Assembly (NCBI GenBank): GCA_949317995.1
Contig: OX439043.1
Span: forward strand, 59,165,339-59,229,338
Reading direction: 5' to 3'
DNA: 64,000 nt
Origin: Acholoe squamosa
Lineage: Eukaryota; Annelida; Polychaeta; Phyllodocida; Polynoidae
Shown here: positions 1 to 64,000 of the stretch, one piece after another
Layout of the letters: each line of letters starts with the position of its first letter
How positions within the stretch are numbered: position 1 is the stretch's first letter
Program-made: the position numbers and the translations under genes
The notes under the pieces: generated by a model
Told to the model about the DNA's origin: nothing
Databases searched by the model: none
Seen by the model: the letters and a program-made list of their open reading frames with translations, nothing else

Positions 1-1044
1 GCAAAAGAGGTCGACCGCGACATTTTCGGTGGCTCCGAGGGAAAGGAGACTAGAAATAGCTCAACTCCTTTAAAAGGGGAGAGAAACTGTGCATTCACGT
101 GGAAACCTATCAATCCTACCACGTTGTCAAATAATGAGAATTGCCCGGGGGGGGGGGGGTACTTAGGGTTGGATGGGGTACCGACTGCCAAACGGCCCTC
201 AAACTCGGGACCGGTGAGATGCTACACAGGCCCAAAAACAGGGACCAGTGACTGGGTGCACCTTAAAAAGGGGGCCGATAGACACCCCCCTACCAGTACC
301 AGGGAAATGTGCATGGTCATCAGCACATCTAATTAATTAAATTAGGATTAGGATTGTCTGATGCTTTGTAGATCATAGAGAAGAGAGACAAAGCCAGCTC
401 TATAACATTCCATTTAACACCTTGATGGGAAACTAAGTGTTTGCCTCTGTCTTTATTAGTTTATAAACTGTCACATAAACACTGCGGGCTTCCCTATCCC
501 ACTTAAAAGGGTCTATTTCTCCTCTTTTCTATCCCCTCAGGATGTGTGTGGTGCACATATGCGCGGGCACTGACGCATTCCTCTGTGAAATTGTGTAATC
601 TAGTTCTCGCCATGAATATGACCTTAGATGTCGAAATGGCGTTAAACATCTATTACTCACTCACTCACTCATAAAAACTGCAAACAAGGGTGTTCTCAAC
701 AAATTGTCTGACAGAGACGAGTGGCTTTGTATCCCTTGAAATCAGGGGACAGGTGGATCAAGGACCTTGAAATTAGAGGACCGGTGGATCATTTATGGAA
801 ACTAGGACCGGTCCGATCCCCTTGATTTAGGGGGCCGGTAGTTTGGCAGTCGGTGGATACCATCATAGAGTGGGTAGCCCCCCCCCCCCGTGGAGCATTG
901 CCTAAACACCATTCAGGAATCCCTCAAACTAAGAAATTTCACTCATATATGCCTCAGGTATTTGTTGTCTTATCATGTTGTTGGAAAGCGAAAATACCCA
1001 GAACGCCTTTTAAGATTAGAAAGAAATATATAAAGATCCCTTAC
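1..1044. other. Left edge: presumed intron 3 of the second cytokine-like gene
   Basis: No helix B-D exon is visible here. The stretch holds a poly-G tract near 150-160, a SINE-like tail (607-676), GGACCGGTGGATC-type short repeats at 750-820 and a poly-C tract near 880. A possible acceptor (TTTCTAG) near 49 on the minus strand leads into an open frame that runs off the edge, but it does not look like a cytokine helix. Confidence 0.4.
607..676 (+). repeat. SINE-like 3' tail
   Basis: The sequence runs through TCGCCATGAATATGACCTTA and ATGGCGTTAAACATC into an ACTC tetranucleotide array (ACTCACTCACTCACTC). A GGCGTTAAAC segment followed by a short tandem tail is typical of tRNA-derived SINEs in many marine invertebrates, as I recall. 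I did not find a clear tRNA-like head, so the copy looks truncated. Confidence 0.4.
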
Positions 1045-1116
1045 CTTCAGACTCCATTCTTGTTGCATCTCGGTGGAAGTCAGCACCTTGTAGGTTTCAC
1101 TATCAGGTTCAATGTT
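1045..1116 (-). CDS. Second cytokine-like gene, coding exon 3
   Basis: The acceptor has a long pyrimidine tract (CTCTTTCTTTGATACAG) and the donor is gtaagg at 1039-1044. This 72-nt exon is phase 0 on both sides, like the 96-nt exon 3 of the IL-6-like gene. In this fold it would cover the end of helix A and the AB loop. Confidence 0.58.
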
Positions 1117-2592
1117 CTGTATCAAAGAAAGAGTGAAAAAGGTTATATGACACAACAATTCCCATGGCAATTTCTCAGTCATCTGTTGACAAATTAGAAA
1201 GTGGAGATAACAGAAAGTGTCGCTATTTCGATATCAGAGTAACTAATTCTGGTTTGAGAGCAAAGTTTCTAACTTGATATCAGAGTGCTAACAGCGACAT
1301 AGCTGTCCAGACTTTGCTATTAACTTTATTACCAAAGTTCTATTTGTTTTAAAAGATCTAACATGCAAATCAACTTTTTTAGTTTTGATTGAAAAAATCT
1401 ACCTCAGATATATATCAAAATCACAAACTGTAGTAAACTGATTAAAACAACTCACATTATGATAAGCCACTTCTAGGGGATGAAGGTCGTTGCCGTGGCT
1501 ACTCTGAGCGATGCTTCTGATCTCCTGCTCTGTCTGGCTGGCGGTGTCTGAAGTCTGAGGGGTAGTGCTCACGTAGTTATACGTCACAGCACTTGTTGTA
1601 GCAGGACTGGAGCCTGCCAACAGGTTGGCACATGTGAGACCAGTGGGTAAGGGACAGGAGAGGTCGTCCCTCCTGTACCTGCCTGGTCTGGCCTCGCAAC
1701 TCTGAGAGTGGACGCCCAGAAGGAGGAGTAGACATAGAGCAGCTGCCGGGATGAGGGGCCAACCTGGAGGGGAGAAAGTGACACCTTCAGATAACATAAG
1801 CCTGATGAACCCTTCACAGGCCCCCGCATAGTGGTTTAATGATCCATGGAGCTTTTCTTGTGATAATGCAGAAATGCTCAGTTGCGGTTAACAAGGGGGG
1901 TATTTGGCACAATAGAACAGTACAATGTACTCAAACTCCAAAACTTTTAAAAGTGGAATATATTCGTCTTATAATGTGTATGCTGCTAACTTGACAGAAT
2001 TGAGAATGGTTCCAAAACTGGAACATATTCGTCTTATGTTTTGACAATGTCAGTTTATTAAGTGTGTGATCGTTACCGGTACTTTTGATGCAGAGGCCAA
2101 AACAAGGGGGTGCTGATCAAACTCATTGATCGGGAGTTTTGAATCAAGAAGAAAACAAAATGTATTGAGCGTTGACTCTATAGAAATAAACCTATGATTT
2201 GAGAGATTCGCTAGCTTTATTGATAAACCTCATCCTAACAACATTAATGCTCCCATTGTAAAATCTAATCCATGTGGACTTAATATTGACTATGTACATT
2301 CCCCTTCCCATTATGTGGTAGAAATAAATGAATAAGATATAAAAGAAAAATTTGTCAAAAGGCTGAAGAGTATAGAAATATATACTATCCCTAAACACAC
2401 AATATATTAGTGTAGGTACATTTAGATGTGTCTATATAGGAACTGCATCCCTGTCACATTGGCAAACCTAGAAGTACTTATGTATATGTGACAGTGTACA
2501 TAACTATAGAACTAGTGTCCATTTTTGGTATAAAACATTGATAGAGTTGGAAACGTACCATGGATGCGGGCAGTGGTAGTTTGAGGTGACAT
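1045..2592 (-). CDS. Second secreted cytokine-like gene, first three coding exons (partial; 3' end beyond the window)
   Basis: Exons 2559-2592, 1456-1763 and 1045-1116 join in phases 1, 0 and 0, exactly as in the IL-6-like gene on the same strand at 39.7-46.8 kb. The first 114 codons start MSPQTTTARIHGWPLI and continue AAALCLLLLLGVHSQS, a convincing signal peptide split by intron 1. A region with cysteines (DDLSCPLPTGLTC) and a Thr/Ser-rich stretch follow, then a helix-A-like end (TEQEIRSIAQSSHGNDL). Exon 3 adds 24 residues (NIEPDSETYKVLTSTEMQQE). The final exon, expected to hold helices B-D, is not present in 1-1044. Sequence identity to the other gene is low; kinship rests on exon plan, phases and secretion signal. 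Confidence 0.62.
1456..1763 (-). CDS. Second cytokine-like gene, coding exon 2
   Basis: The acceptor TTTCTCCCCTCCAG precedes 1763 and the donor gtgagt lies at 1450-1455. The 308-nt exon is open throughout, starts with two bases of a split codon and ends in phase 0. It carries the hydrophobic signal core (LIPAAALCLLLLLGV), three cysteines in the mature protein and a predicted helix near its end. Confidence 0.68.
2559..2592 (-). CDS. Second cytokine-like gene, coding exon 1
   Basis: The ATG at 2590-2592 has A at -3 and is the first ATG after a TATA box at 2715-2720. The exon encodes MSPQTTTARIH plus one G, and the donor gtacgt follows at 2553-2558. Joined to exon 2, the G completes a glycine codon and the frame runs straight into the hydrophobic signal core. 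Confidence 0.6.
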
Positions 2593-2714
2593 GCTAGTAG
2601 ATGCTATTGGTCGAGCTCTGTATGCGTTGCTAATGCTTGTCGGCGTTCTAGTCGCTCGGAGTGAATGCTTAAACCTCTGTGCTTATACTTAAATTTGAAG
2701 GGTACCCCTCTCTC

Positions 2715-2795
2715 TATATATGGATACGCTGCACCGCATCCCACTCACATAACTACTAATGGAAAAGTCCACTTCCTTAATTCTTCATGACGTCC
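2715..2795 (-). promoter_or_regulatory. Core promoter of the second cytokine-like gene
   Basis: On the minus strand TATATAGA (from 2721 down) lies about 125 bp upstream of the start codon. Upstream are GGACTTTTCC at 2761-2770 (NF-kB-like, imperfect) and GGACGTCA at 2788-2795 (one base from the CRE consensus TGACGTCA). Element types and order match the IL-6-like gene promoter. No ATG occurs between the expected start site (about 2688) and the chosen start codon. Confidence 0.5.
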
Positions 2796-3350
2796 TTCCT
2801 ATTTTAGACCCCCCACCCTTAATCCATACCCCCCCCCCTCCACGGTTACTGGGTGGGCGGACTTGATTGTTGTCACTAATGTTGAACAATGAACCCGGTA
2901 GGGCAACTACAAGACATGGAATCTCAGTCTTGACTTAACTCAGTGGATACTGCTGAATTGTGAAAAAAAATCACTATTTGAAATACTGCTAGGTTTATAT
3001 GGCCGAGCAGACAACCAGAAAGGATAATCTCCAGGGTCGGATCCAGGATTTTGAAGGGGGGGCGCCCCTCATTTAGCCCCTAATTTTGGCTAAATTCTAG
3101 GGTAAAAAAGTTATGTAAACTCTTAAGTACATGGGAAAGATCCGCCACTGATCTCGATAGTTTCGAGCCCACTGATTATAAAAAAAAATGTTTTCTACAA
3201 GTTTGTCCTTTCTTGTTTTGGCTTCAAATCTAAAAAAATAGGCAGTCAAATGGAGCTATCGATGTTATCTTTAACTACCTCTGCTCTTTTTCTTCATTTT
3301 GTCTCTTACGTCGATAGTCCACTTGGCATTTTTCACACGATTGATACATA
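2796..3350. other. Intergenic, no gene seen
   Basis: Poly-C tracts near 2828 and poly-A runs near 2964 and 3180. A degraded GGGGGGGCGCCCC segment near 3055 is reminiscent of poly-G-bearing elements elsewhere in the window. No coding signal. Confidence 0.5.
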
Positions 3351-4437
3351 TAGGGTAGATTAACCTAAAGACGACCACATACCTAGAGTTGACCACCTGT
3401 CAGCTTGTTTTTCTCATTTTCACATGTAGTGCATTGGTCTTAAACCCTAATATTATTGAAATAGAGGTGTTATAGTACCCCATAGAATGATGTCCTGGAA
3501 TATATGAAGTTATTGTCATTGCATGATAATACTCTAAAGGTCCCATGTTTGAATGGTTTTTACCATGACCAGCTGGTCATTATATCAGAATTCTCCAATT
3601 TTGGTCTGATAATTTGAAGATGACAAGTGCTCACATATACACCATTTTGACTCTAGGCATAGATAAATATCTTTGCTAAATGATAGCATAAGGAAATGTG
3701 CAGAAATGTTACATACTTTCTGTATAGGACTTATTTCCTATAACATAACAATTTCACCTTGAGATGACCACAATTTCACCTTGAGCAGACCACCCCTTAC
3801 TGAGTTATTTATGCATTTCATTGAATAGATACAATTTTACCTTTACTGGAATCCTACTACTAGTAGTATGTAGAGTAAGTTGTGATACTGAGAGCATGAT
3901 GATAAAATCAAGAGCTGGGTTAGTATAGTGCATATTTCAAATTGATTAAAGCACAGTTAAAACAAAGCTTTTTTAATGCAGGGTTAGATGTTTACCATAT
4001 CAACAGGCATGCCATTGTTCCAATTTTCATTTTATTTTAGCCACTCTAAATCATATATTTTCCTTATGGTGCAGTATCTTTTATGATGCTATTTTATTTC
4101 AAATATATTTAAGGAACTTGTTTAATCTTTAACTTGATGCTTTAATCAAAAGGGCTTTATCAAAAGGGTGGATATTAAGTGGTCAACTCTAGGTGCAAAT
4201 TGGTCTTCTCAAGGTGAAATTGACCTAAATGGAATGTTTATAGTAAGGGTGATAAACTAGAAATAAAATATATAAATGGATTTTCGAAATATAACAGGTA
4301 CAAAAACCCAAACAATTATCTTCCATTCAGTGTATTTTGGAAATCTGAAGACCCAAAACTTCCAGAGATATTAGCAACTACAAATACCTGATTAAAAACC
4401 TGCACAGGAATGGTCGTCTTTAGGTTAATCTACCCTA
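3351..4437. mobile_element. Non-autonomous DNA transposon with 27-bp perfect TIRs and repeated subterminal motifs
   Basis: Positions 3351-3377 (TAGGGTAGATTAACC...) are repeated exactly, in inverted orientation, at 4411-4437. The outer TA at each end may be the target duplication, making the true terminus GGGTAG. Inside are short repeats around GACCAC: CAATTTCACCTTGAG occurs at 3749-3763 and 3771-3785 and inverted near 4209, and CCTAGAGTTGACCAC near 3383 is inverted near 4178. There is no transposase frame, so the element is non-autonomous. Superfamily is not certain. Confidence 0.8.
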
Positions 4438-6420
4438 CATTTCCTATATAAATTTCTGCAACAGAGGCCTACTAGACAGTGAGTGTTACATTGATAGTCC
4501 CCTATAGCGGACTACCAATGGTATCAATGGACATCTTGTACAAACTCCGGATGTATAATAATATATGTGGCACAAGTACAAAAGGAACTGTCCTAACATG
4601 CATGATTTCCTAAAGTGGGCATATAGGCCTACCTGCCATGGAGGGAAGCAAGAAAAAAGAGACGGACAGCATGGGGCACATTCAAACCAGTCTAGTGTTA
4701 CTCGTAACTCACAAACTGAAGTACCGGCAGTGATTAGGGATATTTCCAACAGGCAGATTCTATAGCTTGTACAATCTTATCTCTAAAAATGACGTTTCGC
4801 TTTACCTCTTCATACCTAGCAAAGCAGGATCGACCCTGCAAGTCTCACAGAAAGGAAACTGATTTTTATAGCGATTTCGTTCATTTATATAATTTCCATC
4901 CTAATTTAGTCTTAATCGTCTGTCATATGGGGAGAAGGGGCCCTCTAAGATATTTTCTTTTATTTACCTCATACAGGGTACTGTTCACACACTCTAGATT
5001 AGTATCACTCATTGCAATATTCGAGGGCGCGAGGGGCGTGCCCCCCCCTTTTTTATCAGTATTTATTTCCTTATTTTGGATCTAAAATATGCTATAAGGT
5101 AGCACCTTTTCAGGTGAGCCCCCACCTTTTGGGCCGCCCCCTCCTCCTTTTCAAACTCCGCAAACCGATGCTGATTTCTGTTTATGGTCTTCATGTGTGA
5201 CTTATGAATATTCAATTTCTGATTAGAATATATTCAAACAACACAAAAGTTAACTAAATTTCGGAACTATGGGGGTAGCATTTCTCAGCAATACTTTGAG
5301 ACCACCTGATAGACCTAAAATTATAGAGTTAGAACTTTTCTTTTACTTTGATAGCGTTCCATTGATAAGAATGAACAAAATATGTAACTTTTTTTTTCAA
5401 TGACCTATGAATAACTCAATGTACAAAAATGCGCGAAATCCCCCCCCCCCGTCACTTGAAAGTCCCTCGCCTAGGTTTTCATATTTTAAGTAACTTGAAA
5501 TGCACAATACCTTTAAAATCTTATGAGCCTTATTGGTTGTTGCATTTTGTCTGAAAGTTCGTGTTTCCCCCACTACTGACTTACCATTTCGCGCCTACGA
5601 TGCACATTTGATGAGTAAAAGGTAATTGCAAATAAGAATGATAACGACCATGCTGTGCTGATTGCAGTGTATACTCTATCGGGGTGGATCTCATGCTCGC
5701 TGATCCACCGAAATACCGCTGCCACTCTTCAACTGGTATCAATAGCCGCTGGCCAGTCTCGTCCGGTTGGGATTCTAGGGAACTTCCTATCTCGTGTTTA
5801 TGGATGAAATGACCTTCATACTACAGCATATCCTTAATTAATTTATTGTCCCTTTGATACTGATAAGAGTCTGATTGAAGTCATTTGTGTAATGGCCCCC
5901 TCCCACCCCTTCCTCCTCCCACCTCCTTCCCCTTAGTATAATACATATTGTGCGGACGTCCATTTTCTGACTGACACTCCCACCTCCACTGACCAATGAG
6001 CATGAAGTCTGATCATCCTACTAAGGACCCGGTCATTGAAGGAGAATGGCTAGTTTGTTGAGATCTGCCTGTAGTGTGGGTACGAACACGGACAGCTAGT
6101 CAGCCTGTATATTGTGGGTACAAACATGGGCAGCTAGTCAGCCTAGGTATTCTAGTGGTGCAGTTGTATAACAAATTGGCTATCACACGTACCATTATTC
6201 AGAGATGCCACTTTTCCTGGTTTACCAGGAATTCCTGGTTTTCGTTTCAAGATACCTGTATTAAATCATGTTAAATTCCTGGGAAAATGTGTCCAAAAAA
6301 ATCAGTTTTCCTGGTTTTTGTTGGCCAGTCAGTGGCAACTCCGATTATTACTGCATGGCATCTATAGGCGGGGAAGGGGGGGGGGGGGCACGCCCTGACG
6401 GTGGCGAACAAGGATCTGTA
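4438..6420. other. Intergenic, no gene seen
   Basis: Contains poly-C tracts near 5040 and 5441, poly-T near 5390, and a short near-direct repeat (GGGTACGAACACGGACAGCTAGTCAGCCT) near 6077 and 6116, of which only the pattern is relevant. Short open frames (4486-5085) lack any recognisable domain and overlap on both strands. Confidence 0.5.
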
Positions 6421-6425
6421 CTTGA

Positions 6426-6498
<73 letters not shown>
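6426..6498. repeat. (TA)n microsatellite, about 36 units
   Basis: Pure alternating TA abuts the left terminus of the DNA transposon that starts at 6499. A shorter TA run (20936-20949) abuts the right terminus. The transposon either inserted at TA repeats or carried them. Confidence 0.95.
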
Positions 6499-6500
<2 letters not shown>

Positions 6501-6844
6501 GGGTGGGGCTCCAGAAAATGTCCAATTTTGAGAAAAAATGATCAAATTTTTTAATTACCCTTAGACTTCTATAGTTTTACATGTCTGTGGAGGAGGTGAT
6601 AAGACATGAGAATGCTAAATATTGTGAAGTTGGGATTTTTCCATCATTTTCTACTTTTTAGCTCAAAATGCATATATTTTAAGCATCAAGAGGGGTGTTA
6701 CGTTCATCAGATTTGATTAAATGAGATAAAATTGTGGAAAAATGATTTTCAAACAATATACCATGATATATATTCACTGGAACCTGGTAGAGATGTATCT
6801 CTTCTATGCACAGAATATCATATATAAATTTTTCCTTTGTTTCC

Positions 6845-7168
6845 ACATATCTTGTGTCATGCTTAAGATATCAGGTAAATTGAGAAAATGATGGATTTGC
6901 TCTAAGTTCATTTAAAAATTCTTGTAAACAACAAAAAAAATATAAAATTGAACAATGTTCCACTAACTGACAATTGGAAATGATTGTATTCACTTTTATT
7001 AGCTATACATATCTTGTGTCATGCTTAAAATATCAGGTAAATTGAGAAAATGATGGATTTGCTCTAAGTTCATTTAAAAATTCTTGTAAACAACAACAAA
7101 AATATAAAATTGAACAATGTTCCACTAACTGACAATTGGAAATGATTGTATTCACTTTTATTAGCTAT
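6845..7168. repeat. Tandem duplication, period 162 bp
   Basis: 6845-7006 is repeated at 7007-7168 with only a couple of substitutions (for example GCTTAAGATATC versus GCTTAAAATATC). It lies in the left half of the split DNA transposon. Recent internal duplication is the simplest reading. Confidence 0.9.
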
Positions 7169-7410
7169 ACCTAAAGATATTTCTTTGATCTACTTATGCA
7201 TTATAAAGGATTTTATCTTTGATAAGTCATTAGCCTGAATCCGATGAACGTAACATTTTTGGGGAAAATCATGAAATATCTCCTTAAAGAATATATCTAT
7301 CTGGAAAATTCATATCCCATGCTGATTAGGTTGATTTTCTCAGGCTTACTGGTTGTTTAAAATTTTCTTCATGGATGATTTATGCCATACATATGCTATC
7401 ATCAGTTTAT

Positions 7411-7505
7411 CCGATGAACGTAACAGTCTGATGAACGTAACACCAAAAATCTGATGAACGTAACATAAATCCGATGAACGTAACATAAATCTGATGAACG
7501 TAACA
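7411..7505 (+). repeat. Array of five GATGAACGTAACA motifs (subterminal iterons)
   Basis: Copies start at 7411, 7428, 7451, 7471 and 7491, the last three at exact 20-bp spacing with an AAAT spacer. A single copy lies at 7241-7255 and an inverted one at about 6696-6709. Two more at 20-bp spacing lie past the retrotransposon (20179-20193, 20199-20213). Spaced short repeats inside a transposon often bind its transposase; that role is inferred. Confidence 0.75.
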
Positions 7506-7515
7506 TTTATGATTG

Positions 7516-7983
7516 TGTGGTGGTCCCGCGTCGTCTTCGAGGTACCTTCGTGGTCCTCGTGGGCGACGTCGAGAGCACCTCTATTACCCGACGCCTGGGG
7601 GCGCTGGAGTCCGGCGCCACGTCACCACTTGGTCACGTGGCCCTCGACTCCAGTGTATATAAGGCCGTTGTACGGCCTTCCTCAGGGTCAGTCCAGCCCC
7701 GACTGACCATCGTGAGCGATGGTTGGCGGCTGCCCGGCTACCATATTCTAGTACTCCTCTGTGCTGCTGCACAGAGGAGGTGTATGTGGAATATCAACTG
7801 TAGACACTAGAAGGCCTAGTGTCGAACCTGTTATAGAGTTCAAAATCTCCCACCTGTAACTGTGATCGAGAACGGCTGATGCCTATGTGTTATTAGACAA
7901 TAAAGTTTTAACTGGAACCTGAATAGTTGTTCTTTGTTGTTTATTGAAAGATTCGATTGAACATCGAGGGGTAGAACACTACA
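7516..7983 (+). repeat. 5' LTR
   Basis: The LTR starts TGTGGTGGTCCC and ends ACACTACA. A TATA box (TATATAAG, 7656-7663) follows an E-box (CACGTG) in a GC-rich U3. A perfect 11-bp stem-loop (CTCCTCTGTGC, loop TGCT) lies at about 7754-7779. The polyadenylation signal AATAAA is at 7899-7904. Differences from the 3' LTR: one near 7665, two near 7847-7852, one near 7874, two near 7937-7947. Confidence 0.95.
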
Positions 7984-7984
7984 C

Positions 7985-7996
7985 TGGTGCCGTGAC
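7985..7996 (+). other. Primer binding site, probably for tRNA-His
   Basis: TGGTGCCGTGAC begins one base after the 5' LTR. It is complementary to the 3' end of animal tRNA-His (GUCACGGCACCA) as I recall that sequence. The match is 12 bases. I did not compare it with other tRNAs by search. Confidence 0.65.
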
Positions 7997-8043
7997 CAGT
8001 TGTCAACTTTAGTCCGCATAGGTAATGCGAGCTTAAGTTCGAC

Positions 8044-10812
8044 ATGCAGGGTCACTTGGATGAAGGTGATGACCCCAATCACCAAAATCAAGTGACTACA
8101 GGCCCGTTAGTGGATAGAAATGATCCACTAATCAGTGGTGGTTTGAACCACTCTCTGATAATAGGTCCATCGTCTGACCCGTTGGGCCTGTATCAAAGGA
8201 GCCGACTACTCAATTGGCGAGTATCGACTCAACTCTCTCCGGCGGCTGAGAATTTCTTGAGGACACAGAGTTTGTCCTATGTAGAAAAATCAGCCTCGCC
8301 CGTTGGAACTCCAATGGGCCTTGGCAGTTGGTCCTTCGAGGGTCCCTCGCCCGTGTCGATACAAGGAAGTATTGACAGTGGCAGGGGACTCAACGAGAAG
8401 TTGCTGCAAGAGCAGCAATGCCAACTGCGCCAGGGTCGCCAGCAGTTGGATGCTCTCGCGAGTAACACCACGAAAGCTCAGGAGAAGAGTACAGAAATAG
8501 AGCTGAAATTGGAACAGCTTAGGCAGCAAGCGCTAGAGGCTTCGAACAAGACTCAGATCGCGAATAGAGAACTTACTGATCTTCAGGAGAAGGTCAAGCA
8601 GCTCTCTAGCGAAAAAGAGTCCTTGCTTGCAACGAAGTCGGAGATCGAGCGTAGTCGATTGACAGCAATGGATTGTCAATCCCTAAAAGCGAAGATCGAT
8701 CGCCTTGCTACTAGCTGCCGAGAATGTGTCGAGAGAGCTCGAAACGATTTTCGGGATGCCCAACACGAGCAGACGTCCCTTAAACATAAGTTGAAACTAC
8801 AAGAAGTAGAAAAGACTATGTTGGAGGAACAACTGCAAGAGTTGCGGCATGAGTTGAACCAACAATCAGCCGAGCATACTGAAGAAGTAGCTGAGCACCT
8901 AACGGCTTATGAAAAGCAGGTCAAACAGCTACGTCAGGAACGGGAGTCGTTACTCTGTCAGATGCAAGCTGACGAGGATGCTCGAGCCAGGGACGAGGCA
9001 GAAATGCGTCGTCGCTGTGAGGAACGAATCGAACACGCAAACAAAATGGCAGAATATCAGGTTCTAATGGAACAGAAAGCGAGGCACGAGGCCGAGCTTA
9101 ATTCCTTGAAGTCTGAATCCCTAGTAGCCCAATCACTGAAAGATCAGAAGGATTCGGATAATCTGGGAGCCATGCGTGGAGAAATCGATAAGCTCCGACG
9201 AGAGATATTGTCTCGCAGGAAGGCTGATGAAGCCAGGGTGAATAAAGAAGTTCGTGATGAACTCGCACTCGAGGAACGTCTGAAGGAGCAGACGGAATCC
9301 AAATTGCGTGCCGCTAGACTTCGAGAGAAGCAACAAAGTAGTGAATGCAGCACTACTAGAGTTGCTACTCAAGAGGACCTAGTCGAAAACCCTGACTACA
9401 GAGAGTGGCTTGATCGTGCCATGAAGGAGGTCAAGCAGCTCTTCGCCATCAGCGAGCAACGAGATCTCTCGAAGCCCGAACATGCCCGCCTGGAATTCCT
9501 AGTGTCGGAATTAAGACAGGCGGAACGTTCAAAACAGCAGGCTGAGATAGATAGAATGGTGGGGGCAATCGACGACATCTCGAAAGTGGATTCGAGGTCA
9601 TGTCGGACCCAACCTGTTCCTTCGATGCCGCGCACCGATGGTCTAAGTGGAGTGATCGGACAGTTCTCGACCCCTACCACGACCCAACAACATGTTGATC
9701 CACCCAAATATAGGGATATCAGATTCGAGGCTTTGCGCCTGAGTGACGCCGATTCTGGTAACCCCTGGGGGATGAATCATAGTCATGCAGACACGACTAT
9801 GAGAAACATGGGGATGGACCATCAAATACCTAGAAGAGGTACAACATTCGCTCTTGATCAGGTCAGGAGATCAAGCAGAATGTTTGAAAATACCTCTATC
9901 GGGCATGAACCAGCCTGAACTAGGTCAGTCGAGTGCCCTCCATTTACATGGAAGGACGAGTGGCTCCGTTGGTACCACGGATTCAATCACGTCCGTCGAG
10001 TAAATGTGTGGACCTCGAGTATGGCATTAGCTCAACTCCTCATGTTACTCCAAAATGGCCCCGCAGCTGATACTGTGTGGCTATGGGAGGAGCATGGAGA
10101 TGGGACTTTGGATGGACTGGTCGACATGGTAACGGAAGCCATGACTTCTAGCCTCCAAGATCCCATTGTCACAATGGAGAAGAGATGCTAAGGCAAGAAC
10201 GAAAGCATTAGAGCCTATGGCTTTGCTTTGAGACGTCTTGCCGGCGATGCCTATCCAGGTGTGGACTTCTCGGTTGAATGGCTCATAACCAAAGACAACC
10301 AGTTGTTCATAGGAGGATTGTATGACGTTGATTTACAACAAGACGTTCTTCGAGAGTGGCGCACTTACATGTCCCTCAAGGATCTCATGGACTTGGCAGA
10401 CGAGTTGTTGCGGAAACGACAACTCCTGCCGAAGTTGGTGAATCCTACCTCGACAAATGCATTGTCGGCGTTGGCCAACGCCGCTTTGGTCGAGGAGGGA
10501 CAGGGGGAGGTGTCCTCATACTCGAAGCCCGGGGCGGGGAGTAAGACTAAGAAAAGTCAGAAATCCGCTGGTAAATCGAAAACACCAAACAAGGCCTCCA
10601 AACCCAAGGTACAGGAACAGACCTTCTCGCTGAGTCAATTAAAGAATTTACTCAGGGTTATCGAGGGAGGGGATGTCCCTGTTACTAACTCGGAGAAGCC
10701 GAGTACCCCTCCGTCCGACGCCAAGTGTTGGAACTGCAAGAAGCAGGGGCATTTCGCACGAACTTGCCCCGAGCCGATTAAAGGTCTACCACCTGACGCG
10801 ACGGAAAACTGA
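8044..10812 (+). pseudogene. gag: gag, one frame with two in-frame stops
   Basis: The ATG at 8044 has G at -3. The frame runs 922 codons to TGA 10810-10812, broken by TGA at 9916-9918 and TAA at 10189-10191. The N-terminal 600 residues are dominated by a long coiled coil (about 115-460; Glu/Gln/Lys/Leu-rich). The next 300 residues carry the capsid-like part (EWLRWYHGFNHV and later SIRAYGFALRRLAGDAYP), a Lys/Ser-rich linker, and a zinc knuckle CWNCKKQGHFARTC near residue 895. Gag binds RNA and builds the particle. The coiled coil makes it unusually long for a Gypsy Gag. The first stop could be a CGA codon changed by C-to-T. Confidence 0.88.
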
Positions 10813-12107
10813 GGCGGGCGGCTCGACGTGGCAATCGAGCTGCCCGACCATCGAAAAGCCAAGGTATCAGCACCTCTGGCACTCCTGATCAGACGACAGT
10901 AGATTCGAGGGAACTAGGTAAGGTCCCGGTAGGGCCGTCCCAGCCCTTTACCACAGCGGCACCGGTTGATCACCGGTCGGGTTCCGAAGATGTCGGTGTA
11001 GAAAAAGCCTCAATGGCCAAGGAACAGGGTGCTGGAAGCCCGAACTCCGAGGTCGAGGGTTCGACTGGATCGAAAGTGAAAGTCGACGCCGGGAGAGAAG
11101 CCCTGATGCGGCAGCTGGCCAGAGTCTGCGCAACAGAGCTTACCTCAGATGATCCCTGTCTCTCTTTTCTGAAGAAGAGAGGGATCGATCTGAGTACTGA
11201 CGTAGGGTTGAGAATGCTAGCAGGAACCGCCCCCTTATCGGGGAAACGATGGTACCTGTCTGCAGAGATTCGAGGGCATTCTCTAGACTTCCTGATAGAT
11301 ACTGGTGCCAGCCACACCATTGTCTCTCGGGAACTCGCGAAAACGTTAGTAGTGCAGTCAGATAATCTCTACGAGGGAATAACGGCGTGCACTGCGTCTG
11401 GAGCCGAAATGCGGACCTATGGTCGATTGGTTCTACCTCTTAAGGTCGCATCGACCCACTATGTGTTTAGCCCAATAGTGGCCGATGTGGCTGACGATGG
11501 CATTCTGGGGCTCGACTTCGCGGCACTATACAGTATGATCCTGAACCCAAGGACGGGTCAATTGGTCATGACCGAGCCGGTAGAAGAGCACCATCAGTGT
11601 AAACTGAAGAGAGTGTCATCGATAGCCTCAGTAGCACAGACCACTAGGATACCTGCCAGACATCGGTGCGATGTCTTGGTAAAATCCGACGGTCTGGAAA
11701 GAGACCGACAGGGCATAGTCGAACCCGACCTGAAAACTCTGAGAAGTTTTGGGTTGGTTGGTGAGGCTGCCCTTGTCAGCAATGTCCGTCGAACAGTGTT
11801 TCCCGTCTGTAATCCACTGAATCGAGACATTGTCCTGGAGAAAGGCCAGGTGGTCGGTACTGTACAGTACGCTGACAGAAACGGTGAACTCTCTTCACCG
11901 GAGGTAGGATCTGTGATCATGCGTCTCGAGCAAGAAGCTGCAGACATCGAGACGGCGGAAATCGCGAGCACCCGCACGGGGGAGCTCCCTACCTGGCTGT
12001 TAGACATGTATGGCGACACCCACCTGACCCAGCCAGAAGAAAGACTGAAGCTGTCCGCCTTACTACGTAAGCATGTGGATGTCTTTAAATCCCCAGATGA
12101 ACTGTGA
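10797..12107 (+). pseudogene. pol: pol, protease region
   Basis: This frame opens in -1 relative to gag with no ATG needed and continues to 12107. Retropepsin motifs are present: DFLIDTGASHTIVS (catalytic Asp in DTGA, codon at 11298-11300) and GILGLDF downstream. The frame stops with DVFKSPDEL, where the linker to reverse transcriptase appears to lack a dozen or so residues compared with related elements, and coding resumes in another frame. Confidence 0.85.
10803..10809 (+). promoter_or_regulatory. Candidate -1 ribosomal frameshift site between gag and pol
   Basis: GGAAAAC lies directly before the gag stop TGA (10810-10812). The pol frame is the -1 frame and is open from 10797. The heptamer fits the A-site half of the slippery rule (AAAAC) but not the classical identical XXX triplet, so it is a candidate only. 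Confidence 0.45.
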
Positions 12108-12714
12108 TGCACAACCTATCCGAGTCCCTTATAGAAGGATTCCGCTGAGCAAGAAAGCTGCGGCGGATGAACAACTTAAGGAGATGTTGGATACGGGGGT
12201 GGTTAGGCCAAGTACTAGTCCCTGGTCCAGTCCCGTCCAGATGGTGACGAAGAAGGATGGGACCATGAGATTCTGCGTCGATTATCGATGTCTGAATGGA
12301 GTGACTAAGAAAAATGCCTACCCCCTCCCGCGCATCGACGAATCCTTGTATGCCCTAGGAGGAAACAAGTGGTTTAGTTGTCTCGATCTCCAATCTGGAT
12401 ATTGGCAGATCGGGATGAATCCCGACGACGTCGAGAAAACCGCTTTTTCCTACCAGAGGGGGCTCTACGAGTTCGATCGAATGGCGTTTGGTTTGTGTAA
12501 CGCCCCCGCCACATTCGAGCGAATGATGGAGGAGATGTTGAGAGGTTTGCTGGGTAAAAGTTGCCTGGTTTACCTCGATGATATCATCGTCTTCGGCAAA
12601 ACGACGGATGAAGCAATGGCGAATCTGGCAGAAGTTTTCAACAGGATTCGAGCATGGGGACTGAAGTTGAAACCTAAAAAGTGTCAACCTGGGCCTGGGC
12701 CGAATCGTGTCTGA
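12108..12714 (+). pseudogene. pol: pol, reverse transcriptase region
   Basis: Reverse transcriptase motifs are clear: TKKDGTMRFCVDYRCLN, FSCLDLQSGYWQI, FGLCNAPATFERMM and the catalytic YLDD (12571-12582). The frame differs from that of protease and is broken again after KPKKCQ at about 12690, where several residues appear to be missing before LGRIVSEQGIE resumes in a third frame. Confidence 0.9.
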
Positions 12715-13237
12715 ACAGGGTATAGAAGCCAACCCGTGGAAAATTAGCGATGTAATGACTTGGGCTAGGCCCACTACAGTGAAGGAAATTCGATCCTTCA
12801 TTGGTTTTTGTTCCTACTACCGAGAGTTCATCCCGGGGTTCGCGGAACTCGTAAGCCCTTTACAGGACTTAGTGATCCAAAAACCTAAAGGTAGTAGAGA
12901 TCGTTACGAGGCATTCGCGTGGACGGAAAGAGCCGAACATGTCTTTGTCGAGTTAAAACGAAGTTTCAGGGAGACACCTGTGCTTCGATTCCCCACACCC
13001 GACGGTCGTTTTATCTTGGACACTTACGCTAGTAATACCGCGATCGGGGCCGTTCTATCCCAAGTGCAGGATGGAGCAGAGGTCCCGATCTCGTTTGCTA
13101 GCAACACTCTAAGTAAAACACAACGAAACTACTGCACCACCAAAAGGGAACTGCTGGCGGTTGTCGTGTACACCAGGAAGTTTAGCAATACCTCTATGGT
13201 GGTAACTTCACTATCCGCACCGATCATTCGTCTTTGA
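12704..13237 (+). pseudogene. pol: pol, connection and RNase H region
   Basis: It starts with the connection segment (RSFIGFCSYYREFIPGFAEL) and leads to RNase H. The usual catalytic segment is D-x-DAS; here the text is LDTYASNTAIGAVLS, so the catalytic Asp of the DAS motif has become Tyr. A one-base-type frameshift near 13190 moves the following YGGNFTIRTDHSSLKWLL into the integrase frame. Confidence 0.85.
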
Positions 13238-14637
13238 AATGGCTCCTGAATTTCAAAGAGGCTGAAGGAATGATGGGTAGGTGGCTGGCCCACCTTTCGG
13301 AGTTCGGTCTCGAAAACTCTAAGATCGAACATCGAAGTGGGGCCAAGCATCTAAACGCCGATGGTCTTAGTCGTATCCCTGTGCGGCTATGCCAGAGGTC
13401 GGATTGCACAGACTGTGGCAGTCATAATGCTGTTTTGGCAGCTGTAGGTAGTTTAGTAGACAGCCGGGTGGGTGTTGCATTTTGGTCTCTCGATGAACTC
13501 ATTGATGCTCAGAAAGCGGACACCGACATCAAACGAGTTGCTGAATGGCTAGTTAAGGGGGCTAAACCCACTAGGCCTGATGTATCAATCGAGAGCACCG
13601 AGGTACGGAAATTAGTAGGGCAATGGCCTCTATTAACCTTCCGTGAAGGCTTGTTGTGTCGCTGGAAAGTCGAGGCGGGTCGAGCTAGACGCACGATTCA
13701 AGTAGTTGTACCACGCCAACTGAGGGGTGAGGTACTCTCCTTTTGCCATGGACACCGAACGGCGGCACATTTTGGTCGTAAACGAACGCTCGAGAAAGTG
13801 AAAAGGAGATATTACTGGCCCGGAATGGGAAAGGACATAGGTCGTTGGGTTCGGCATTGTCCTACCTGTTGCCTGGTAAAGCCCGGCGAGGGCATGGGTA
13901 AGTCTCCTCTGCACCAAGAGTTGTTCGGGGTGAGATTCGGGAGGATAGCTATGGATATCATCTCGGGATTTGCACCCACGCCAAACAAGAATACTTGCAT
14001 GTTAGTAATCCAGGATTACTTCACCAAGTATGTACGCGCTATTCCCCTACCAAATCACATAGCAGAGACCTGTGCAGAGGCCTTCGTGGACGAATGGGTT
14101 TTGACCTTTGGAGTCCCGTTGCTTCTGCATTCCGACCAAGGTCGAGAATTTGAGTCTCGACTCTTCTCTGAGATGTGTGAATATTTGACGATTGTAAAAG
14201 AGAGAACCAATCCGTACAGACCACAGAGCGATGGTCAGGTAGAAAGGTTCAATAGAACATTGATTCAGAGTCTGACTATGTTGGTAGACAAACATATGGA
14301 CGACTGGGATGAACAGGCGAAGTATGTGGTGTCCGCATATAACAGCTCTGAACACAGTTCTACTGGATGCAGTCCAAATATGATGGTCTTCGGGGAAGAA
14401 ATTCTCATGCCAGCGGATGTGATTTTCGGCTCAATCGAGAACCCACTCGAAGTCCCTTGTTCCGTCACTTTCGTGGAACAACTTCGTGACCGATTGAGAG
14501 AGAGTTACAGCATGGTAAGAGAAAACCTAGGTAAATCTGCGGAACGCCAGAAGGTCGGGTATGACTATGGGCTAAAGCAGAGAAGATACTCAGTTGGGGA
14601 ACAGGTGGTGAGGTACCACACCCCCAGGCAGCTATGA
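13196..14637 (+). pseudogene. pol: pol, integrase region
   Basis: The end of RNase H (RTDHSSLKWLLNF) precedes integrase. The zinc-binding HHCC part is HRTAAHFGRKRTLEKV with CPTC. The catalytic triad is D in AMDIISGF, D in LHSDQGREF and E in DGQVERFN, with 35 residues between the last two. All catalytic residues are intact. The frame breaks at about 14630, just before the GPF-type segment. Confidence 0.92.
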
Positions 14638-15353
14638 AGCTTGCTCCCAACTGGGATGGGCCGTTCGTAGTAGATTCTGTCCTCTCTGAGTCGACATTAT
14701 TACTTCGATCATCCCACGGATGGTTGCAAAAGAGCAATGTCGATAGAGTGCGCCGGTGGTTGGGCGTAGAGCTATCACAAACTGTCGAGTTGTTGCAACC
14801 ACAACTTGATGATGATTCACCTTCTCGTAAGGCTACGAAAAGGGCTAAGTCTGTTTCTGGACAGGTCGAAATAGAGATCGAAAGGTCGTGGCCGGAAGTT
14901 CAGTCTAAAAAACAAACTACGCAGGGTCATCGAAAACGACAGCAAAAGGCTTGAAAACTGAGCGAGGTGGAGGTGTTGGATGCCAGTAAACCATCAAAGC
15001 GGCGTCGTGGTCGACCGGCCCGTCGAGATAAGTCGAAAGCATCTAAACAGCCTTTGAAGGGATGTCTGAAGCCCGACCCCCTCTCAAAGGTGCGAACGAC
15101 TGAACAAACTTCACATCGAAACGTCTCGATTGAAGTCAAAGATCAGTCACTCCAGTCCGGACCTATGACTCGAGCGAGGCTTAAGCGCCAAGGCTCTTGA
15201 AAGGAACGGTCAGCGAGTGTCGAGGATGAAAGGAAATCCAGAGCAAACACTCTGGCTCCTACATCCACACCGTCACAAGTGATGGGAGGCAGACGCCAAC
15301 GGAAACGGGTTAATAGCCCGGTCGGCCTGGCCACATCAAAGGACGGCGGCTAG
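14634..15353 (+). pseudogene. pol: pol C-terminal tail with AT-hook-like motif
   Basis: It continues integrase with NWDGPFVVDSVLSE and LQKSNVDRVRRW, the usual GPY/F-type end of Gypsy integrase. A basic tail follows with SKRRRGRPARRDKSK, an AT-hook-like core that could bind AT-rich DNA. Two in-frame TGA codons (14952-14954 and 15198-15200) interrupt the tail, and the natural end is probably TAG 15351-15353. No chromodomain is present. Confidence 0.75.
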
Positions 15354-15930
15354 GAGGGGGTGATAGTAACCCGCCCCGAGGCTCAACACTCATTCCTATA
15401 GTAAAGGTTAGAATCAGGAAAAGTCCTAGATTAAACCCTACTCAGTAATCGATGATTCGCACAATACTAAGCAGCAGCTTTACTAACCTGTTTTTTTAAT
15501 GAGGCTTTAAAATAACGGGTGCCGTTCTTGAGTAAATCTGTCTGTGGATGTGAAGCCGACGGTGAATAAAAAATTACACAACGAGAAGTCATACGATTGC
15601 CTCTTAGTTTGAGACAACCTGATGCTAGAAACATGGAAATATGGGGCCTCCGACTTTTATTTTAACTGTGAGGATGGGTTCCCAGCATAGGCTGGTGGAT
15701 TCTGCCCGAAGGGTAGATCCATATTGGAACCATTTTTTTTAATCCCGGTAGTCTGATGAAGGGGGGGTGCCCAAATTATCCATGTTAATAGTGTTGGAAC
15801 CCATAGACAGCATAGGAAATAACGGCATATGCAAACATTGCGACTGGAGAACCAGAGCGTGACGGTAAGGGGAGAGTGAGTCGTTCTATTTTTTGAGCAT
15901 TACCTTATTTGGTCATGGCGTGATGCGCTG
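15354..15930 (+). other. Non-coding spacer inside the retrotransposon
   Basis: About 580 bp between pol and the promoter-like block of ORF3, with many stops in all frames. A GGTAAGG sequence near 15864 could be a splice donor. Nothing else recognised. Confidence 0.5.
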
Positions 15931-16030
15931 TGGACCAATAGGGTTCGCCCTCCTCGGTCACGTAGGCCCTTCCTCCAATCAGAGGCGTGCGCCATAGGGA
16001 TAAAAGGCCGCGCCGCACACCACGGAGGTC
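15931..16030 (+). promoter_or_regulatory. Promoter-like block upstream of ORF3
   Basis: Two CCAAT boxes (15935-15939 and 15975-15979) precede a TATA-like GATAAAAGG (15999-16007). The stretch from there to the ORF3 start (about 270 nt) has no in-frame or out-of-frame ATG until 16279, as expected of a transcript leader. An internal promoter in an LTR element is unusual. Confidence 0.5.
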
Positions 16031-16283
16031 ACATCACACGCAGATTAGCTGGACTAAGCCTAGCTTATTCAAGCTGGTACGCTCCGCCCCGGGGACTTCC
16101 TACCTGAGTGTAGGAGGTCTCCCCTGCCTAAGTGTCGAGGGACACGACCTGCTTGAGCGCAGGTTCGTGTTCTCTCGAGGCTCTAGTCTTCGGTCCCTCG
16201 AGCCGCCTGAGGCATCTAAGCAGCAGAAGCGCGACTTGAAAGTCGCAGCTGCTGCCGCCTCGAGGGACTCCTCCCCCGATGAG

Positions 16284-18967
16284 ATGGAGGTCGACGAGCC
16301 GTCGACACCTGCTCCATCGAAAAGTGCTACCCCTTCAGGTTCTAAGGGCAAGAAGCCCACTGAATCGAAGGCATCCAAGGGTACCTTGAAAGACTTCAAG
16401 ATCCCTAAGGTGCCCAAGAAGGAAGGTAGCAAGAAGGAATCCGCAGCCAAGAAGGCTCCAGCCCGGGAAAGGAGTAGCGAGTCTACTGCACCACCGGAAC
16501 CTGGAACCGAGCCGTCGGAGGTCGATGCCGGTGCCGTGGAGAGCACCGTATCCTCACCCCCAGACACGGCCAAGGCTGTCGACGAGTGGAAGCGGCTGTC
16601 AGCGATCACTGCCAAACGACGTACTGAGTACGTCGATGACAGGCCACTGACCAAGCTTCAGGACTACCGCAAGAACGGTCAAGTGGTACTCCCTAGTCTC
16701 GTCGGGAAGGATGGTAGTGACGACGAGGAATGGTATTCGGATGATAGTCATGCCATTGACTGGTATGTCTCGATGATCGAGAATATCATGAATGCCTCAG
16801 ACTCGTCGGGGGTGTCGCTGCCCGAGCGACAGCGGATTGGGTTTGCATGGCGCATCTTCAATCCAGGGCAGCAGTGTGCTTTCGAGAACTGCACACTTAA
16901 GGGGTTTCCCCCTCGCGTATACGCGACAGACGGCAGGTATGCTCGATACTTGGTTGAAGAGCATCGGGCCGTCCGTCCGCAGTTCGGTTGTGTTAAGGTG
17001 GAAAAGACCATTCCATGTTATCAGGACCCTGATGACCCGACCTCTCCTCCTTTCGTGACCTCACGAAGGGGCTTGATGGCGCGTCATCTCAAGTCGTACA
17101 AGCAGCCCCATAAGTACAACGCCGAGGGCGCTATCCAACTAGTGGAGACACTGGTTGGAAAGTGTGAACGGAATGAAAAGACAGGCGCGCCGACTAGACA
17201 CTGGATGCGGATGGCTCCCGCACCCCCGTCTACGAAGCGCCTGTATATCAGACCGGAACTGATGCCCGCTTTCTACGGTGCCTACCCCGAGTTCAGGGTA
17301 GAGCAACGGAAGAAGCGGGAGGCCAGTCGTCCTCGAGACCCAGGACCGACAGCTTCTACGAGTGGGAACAAGAGGCCCCACTCTACAGAGGCTGGGAAGT
17401 CTGCCGGTTCGACTGAACCCAAGAAGCCTAAGCCGCAGGCTGCTCCCTCGAAGCCCGAAAAGGCATCGAAAGCCGCCCCGGCCCCGGCTCCTAAAAAGTC
17501 GAAGACTGCTTTGACCGGTTCGGCCAAACCAAGCACCAGTGGTGCTAAAACTGGAGGCAAGACGGTGGAATCCCGGAGTGGTCGTGATCGGCAACCCAAG
17601 GTGACCACCAACTCGTCTCCCCCTGTCAAACCCCCTGCGGCGGCGGAAGACAGCACCCCAGCTGCCACGCCGCTTGTCCACGTGGGAGGCGCGACACTGA
17701 CCTCGGCAGCAGGAGCTAGCTTCTCTAATGTCGTGACAGGCGCCGACACCCCGACAGCAACCTTGCTTTGGGAGTTGGCACAGCCTGCATACGGCGATGG
17801 CGTCGAACGTGAGGTCCCGAAGACGTTCGTGGAACATTGTAAGGGACTTCTACAGATGACGGGCAGCCCTGCTATCGACAAATTCGGTGAGGCATTTCGT
17901 GAGGAAGCGAGTGCCTACTTGTTCGGCCTGTTTGATAGAACAAACATGGCCATCCGTAACGAGCTCCTTCCGGCTCTTAGGGATGAGGCGCGCCAGACCG
18001 TTCAGATGGAGATGGACTCTCGTCTGACCGATGTCTGAACGCGTCTCAATAACTTTGAGTCACAGGCCCAATATGATATTACCAAGAGGGATAGTATCAT
18101 AGAAGGCTGGGAGGATATCGACCGCGAATTCTTTAGAGTCTTCGGGGTCCAACTCTCGGAATGGATGAAGGACAAGCACCATGGCGTCCGAACCCTGAAG
18201 CCCGTTCGAACTGAGCCCTCTCGCGAAGCGCAGAGGTACCTCGTCGAGGGTGGAGTGGTCCCTGATGTCAGGACGCTGGCGGCTCAGACGAATCCTTTGA
18301 GAGAATTGTCTCCAAAAATGGACAGTCTGAGCTCGGCTATGACGATGTTGGGCCGAGAGCAGGTGGTGCAGGACAAGCCTGACACCCCGGGTAGGTCTCT
18401 CGGTGCCTCCGTCTACCCACCAGCAGCCCCGTCTTCCTCCTCGGTTCCCTTGATAACCCTCTCGGGAGCCACCGAGCCTACACCGCCACCGGTCCAGAGA
18501 GTGGTGTCACCGAGGATCCATCCGGATCTTCATGGCATCACGCCTCTGGCCCCGGCGAATGTAGCCGTCTGCCCGGACCCGTCGGCTTCCGCCCAAGCAG
18601 TAGAACCTGCCGAGGCGGAACAGTCGATGGATATAGACGGGGACGTCGATGTCGTCGGTCAATCTCCAACGGCTCCCCCTGACCAGGAGACAAGGACGAC
18701 CTTGAAGGTCGGGAGAGCGACGACGACGACGGAAGCGACTCAGCAGACTCGGCCGTTCTCCACTCAGATGCTGAGGGGGACTCCCGGGATGCACCCGAGA
18801 CCTCTAACGAGGCTTGGAGTACGACAATGGACCGTGTGGCCCCATTGCCGGAGTCGCCGACGTTTTCGGGCCAGCTAGCCGCCAGTGCTTCACATGAGGA
18901 GGAGTGCACTGACGGAGAGCAGGCTGAAATCGACGCCGCTACAGAGTCCATCTCGGAGGATCAGTAG
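16284..18967 (+). pseudogene. ORF3: large accessory protein of unknown function
   Basis: The frame is open from upstream, but the best start is ATG 16284 (G at -3 and +4). It runs past an in-frame TGA (18036-18038) and, after a frameshift between about 18640 and 18700, ends at TAG 18965-18967, roughly 890 codons. Order: Lys/Ser/Pro/Ala-rich basic region; a folded-looking part (WYSDDSHAIDWYVSMIENIM) with spaced Cys/His (CAFENC, then RYLVEEH, then C and RRGLMARHL) that may bind zinc; a second basic disordered region; a helical part; and an acidic Asp/Ser/Glu-rich tail. No signal peptide or membrane segment, so not an envelope. No family recognised. Confidence 0.65.
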
Positions 18968-19561
18968 TATGATACTACTGCTCCTCCTCTTCAGCTTGGA
19001 TCGCTGACATCGAACAGAGTCTCGATGTCAGCACGGAACCCCCGGGAACTCGTTCCCGGACGACGGTGTACCCTCCACGAGTGGGGGTACCTTTCCAGTC
19101 CCCGGACCTTCCTGCGAAGCTGTGTGGATCCGACGCCACCCTGGTCTTAGGGCCCGGTGGTGCCACACATCCTCGGCCTCACGGTCGAAGGACCATCATA
19201 GTAGTACTGTACACTATCGATGGGCTTCCTACGCTGGAAGGAGCTTCTCAACGAGACAGGGAGGAAACGACACGACCCCGGTTGCCATACCCGGTCGTGC
19301 CTCCCTCGGATCGACCAGGAGCAGGTCGTGAAGCAGTGTTTCGACACTGGTCTCCTACGTTGGATGGAGCAACGCCTTATAATTAACTGTGATAATAACG
19401 TTTTTTCTACAGTACAGTAGAAACTATATTTCTATATATTCCTCTACTGCTTCTGTCGACTATGTCGACGGATCCAGTAGTTCATATTATTATCTAATTG
19501 TTTAGACTGATCCGGGGTCTCTGAATTTTCAGAGACCTCGTTTCAGTCTAGTGGGGGGTGG
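18968..19561 (+). other. 3' untranslated part of the retrotransposon, with hairpin and polypurine tract
   Basis: A two-level hairpin lies at 19503-19550: outer arms TAGACTGA/TCAGTCTA and inner arms GGTCTCTGA/TCAGAGACC. The G-rich run GTGGGGGGTGG (19551-19561) directly before the 3' LTR is the likely polypurine tract for plus-strand priming. The overlapping short frames here are not recognised. Confidence 0.6.
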
Positions 19562-20029
19562 TGTGGTGGTCCCGCGTCGTCTTCGAGGTACCTTCGTGGT
19601 CCTCGTGGGCGACGTCGAGAGCACCTCTATTACCCGACGCCTGGGGGCGCTGGAGTCCGGCGCCACGTCACCACTTGGTCACGTGGCCCTCGACTCCAGT
19701 GTATATAAGGCTGTTGTACGGCCTTCCTCAGGGTCAGTCCAGCCCCGACTGACCATCGTGAGCGATGGTTGGCGGCTGCCCGGCTACCATATTCTAGTAC
19801 TCCTCTGTGCTGCTGCACAGAGGAGGTGTATGTGGAATATCAACTGTAGACACTAGAAGGCCTAGTGTCGAACCTGTTATAGAGTTCAAACTCTGCCACC
19901 TGTAACTGTGATCGAGAATGGCTGATGCCTATGTGTTATTAGACAATAAAGTTTTAACTGGAACCTGAATAGTTGTTCTTCGTTGTTTATCGAAAGATTC
20001 GATTGAACATCGAGGGGTAGAACACTACA
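19562..20029 (+). repeat. 3' LTR
   Basis: Identical in length to the 5' LTR and different at six positions. TATATAAG lies at 19702-19709 and AATAAA at 19945-19950. Open frames of about 60-100 codons within either LTR are copies of the same non-coding sequence. Confidence 0.95.
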
Positions 20030-20178
20030 ATTGCATTCCTATTACAGCAAAACGATAATCTACATTGAAAAAATTCTTACACTAGCTGGTGCAGTTCACT
20101 ACTTGGGTACCCTATTGATATTTGTTTTAACTATTATTGAAGAATTAGGCAAATTAGAGGTAAAGCATCCATGTGAAT

Positions 20179-20213
20179 CCGATGAACGTAACATAAATCT
20201 GATGAACGTAACA
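20179..20213 (+). repeat. Two GATGAACGTAACA motifs right of the LTR insertion
   Basis: Same motif and same 20-bp period as the array at 7411-7505. The retrotransposon therefore landed next to or within the repeat region of the host transposon. Confidence 0.75.
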
Positions 20214-20911
20214 TTTTCAATTTTCTGTCTTTTATCATACTTTGAAGTGGAATTTCCGGAATCAAATGGCAAGATCCTTTCCAGGCCCCCACCACACACA
20301 GTGTCAACTGAATTTCATCTTTATATGCCTTATATTTATATAATAAATTATTCCCTAAAGAAAATAGCCTTAAAAGGGTCATTTTTCTACCCCTCTTTGG
20401 GCCTCATTTATGGAGAGAAAACAGTAAAATATTCAGATTTTTGCATATCTGCTCCAATATGTGGGTGTCAGACTTCTACATACTGTCAAAAAAACTACCT
20501 CAAATGCATTCTATTCATATAACACATATTTTAAATAAAAACATGATTTTATGAGAAAAACTCTATTTTTAAAGATTTTCATCAGATAATGAAAAAATTT
20601 GAAAATTTTCTTGAAAATTCACGGTGACGTACAGAAGGGTCTCTAAAATATGTTGTATTAATTGCAAAATGGGTTAATACAATGTGAATAGAGAAAAAAA
20701 TTGAATGAAAATCATTTTTTCTCAGGGGACATGGATTTTTTGGTATTTTTCAAGCAAAATATGGGTAAATTCAGAAAATAACAGGAAAAATATAATATAT
20801 TCCGTAGTTATTACTTAAGTACTCATTGAGATCTTTGTAACCATGCTGTTCATATCACCTGAAATGATCTTATTACAGAGTTATTAAAGAAAACATGACA
20901 AATTTGCTTAA
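20214..20911. other. Right half of the split DNA transposon
   Basis: AT-rich, with no transposase motif. A 163-codon frame overlapping 20031-20522 begins at the retrotransposon junction and is low in complexity, so I do not call it. Confidence 0.5.
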
Positions 20912-20949
20912 TGGACATTTTCTGGAGCCCCACCCATATATATATATAT

Positions 20950-21838
20950 TTATTCACCTCTGCTTAGAGCTATATCATATAGAAATCAAGGACCGTCCAG
21001 AGCCTATACTATCGACCCTCTTTGTAGAAATGGCATATTTTCAGGTACATATTGTCGAATTAATCTCCACATATACCAGTCTATAAAAAACCTTTTCCCC
21101 CTCACAGGCCTTTCAGTCCCGCAGAGTGTATTATTCTGCAGACCCAGATTGATCTTGGCAGCACACCTTAAGATTATTATTGTCAGGAAAGAAAACAATA
21201 ATTAACTCTTTATTTCAAACATTCAACTCTTTAAATATTAACAAACAGTAATGTCTTTTTATTTTTGGTTGTATAAACCTTTATAATTGTCCAATTTGTG
21301 AGTTGTAAAGTCAAATTGTAGCCCAAGGTCACAAAATTACAGCGAGTCATTCAGTCCTGCAGTCTAGCGATGTCCGCAGGCCCGTCAGCGATTTTGCTGG
21401 CAAAAGCCTCGGTTCCGCGAGTTTTCATATTGACTGACATACTGGTACCTGCACAGCTAGCACTACTCGTGCAATTTACATCATTTTTACGTGAAAACCC
21501 ATCTTATTTATGTAATAAAAAACATCATTTGGATGAGTTGTGCTAGCAGGGTTATTCTGTTATTAAAGAGGTGATAGGAGTTCAATTCTTGTTATTGGCG
21601 TAAGCAGTTTCGAATCGGACATAGTATGTGCTTAAAGCTTGATTAGATCTTTCCCTTTTTTTACTTGTCTCCGATTTTTATATCGTTGTCCTTTTCCAAT
21701 TCAATGCCCCCTGAATATATTCCTGAATTGAATCAAATTGGAGGTCATGTGTGACCGGATGAAACGCTGGGTGTGGTGACACTTTTAGCCTCACGGGCTA
21801 TAGCCTTTCTGTCAACATGGGCAATAATCTACACTGTG
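20950..21838. other. Intergenic, no gene seen
   Basis: AT-rich unique-looking sequence between the DNA transposon and the minisatellite. Frames are short and unrecognised. Confidence 0.5.
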
Positions 21839-22133
21839 CTACACTGAAGGTACACTATGGATACCTTGTCTACCTCAGGTACACTATTGATACCTTATCT
21901 ACCTAGGTACACTAGGGGATAACTTATCTACCTAAGGTACAGAAGGGCGTCATTGTCTACCTGAGGTACATTAGGGTATTGTTGTCTACCTGAGGTCCAC
22001 TAGGACCCCAACCTCGATGTCTAGCTGAGGTACACTAGGGTGCTGTTGCCTAGCTGAGGTACACTAGGGCATCGTTGTCCACCTGAGGTACACTAGGTCC
22101 TGCTGTCTACCTGAGGTACACTGGGGCCCTGCT
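21839..22133. repeat. Minisatellite, about nine degenerate copies
   Basis: The core CTACCTGAGGTACACTAGGG recurs with variable spacers, giving a period of about 30-40 bp. Copies diverge (CTAGCTGAGG, CCACCTGAGG), so the array is not freshly amplified. Confidence 0.85.
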
Positions 22134-22182
22134 GTCATTTTGAATTTTTAATGACATTAGTGCTATTTCGACATAATTTATT

Positions 22183-22400
22183 GACACATACTTCATTTCT
22201 TGATTTGATAAAGCTAAAAGTTCCATCAAATGCACCTATAATATATTCATATGGTCAGGGGACTTCAATATAACCATTTTAGGCAAAGTAGGTGGCAGCC
22301 ATTCTGAATTTTCAATGAGATAATCTTTATGAACACACATTTTCTTGTTGTAATGACGGTAAAGTGCCATTCAAAACACCTAAACTTAAAATTGACAACA
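22183..22400. repeat. Dispersed repeat, copy 1
   Basis: Closely similar, by eye well above 80% identical, to the reverse complement of 26180-26393. The shared core includes GGTCAGGGGACTTCAATATA. No terminal repeats or coding motif identified. Confidence 0.75.
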
Positions 22401-23306
22401 TTGAATGCATACATATAAACTTAAATAGGTTAGATGGCAGGTAATTTGAATACTTTGCTGCTTGTGGGTGAGTGAGTAGGCCGTCTATATTACATAATGA
22501 GGGTGAGTGATCATATGCTAGCACAGACAGGTCCAGGGCAAGGGTGTACTATTAGAATTACTACATATACATCTCAGGCTCACCTCTACAGGTACTCCCT
22601 TTTTATACGTTTTCAGATATGAAATGGTTGATAATGATAATCACTATGATCTCTAGGTCAGCAATTAAGATCTCAGTAATTATGGCATCCAATCAAAAAT
22701 ATTTTTCATTATCAATGGATGGAAACCCAACATGTAAAGGATACAAGCATGAGAATTTTTGTTTTATTTCTTGAGAGAAGGTATTTGAGGGTGATGCCAC
22801 CTATGTTATCAGTGATGACAAATAGGAATTCCTTGACCCCAAAAATATATATCTAGAACTTGAAATCATGTTTCTATGTTGATTAGAAGCAGAGAAGTGT
22901 GCTTTTTAACTCTGCCTTTACCGATTACTCATTTATGCGTAGTTTGGGCCGATTCTGACCGATTTTGGGCCGATTTTGAGCACCCTGTATCTTCCTCAAA
23001 ATCAACTGAAATCCTTAGATTTTTCTCATTGCTCCATCTTGAGTTGGGTTCCCCACACAGTCCAAAGAACTAATCTCTACCTCTTATAGGTTTTATATGG
23101 CAGACTTACAAACATGAGACAATAAGTTGGATTCAGCATAACAGTTTGCCATGGTTTTTATCAATATTCAAGCCAAAAATCATGAAAAACATCAAATAAT
23201 ATTATTTTTTTGGTGAAAATTGACTTTGTACATTTTTCCATGATGAACAAAATGACATTGAAATTTTCAGTCTATTTTGATGCATTATTGGCCATTTGGG
23301 CTGGTT
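22401..23306. other. Intergenic, no gene seen
   Basis: AT-rich, with a short GGGCCGATTTTG-type duplication near 22945-22975. No coding signal. Confidence 0.5.
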
Positions 23307-24007
23307 TCATGGCAACAGATATCCTAAAAGTGATGATTTCGGGATGATTGTGTTGACTCCGTTGTGCAGTCTGGGTGCGTTCGAGTCCCCTTTTTGGTCA
23401 CTTACTACCAATTTTTGCACTGGTCCCCGAACGTCCTGCAGTAACTCACCAGTTACCAGTGGATACTTGTGTGGTAATGTACTGGGATCTGAGTAATCAA
23501 ATGCTGCCATAAGGCCACTCCATGCGCGTTCACCTTGGGCAATCTCCTTCAAAATATGTGTGTTCTGAGCCCGAAGAGAAGCCAATTCCAACTCCAATTC
23601 CTTCTTCTTCCCCAATTGTTGTATCTGCTTCTCCCTGGCCTTCTCTGCCTCAATCTGCACCTGCAAATCCTGTAGATTCTCCTCAAAGGTATCGTCCGTG
23701 TTCCCGGTCTGCATTGGAGGTTGTTGGCCAGTGTGGTCCGGCCATCCTGCCCGGGCGCCCCGTCGTCCTGCATGGCCCCGGGGTGGTCATGGCCAACTGA
23801 CTCCATGGTAGCCGGTGGTCCCCCATGGCCTGCTTGCTCCTTTAGGGCTCCTAACTGTTGCTGCGGGTCACATTTGGGGTTAGGGTGTTTACACGTAGGA
23901 CACAGTCTGGAGTTCCTGTGGTATTGCTCCTCGCAAGAGTCACAGATGACTCCCATGGTGAAGAAAAAGACAATAAAAAAATCCAAAGTTCTTGTCCTGC
24001 CTGCCAT
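23307..24007 (-). pseudogene. Gag-like fragment: zinc finger followed by coiled coil, frameshifted
   Basis: The first frame (24007 down) carries CDSCEEQYHRNSRLCPTCKH, a treble-clef or PHD-like cysteine cluster, then a Gly/Gln-rich linker. A frameshift at about 23730-23760 leads to the second frame (to 23307) with a strong coiled coil (LQVQIEAEKAREKQIQQL onward) and a C-terminal part ending SLLGYLLP. A zinc finger followed by a coiled coil and a short DVRG-type segment resembles the N-terminal region of Gag proteins of some animal LTR elements; this is recollection, not search. No pol follows, so it is a relic. Confidence 0.45.
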
Positions 24008-24070
24008 ATGCTGCTGCTGCTTGCTGAACTGCTGTCACCCCTGCTGTGGGTGGAAAGTGTGAGGGTGTAA

Positions 24071-27000
24071 CTGTTCTAAACTACACCAGGTGGAGGTGGT
24101 GCAGTGTCTCAAGTCAATAGGCCAATAGATCACCCGGGTGATCTTTTTGGACTGATAATGAATGTATATTGAGATTGTTCAGAAAACACAAAAAATCTTT
24201 CAAAATATGATTTCTAATGTTTTATGATATAGATATATTTTATTGCTGAACACTAAAAACTTTGAGATTCATTGATTATCAGAAGAAATCTGCACAGTCA
24301 TGATGGACAAATTAGGGTAATTTAGGAAGAATATGATTCATCTGGATAGTCAGATACCTCATATCAGTGTGGATCCAGGGTTTTGACTTGCTTAAGTCAG
24401 TAATTTTGGCTAAATTAAGTCAGACTTAAATGGGAAAAAGAAACTCTGAGCTACATACAAAAAGGATGTGGTACAGCCTACAGCAGAAATCAATGTCTCT
24501 CTGTAAGGAAATATTATATTGAACTTTAATGGTCTATCCCAATGGTTTAAAGTTAGTCAACTAACCATACTTATAATAGGATGTGTGTAGTACACATCAG
24601 CCTCATGTATTTATAGTTAGTGGGATTTAGAAGGGTTTGATGTGGGAGTTGGAGTCGGCATGATAACACGCTTATGACTGAAGTATGCAGACTATATTTA
24701 GAAAGAATTATAGTGTCAGTCATAGGATATAAATTATAAGCAACATTCTTTTATTTTGATCTCCCCCTCAGGTGAGGTATAAGTTTACATAGATCACAGA
24801 TGCAAAGCGATTCTTATAAGGAATCTACTGTCTCCAACCATGTCATTATTGGTTTGACACTACACCAATAGGTTTTCTATGAGAAAAGGCTTTTTTCACT
24901 TTGAATTTTCATTATGGGTTCACCATATACACCCAAAGATTCTGGCTGCATGGCTGGTTTTCTTTTTTTGAAAAATGAAAAGCAGTTTTTATTTTCCTGC
25001 AGGTTAACCTGTATCTAACCTGTATCTCATGGCATTTAAACCAGACACAGCATAACCTGTTCTATAGTTATACACCTATATGGGATGCCTGCTTTAGTGA
25101 AAGTATATAAGGAGGCTTAGATTCCAATTATACCTTTACTAGAACAATAAATTGTCAAGAAATGTAAACTTTATAATGATTGTCTCATAAGCTATACAGA
25201 AATGTTGTTATATACCATCTCTAAAATGCTTTGCAGAAACTTTGGAGTGCTTGGTACATGCAAAATATTTGTTGTAAAGGAATTTCATAATATGCAAATG
25301 ACGTTTAAGAGGGTTTAGTGGGGGGCCTCCCTTAGAAGTCCACCAACTCTTAATTGTTCATGGTACCAGTTAGGCAGGGGGGAAGCCCTGAACCACACCC
25401 CAAAATCTACATGATGGCCACAATCCGAGGTTGAGGGATAGTGGGGTGCAACAGGTTCATTGCACCAGGTTGGCAGGGGAGAATTTATCTCAGCCTAGCT
25501 CTAGATGGCAAAATAAGTCTGATATTATGGGGGACCGTCAGTGTAGCATTGCAGCTATAAATAGCATTATGACGTCAGACCCCCATTTCATGAGAGGGGG
25601 TTGGCAAGAAAGAGGAGTACTCACTCACATGGCATTTGTGACAAAACTGGTCAACAGAAATCTATTAAAATTGAATGGAATCTACAGAAGTGTTGTCTAA
25701 TTGTGTTGTTTGAATCTTGGTTCAAATATCGGCAATGGAAAGTCAAAGTGGAAGTTTCTCTTTTCCAGGAGACTTCCATAGTAAAATTATCTCCGAAGGG
25801 AGATAAGGCAAAGGGCAGAGTATTTACTCTACTGGTACTTGCAAGTTTATAGATCTTTAGATTAAGATTTAATTTTAAGTCATTAAGTGTATGAGACAGG
25901 CATGTTCTAAGGGAGGAGTAGTCATATAATTGGTGGTATACTTTCGAAGATACAGCAGTCTGACTACAGTCCCCCATACAAGTACTACTTTGTTACATTT
26001 TTTCCCCTCTATCTTTTAATTGCTGTCTAGTTTACATAATGGAGTCTCATGGTCTATGTAGGCTTTGTTATGATACACAAGACCAGTTTGTGCTGAAGCA
26101 AAATACACATTTACCCTCAACCTATATTTACTTTAATAACCGATCTCCTACAAAGGGGAAAATATTCACTGTTGTCATTGATCTATATTTAGGAGTTTTG
26201 AATGGCATTTTACCATATAACAACAAGAAAATGTGTGTTCATAATGATTATCTCAGTGAAAATTCAAAATGGCTGCTTCCTACTTTGTCTAAAATGGTTA
26301 TATTGAAGTCCCCTGACCATGTGAATATATTATGGGTGCCTTTGATGGAATTTTTACCTTTATCGGATCAAGAAATGAAGTATGTGTGATAACACACCAG
26401 TATGCTTTGTATACATACCATGCGAGCACAAAATCGGACCTGTCCGAGCTCAGCTTAGTACTATTGTGATAGTACAAAGTATAAAATAGAACCAAATTTT
26501 CAGTTGTTCTGAAACATACCACAGGGCAGTGGCAGTGGCTATACAATACACCACCATTGTTATACTGCAGTGTAAATGACAGAAATGGGTCTACAGGCTT
26601 AGAACCATAGACAGAAATGAATTTAACTCCTCTTTTCTCACCAGATCTTCATTATTTTTACAGAATAGCAATTCCTTTCTACGTTCTTTCTACCAATATT
26701 ATATTTGTATTTGCATCAACATTCTGAATATAGGTACTCGCTTCTATACCTGTGAGGACCTTTTGGGTCCCTGACTGCGAAGGGATACATATTTTTTTTT
26801 GTAATCACATTTATTAGTGGTACATCTACACTTACGGCAAAAATCAGTTTGTGGACTGTTTTTTGTTGTTAGAAAAACAAAGTCAGTCACGTAGGGAATA
26901 AAAATGTTGGGGTTCTTTTCCAAACATCCTAACTTAAGCCAAAAAGGGAAAAAAAGGGACAAAGCGAAAACCCTACATACTCTTGTATAAATTCCACTTC

Positions 27001-28440
27001 CATGTCCACTCTCGGGATAAATGCGGGGGCTAGAAATAGCCTTAAACCATTTACAAAATCTACATAGCCTACTTGACAACCGTCCTCGACGATTTTACCC
27101 TTCCGCTAAAAGCCCATTTTCTGATATGAAATAGTTATGAGCCGGTGGAAATCATTATCAGGCCCTTTGGGGAGTACTATATCATATACATTTATAGTCT
27201 GCAATGGGACATCATGTGGGTGGAGCAGTATTTTCCCCTATATGTAACTGCTGTAGATAATCATTTGTGGGCTCACATGTGGTGCAAACAGGACCCTATA
27301 TATACTCCAGTATAATATGTAAAACATTAGCCATCCTCTAGAATGCCGAAATAAAAAATCATGATTTTTCTCCCCGTTTGAGTGCAGGTATCGTGTATCA
27401 TTGCTTCAAAACCAGACAACAAAATATTTGAATTACAACTTCATACTATTATACGGTAGCTAGCCAATATATAAGGTACTCTCTTAGTCAACATAGTCCC
27501 TTCTCTATTCTGTTTCTATTTTGATTGATTATGAGTATAATATATAGCCGCAGCCTATGCCAAAACGCAAATGAAAGTAAGGCGTATAATATTATTTGTA
27601 ATTGACAGGATCTTAGGGCGCTAAGTGCAGGCTGCATTAAGGCCCCTATTCCCAGTACATTATGATCAGTCCAAAGGATGGGTGCGGCTTATATGAGGGT
27701 ATTTGGCACTATAGAACAGTATTAAAACTACAATTTTCAAGCACCAGATGCACCTCATACGGATGATACGAGGGTACGGCTCATACGAGAGAATTTGCGG
27801 TAATTCCATCCTCTCCTAGTGTTTGACTGAGAGGCATGCCATCGTATGAGATTGGGTCCGGGGGTTGGTTCCTCTACTCACGAATCGGCACAAAGGTTAG
27901 AGAAATCGTAGCACTACTAACACTTATCTCTGTCAATTTGAGCAGAGCGCAGTGTTCCAATCGTCACATTGTATATGCTGTCGTCGGGGATGTTGAAATG
28001 AGCTCCAGAGAGTGCACCGTTATAACCACAGTGCCAATACTCCATCATGCTATCCTACACTGTCAGACTGCGGGTACCTTTTAACAGTAGATTGCTTCCA
28101 TTTTTGGAAAACAGTGGTAGTTAATGTTAGTACAAATCCAATGACCCAACAGTGGGTTCTACTTTACCCACTACAGTGGTCTTGATAGCCCATTTACAAT
28201 TGGGGCTGAGAGTGTATAGTTCAGTTTACCATGTAACAAAGCACAAGAGACTCATCACAGACACTCACGTCCATTTTTTTTACACGTGGCACCACGTGTC
28301 ATTACCTGTCAGACCCACGCCATCCAAGTATGCATACAACATTGTTTGCCCCATAAACCCAGTTACTATATATAGTATCATATTGTGTGTATTATGGGAT
28401 AGGGAGATCATGATTGTGGGTGGGTGAACGATTTGGTGAG
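24071..28440. other. Intergenic, no gene seen
   Basis: AT-rich. Contains the inverted dispersed repeat (26180-26393) and a piece of the CGTATAAG-type family near 27690-27800 (GGTATTTGGCACTATAGAACAG, then CTCATACGAGAGAATTTGCGG). Open frames at 25431-25977 and 26744-27079 are unrecognised and lack splice context. Confidence 0.5.
26180..26393. repeat. Dispersed repeat, copy 2 (inverted)
   Basis: Inverted counterpart of 22183-22400. It makes up most of a 116-codon frame at 26039-26389, which is therefore not a gene. Confidence 0.75.
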
Positions 28441-28520
28441 TCGCTCATCCATAGTGACCACTCAGGGCCGCATGATTTCCCCAGGTCCACGTTCTCTCTA
28501 CTGTGTGGGCATGGTGCTCG

Positions 28521-28560
28521 AATATAGTGCCGGCGAGTTTACACTTGCCAGCACTATATT
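28521..28560. repeat. Hairpin with 17-bp arms
   Basis: Arms 28521-28537 (AATATAGTGCCGGCGAG) and 28544-28560 pair with two mismatches. GTGCATCATGCC, also found in the hairpins at 34017 and 34174, follows at about 28562. Confidence 0.7.
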
Positions 28561-29050
28561 GGTGCATCATGCCGACCGTTTTTGTCATGTCATAATTCCA
28601 TAAGATGACCGTGCACATAGGGTTTAGTAGAGTAGTCGTAGTTCTGAAAGGACTTATGTCGGTTACTATGTGCGGCACATTATGAATTTCCTTATCATAT
28701 GAATCCTATGTTGTTGTCAGAGATATTGAAAGAGGAATCAGCTATGGCTAAATTCCACTGCGACGATTCCATAATAGGCTTAAAGGATTACGAATGTATA
28801 GAAATGATCGCCCAGCCGCGTACAAAACCCACCCATTGAAGCCATAAGGAGCAGCCCTCAAAGAGTTAGCCCATATAATGTGGTGAGATGTCTGAGTGCA
28901 CGTTCTCTGCTGATTGCTCCTAGCGGTATATCATAATTTGGCTGCCCTTATAATAGAAAAATAAAAAAACATACAACGCTACCTAACTTGCCATTACATG
29001 ATATAATGGCATGCCTATATTGAGGCACGGGAGAGATTACTGAAATTGTC

Positions 29051-29070
29051 TACGTCACTATAGTGACGTA
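29051..29070. repeat. 20-bp perfect palindrome with CRE half-sites
   Basis: TACGTCACTA and its exact reverse complement abut. Another TGACGTA lies 4 bp downstream. It could bind bZIP factors or be a transposon relic. Confidence 0.6.
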
Positions 29071-29972
29071 AAATGACGTAGATTTTCGATATTCGTGACC
29101 ATACATGTAATTAAGTCAAGAGAAATGCTGTTCACACCATAGTTTTGCACTTAATCTCGACATCGTGATGACAATAACTATTTAAAAGCACAGATTGTCT
29201 TTATCTCTAGATCTATGGTGCTACTGAACCAGGACATAGAATACCTTTACATGCGAAACCTGAGCTGTTTTGATCAATATGGTTCCTTTAGCTGATTAAA
29301 AAAATCAACTACATTGTATATTCAATATGAAAAGAAAAACGTAGAAACATTCTGATACATTGTTTACTCTAATGAGGTTCCTCGTTTGCGTCATCATTAT
29401 AATTATGGTGAATTCATCTCATAAGCGATACGGATACTCTTTAGGACTTGTAGTGAAGAGCCCAGAGTCAGCACGGGGGGGGGGGGCGCTAAATAGTAAG
29501 AGTATACACTGTCAAATACAGGTTATACCACAGTTCACGATGTTTAACACATGCTGGACTTGTCAAAGAGGATCTTCAAAAACGTACTGTTGTTCCTTTC
29601 TTTCTTTTCCTTTTTACTCCATGAGACCCCACTACTATAAAGCATATGTTTAAATGAATTAGGTTTTGCTTTATGTAGCAGCAGCTGTCAAGCTCGCTAC
29701 CGTAATCCCTTTCGCCACAACAACAACTTTTACAATTTATTAAGGAACTTTTGTGGGTTTATCGGTAAGTACAGGGAAGACAATTATATCCTTCTGTGCA
29801 GATTCTAAATAAACGTACGGTTCAGGTCATTAAGTCGTAAAGCGATACCGGCCAGACGTCGGTATCTTCTTCAAAGGAATAGAAATTTCATACATTTCGC
29901 AGTTCTGTCAATTCTAAAGTGAAGAGGGTGTGTTTTATCTTTCTTTACTATAGTAGTTGATATTCCAATTAT

Positions 29973-30090
29973 CAAGGTCTGCAGAGACATTTGAATTTCC
30001 ATAGTTACCAAAGAAATTGAAAAATTAAATGAAAAAAAAAGAAGTTTTTTTTTGATAACTATAGATATTCAAATGGATCTTTAGGCCTTG
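29973..30090. repeat. Imperfect inverted repeat, 40-bp arms
   Basis: Arm 29973-30012 (CAAGGTCTGCAGAGACATTT...) pairs with arm 30051-30090 around a poly-A/poly-T loop. It resembles a small fold-back element. A CGTATAAG-family relic begins just after, at about 30096. Confidence 0.6.
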
Positions 30091-32589
30091 ATCCCTGTAC
30101 CGTAATACCTTGTGAATAAGGCGCGGCTTATACGCGAGAGTACATGACTGTTGGGCCTTATCCAAAGAATTAGCCAAAGTTAGGGTTGCACCTTAAAATC
30201 GAGAATTTAGCACATATAGAACAGACTGAATTGACCAGAAACATTGCTTAGAGTGCTGCTATTGTCTCTGTTCTCAGGTTGCATCTCATATGCGGGTGTA
30301 CGGTTGAATCAGCAAAAGAAAAGCATTCTTAGGATAAAAAACAATCTTAGAAATTGCTTCGTTTTTATTTCCAATTCATCAGAGCTCAGAAATATACAGA
30401 AATTCTATCCCATGCTGCTCTTTAAAGCAGAACAAACTAGAAAAGGATGTTTTACTCCATTCTACATGCACTGTAACAATGGAAACGCCTTGATGTGGGG
30501 AAATGATAAAAGTATACGGTCATATAATGGTGTATGATATGTATGGATATAAATTTTCCTTCTAGATTGCTGAAATGTTCTAGCCCATCCACCCTGTTGT
30601 GCCCCCTGAATAACGGATACTAGTACTACACATTGCGACCTTACGGTCAGGTGGCTTGCTAGTCTGTGGGAGATAAATAAAGTATTTACAAATATGTTGC
30701 CACGTGTTTGTAGTGCCAATGCCCTGAATAGGAACATGGAATGCATTTCCTCTATTCTCTCAAACCAGAATAGTCAGCAATACAAACATAACGTTGATAC
30801 AGCACATTCCTAGACGATACTCTCATTTCTCGTGAGTTTCTGAATAATAGTTGTTTCCTTTATTCATTTCTTGTTGCAATGGGAGGAGATTACTTAGAAT
30901 AACACTAACAATAACGATAGGGCAATAGCCAATGTGTTTGTACATAAACAAAAATCCTTTAAACAGTGAACTTTGCCTCCTGTACACTCTGTGTGGATAG
31001 GATCCATTGTGGCCTGACTGGAAGTATATGTTTCCTGGGTTGCTATGGTGACGGACACACAATAATAGAGCAGGTGCAACTATAGTGCCACCTTGCCAGA
31101 ACCAATGATTCTGTATTTTGGGGTCTGCCCTGAATATTCCCCATAGCGCCCACAACGCATTGACATTGGTAAATACAGGATGTTTTATACAATGTACTTT
31201 CAGAAGGGTAACATCCATTAGTAGCCTTCCGTTGTTGCTCCCAGTAGTGCAAGGCAAACTACTTTCTACATTTTGTATATTTAGATTATACAAGCTTACG
31301 ATTTGTCCCAGATGAACTTAAAGGTGCTACAAGATGAGGTACAAATATATGTTCTTCTGATTTCTATCTCAGATCACTTTCCAATTAATTTCATGATACT
31401 TAATCTAGTAAGGAGTGGGTGTTGATACACACAGTAAAAAAGCAATGTTCAACTGTGTTCACTGCATTGTTTAATTACGACCAAAGTCTCCATGTGGCAG
31501 CACTGAGCAGTCTGCAACCCTGCAGGCTTCGGCAGGTTTCCCTTGGGAAGGAGTAATTTCAATAAAACACAACAGTCTGATTTCCTAGCTACAGTTGGCA
31601 CTACTGTGCTGATGCAATTATGTGCTTGTCAACAAAGATATTTCTAGACATCTATTTCTTTGAAATTAGCATGATTAAAACTCTCAGAATTGGTTTAGAT
31701 GTGAACAGTACGCACACGAGCAAGTGGGCTGGTTATTAAACTGCTGTCTCGAGTTCCATGTTGGAACGCGCCGTTTACCTGAGCGCCAGATCGTTGAAAA
31801 CCCTGAAATTAGAGGTTTGAAAGTTTTTATTGCCAAGTCACAAATTATACATGAGTGATAAAATCTGACAATAAAGGTGATATCCTTAGGTTCACAAGGT
31901 TCTCAGTTTTCAACACATAGTTAATGGGATTAATGATTTATGTAAGATGATGAGGGAGAGAAAACAGTAAATATAAGGGTAACAGAAAAAGCACTATATA
32001 CAAAAGGAAAGAAGAATGTACAAGAAGAAATTATTCCATGTTGAGAAAAATACCATGAAAGCAGATTCATAATCTAATCTGCACACTTGAAATTCACAAT
32101 CACCATTTTAATAATTGGGCTTGATAAAGAGACAAGGGGAACTTAAAGATTTGAGATTTTAGAAAAAAAAAAACCTCACAAAATACTGAAACTAACATTA
32201 ATATATCCAAAGAGACAACCTGTCTGGTTTTTACTGATTTAACGAAGTACATTTGATTATATCAATTTTATGTATGTATGTAACACCCATCTATATGCAG
32301 CAGCAAGCTCATAACATGAAACAATACACCCATGCATCCAGCTACAATTATATCAGATATAGCAGTTGCATTAAGAAGGTGGTAGGTTAAGTCATTACAA
32401 CCCACCCCCTACACCTTCTTAAATAGTCTAGCAGTCCAGAACAACAAAGTGAGGTCACTACAACCTATCCCTGTTTCCTGGCTGACATTTGACCCAGACA
32501 CAATGAAGTGAAGTGCAGGTGAGGTCATTACAACCCATCCCCACATCGACTACACCATGAATAGGTCAAAAAGTTAGACACTTGTTTAG

Positions 32590-33957
32590 ACTATAATCAA
32601 CTTTATATTTCATATGTAGCACCTTCTGGTGGTGTTGCGGTTTTGGTCAAATCAGCTATTCTTTGCTTAAAAACGAATTTGTTTGGGCTACGCTGATGCC
32701 AGGCACTTAGACAATTCCACAGCGTTGTACCTCTGCTCAGTGGGGAGTTCAAATATCCTCATTTCTGGCTCTAAGAACTCTAAAACAAATTTGGTCCTCT
32801 GACCTCAACCCCTCGCGCCTAGGAGCATCATCTATCATTTCAGGGCGTGTTGACAACTTAAACATAATTATATGACAATGTTAGTTGTTGTCTTCTCCTA
32901 TTTAACTTACAAACATCAGCAGTTTTATACATATCATCTTCAGTCATAATTTTGCCATGGAAACAAATCTTTAAACCTCTTAATTGTAGCCTCTCCAATT
33001 TTTTCAAAAAGATTTCATTCGCTCCATCATGCACAAAACTTGCATAGCCAAATAAGCTGAGAACAGTTGACTTATAAACCTGTATACATACATTCTCTGT
33101 TAGTAGATGGCGCAATTTACTTGTATTAAATAGACGATTATTCACTTTAGCAATTAGTTCGTTCATCACTTGACCAAAACTTAGAGCAGAATCAATTTTC
33201 AATCCCAAATAAGGGTAACAGTTTACTTCCTCTAATTTTTCATTATACAAATAAAAGTTATGTGGTCGCCTCTTTTTTAGTTTTTGAGCACCACCAAGCC
33301 AGCATACTTTGGTTTTATCAGTATTGACAGTCAGCCTATTCGAGATACACCATTTTCCTATATTATCAATTGCTTTTTGTAATTATGAGGCCACTAAGTC
33401 CACTTTATTATTGGATGTATACACTACCAAGTCGTCGGCATATAACAAAAATTTACAATTTTTTATGACACTTGTCACATCGTTTATATATGTAATGAAT
33501 AACAACGGCCCAAGGACAGACCCCTGAGGTACTCCATACCTGACAGACTTAGTGTCAGAAGTGTAACTTCCAATTTTAGTATATTGAGTCCTACAACTTA
33601 AGTAGCTCATTAGCCAATTTAATACACAATCACCAAGACCAATTTTCCCAAGGACTTCAATTAAGTGACCATGATGAACACTATAGAAGGCCTTTTTAAG
33701 GTCTAAGAAACAGGCACAAGTAAGATGACCCCTGTCTCTGTTTTCATATATGTCATTCAGGAAGGTGAAGATGGCATCACCTGTACCAAAGCCTTTTCAA
33801 TAACCAAACTGCTTATTACTCAAAATATTGTTTTTTTCGAGGATTTCGCATAGATGCATGTGCATAATATGTTCAGCAATTTTAGATTGGACTGGAAGAA
33901 GTGAGATTGGTCTCCAGTTCTTGATAAGCTTCATATTGCCAGATTTTGGTATCGATT
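32590..33957 (-). pseudogene. 5'-truncated non-LTR retrotransposon (LINE) reverse transcriptase
   Basis: Reading down from 33957, the frame gives IPKSGNMKLIKNWRPISLLP, a TGA (33797-33799), LDLKKAF, then GVPQGSVLGPLLF and LLYADDLVVY, a TAA (33383-33385), and the thumb region CYPYLGLKIDSALSF to a stop at 32858-32860. Matches to the usual C-terminal tail (TTLWNC, NKFVFKQRIADL) continue in another frame to about 32595. Catalytic Asp residues remain. Upstream endonuclease and ORF1 are missing. The order and motifs fit the CR1/Jockey group. It is dead. Confidence 0.9.
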
Positions 33958-33967
33958 AATATATTAC

Positions 33968-34210
33968 ATGTTGAAATATGTCGATAAACAGCCGAGAAAT
34001 ACTCATTGATTCATTTGTGCATCATGCCACTCAAGGCATGATGCACTCTATCTCATCCACCATCAGGAATATGGGTCTACAAGGTGGAAAATTAAAAACA
34101 TTTAAATTGATATACATGTATTATATTTTGAAATCTGTCGACAAACAGCTGACAAATAGGCATTGATTCATTGGTGCATCATGCCCTGATTGGCATGATG
34201 CACTCTATCT
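33968..34210. repeat. Tandem pair of 157-bp units, each with a perfect 12-bp hairpin
   Basis: Each unit carries GTGCATCATGCC, a 6-base loop, and GGCATGATGCAC (34017-34046 and 34174-34203). Flanks such as TGTCGATAAACAGC and CATTGATTCATT are also repeated. The first arm also occurs at about 28562 and, partly, 48490. Unit identity is well below 100%, so the duplication is not recent. Confidence 0.75.
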
Positions 34211-35580
34211 CAGCAACCATAAAGAATTTGTATAGGGGTATCTGGAAATCGAGTATAGAATATGACTGGTCTCTCCCTCCCCTCCCACCCTTCTTGCCCA
34301 CCCAGACAGCTATAGTTGGGTCCTCACTGCTCATTTTGATCGGTGACCGGGATTTAGACTATAACAGTATGGGAGGGTTATACCCCATTCGTCCGGTCTG
34401 CCCTAGAACGCTGCAGAACGCTCCCCGTCTTTCATTGGCTGTGGTGGCGTGACCCATATTTCTGGGCACCAATGCACAATTAGGCGGATGCATATGGACG
34501 CATTGACCCTGTCAATGGTGCCAAACACACAGTTAGGCACCTGAAACTCGCTCTCCACATCGTAAATATGGTATAATTTATTGAACACCGTGGACAGTAG
34601 TTTACAAGAGCTATGCTCTCACTATCTTAGATACAGTACATGTATACCCAAAACTAAAATTCATTATATGTCACGTCTTGTAACAGCTTTAAATGAAATA
34701 ATGCTTTGATACTGTTAGTATATTATATAAAGGGAACCTGTTATAAGAAGGGTAATATACTACAAAAGAACTGGCAACAGTGTTTAGAACCTGTATATGG
34801 CAGGCAAACAAGCATTCACAGAATGGTTTTTGATGGATGGATAGGTTCTAAATTTGGCATGTAAAAAGAATGTTTTTCGGCCTAAATAGGCATTTTTGTT
34901 GATTTCTGTTGCCATGGAAACATGATTGTCATTCTAAATCAATGATCTCATTTGAAGGAATGTTTCGCAATGTTTACTACATTGAAAACAGAATAAAAAT
35001 ACCATTTCTAGATCAAAAGTTATGGGCAAAAGAATAAATACTTTTGCTAATTTAGCTAGTTAGCATAGATTATGCTAATTATAGGTGTATCACTTGACCA
35101 ATTAGACCTAGAGCTTATTGACATCAAGGATATTCTCACACCCATCCATATTTAGCAAGCTATTCCTCAAAATTTAACAGAAGTATCTTCTAATGCAATA
35201 TATCACTGAAAAGCTAGTGATCTGAATTTTAAAGTTAACATTTAGCACGGAGTACCCTTTCTCCTTGCCTCTACAATCTAATTTATGGTACTTAGCCTCT
35301 CGAATACTGCGGGTTAGTCACTATCTACAAACGTGAATTTAGTATGAACTGTTCGGCCTTCAAAAGTACCCAAAAGAGCAGGCCTAATCAAAGGCCCTCG
35401 AGGGCCCATGTCCAGGACTCATTAAGTGTCCCTTCCCCTTTAATTTTGTTCTCATAACGTTAACGCCTGGCCTTCTTAGAATTTATAATACTGAGCTACA
35501 GGAATTGAGGCAATATGAAATGCTTTGTTGGTTCACAAAACAATGGCTTGCACATTGACAGAAAAATCTGCTGGTCACTA

Positions 35581-35653
35581 GGTCCCCCTGGTGGTAACTG
35601 ACATAACACTCGGGAAGGAACGACAGAGGATGAGACTGGTGCCCCCTAGTGAG
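35581..35653 (-). promoter_or_regulatory. Two CTCF-like motifs, same orientation
   Basis: On the minus strand GTTACCACCAGGGGGACC (35581-35598) and CTCACTAGGGGGCACCA (35637-35653) resemble the bilaterian CTCF core CCASNAGGGGGC. They lie 39 bp apart about 4 kb downstream of the IL-6-like gene. The call is from consensus only. Confidence 0.35.
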
Positions 35654-36479
35654 AAGAGTCGACACTGCTCCATATACTTTTACCCCAGGCTTTTTCCTCG
35701 TGTATAAGGCACACTTTGAGTTAAAGTTAAAGCTGCAAAGTGCAGGTAAGGCTTGAATTTTTGGCCACTTAGATAGTGTTCTCAAACATCTTTTATATAC
35801 CCCGCTTACAAGACGCAAACAGAGGTCAGGAAATTCAATGTAAAAGGTTTACAAATCTAAGCCTATCCTTGCATCTAACGGGGTCCTTCCACCAACACCG
35901 CACTGCCCATTAATTACCATTCATTCTGTCAAAATTCCGTGACGGAATATTCTGTGATAAAATGGGTAGCCTGGCACCATTTCGCCCACCTCTATGAAAT
36001 AGTGCGGAATGGAGCTGGGATAGTGATTACTGATACCGTAAGACTTTGACGATGGTACCCTTTAGCCACACCCTTTACACGAAAATTCGCAAAGGTGAAG
36101 GGAAACGGAGTAAAATTTCACCTGGTTGGGGACCCCCCCCCCCTCTAGTCCATACACCCATGATCGGACCACGTCCCATATATCAAAGCATTGAGTGTTG
36201 GTTAAATCCAGCAGAAGTACACCCCGTACACCACAGATGGCACCACTGCTCCATCACCATGATCTTTTACATGTATATCATTTTTCATTGACTACAATAT
36301 GGATTCATCCGTGCTTATTCTGACTTCTCTGCAGTGTCAGAAATACTTTCTGAGCGGTCTGCTTTTAATGCAATTTCTTTATTGGTGTGTTTGAAAAATC
36401 TGCCCAAATGTTACTGCAGAACCCTGTCCCCCTGCACTCCTGCACTCAAAACCTGGAACATCCGAAACTAGTCAGCGGT

Positions 36480-36708
36480 GACGACTTAAGGTCCTCAGGT
36501 TGACAATACCTAAATCAACTACCTTAGGTGGTCAAAATGATGACTTTAGGTCATCAACCTGACGACCTAAGTCATCATCATGACGACTTTGTTTTGTCAG
36601 TATTGTCATACTGACGAGTTAGGTCATCAGGTTGATGACTGAAAATCCTCAAAATCAATACCCCCCCCCCAAAAAAAAAAATAAATAAATAAATAAATAA
36701 ATAAATAT
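36480..36708. repeat. Palindromic GACGAC/GTCATC repeat cluster followed by simple repeats
   Basis: Several variants of a TGACGACTTAGGTCATCA-type palindrome occur in either orientation over about 170 bp. Then come poly-C, poly-A and (AAAT)n tracts (36661-36708). The short palindromes may be the remains of a fold-back element. Confidence 0.55.
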
Positions 36709-39700
36709 GGGTGTAAGTCTTAGGTTACAAAACTGCATTCAACCCCCAAAATGCCTAAAACTAAAAGACATAGGTATAGTCTGCCTAATAACTTCGTTAT
36801 GTGGCAAAGAAACTATGTGGATGGTTCAATCAAGAATAGCTCTTCCCAAATTATTTGATAACTGTTTGCGCTTTTGCTATTGATCCTTATTGATGTAACC
36901 CCATGCCATGGTTATAGCTTTACGTATAGAAATAAAAGAGCGTAGACTTTTGAATGATTATACATTCAATATTTTCTTGAGAAATAAAACAGATTCAGGA
37001 AATAATTTTTTGCTCAAATTGAAATTTATTTGCATAGAGTGAACACCGGTATTGACATAATGCCATGCTTGCTAGGCATTCATACTATGTTTTCATCAAA
37101 TACAAGAGCTTGTTGACATGAATTCTGGTTCATAATTACAGGTTCTACTTGGTTACTAATGGTTATTTTCTAACTAGGTAAACATACATCAAATTTGGCG
37201 AAATCTCTATGTAACCTTCTTTTTAAAGGAAAATCTAGGAGGTTGCTACTACAACTGGGTCCAAGTTTAGAGATTATAAATTAAGATACATGATTTTGTA
37301 TTGATTGAACTTAATTTATAGAGTCACAGAAAGACATAATACATACACACGCCTATGTTTTATGAAACAACTATCGCATTCTGTCTTCGAGAATGATTAT
37401 CATTGGAATGTAACTGTGTACCATCGAATGGCTCTAATAACCTTGAGATGGGAAAGTATTTCTGCCCTAGACAGTTTATGCTCTCTCTACCTAATATATA
37501 CAGATATGAATAATAATCATGATGCTTCCCCTTAAGGGTAGACAAGAACACACATACTTATATAAATATGTCACATCAGGAGATTCAATGGGAGATCTAA
37601 CCAGATAGTGAGTAGTAGCACTGCAGAATACAGATGCTTTCTGGAAAGGTATTGAGTACATATATACGGCAGTGAAGTACACATCATAACATGTCTTGCT
37701 CAGTTTATACTGGAATTCTCAGCACTTGTCAGGGAATTCTGTTCTAGCAGCTCCATATAATATATATGGAGGCATTGTCTATGATTAGAATAGGGTCAAA
37801 ACACAGATACTATAAATGTTATTTTACATCCTTTCAATTTGGTCAACATAATTATGTAATTACATCCAATATATTTCATTCTAGCAAGAACAATCATTAG
37901 AATAGTAAGCCCAGGATGGAAAGACAATAATTGGCATCGTACCTTGTCTCATAGTCAAGCTTATAAACTAATACATATCATGTTTAGTCTTGATGATAAT
38001 GGCTCACATGCTATGTTCACTTAACACTACAATAAATTAAAGTAGGAATTTGTACAACAGGCTCTTGGGCCTTCTCCAGAAACTCAGTTTTTGTCTTAAG
38101 TTTAGTGCATCCAACTATTGATGTAGATTTAAGTTTGGGGTTGTCATATGAGAAGGGAGCTATAAGCCTGGGCACATACACAATGTGGCTGGGGACATTT
38201 TAGAAAGGGTATTTCATGATGGACAATGATAGACACTCTCTGCAAGTCTGTGGTGGATTTATCCATATTCTGACACAGTACTGTGTTGAAGTTCATCTAC
38301 TAATAAGGTGGAAAAAGACATATATTGTTGGACAGATATACATATAGCAGAAGGGTTTGGATTTCACCCATGATATCAAATCAAACTGTAATACGTCGAT
38401 TGCATTGGATTTCTGCCTCTGGGGACGGTTAGTACATATGGCCAGTGATTGAGGAATTGTATCTTAAACTGGGTATCACTGGATATGATGAGTATTGCCA
38501 CACATATTATTATTACATTGGACAACAGGATGGTAGAGAATAGTAAGTGTGCCGTGGGGTGTAAGCATTTGTTACATCTAGATTTAGAGTAAGGAGAAAA
38601 TATACATATAGGAATTGCTAGATCCGTAATGGTCATTGATGAGCCATATCTAATACAGTAAGTAGTATACAATAATGTAAATGCTATGTCTAGATGTAAG
38701 TTGTGTAATGTATACATTGTACTGTGCAACCCTCCCTTCCACCCCTAATACTTGCCCTTCCCAATCACACTTTCTTCTCCCGCCCCTCCTCCCCAATTAA
38801 CTCGTTAATCTCAGAGGTTAGGTAAGACCACTCAGAAGAAGTTTATCTGGTCCCTAGACCACGACCATATTACCATATTTAATCATCTCTATTCATATCA
38901 ATCAAATTTGAAATTTCAAATCAATGCATTACATCCTACTTAGAGGTTCTCTTTGATTAACCCCTAATAATGCTACATTTGAATAGACACATGAGTAACT
39001 CCCATGGCCACCAAAGTGAGATCCTTTGTTCATTATGTGGAATGTAAATTCTCTCTTTCATACAAGATAAGAGGCATATTGCAAAATCGAAACACATTAA
39101 TCAAGTCTTCACAACATGGATCGACCCGAGGTTGAAAGAGTGATTACATAACTTCAGGGGCTAATACAAGACCCTTGGCCACTTGTAGCCTATGCCTTAT
39201 GTCTTGGACATTGGTCTCTTTGATACTTTGAATATATTTGAAGAGCCAGCCTTCCTTATCTTATGTATGAATAATGCCTACTGTACATTTAGTAACAGTT
39301 GTCTTAATACAAGTTTCAGTGGCTTGAAAGATATGCCAAACCAAAGTCGATTGCTTATGATATATCATTCATGTAGGCATGTATACCTTTTGTCTCCTTA
39401 AATATACTCACACATCTCACTCCAATGTCAATATTATTATCACAGTTACAGCAGTAAATATCATTGGGTATTCCTGCATGTCCCAGCCATGCATATCTAA
39501 ATATACATAAATAAAGTAGAAAATATATCTCAAAAGTGCTAAAAAAATAAATAAGACTCCTGCCCTGCCTCTCACAATGATGAGAATGATGATGAAGATG
39601 AAACGGTTCACTCTGTCTTTCATACCCCTTCTATATAATGTACATGGTTACCCACGCGTCTTAAATAGTAATAATTTATCCCAATATAGTAGACTGATGG

Positions 39701-39736
39701 GCACAGTCGCTGTGTCTGAACCAAATAGTGGATATG

Positions 39737-40102
39737 TTACGTGGAAGGGGCATCCATTGCACGGGACAGGATGACACCGAACGCACCCTCAATATACAAC
39801 AGAGCCTTTCGCAAATCTCGTAGAATCAGAAAACCCCTCAAATGCCTCACGGCCCTTGCTTCTGTCGTGTGGTATTCAAGGATATCACGAGTGACTCGCG
39901 TATTGGGGACGATCCCATGGCCCTGCATGGTGGACTTTAACTTGCAGAGGAGCCAGTAGACGAAGTTGTCTTCCAATTCTCTGACTTCTTTGTGGAAGCT
40001 TAGGTGAGTGCGACTTTCGATCACTTCATCAACGCCCATAGCTTCGAGGTAAACGGCAAAGCGCATCAACCATTCATAGGTCTGCTCTAGCAGGGCTGCC
40101 AC
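39737..40102 (-). CDS. IL-6-like gene, coding exon 4 (helices B, C and D, stop)
   Basis: The acceptor TTATTTTACACCAG precedes 40102 and the exon starts in phase 0. It encodes helix B (VAALLEQTYEWLMRFAVYLE), helix C (HKEVRELEDNFVYWLLCKLK), a CD loop, and helix D (AVRHLRGFLILRDLRKALLY), and stops at TAA 39737-39739. The FxxK receptor motif that opens helix D in LIF, CNTF and CT-1 is absent, so this is not simply a LIF-type ligand. I found no clear polyadenylation signal within 300 bases downstream. Confidence 0.85.
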   Translation of the reverse strand: MAALLEQTYEWLMRFAVYLEAMGVDEVIESRTHLSFHKEVRELEDNFVYWLLCKLKSTMQGHGIVPNTRVTRDILEYHTTEARAVRHLRGFLILRDLRKALLYIEGAFGVILSRAMDAPST

Positions 40103-43100
40103 CTGGTGTAAAATAAGAGAATGAACTGTGATGAGACTACTTCTCTGGTGTTTTTGATCATTGACAGAATAAAATGCTCTTTCTTGGTGTTGATATCCAT
40201 ACATAATATTCATTTATAAAGTCAAATAGCTGATATTAGAATGCATGTGCAATTCGACTTCAATCAATTCTTATCTTGTAGGATATATTTTATGTCTAAT
40301 AGTTATAATGTTATCCTTCTTAGTATTTCTGTGTTGTAAAGTATATACTTACACTTACATCTTGAGTTAAGTTGACTTCGGGGATTGTGGGGAGTCCACT
40401 GAGTTGCATATCTCTGGTATCATGTTCCAAGTCAATCTTGATTCTTTGAACCGTCTACAAAGATAAAATAACACACATTAGTCTACAGAGATTGGCAATA
40501 TTCTCATTTATAACAGGAAAATGGATTTTGGAGACAAAACGTCTTGTATCAGAACAATTGAAATGGAAATTAGGTAGAGAAGTTAGGGTGGGCTTAGGAA
40601 ATATTGCAGGTTGGTTTCATCAGATATCCATCAACGCACGCAATAAAAGGTTGTAGGCATGTTGGTTGCAATTTTAATTGATGCCCCTTCCCATATGTCC
40701 AGATTACCTTAACTACCCTCATACCATTTATTTTCTTCTGAATTTGAGTTAATCTAATGATTTAGATACATATATAATGTCCATCAGAACCTAAAGATCA
40801 AGTCACTATTAGATAAGCTCCCAGATAATAACCTCGTAGACACGTGTTATACCTAGCACCCTTCTTATATAGATATACCTACATCCCAACGACTGTCAAA
40901 AAATCCCAAACTTCCTGTACATTCCTAGCATCCCTCAGATGTCTGGGCCGCATGTCTGTGGGCATGATGAGAGGGAGGGGTAAGGGGAACCGGAAGTGAC
41001 ATCATGAAAACCCTGCTGCACCACCCTGCTCCCTTTTTGGAGGGTATCCATCAGTCACATTGCTCTCCAATCACAGTACACTGATTGTTCTGTGTGAGAT
41101 ACTAAGGCCCTCTATATGACACTCATGTAGCATTGCTGTGCTTGGAGCGTAATTCCTCTGGTTTTTGGCGGCAATCTTCATGGCAATATACATGGGAGGG
41201 CGGGGGGGGGGGGGTAGTAGAAAGAGGGAGAGAAGGGGGGGCAAGCGTTAACATTCCAGCCCCTGCCCCGATTATGTTTGCAATTTCCTATACTACTCTT
41301 TGTACCAAAGGGAGGCACTTGAGTAGGTCCATTGAGACAGAATTTGACTCATCAGTGGTCATTCTTAATGCGTAGGCCTAACACGGGGTATCTGTCCAAT
41401 GGGGGGACAGGGAAAGACCCCAGTGATTTACCCGTATTAAGTGCAGGACATGGGGAGATGAACCATTACATCAGTATGTACAAAAGCTTTAAAGTTGTAT
41501 GATATCTGTATTTCTATTTCTAGGAAGTTTAGACCAATTAAATCATCTAATCGGGTACAAGAGTTGTGATATCCACGTATTCTGACTGACTAGCCAGTGT
41601 TACTTCATGATTGACATGGCAGATTCTCACGTGTAGTTCCAAGTACAATGTAACACCGGAACCTACAAGCTTCCCTCTGAGTCTCACTATACCCTTCCCT
41701 CTGGTGGGTTGCCATGGCAACCAGCATGCCATCGATCTGGCCTGTTTGTGACTGAATAGTCCCATTTTAGTAACCATCAGACTGTCATCATCACCAATCG
41801 GTTATTGTGACTGACCAGCAGGATATATGTATTATGACAATCGGATCTACCCTGTGTATATATAAAGTGTTACTATTTAGTGGTGGTTTCAGAATGCACC
41901 CCTGTAGGTGGTACCAGAGTCAAGTGATGGAGCTACTGCTGCCCCTGTTGCTGCAGCTGCGGAGAGGGTTCTAGAGCCCTGGAGGGAATTTCACAATAAT
42001 GTCATTTCATTGTGAAATGGGGTGCTGGGCCAAATACAACTCATGATCTTGAATGGGGGTAGAGCTAGGGGTTATGTATGAAACAAAACTTTTGCGTATA
42101 ATTGTAGGCCCATAGTTATCATTATCAGTCTTCACTGAATCAGATATTGAGAGTTGAGTACAGGCTACCTGTATATCTCTATACATGTACACCGACACCT
42201 AGATAATCTCTGTTAGATTTGAAACCCATATGATTCCACGCAGCTATTTGAGTTGAATTAAATGGTAACATGGTATATGTTGGTGGTCTGTCTCTGTGTG
42301 TGTGGGTGGGTGGGGGTGTGGTGTGGTCAGGGCAGGGTAAAGATTACACCAGTTGCTTCTACAGTCTGCATTGCCTCCTATGGCTTGTGGTTTGGGCTGT
42401 TATTGCTCACAACTCCTTACTTCCGGTGTCACACGCGGCTGTTGGATCTCATCATAGTATAGGTCTACCACACATTCCAAATACTAATCATGGGGAAAGA
42501 GAGCGAGTCAGGGCTAGGGTTCTAGATTACATCTATTACCTGATCATCAGAATAAATATAAAACAGGCATTGTCTTTGATCTGGTAACACATTATATGAA
42601 AATCATTTACAAAAATCAAAAATGCTTCTGGAATTATCAAAGGCTAGTCCATGGTGTTATATGATTATTTTGTAATTGGAATCTTTATGGATTCAGAGCA
42701 AGATATTCTCCATTCCATGTTTGATGACATAGCATGACATGGCCAGGACATGATCAGCCCACCCCGTGACATCTGCTTGTTGTGAATAGCTCATGACTTA
42801 TATCAGATATTGCGTTTTATTCTTCCCTCTGTGCAGTATATTTTCTGTGGGTAATTTTAGTTTATAACTTTGTATACAAAACGGCCTCCCCTGAATACAT
42901 TATTTTTTTCTGCTCTGCTATCACAAGATTTCCATTTAAGATTGCTTCAGTCTGCAAGTACGGACGGTATGGATTGGATTGTAAAAGGTTACACATAGCT
43001 GATTAGGACAAACTAACGAGTTTACAACAGGAATACTAATGGGCTTCAAGTGTGACCACTATTAGTACCCAAGATGTGTAAAAAGATATGCCCTGCGGTC

Positions 43101-45363
43101 AGGTAACCTGCCTATCCAACTCACGTGTGGTATGTATGCAGAATTGCTCTAATAGATATCATGGCCATACTCTGTTCAAATATTGGGAAAGCCTTCTTGT
43201 CTCAAAATGAGACCATATCCGAACACAAGTATAGCATACATCTCTAAAAATGTTTGCAATGTGGATTCGCCTTTGGATTCGCTTTGGATTTTGGAACAGG
43301 CCCTACATTTTGAATTTTGAGCTGAGGGTTTCTATAGGACTCGCCTCTTATAATTGTAGGTAGGCTTAAACAGTTTCCACCATTCGCCTTTGAAACATCC
43401 GTGGTTAGCTTACCCTGTTCATGATAGCTCAGGAGATACTCAAGATTTATTTTCAAAAATTGTGGGTGTAGGCACAAAAGACTGGTCTCATTAATAGCTA
43501 TAGTGTAGGGAATATAGTAAACTATATATAATTACAGACAAGATCTAGTGGCTAACCCTGACCGGTGTGGCCCAGCTCCTGTCCTGGAGGTCTGCTGGCC
43601 TCAGGGAACTGTGAGGGCAGCCTGGAGGTGTGTCCAGTGGCCGACAGGTGTCAGGAGGCGCCTGTTCCCCTGGAGACGCCGGAATGTTGCCAGGCAACAC
43701 AAACATCGCTAGCCTTACTTTGGCGCCACTAGGGCCAGCGGGTTTGTCTCCAGGCTGGTATCTCCAGCATCTATGGAACGTGCTTACTTACATGTAATTG
43801 TCTGCCTGTTGTAATGAGGAATTTTCCCTCTCTTCTTTTTTATTTATGCTTGGTGTTTTTGCTGTTAAGTAGTTGGTATTATTGTTGATACTTGATGGTC
43901 TAATCTTCCTATTTTTCTTTTTGACTATGCCAACAGACAGTTGTGTGATCGTGACTTGGCAATATTTCCAATACGAGGCACATGCCATTGGGGAATACCT
44001 CAAATGTCATTGCCCTACGCATAAACATTATACCATAGGGTCGACCATATATAGAAGCATCAGGGACAGTCTTAATGAATGACACAGAGCATAGTGAAGG
44101 CTCCGTTACTAGGCTATGCTTACAGATATGAGATAATACTATTGAGGTCACTATGGGACTACTTTCATATCGGAAATGATCCTGATCAACCTGTGTTGTA
44201 AATTGTCATAAAGGCTTCAGGGGGGCAAGAACATCTTATAGTCTAACTCTGTGTGAGATTAATAGGGGGACACCAAGCATCTAACATTCCACGCACTTTC
44301 CGTAAACAAGCGTCTATTGAGTATTTGAAGCTAGGAATTTTGTGTTATTTGCTACATACAAAGAAATATAGAAATTACCAATGGACTACTCTCTTGAAAA
44401 AAAGTTTAGTTGCAATCTTCCTAAAAAGCAATCAAGGCACGCTCCTTAGGCCAGCTATACGTATAATCCGAATCGCACACAAACTACTAACTGCCTCCTT
44501 CAGTACCCATCCTTGGTGAATTAATTAAGCTACCTGATTACTTTCCTGATGAATCTATTGCCTAGTGAGGCCGGGTGAGGTCAGCTATGGCTCCCCCTGG
44601 AGGTGACCCCACATGGTTCTGTGATATATTATTATGTTCATGGTGAGGAGCGGGTCATTATGATGCTATGGTCATCTGTGCTGTAACCTGCTTAGCATAC
44701 CTATAAGGCCCCATCACAGCTACAACATAGAGGCTGACCACTGTCCAGTGGCTATTAGAAGTGGGGCCGCAGGTGCATGTATGTATGTTGTGGTATGCCT
44801 CCTCCCTGACATACTAAACTGCCCATTGCCACCTTGTGATAGCTGGGATAGAGGAGGAATGCTAAGTATCCCCCCTCACCCCCCCCCCCCCAACACATCT
44901 TTCTCTCACCACTGGCAATGCACGGCGCGACTTGACTCGCTGCATCGTGACTGTGGTGAACGATGTGGTCAGCATGTTATAGGTGTCACAACTTGATCAT
45001 TTCATTGCAGCCTTTGATATTGTCACTGACCGAGATTGGGGCAAGTGTATATAGCAAGTGTATTTTTTTTCTTTTAATTATATATTGAAGTGATTTAGGG
45101 AAAATTACAAATGCAATCTTTCTGTATTCAATCAATATCTAGATACTATCTGCAGTTAGACCATGGAGTTAAAAAGTGCTCCTGATACTACAAGAGACTA
45201 CATTATGTCCCTTATAGACATAGAAGTCCTCACCTGACAGAAAATGAAGTTAATTAATGAGTGTGTGGTCTGGGGTTCCATGTACTAATTACCCTCTGGG
45301 CAGTGGTCCTATGCATTCTAGATATAGAAACAGCGAGAGACATAGAAAATACAGAGAGAGAGC

Positions 45364-45401
<38 letters not shown>

Positions 45402-46795
45402 GCCCAGAGACAGACAGACAGACAGAGACACACACACAGACAGAGACAGACAGACAAACAGGCAGAGACAGTCAGAGATAGAGAGGGAGAGAATACTTGT
45501 TTGAGTGCGTGAGTGAGTGCGACGCAAAGAGAAAGAAGGAGAGATTGAAATGTAGATAGACATCCACCCCTAGGGATACTCATCAATGAACGTGGAGAGG
45601 GTGAAGGTCACGTCTGTGTCTCTGAGCCTGTACTTAGCAGACAGTGTCACTGGTATCCCCAGAATGTCGGTCCTACCATTCACCTATTCATCTAGTCACA
45701 TCAACCCATTTACAATTTAGCCTAGCTCACGTGAACCACCATCATGACCATGCACAAACCATAGGCGCCAGTGATGATATTGGTTGTTTTCCAATCATAC
45801 AATCTATGTATTGTTTATTGCCATGATAAACATGTGTTCTTTTGCCAGTCAAAAACTTGTATCTAAGATCCTATCACTTAATGTCTGTAATTCTCCGCAA
45901 AAAAAAAAATTGCATCATGAAGGATTTCTATATGTCTATGGCGTTACTAAAGCCTGACTATCAGGGCCCCAAGTTCTCCACATGTACATGACATAAGACG
46001 TCAAGGTCTATTCGCCTGAATTTAAACAACACAGAGTATGCCAGTAATGTCCTCTCCACTCTATCTTGCCATACCTTTAGTCCCAAACTGTAGCTCGCTA
46101 CACTGCATGTGTATCGCATGTAATCCCTATCAGCACTAAACTAAGATCTCCATCAGCATCGTACTCCACCCTACCCTCTACACTCTACCCTTACATTAAA
46201 ACAAGGATGTATCTATAGCCCATATGAAGAGCAGTACTTACAATGTTGTTAATGAGCTTTGCAGTGGCCTCCCTGGACACAATGGCATGTTCCTGGATCT
46301 GTTGATAGTCACTGGTGGCGTTAAATTCGGGTGTGGTGATAGCAGTAAGAATGCCTCCAAGGTCTGTTGTGTCCGCCGGCGTTTTACCCGCGCACGGCTG
46401 GTGCCAACGAGGAACTGATAATGTTGTCGCGTCCCTCACCCGCCGCATTGGCGCTGCAGTCGTCGCTCCCCATAAGAGCACCACAAAAAGGGCTGCAAAA
46501 GGGGAAAATTGATGGAAAAGTTATAAAAGAGTGCTTGTAATTTGTTTTATTAACCGTACTGTGCTAGATTTTATGATCTCCATGCCCTGAGTTTCAGACA
46601 GTGTCATTAATTTAGTCTATTTATTTTTACCTCTTATACAGTTCAACTTGGTGCTAAAGATTCAAAAGATTTGATTGTTAGGAACTGCCATACATATTTA
46701 TCCAAGTGACGACAGTCTTAAATAATTTATAGTTTTGAGCGTTGTGCTCATCCATAAAGGAGGAAAAGCTTACCTATAACTGTAGAATAATCCAT
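39737..46795 (-). CDS. Secreted IL-6-like four-helix cytokine gene, four coding exons
   Basis: Joining 46774-46795, 46242-46492, 40359-40454 and 39737-40102 (minus strand) gives an open 244-residue protein. All introns are GT-AG, with phases 1, 0, 0. The N-terminus MDYSTVIALFVVLLWGATTA is a signal peptide split by intron 1. Four amphipathic helices follow: A (about 70-100), B (about 123-148), C (about 157-178) and D (about 205-235). Helix B contains LMRFAVYLEAM, close to the IL-6 pattern L-x2-F-x3-L. Helix D contains GFLILRDL, sharing LILR with vertebrate IL-6 as I recall it. Three N-glycosylation sequons (NAT, NIT, NLT) and two mature cysteines fit secretion. Vertebrate IL-6 and G-CSF genes have phases 1-0-0-0, so here the last two exons would be fused. 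The expected partner is a gp130/Domeless-type receptor signalling through JAK/STAT (inference). The gene model is firm; the family call rests on motif reading without a database search. Confidence 0.8.
40359..40454 (-). CDS. IL-6-like gene, coding exon 3 (end of helix A and AB loop)
   Basis: This 96-nt exon is phase 0 on both sides. It encodes the end of helix A (TVQRIKIDLEHD) and an AB loop with SGLPTIPEVNLTQD, resembling the GLP-type AB loop of the CT-1/CNTF group as I recall it. The acceptor TTATCTTTGTAG is clean. Two donors lie 6 nt apart, GTAAGT at 40353-40358 and GTAAGT at 40347-40352. Either keeps the frame, and the distal one adds Val-Ser. The exon lies 5.8 kb from exon 2 and 256 nt from exon 4. 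Confidence 0.8.
41708..41721. promoter_or_regulatory. Perfect RFX X-box motif in intron 2
   Basis: GTTGCCATGGCAAC is a full palindrome matching the RFX transcription-factor consensus (GTNRCC, short spacer, RGYAAC). A weaker version, GTTGCCAGGCAAC, lies at 43685-43697. Related sites at 34909-34922 and near 31040 show that such sequences also occur outside genes here, so function is uncertain. Confidence 0.35.
45353..45490. repeat. (AG)n / (GACA)n microsatellite
   Basis: A run of GA dinucleotides passes into GACA tetranucleotides and CA steps. Open frames on both strands across it (Arg/Glu/Thr/Asp-rich or Ser/Leu/Cys-rich) are artefacts of the repeat. Confidence 0.9.
46242..46492 (-). CDS. IL-6-like gene, coding exon 2 (rest of signal peptide to helix A)
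   Basis: A pyrimidine-rich acceptor (CCCCTTTTGCAG) precedes 46492. The two leading bases complete the split alanine codon. The exon encodes the hydrophobic core LFVVLLWGATTAA, a linker with a cysteine and an NAT glycosylation site, and most of helix A (for example HAIVSREATAKLINNI). It ends in phase 0 at the donor gtaagt (46236-46241). The exon is 251 nt. Confidence 0.82.
46774..46795 (-). CDS. IL-6-like gene, coding exon 1 (start codon and first signal-peptide residues)
   Basis: The ATG at 46793-46795 lies in a strong start context, with A at -3 and G at +4. It is the first ATG downstream of the start site predicted from the TATA box at 46972-46979. The exon encodes MDYSTVI plus one base and ends at the donor gtaagc (46768-46773), phase 1. 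Vertebrate IL-6 and G-CSF genes also start with a very short coding exon of phase 1. Confidence 0.8.
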
Positions 46796-46971
46796 TTGTA
46801 AAAGTTGACAAACTGAGGTGGTATCTCTGTATAACAGGTGTTTTCTTTTTATGAAAAGACTCCGGGCAATGGATAAAGTAATACTGCCTTGGTTGGTAAT
46901 GTTGGTCTTCTTGAGCACAATTCTCTCTTGGCTGACCAAGTAGGTATGACATCCATTGGTTCACCAAGGCC

Positions 46972-47010
46972 TATATATACATGCGAGAGGGAACTTCCTG
47001 CATGACGTCA
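46972..47010 (-). promoter_or_regulatory. Core promoter of the IL-6-like gene: TATA box, NF-kB-like and CRE sites
   Basis: On the minus strand a TATATATA box lies at 46972-46979, about 180 bp upstream of the start codon. Immediately upstream are GGGAACTTCC at 46989-46998, which fits the NF-kB consensus GGGRNNYYCC, and a perfect palindromic CRE/ATF site TGACGTCA at 47003-47010. Transcription should start near 46945, giving a leader of about 150 nt with no ATG before the chosen start. The compact cluster suggests an inducible gene; binding is inferred from motif only. Confidence 0.6.
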
Positions 47011-50000
47011 TCTCCAGTAGGAGTTCCTCCCTTGTCGGACTCCCTCTACAGGCGCAGCGACACTACCATGATCCCATTCATGCACTCACTGTAGACTTGT
47101 CTGGTTTTTCTTTCTCCTCTCTGATTTTCTCCATGTAGTTTAACTTCACTCTATTAGTATTCCTCCATACCTTTATGAATTCTCCACCCACTGGCAGGCT
47201 ATTTTCAAACCCTTCGACAATACAATGCATGGTTAGATCAACTGGAGGAAATACCCCCCCCCTCCCCATCCCCTACCATCCAGTTCCACCCCTCCACCCA
47301 CCCACATCCCCAGCAGCTTCCAGTGGCAGAGTCCGACCCCGCCCCCATTCACCCCATCCCCAGTAGTGCTCCAGTAGGTGTAGTCAGGGGTTCGGTGGTG
47401 GATCTGGTGCCTGGTCTAGTAGCTCCCTGGAGGTAGCAGTGGCCACATCGTGGAGGATAGCTTTTCTCTAGTATTTCCCAATCCCATACCTATACCTTCT
47501 ATAGTGTGTCCTTGTCCTATACATTGAAACCTCTATAGTATAGACTACTTCATCACGACCAGGTATGGTACTGCCACACTGACTGGAGTGGCCAGGAGGA
47601 CCATAGAGCACGCAGCCAACACGGCCCCCATCACTAACGGAGCCACTCCTCCATGGTGTAGTAGGCAGGGACCATGTGTGTGGAGTGCACAGGGAGAGAT
47701 CCATGCTTGTTGTAGCGACCATTCGTCACATGTGCTAGTTGTCACATTGGAGATACCAGAGCACCTAGAGTACTGGACATTATACTCGCCATGTATATCA
47801 CATTTGGTACTGATATATTGGTTGTATTGGCTCTTGTATGTAACCTAGATATTTCCCTGGAATCACACTTTTGGACGCTAATTTTTGGCGTGCCCTGTAC
47901 GAGGTGCTAACTGATAGTAAGCATTAAATGCATTGTAAAATAGTTGTGTCAGTGTACCTCTTCGGCCTAAGGTCACTTGTGAAGTTGTGATACTGGACTC
48001 CAATATCGCCCAGACTGTCGGTATTAATCCTCCGGCTGTGGTGGATCCCACAAGTCAAGCTAGTTTTCTCTTCCATCGTGACATTAATGATCCATGTGCC
48101 CGTATTGTAAATACACCTGTAGGTTGGTATGTGTATGCCCAAAGAGGATGGGGGGAATCAGCTGTTTGATGATTTGTACTAATCAATATAGCGTTCCTTA
48201 GAAGATGTCAATGGGGGGAAAGTCCGCTGCCCATGTAGATTGACATTGACAAACTGACTGAGATGGCCCCGTTACCGCGAACTCTGTGCACTCGGCTTAT
48301 GGCCCATGACAGGCTGTGACGCTAATATTACTTGGTCATGCTGCATAGTGCATAACAGCCTTCATGTCCATTTGTCGGCCTGATACATAAATGCACCTGT
48401 TGAGACCCCTTGTCATTTATAATCTCCCAAGGTGTGGACAGGGTGCATTAATAGAATGAAATGCTGGCGAATCGACTCGCCAGTAATGCATTGATGCATC
48501 ATGCAACCAGAACCTGTTGGCATCATGTGGTCTTAGAAGGCTTAAAGAATGGTTTACTACAATAACACAGCGTTATAGGATGTAGTGGCAACCTTCCAGT
48601 TCTAGCTAATGTACTGTGGGGACACTAGACACATTAAACTAGGTCAGCTCAGAGTGAGCTGCTCTTGTGAACGTGCTATACCGGTATAATGTGAGATATG
48701 CTTTATGTAAAAGGGAAAACATTGAAAAGGCGGTAGCGAAGGCAGATCGGAAGCTACACATACAAAGATAACTACTGGTACTGAAAGGTTGAAAGTCAAA
48801 ATGTTATGATATTTCTATTGCATACCGGGAGGGTCCCTTATTTAAGCTTGTGTGGAGTTTCCATCCCTGTGAAGGAAATAAACTTATAATATACCCCCTC
48901 CACCTAAACGAGACCCTTGCCCCAATAAGAACCTGGCTGCTTATGCCCCTGTTATATGCGGGCAAATAAATTCATAAGCTTGATTCTCCAGCCAATCAGA
49001 AGCACAGTCGACAATTTAAGACATCGATATTAGTATAATCTCAGAGACGGAAATAGAAACCGCCAATATAGTTTATTGGAATTTGGACACACCTCTCCAT
49101 AACACTTATCTGTAATCCTATGTGCATATGTAAGGTATAATATGAGCATTCCTTGCTAGGTTATAAACGTTATCATTTCATTGCGTCAATAGTGACCTTC
49201 TTCCGCACTAAATACTCAGAATGTGGTGTGTTTGTCAACAATCTCTGTGCTTATGTATAATGTAGACAAGTGTCCCTAGTTTCCGTGTTAACATTGAATC
49301 CTCCCACGGGCTGGGTTTGGGTGGGGGCTGGGCTACTATATCTATGTACAATGTATGTACATACATAGTTTTTGAATCTATGTATATAATGAATCTTATT
49401 ATGTGAATATGTATACAGTTTAGTGCAACTCGTGGGAAGAGATATTTCGGATATGGCACTACCGGTTTCTGACAATAAACCCATATATGTTTATCCATTT
49501 GTATTGGCAATGACATTTCCTCCCAAGACTTTCTTTTGTACATTTACTTTGTGATTCTTTTTTTTCCCCACCGTGGTAGGCCCATACATGCACGTCCACC
49601 CCTGGTTGGACCCTACATTGTACACCAAGTCGTGAAAATAGGCAACATTGTCCTTGTGAACTGCAAATAAAAAGGATGAATGGACGAACATTAAAGAAAA
49701 TAAAAGCCCGTAACCCCCATCACCCCATATCCTCATCCAACTCCTATAGTGTATCCTTATGGTAAAGCATTTGAAAGAATCCTTTTGTAAACTTTTTCTT
49801 TTTAAATAAGGGGGAGGGGGGGTTTCTCCCTCCACGATAACAGATGCATCTACCATTATTAGCACGATTGATACTGACCTGTTGTTATTCAATGAACTGA
49901 TGCTATCAACCAATGAATACTCAAGTGGAATCCTGTTATATCATAAGGAGAAATGATACCAGGAACTTCCATTTCTAAGGAGTGCGCTTCTATGGTCCCA

Positions 50001-51391
50001 ATTTCCTCTTCGCATAACCAATACTTGTTAAAATAACCTTTTCGATGAGTGACTTCAATTTTGTCCCTTAGGCTTAGAACAAGATGTCCCTGCACAAGTG
50101 AATTTTAAACAGCATTGTTTAATAGACCACAGTTGAGTTTTACAAAACAAACAACGGCAAAATAATATCAAAACGACCAGTCCATCGCATAAGAGTTTTC
50201 AAGAATCTAAGAAAATATTTTGGCCGTGTACTTTTATGGGGAGAAAAAAGAGAGTTTATTGAGTATATTACACCGGTTTCAGCAATGTAGAACATTGTCA
50301 GCTGTGGAGTAAAGTGCTAGTTGTTTGGTTCTTGATGTTGGGTGTTGGGAGATGAGAGGGTGATAGCCGGGATGAGAGTTTTGATTATGAGTTGACGGGA
50401 ATGATATGGCATGTGTACTGGTACAATGTATATTATATCATGCTTAGTCTTGCCAAATCCAATATGGCGAAGCTTTACAACTTCCATCTCCCCATTCCTT
50501 TACCAAACTACTTTTTTCACTTTTGATCTAAAAGGGAATATATTCTGATAGCAAGTCCACAGACAATTATATCTACCTTGATTTATAAACTTTTGGATCT
50601 TTTCATTTGCACTTAATGCACTCTTCTGCTTTAATGTAGGTATCTGATTCAATTTTCAGATAATTAGTGATCCCCAGGGTGTTTAAGGCGCCCTGTGGGC
50701 GGGGCTTGGGGTAGTCTGTTGGATGAAGGATGCGGTCATTGTTTGGGGTTTAATTAAACGGAAGGAAGCTACATCCGGGATCATGTCTAGAGGAGCGCCA
50801 AACCACCTCCAGGGTAACTTTTTCGCACGCCACCATTTGTCTTACCTGGATTTCCAAACCCACCTCCATCTTTCTATATTTTCCGCTCAACTCTCAACTC
50901 TACCCTCAAAATCAACCCCTATATTTCCTAGCCCCCCCCCCCCGGGCTGTTTACATGTGCCATTGGCGCAGTTTGAAAATTTCTCCAAGGCAACTGGATG
51001 ACTAGGATTTCTGAGCTGAATTTAAGGCATTGAAATAATAAGACGAATCCGAAATAGCCGATTGCCATTGCATTACAAGCTGTGCTTTTTGTTTGTTTTT
51101 TTTTCTCATTTTTAAAAAAAAAAAACCTGTGCTTTTTATTTTTTTCTCACTTTTTTTGAGAATTTGTAAAAGATTTATTTCAATGGGGTTATATTGGTGC
51201 ATCCTGTGCGGTGCACACGCCATTCTGGTTCCTTTACTTAACATTTCTCTCCAGTTTGTCATCCCACCCCTTTAACACTGCTTTACACGTTGTGCGGCCC
51301 TATTACTCCCACCTAATGTAGCATACAATCATCTGTACATCACTGACAATAGTCTTCCGGCCCTCCTGTCCCTCCACCCCTGCCACCTTAT
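47011..51391. other. Upstream of the IL-6-like gene: intergenic, no gene seen
   Basis: A C-rich stretch (47246-47370) contains GC-box-like CCGCCCCC. A hydrophobic frame at 47545-47745 (minus) has no splice context. A hairpin (CTGGCGA/TCGCCAG) at about 48463-48483 precedes TGCATCATGC. The rest is AT-rich with poly-C tracts near 50933. Confidence 0.45.
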
Positions 51392-51730
51392 AGGGAGTGA
51401 TCATTTTTTTAACAACAGGGGGGGGGACTGGTGGGTTTGTGCCTGGATGTCCGAAAAAAGTTTCGATCCCCCCTCTCGCTGTGGGAGGGAATTTTTTAAC
51501 CCCCCCCCCCTCCATCAGGGACGAAAACCGAGCGCGAACATGCCTTTTAGCCTATAGTTACGCATGGGGTTTTCCACTGAAAACAGGTGAAATTATTTTA
51601 ACCCCCCCCCCATCAGAGGGGTTGAAAAACTTCTGACCCCCCCCCCGGTCAAGGGGTTGAAAAAATTCTGACCCCCCCTCAAACCCACCAGCCCCCCCCC
51701 CCCCCATTGTTAAAAAAATGATCACTCCCT
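51392..51730. mobile_element. Poly-G/C-rich MITE with 24-bp perfect TIRs
   Basis: AGGGAGTGATCATTTTTTTA... at 51392-51415 is repeated inverted at 51707-51730. The interior is a set of related AAAAATTCTGACCCCCCC and TTTTTTAACCCCCCC units separated by runs of up to about 16 C or G. No exact target duplication is obvious. Confidence 0.75.
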
Positions 51731-53580
51731 TAGTATATGATATAGTGTAGGAGTAGGAGGGACAACACCGTGATTCCTCACCATTCATATTAATCTGAGG
51801 CAAAGAAAAATCCAGTAGCCTTGCTGTAACCAGTTGACGGGAAACTTAGCGTAGGGACAACCCCCATCCCAAAAAAAGTTGGGGGGGGGGACTTTGATCA
51901 TAAAAAAAAGTTCTCAGAGCAGGGGTGACAGAAATCAGCGGTATCACTAGATTTTGATGTCTTTTTGTTGTTTTTTACCAATTTTTCTGGAAAAATGGTA
52001 AAATTCTTGAGTGTTATAGGGTGTTTGGAGCTTTAAGGGAAAGGGAATTTATCTAGGATTACATTGGTCCCAACGCAGTAATATGCACTCAGAAACACTA
52101 ATACTGGTATATTAATTGATGTACATGCATGGTATGGTGAAGTTACCTGACACAAACCTCTTTTTGTCTGAGCGCTCATTGATGCACCTCTTATCACAGC
52201 AGGAAGTAGGCTAAAGGTGGCGGGAACATGTGGTTGCTGGTGCTGGAGGACCCCCCCCCCACACACACACACACACACACCACCCACTACCCATCCTTCC
52301 CCTTCATACCTGACTGAACACACACATAGGGACAAGATAATCGACACCTGTAGGAGCAGACGACACCCACTACCAATCTGGTGCCCGGCAGGTTGTTAAT
52401 GCGGCCCTCTGTCCCCTGCGAGAGGAGCACGCGTTCACCCGGGTACAAGCGGATCCACATGTGGTGGGGGACGCTTACCTTGCTTTACATGCTACTTGAT
52501 ACATGCTACCTTTGACAGGCTGCACGGCAACTTTACACACAATTACCGGCAATTGGATGATCCATATGGGAGATCAAACAGTAGGGCTAGGTGGATCATG
52601 CTATTTCAGGGAACTGAAACCTCGACATTGAGTACATTCGTGGTTGTCCCTCTTTGAAAATTGGCGTAAACAAGTTAGGCTTAGGTACAGAGGTGAGGGA
52701 AAGTTAGAAGAAAACAAAGATAAGATAAAGGAATAGGTGCACTAACATGGGGTTATGAAGACGGATAGTGGAATTTCACTTTGTCTTAAAAACACTATAT
52801 ATACATGTTCATGAACATTCAGACAACTTGAGGCTAACCGATGTAAATGGAATTAGAATCTTAGATTAAGTACACTATTCCTCATTCATTTGGGGGAAAT
52901 CATAATCATGAATTTAGAAATAGGCATTGTACAGCATTTTCCTTGCTCCTTGCTCAACAGATCCCCATTTTGGCGACCCTGCTATACCCCCAAGATTGTA
53001 TTGTATCACTTTTTTTCTTATCCAGAAGTGGCATGCATGGGAAGGAATCATCTTATGATCTGGGATGTTTTCAATCAAGTGGGTTGGGCTATATCATATT
53101 CATAATTAGAAAGTATGCATGACAAAGCTCATAATTTAATGATAAAGGAGGATGGAATTGCATTAAACTAGTCACTCTAAATAATGACTATGATGTTGTA
53201 CCTAGTTTATATTGGAATGTGTTAAATCTAATGTGAAATTCCCACACACCATACTCATACATGTACCCATTTATCCTTAGCCCCTCCCTCCCAACTACCG
53301 GTATATATACAGCCTAAAGTAGACATTCAGTTGGGAAAGTGTGGAGCAAATGTATTTTTATCAAAGAATCTAATGTTGATCATTAGCAAAAGTCAACTCT
53401 TCCATGGTCTCTATAGTCGTATTCTCGGACACACTCAGATCAACTGACCTATCGTACCGAGGTGCACCATAGGTCAAATTAGTTACACATTTTATACACC
53501 TTCACCAAATATGAATATTCAACGGTGCATTTGTGAATATAAATCATATAACTACCTGACACATTAGGCTAGGGACTTTA
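51731..53580. other. Intergenic, no gene seen
   Basis: Contains a poly-G tract near 51885 and a poly-C plus (CA)n microsatellite at 52250-52281. AT-rich otherwise. Confidence 0.5.
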
Positions 53581-53790
53581 TTACCGTAATACCCCGCGTA
53601 TAAGGCGCGCTCAGAATATAAGACGCACTGGCGACTGGGGAGAAAGCTATGATGTGCACTTGGGACTTGCCTTTGAATAGTTTAGTACTGTTATAATAAT
53701 AACATGACGACCTACAACTTACAAGGCGAACCTTCAATTTTTCTTATTCCTGTAAGGTGCACTAAGAGGTACATTCTCGGGATCTTCTAC
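53581..53790. repeat. CGTATAAG-family element relic
   Basis: It begins TACCGTAATACCCCGCGTAT and AAGGCGCGCTC. Similar ends occur near 27770, 30096, 35690, 58845 and 63221, and the internal TAGTACTGTTATAAT resembles the AATAGAACAGTACT core of other copies in inverse. Confidence 0.55.
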
Positions 53791-56700
53791 ATACAAGCTG
53801 CCCCATATGCGCTTGGTATTATTATTTTTAGTAGGTTAAGTTGAATATTCCTTTCCCCCATTTCTAAATACTACATGCATGGAGATCTTGGAACAAGGCA
53901 AAGATACTAGAACTTATGAAAGGTAAAAGTATGAATACCAGTGAAACAACATTGTATAAATTGTAAATGATCTAAGGTCTACTAAGATACAAGGTGTATA
54001 CTAAGGTCACCATGCATCATTTTGCTGCAAATAACATGCGGTGGTGTCCTATTTCTCTCCATGTCACTGTCTTTGGGTCCACATAACATCAACAGCTGAT
54101 GCATACTAAGTAAACTGCTATTCTAACACTCATTTGACACACAAATCAGCACATTGTGGAGACTGCTAGGGTGTGCTACAGGGCTGCATACTGACATCAT
54201 TAATTACCTGCTGGAGTTTGACCTCTTTAAGGTCATGCTGCATCAGATCCAGTCTCAGGTATTCAAATTAACACACCTGTAGGTGTCATACAGTGCACCT
54301 GGTGCATTTACCTGTGCTCCTGTCACACCTAAATACACAAAGAATTCTGTGCCCCAGGGTACCTATAACCCCATCCAGAAAATCACTTTCTGAACAGGTG
54401 TTTGAGTATTTTATTTTAACCTATTTCCCTATAGTTTGGCCATTTCTAGAGCCAGAGTAGAAACCAATATTAAATACATGCCAAAATAACTGTTGAAAGG
54501 CAATCCTGTAATACATGATGATGGCATGTACTTTAGCCCCTATCTTTCAGTAATAGTTTTGCCTTTGTACTGGAGGACCACACACCCTACAATGTCTCAC
54601 CAAAAGCCCTTACCACACCTGTACAAAGGGGCCTTTACCACAGCACACCTCTGAGGGCTCCTCTATACATAGACCCCCCTGATGTACCACACACAGCTCC
54701 GGGCACGTGGTTCACATAGCTGGTGGCTCCCTCCTGTGGCCGACCTGTATCATTAGTGGTCAGCATCGTCGCCATTTTGAGGCAAGACCCTCAGCAGTTG
54801 GTTTGCAAATGGGTGGGGAAAATTGCACTTACATCTCATTGGGGGTATAATGAATGAACTGCTATCCACCATAATCACAGGGCCCTTCACCGACCTGTTG
54901 GGGTTGTGAGTGGACAGGTTAATCCTGAAAAGAATGCTAACTTGATTTCACTTCCGTTGGGTGAGTCACCCATGAATAGATTTTGTGGTTGGAAAAGGGC
55001 AATTTGTGAAAATGGAGCCATCAGGTTCCTTAAGTAGATCGAGATTAAATGCTTAAACCTATGTCTGAGAAATCAATGGAGAACTAAGTAATTCTGAAAT
55101 TTCCCTGATAGATTTTGCTTTTTGATATACCAGAGACCTAGAGTCTCAGGACATCTATACGATTAGAAATATGCTATAAATGAATTAGGTTAGGGAGATC
55201 AAAATATATCGACACCATCTTATTTTATATTTGATAAAATTGAAAAGGCTTTAAAATCTTGAAAAGCGTTGTACACAGCCTTTAACCGATTACAATGCCT
55301 GTATTTCGAAGATGAATGGCATTTAATGAGCAGGCGTTTCACATATTTTATACCTTAAAAATTAGAATCTTTGGTTCAGCAAATCATTTAAGCTAGGCCC
55401 TATACCATTTCAATATACGCTCTAAACCCTTGTGTGCAGCATCATGAGTGAAAGAAAATATATAAAGTGCATCTCTAAAGTTTAATTCCATTTATTAAAG
55501 TAGAATGTAAGTTCAAGAATCTTCAATGAACGTATGTAAGTTCAAAAATATCTTTAACATCGAGGTTCTTAGCCAACAAGGAAACCTAAAGCCATTTGAT
55601 GATGATAACTTTGTTGACGGATCCGCCGCCGAGATTTTTGTCAAAACCAAAAGAAACCTCTGGCCGTTGGGATTCTTCAAGAGGGATCAGAAAAAGTCCA
55701 TGGAAACTGACAAATGTCAAGCACTTATCCCTTTGTCCGACATGTGCTAGTCAAAGATCTACCTTTTATTGGCTAAAAGGTTCCTTTGATGCCCATTTTT
55801 GAAACTTTTTAAAAACTTTTTTTTCACCTTTTCAGATGAGCTAAACATATTTAGATGCTTGATCACTAAACACATGTGTTTAGGCATCAAACAATTGTAA
55901 TTTATCCCACCAGGTGGCATTACGGTTCATGACAGTATTTTCTCCACACAACTAGAAGTTAACCTATCTTTAAACATGTCAAAATTAACATTCAAACCTA
56001 TCATTTGTGGTAACAAGACACACAAGAATGAAGTTTATCCTGCATTGAAAGACTTCTTTCGAAATTTAGTGACTATTGATGTGCACAAGAGAAGTAGTTT
56101 GCTAAGACACCCATTATGTGGAATATAGAATTATATAAAGCAGAGGACCCTTCGACATGATACTGCGGACCCGCCTATTCGGACTATGGGTCCTGCCCGT
56201 ACACCCTCCGAGGGGTGTCGGGTTTTAAAAGCATACTTACTTACATGATACTGTACTCTTGCAGAGGCTACTTTCCCTCCCTCTCTCTCCTCCTCTGAGA
56301 GGTAATATAGTGAGAGGTTTATGTATACTTCCATAAACCATCGCCTACTCAGAAACATTATTGAATTATTGTTATAAAAGTATGATATTACAGCAGGAAA
56401 CACCAGAAGCCATTCATAGAACTAAACATTTCCCAAGTTAAACACAAGGAGAGTGTTTAAACACTTGCTATATCTAAACACATTGCTATCTAAACACACT
56501 TTTTCTAAACATGTTTAGAAATTAAACATGTTTCAATGGAAAAAAAAGTGTCTCAAAATGGACAAGGTAGTGTTTAGAAAAGTGTTTAGCTTTTAGCTGC
56601 TAAACAATGGGCGTTTACAGTCTAAACACTGTTTTTACAGTGCAAGTGCAGCTTATAGCATTCAAAGCCAGGCTTATACGAACTACGCAGGATCATTTAT

Positions 56701-59700
56701 TAGCCAATGAGATAACCCCAACGATTCACTGCGGTCCTCTCGGGGGCCGACTGGTACCCATCTGATAGGTCTTATCAGTAGAACTCGCTGGTAACAAGCT
56801 CCGGTAATGGCGGCGCCCATGGGACGACCTGCTAAGTCGGAATAGATGGGGGTTAACTGCATAACCGAGGTTCCAAGTTCCTAGTAGGGGGCACAATTGC
56901 TTGATCTGCTACATGGATAGATAAGCACTGGTAACAGCTATGATGATGGGTACCAGTTGCCATGTAATGCACCCTAAAAGTCTACACCGAATAAAGGGAA
57001 TTATCTCAGTGGCCAATAATGCATCACGCTACTGCCTCATAAGTGGGGGTTTCCAGTACAAGTCGTTATAGTTATTTGGGTGTGAGACGTGCTCTACGTG
57101 CTACGTGTGTGTATGTCAGTTATTACCTTACAGGTCCTCCTCCAGGTGGTACCTACCTGCGCCTGTTACTGCTGCAGCATGCAGCCACTCACACATACAT
57201 GTACCACGCACACAGCCCACTCATGGACATGTACAGAGGGTGCTGCACATAGGAGAAAAGGGAGTTTTACCTGGGAAATGCCTCACCTGCAGCCCACACA
57301 TGGACCTGTACAGGGCGTGTTGCACACAGGGGAAAAGGTAGTTTTGCCGCTAGGGTACATGGCTTTTCAGTCTAATGCAGTGAGAACAAGTTGAATGGTG
57401 AAGCACACCATGACTTTTTAGCGTGAGAGGCCACCTACTTAGTGCGCTCTTAGCTTATGTGCAACAGCCTGCAGAGCTATCTGCATGTGTGTGGAAGTCG
57501 TGAGGTCCTTCTGTAGTATATACTGCATATTGTAATCAGGCACTTGAGGCTCCTTGGAAAAAATTAATGAGTAACTCGGTTGGTCAAAAATGCTGTTGCT
57601 TTGTAGTAAAGTTGTTGTTGTTTTTTAAACACTTATATCTATTGGGAGTAAATAATGGTATGGTAGTTATGATGATTAGTAGAAAATGTTCTGCAACATC
57701 AACAATATTTCATAATCCATGTACATGCACAATCGTTTTACAGCAATATTGAAGATCAGGAAGAAAAATGCAGGAATGACTACTAAATATAATGTTGCTT
57801 CTGTAGAGTAACCCCTTAGCATTCAATATAGGGAAGCTATGTTCACAGAGAACCATTTGAAATAGATTTCTACATTGCAAATCATTGTTATTTAAATGAA
57901 GAGATATATAGAGGCTTTATGGGAAAAGTGGATTCCAAATGATATTACACAATTCCTACGCCTTATACTATTACAAAATAGTCCGATTCTCCTAATAGAT
58001 CATTCATCTTTTTAAATTGGTGACGAAGATATAAGATGCCAGGGTAAGATGCTGCTCTAGCAAATGGATTGATACATGTCTATCAATTATAGTCTGTTCC
58101 AGTACAAACAATTCTGTTATAACCACCAAAGCAAGTAATGGTCATTGTCAAAGACATCGGTGTTTTCAGTGCTCTCACCATGGAGACAAGTCAATAAATG
58201 GATATGAGATGTTTGCTTGTTGTGGAAATAATATTATTTAAAAAAATAGCCAAGCATCGTTGGTTTTTAGCTGCGTCAAAAACTTATTTTCCATGCTCAA
58301 ATATAAAAACAAAGTTACATACAGCACTACTGTATGACTGCAAATGTAGCTGTAGCTATTAAATTGTTTCTCACTCTGTTGATTAATGTGCATGTATTTA
58401 GAATGTATGAGTGCTGGTCGGGAGGGTGAAAGTCTTGTATAGTTTTCCAGAGAGTGTCATATATATCGTCCAACCCATTTCCTAAAACCCAAACATTTCC
58501 TGAAATGATGCTAACCTAGCAACTTAATATCACACCATAAAGGAGGGAATTATGGCATTCATGTCCTATGATTGGCTCATATTAAGGTGAGTGTACGTTG
58601 CTATAATTAGAAATATGTACGTCATGCACCTGTATTATGATTGTGGAAAGATGACGGGTGGGACCTACTTAGTAAAGTGCAAATTGATAGCAATGATGTG
58701 AGGTCATGAGTTTCTCCCATTCAAGGGTGTGTCTGTTCACACACTTATAGAGGTATGTGTTCTAAACATGAGCAATTCAACCTAACTTTAGTCATACATT
58801 TACTCTTATGTGATAAACACTTATGCAAGTCAATATACCTGGCATATAAGGTGCACCCTCAGTTGATAGAAGGTGCAATAAAACTTGTAAAAATGAATAT
58901 CAAATAACTCAATCTGATTTTGAGTTACCACCAAAGATGCACCATAATTATCAACATAATTATATATGCCAATTAAAGTCTGATTTCAATCCATGCAAAG
59001 AATTGCTTTGTAGCATACCTTCCTACAGTTCTGTATGATACTAGTCGGACAATGTTTTTTTTTCCTTTTATGTTTTTTAACATATTATTTCTTGAAGGAA
59101 GGTCCATAGTACATTGTATTTGAGCCATTTGAGGAACCTGCATGTGGTAGATAGAGATGTTATGACTGTTATGTGACATAGGTGGTATGTGCTTGTTATA
59201 GATGGTCGTGCACAGCTTTCAGGCACTTGTCTCCCTGGAGGTGTCTATATTTTATCATGGTAATATCCATATGAATACTAACACCTGTCAACACAGCAAT
59301 GCTGTCACAGGGAGAACACGTTGAACATAATATGTGCCCCTGGGTCTCTGCATTGTAGAGTATAATATGTAGCTTCAGATAGTCCAGTATTGACATAGTG
59401 TCCTAGCATTTGTAATATCATTGCAAGTCATTAAGAGATAATAATGATGATGTGATGTATACATTTTCTAAGAGATTAAATCCCCGGGATGAGATGTTAT
59501 GACAGACAATGTATTGCCATAGGAGGTTCTAAACTACGACCCTACGATACAGGGCATAAAAGTAGGCCTTATTAACGTTTGCCTTGGGTGCAATCTAGTT
59601 GGTCTCCATCTTAGAAGACTTAAAACGTTTACACTTGTTCTCTGAAAAGGGCTGGGTGTGATATCGAAATCAGAGGAAATAAATCCAATGAAATTATAGC

Positions 59701-59909
59701 ATAGTACTTCTAGGTCCATTACCTTATATGCCGAGTTATATTTAGCCCGCCCACACCCCCTGGAATATTACCGAAAAAGGATGAGATAAGTAGCTGATCC
59801 TATATGAACTTCAGTACCAGGTGGCTCTCCACACCATATAGTCCCATATAAACATTCAGCTTTTGTTAATGAAATAAGCTCCAGTGGACCAACCTAAAAG
59901 AGATTATAT
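53791..59909. other. Intergenic, no gene seen
   Basis: Holds a possible SINE remnant near 56165-56230 ending in CTTACTTACATG, many TTTAAACA-type words at 56440-56640, a 77-bp-period duplication at 57213-57350, and a CGTATAAG-family relic near 58845. Short frames such as 55526-55750 and 57043-57394 are unsupported. Confidence 0.45.
57213..57350. repeat. Imperfect tandem duplication, period 77 bp
   Basis: The segment from CAGCCCACTCATGGACATGT at 57213 is repeated from 57290 with substitutions. It makes a His/Thr/Cys-rich open frame look longer than it would be by chance. Confidence 0.7.
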
Positions 59910-59995
59910 TTGGGGAATCCCCCCTGCCCCAGAGAGGAGCGCCTCCGAGCAATATGCACAAAAGCTGCAAGTTGCAAGCTCTGTGATTTCGCTCT

Positions 59996-60185
59996 CAGAT
60001 TCGATCCGAATTCGACGATAATCAATCCATTGGTTCCGCCGACGCCCGCCAAGAGGGCGCTGCGCCGACGGACGCTGACCCCGGCGCTGACCTCACGCGT
60101 TAATAGAGCGGGCGGCGAGACGCGGCGAGACTTGGGTAGTGCCACCTGGTGTGTTATTATCGGGAATTGGCCCGGAGCGGGATGA
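59996..60185. promoter_or_regulatory. CpG-dense patch, possible promoter or first exon
   Basis: By hand count about 26 CpG dinucleotides occur in 190 bp, against very few in surrounding DNA. An inverted CCAAT box (ATTGG near 60030) lies inside. A 144-codon frame crosses it on the minus strand, but I recognise no domain. It may mark an unmethylated promoter of an unseen gene, or a high-GC transposon piece. Confidence 0.35.
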
Positions 60186-60189
60186 GGTA

Positions 60190-62441
60190 TCCATGTTGTG
60201 TAGTCAGGAAGGCGGCAGGCGAACAGGGGACTATCATTTGGTGCAGCTATGTTTGATGAAGTGTACATGATGAGCAGAAAAGTAAAGGAGGAACGCTTTT
60301 GTGTTTTTAGGCAAAATAATGGGATCATTTTAGCAAAGGTCCCAGAGGGATTTTATGAATGAGGTAAAAAGATGAAGAAGGGACATTGTGGGGAAGCCCC
60401 ACCTTTTATTCTTTCTTTTTTTTCTTTTCCATTTCTAACCCATTTTATACAGACCCCCTACAAAATCGAGACTAGATCGCTTTTAGCTGTATATGTGATT
60501 TTCTCCCCCTCCTTTGTAACACAAACTGTCCCTCCCAATGCCCACGCACATATACCGTCGTTACAACTTGTAAGTCGTGTGGTGTGCCGACATAGCCATG
60601 CATCTTGTGATTCACGCATTGGTGTTTATATTAAACCACTTTTAGAGAAACAAGTTGTGCAGGAAGGGAGGTGGAAGGGACAGCATGCAGGGAGTGGATT
60701 GTTAACGTGTTCAGTATGTAAGGATCAGGGATGGACGAGTGGGGGTAAGGATGACTCAGCCTGCCCTACCCGACCCCGACCCCATCTTCAGCTGCAAGGC
60801 TCTGCTTTTCTCCTAGTATGGGTAGATTTTTCTAATCATGTTCTTTTCTTCTTCTAATTGTTATGTTTTGACCGTGATATCAAGTAACAAATAGTGATAA
60901 ACTGGGAGGGGCAATTTCAATACCTATAGCTATAAAAAAAAAATCATAATTATAATCTTAGATACCTACTTCATTGACCCTGGATGCTTTCCATTGATTT
61001 CAATGCTACTTCGAAATGTGCAGATATAATCATTAATCTGCATCTCTTGATATCATGTCCCATGTCTACCTCACCACAACATAGCACTAATTACCCTACG
61101 TCGGTAGACCTACTTCCAATCAACTCCCTGGCTCTGAAATAATAAAATCAGTTAGACCACCCAAAAAAAGCACCAGCTAGAAATTGGTCAATATCATTGG
61201 AATGTTTCCAAAAGACCCAAAAAATCAATGGATGCCCCGATTACTTTACCTCGGCTTATAACAACGGTTTAGTGCATGGTCAAGCTTTAGTTTAAAACTA
61301 ATTTTAGTTCTTTAAAACTTTTAAAGAAGAACTAAAATGCCTCAACTTTCTGCGCCCACCCAGAATACGCTGCCCAGATGCTCCTGCCCACACAGACTAT
61401 AACAACCTCCCCCCCATAGCATGTGCTTGATCCTGCATGGCGCGTAGGCCTGCCAATATTTTCCTACCCCTCTCCTACCTGTGTTTCCCTTCTGTCGTTA
61501 TGATACCCAGTGACGTCATGACATTTTAGGGTTCCCTTGACAACACGCCTTATCAATGTTTATCGCTGACCTGTCGTCATAACTGACGTGTGTCACGTGG
61601 AGGGTGGGTGGGGTCAGGGTTGGGGTGGGGGGAGGTCGTGGATCCAACAGTTGATCAGGTACTTGACCATGTCCGGGTAGTGGCAAATGTTTACCCCCCC
61701 CCCCCCAAACCCTTGACCTTTGATCTCAGTAGCAGCGAAAATGTTATTGTAATTGTACATGCATGGTAATCACACCTTACGATTCAATACGCTATGTCTC
61801 CAGATGATCTGTTGTGCTTTCCTTTCTAATTTCTCTCCTTTTCATTTATTTATCTATCTTCTTTTTTATTGGGGGGGGGGGGGTAGTTACCTATGTAGCC
61901 CATGGACATCTAAATATTATATCACTTCATAATTTTCAATCTTTTCTGGCTAAAGCGAGAGTTGAAGCTTATCACCAGGAGCAGTTAATTGTCTTTAACA
62001 GATTTCTGAAGCTCTGCCCGTGGGCGACCCCATTGAGCTACTCGGTCTGAGGCTGAGATCCAAAGGCCCAGGAGGAGGCAAGTAGGCTACTGTACTGGGA
62101 ATAGGTCACTGTGACCCTATTTGTGACTGAAGATGTAAGGTTGGAGATGGGTGTATCATGTCTGTATGGCACCATCTGTTAGTCGCTCCATGTCCAATGC
62201 TACATAGGCAAAGTAAACACTCTGGAGGATCAGAGATAACACAGGCAGACCAAGGAGGAAGGAAATGGTGTGGAGGTGTGGCTGTGCACAAAATAGTATG
62301 ACACAGTCACTCTGAATGGGTTATGCCTGTATCGAAACCAGGCACTAAATTGTGAAAACATTCCTACCCGGGCCTACATGGTTATAGTCACATAGTCTGT
62401 AATATACACAAATGTTGTCAGCATTGATTTTGTTAATGTTA
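60190..62441. other. Intergenic, no gene seen
   Basis: Poly-T/poly-A tracts, a poly-C tract near 61695 and a poly-G tract near 61873. A 161-codon frame at 60372-60857 is unrecognised. Confidence 0.45.
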
Positions 62442-63092
62442 AGGCCAAATCCCACTACGTGAAAAATGGGTCTAAAATGTTTGTGATTTTGGATATCGCC
62501 AGCCTTGTACTCTTGTCAATATCCTAAATCACAAGGTTTGCCCTACCACCATACCTTTTCCAAATCCCACTGTTAGCCAATATTGGAGGGGAAATCTCTG
62601 TGAAATTCATTACTCTACTGACTAGTTGCTACTTTAATTCACAGAGAAGGAGAGTTTGATATCAAAAACACTGTCGTATATCACTGAATTCTTATGTTTG
62701 CAATAGTCTAGATCTTTAGATTCATAAATAGACTGTGCAATACATGTAATGAAACATGCACAAACCACAGGAAGAACATTCTTATGACTATAGTGTGTGG
62801 AACTTGGGTCCTGATTTATCCAAAACAGACCTCTTGTGATGTACTAGAAATTCTTGTTTTCTTCTAAATCACAGGGGATTTCAGTATATCACAAAGATTT
62901 CTGGCCTCTTGTGGAGAAAATATCAAAAACTTTTGATGTGATCCACTCCTGAAATCACAACACTTTTAAAAGGCCTCTTAGCCGTTATAGGCCTTCCATA
63001 GACGGTATTACCCCTCCAATATCGGCTAAGGACAACTGCATTCCTAAATCACAAGGGTTTATGGTCGTTTTTCGCATTGTGGGATTTGGCCT
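62442..63092. mobile_element. PIF/Harbinger-like MITE, copy 1
   Basis: Ends AGGCCAAATCCCAC and GTGGGATTTGGCCT are inverted repeats, flanked by TTA at 62439-62441 and 63093-63095. A 3-bp TWA duplication is the hallmark of PIF/Harbinger. 651 bp with no transposase. The second copy at 63311-63822 shares terminal and internal blocks (for example ATTTCTGGCCTCTTGTG). Confidence 0.82.
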
Positions 63093-63220
63093 TTAGAAAA
63101 GGGTAGGCACCTGTGAGTGTGAGAGAGCCATTGCCCCTGCGCGTTTTAAGCATCCCTTCACATAGTAATACTCATAGCGGCTATTGGCAGCACTCGCAAT
63201 ATCAATGTGTAAAAAAAGTT

Positions 63221-63907
63221 ACCGTAAATCCTCGTGTACAAGACGCGGCGTAAACACCAGAATTATACATCAACTCAGGATGAGTCTTACGCAAGGATTT
63301 TGCCCCATAAAGGCCAAATCCAACTACGTGGAAAATGGGTCTAAAACGGCTGTGATTCCAGCTTTGGAGTCTTGTCAAAAACAAAATTCACAAGGAGTCA
63401 CCCCTACCTTTATCAAACCCCACTACTAGCCAATATTGGAAGGGAAATGTCTGTGAAATTCATCACTGTACTGAATAGTTGTTACTTTTAGTCACAAGTA
63501 CAACATTCTTATGACTAAGGTGTGTGGAACTTGGGTCCTGATTTATGAAAAGATAACACACCTCTTGTGATTTACTAGAGATTTTTGTTTTCCTCTAAAT
63601 CACAGGGAATTTCCGTATATTACAGAGATTTCTGGCCTCTTGTGAGGAAAACATCAAAAGCTTTTGATGTATTCCACTCCTGAAATAACAACACTTTGGC
63701 AAGGATTCTTAGCCATTATAGGACTTCCTTAGACGATATTACCACCCCAATATCGGCTAAGTAACCACATATCCTATATCACAAGGATTTTCTGGCTATT
63801 TTCGCGTTATGGGATTTGGCCTTAATAGAACAGTACTAAAATGACCAAAATTTGGCCCCAGGTACGTCCTGTACATTTGGGTTAAGCCTAACTCGAGGAT
63901 TTACGAT
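63221..63907. mobile_element. CGTATAAG-family element interrupted by MITE copy 2
   Basis: The left end ACCGTAAATCCTCGTGTAC and, inverted, the right end TAACTCGAGGATTTACG share CGTAAATCCTCG. Removing the MITE (63311-63822) and one TAA gives about 172 bp and restores an AATAGAACAGTACT segment seen near 1905 and 27705. Boundaries are approximate. Confidence 0.6.
63311..63822. mobile_element. PIF/Harbinger-like MITE, copy 2
   Basis: Ends AGGCCAAATCCAAC and ATGGGATTTGGCCT are flanked by TAA at 63308-63310 and 63823-63825. 512 bp, shorter than copy 1 by internal loss. It sits inside a CGTATAAG-family element, which dates its insertion as later. Confidence 0.82.
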
Positions 63908-64000
63908 TGTTGACTTTTCTTTAAAAACAACAAAAGCAAAAGAAAATATATTCACGCAAATCCATGGCCCTATTAGCAAGAATCAGAAGGGGAAGAAGGT

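Follow-up and report, generated by a model that had tools for sequence, protein, structure and literature searches.

Candidate gp130-type cytokines in an annelid: a ten-gene family with a layout nearest LIF/OSM

We describe a gene, one of ten annelid paralogs, whose product is, with a probability of roughly 0.7, a secreted cytokine with four helices that belongs to the gp130-ligand type and whose layout is nearest to that of LIF/OSM. Taken as a family, these proteins are most likely gp130-class cytokines that are nearer to LIF than to IL-6. The gene lies in a stretch of 64,000 nucleotides (the window), and the genome that was searched for its relatives comprises 1.48 Gb in 63 contigs. The family offers a specific candidate for the ligand in Lophotrochozoa, and its sequences are available for expression and testing. 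Its confirmation would either move the origin of the gp130-type signal back to the bilaterian ancestor or demonstrate convergence, and would supply a cytokine system in which annelid immunity and regeneration could be studied.

A survey published in 2026 and covering 18 metazoan phyla/subphyla reports IL-6-family ligands in vertebrates only; IL-6R, JAK and STAT co-occur there from Mollusca onwards, but with no IL-6 ligand (PMC13203501). That survey was carried out by BLAST (E 1e-5, 30% identity) and leaves room for other ligand types. It also covers the Drosophila Unpaired proteins (Upd1-3), Domeless ligands that are invertebrate and act through JAK-STAT (PMC13203501). A shrimp C-type lectin that acts on Domeless is a non-vertebrate activator of a gp130-like receptor; it differs from the present family in being a lectin with a coiled-coil part rather than a helical cytokine (PMC5645147). 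Annelid and bivalve mediators have been reviewed in an article whose text does not contain the term 'IL-6' (PMC9756803). Among the literature matches listed (titles and abstract openings, with subscription papers mostly outside), none described a class I cytokine from an annelid.

The window gene and its paralogs

The window gene has four exons on the minus strand, which join across GT/AG borders in phases 1-0-0 to give a 244-amino-acid open frame (Table 1); this bears out the exon structure claimed in an earlier note on this DNA. The N-terminus, MDYSTVIALFVVLLWGATTAAP, is hydrophobic and signal-like as judged by eye, in agreement with the secreted protein proposed there. The protein carries three N-glycosylation motifs, and Cys41 and Cys176 are its two cysteines. 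Exon 4 contains FAVYLE in helix B and LILR in helix D, likenesses to IL-6 that had been pointed out before, and no intron was seen ahead of helix D, which differs from IL-6 and matches the earlier statement that the last intron is absent.

Table 1. Positions in the window of the exons, conserved cysteines, predicted helix blocks and upstream motifs
Feature	Position	Strand	Remarks
Exon 1, coding part	46774..46795	-	start codon, 7 codons + 1 base; intron phase 1
Exon 2	46242..46492	-	signal-like stretch, PRWHQPCAG, helix A; like exons in paralogs
Exon 3	40359..40454	-	AB loop
Exon 4	39737..40102	-	helices B to D, then stop codon; P0001 85% identical
Cys41 of PCxG	46392..46394	-	10/10 aligned members; count partly by construction
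Cys176 of helix C (WLLC)	39944..39946	-	10/10 members
Helix A block (predicted), residues 68-91	46242..46313	-	moment P 0.009; Pro 3/240 cells
Helix B block (predicted), residues 125-146	40034..40099	-	moment P 0.035; Pro 0/218 cells
Helix C block (predicted), residues 161-183	39923..39991	-	moment P 0.15; Pro 1/225 cells
Helix D block (predicted), residues 204-234	39770..39862	-	moment P 0.53; Pro 2/310 cells
TATATA, possible TATA box	46974..46979	.	~180 bases before ATG; putative function
NF-kB-type site GGGAACTTCC	46989..46998	+	motif match; putative function
CRE/ATF site TGACGTCA	47003..47010	.	motif match; putative function

The earlier note had treated this as a single gene; the gene stands, but the family to which it belongs had been missed. 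This divergent family has at least ten genes in the genome, the window gene included, and one broken copy. Using the window protein as query, relatives of exon 4 were found at C9:12.07M (E 2.3e-6), at C3:81.86M and 81.64M (E 0.02-0.03), at C1:76.13M (E 1.8) and at C8:23.08M (E 3.4). A C3 member used as query returned its own pair, the broken copy at C3:81.66M and C1:76.13M (E 1.4e-18), as well as C1:87.09M (E 0.76) and C3:65.89M (E 4.1), while the C8 member returned C3:65.89M (E 3.7e-14), C9:33.19M (E 3.3e-7), C9:1.81M (E 1.7) and C1:87.09M again (E 9.2). For the membership of C1:87.09M and C9:1.81M, motifs and exon plan weigh more than the scores. The broken exon-4 copy (L017/L018, C3:81663480-81663885) is situated between two intact-looking C3 copies and was excluded from every alignment. 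Also dropped were an exon-2-like match (L009, E 4.4), a locus with three stops (L024) and two extra PC.G matches in L033 and L036.

A matching exon 2 was found upstream in 10/10 members. It was located by tblastn in L011-L013 and, in six other members, was the open frame chosen for PC.G (seven loci scanned, one without a match). Two motifs run through the family: P-C-x-G, which precedes helix A, and Leu-Cys, which lies within helix C; since exon 2 was chosen using the motif in 6/10 members, the former is partly conserved by construction. A phase-1 acceptor lies within the open frame ahead of PC.G in 9/10 members, mostly as one among several candidates, with none usable in L014. A phase-0 donor follows exon 2 in 9/10; the scan found none in L013, yet GT follows there in phase 0. 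In L011 and L012 the AB loop is encoded by two small exons bounded in phase 0, and it contains an extra intron. Nine columns of the ten-member alignment are invariant, including Pro40, Cys41, Gly43, Leu175 and Cys176. The tree, in which branches are long, places the window gene in a group of six members, apart from the other four (99/99). The close pair L011/L012 (dN 0.070, dS 0.147) points mildly to selection at the protein level.

Some members carry additional segments. The C-termini of L005 and L006 have a basic tail, RRRRHSTKN, after helix D, similar in this respect to OSM, which has a basic C-terminal propeptide. In L032, L033, L035 and L014, exon 2 includes a long pro-region with basic residues between the signal-like stretch and PC.G, which is possibly cleaved.

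Of 7396 candidate proteins searched with the ten-member profile, a single one scored at E 10 or below. This protein, P0001, comprises 111 amino acids on an 816-base ENA contig and is identical to exon 4 at 94/110 positions. A single-protein query of a set of 5.8 billion proteins, in which P0001 was too short for candidacy, passed 0/540 candidates. Because exon 4 has relatives in the genome (best E 2.3e-6), the upstream exon 2s match and P0001 exists, the coding status of the window gene goes beyond chance; judged from its sequence and relatives, it is a real, protein-coding gene, and the original observation of the gene is confirmed.

Predicted helices and profile likeness to cytokines

The ends of four helix blocks were set by eye, and proline content and hydrophobic moment were tested over the aligned members. 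Proline occupies 6/993 cells within the blocks versus 61/1000 outside, and the helical moment is significant for blocks A and B only, blocks C and D being non-significant. The proteins of the family are probably helical, and we infer a four-helix bundle from these patterns.

Searches with sequence models for IL-6 and Upd, as proposed in the earlier note, found no Pfam match to either. Pfam scans up to E 10 with the whole protein, exon 4 of six members and four full-length members gave no IL6 (PF00489) match, and the Unpaired family was absent among the Pfam matches up to E 10 of the six members scanned; Pfam should hold an Unpaired model. PDB sequence searches gave no credible match, and family profiles likewise found none in Pfam or PDB. 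Matches to DUF7153 (E 0.16), other Pfam entries (E 0.016-0.94) and PDB chains (E 0.07-2) were taken as noise. A genome search with PF00489 returned no match and is uninformative, since control genomes returned none either.

The human LIF, CNTF and IL-6 sequences used agree with PDB chains in the stretches compared. With an eight-member profile of exon 4, the score was reached by 2/300 shuffles for LIF, 4/300 for IL-6 and 235/300 for CNTF. With the ten-member profile, hhalign gave LIF a score of 20.3, with 0/150 shuffles as high, and a match that is low in absolute terms (probability 2.3%, P 0.021). Helices B-C of LIF align to helices B-C of the family in this match with the cysteines in register (NVLCRL versus WLLCKL). 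Shuffles scored as high in 9/100 cases for OSM, 2/100 for IL-6 and 12/100 for CNTF, and reversed versions of OSM and CNTF outscored the forward versions.

A panel of 29 proteins was then ranked by hhalign z, consisting of nine gp130-type ligands (LIF, IL-11, leptin, CLCF1, G-CSF, CT-1, IL-6, OSM and CNTF, the last two added before the set was tested) and 20 others, of which 15 are other cytokines. As a set, the nine ligands rank above the 20 others (Mann-Whitney P 0.001) and above the 15 other cytokines alone (P 0.0036). Among the nine, LIF has the top z (3.93), and IL-6 reaches 1.95. The highest of all 29 is IL-13 (z 4.01), with a match far off the diagonal; IL-7 (z 2.84) has a near-diagonal match. 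GM-CSF, prolactin, calmodulin, IFN-beta and IFN-alpha rank above OSM and CNTF. Matches near the diagonal were obtained for 9/9 gp130-type ligands versus 6/20 others (Fisher P 0.0005, after manual sorting with a post hoc cut-off). In a helix-order test based on assumed helix ends, the ranks of IL-6, OSM and LIF were 1, 2 and 3 of 24, while two of five ligands, G-CSF (rank 17/24) and CNTF (rank 21/24), failed. A likeness to CNTF, suggested by eye from L005, was unsupported on both its shuffle count and its helix-order rank.

The profile comparison that had been suggested as a check was favourable in part: none of 150 shuffles equalled LIF with the ten-member profile, but single scores are weak and IL-13 tops the panel. 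The IL-6-like label likewise survives only in its broader sense, in that gp130-type ligands are favoured as a set, but LIF fits better than IL-6 and the Pfam IL6 model is unmatched.

Identity of the family

The family resembles LIF/OSM in length and in being secreted, and LIF in having a cysteine ahead of helix A (RHPC in LIF, HQPC in the window protein) and one in helix C. It differs from LIF/OSM in being too distant for BLAST, HMMER and Pfam and in its annelid host, and from LIF in having one conserved cysteine pair versus three disulfides. The LIF disulfide C18-C131 joins the N-terminus to helix C. The cysteines of the family stand at these LIF places, which suggests that Cys41 and Cys176 would form one disulfide of the same kind. 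The window gene is like IL-6 in its short exon 1 and phases 1-0-0, although the gp130-ligand phase plan, 1-0-0-0, is common to other class I cytokines. The IL-6 disulfide pairs are missing from the family. The kinship with IL-6 drawn from VYLE and LILR in the earlier note is only partly upheld: both motifs are present, but the family-wide cysteines fit the LIF/OSM disulfide over the IL-6 pairs. Membership in IL-6 proper was rejected, as IL-6 fits less well than LIF and the Pfam IL6 model found nothing; the family is not filed as a member of the IL-6 family because this curated model was tested without a match and the fold is a predicted one.

It is unlikely that these are class I four-helix cytokines with no special kinship to gp130 ligands, forming either a protostome branch of their own or relatives of Upd, and resembling LIF and IL-6 through the common fold only. 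Phases 1-0-0(-0) are general to long-chain class I cytokines, IL-13 and IL-7 also lie well above their shuffles, and CNTF and G-CSF fail the helix-order test, all of which fit such a reading; the rank of the gp130-type set over the 15 other cytokines, the placement of gp130-type matches near the diagonal and the lack of an Unpaired match in Pfam for six members argue against it. The comparison with Upd was made on these Pfam matches. Less probable still is an unrelated secreted helical family, such as neuropeptide precursors or helical antimicrobial proteins, with two conserved cysteines and a chance likeness to cytokines. Consistent with this are the lack of a profile match to known families, an absolute hhalign probability under 3% and the long basic-residue pro-regions of four members, but the exon plan and length, the order in which the helix blocks follow one another, the placing of the cysteines and the gp130-type ranking all converge against it. 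That the gene is a gene-finding artefact or a pseudogene of four chance exons is hardly credible, since the exon plan and motifs are common to the paralogs and an 85% identical protein is encoded on an ENA contig, which rules out chance exons.

Given the gp130-type reading, it is hypothesized that cytokines of this type predate the protostome/deuterostome split and that their expansion in annelids produced a multigene family served by a receptor of its own, in which case the family would be the BLAST-invisible, fast-evolving ligand that the 2026 survey did not find in Lophotrochozoa; we hold this broader history to be evenly poised between true and false.

Proposed signalling and genomic surroundings

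In the proposed mechanism, the two cysteines would form the predicted disulfide, the helices would pack up-up-down-down, and the protein would bridge two receptors of the gp130/Domeless kind, which may switch on the JAK encoded in the genome and then STAT. A JAK FERM exon is present in the genome; Pfam FERM_F1/F2 matches confirm it, and its closest PDB relative is JAK2. The earlier note had proposed looking for a gp130/Domeless receptor in the same genome. Human gp130 domains gave 20 weak matches listed, and the eight loci examined among them include no receptor, being twitchin/titin-like FN3 exons on C17. An FN3 exon array of a twitchin/titin-like gene, named by eye, extends over G000:C17:15.08-15.17M.

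TATATA, a kB-type site and a CRE are located about 180-215 bases upstream of the ATG. The kB-type motif GGGRNNYYCC occurs 34 times in the window versus 14 expected, and as such matches are in excess throughout the window, the kB site alone says little; TGACGTCA occurs three times versus 0.5 expected. The kB-type site and CRE beside a possible TATA box may suggest that immune or injury signals induce the gene.

The mitochondrial genome is the 15.6-kb contig C63. Its protein genes, identified from translations, share one strand and run cox1, cox2, cox3, nad6, cob, atp6, nad5, nad4L, nad4, nad1, nad3, nad2. This is the annelid order; the animal is most likely an annelid, in line with the earlier supposition that it may be an invertebrate. 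In the window, long open frames at 8044-9918, 15987-18038 and 18165-18878 (624, 683 and 237 amino acids), which have no Pfam match at E 0.001, lie beside a Ty3-like retrotransposon at 10228-14637 whose genes, in several frames, encode a zinc knuckle, aspartyl protease, reverse transcriptase, RNase H and integrase.
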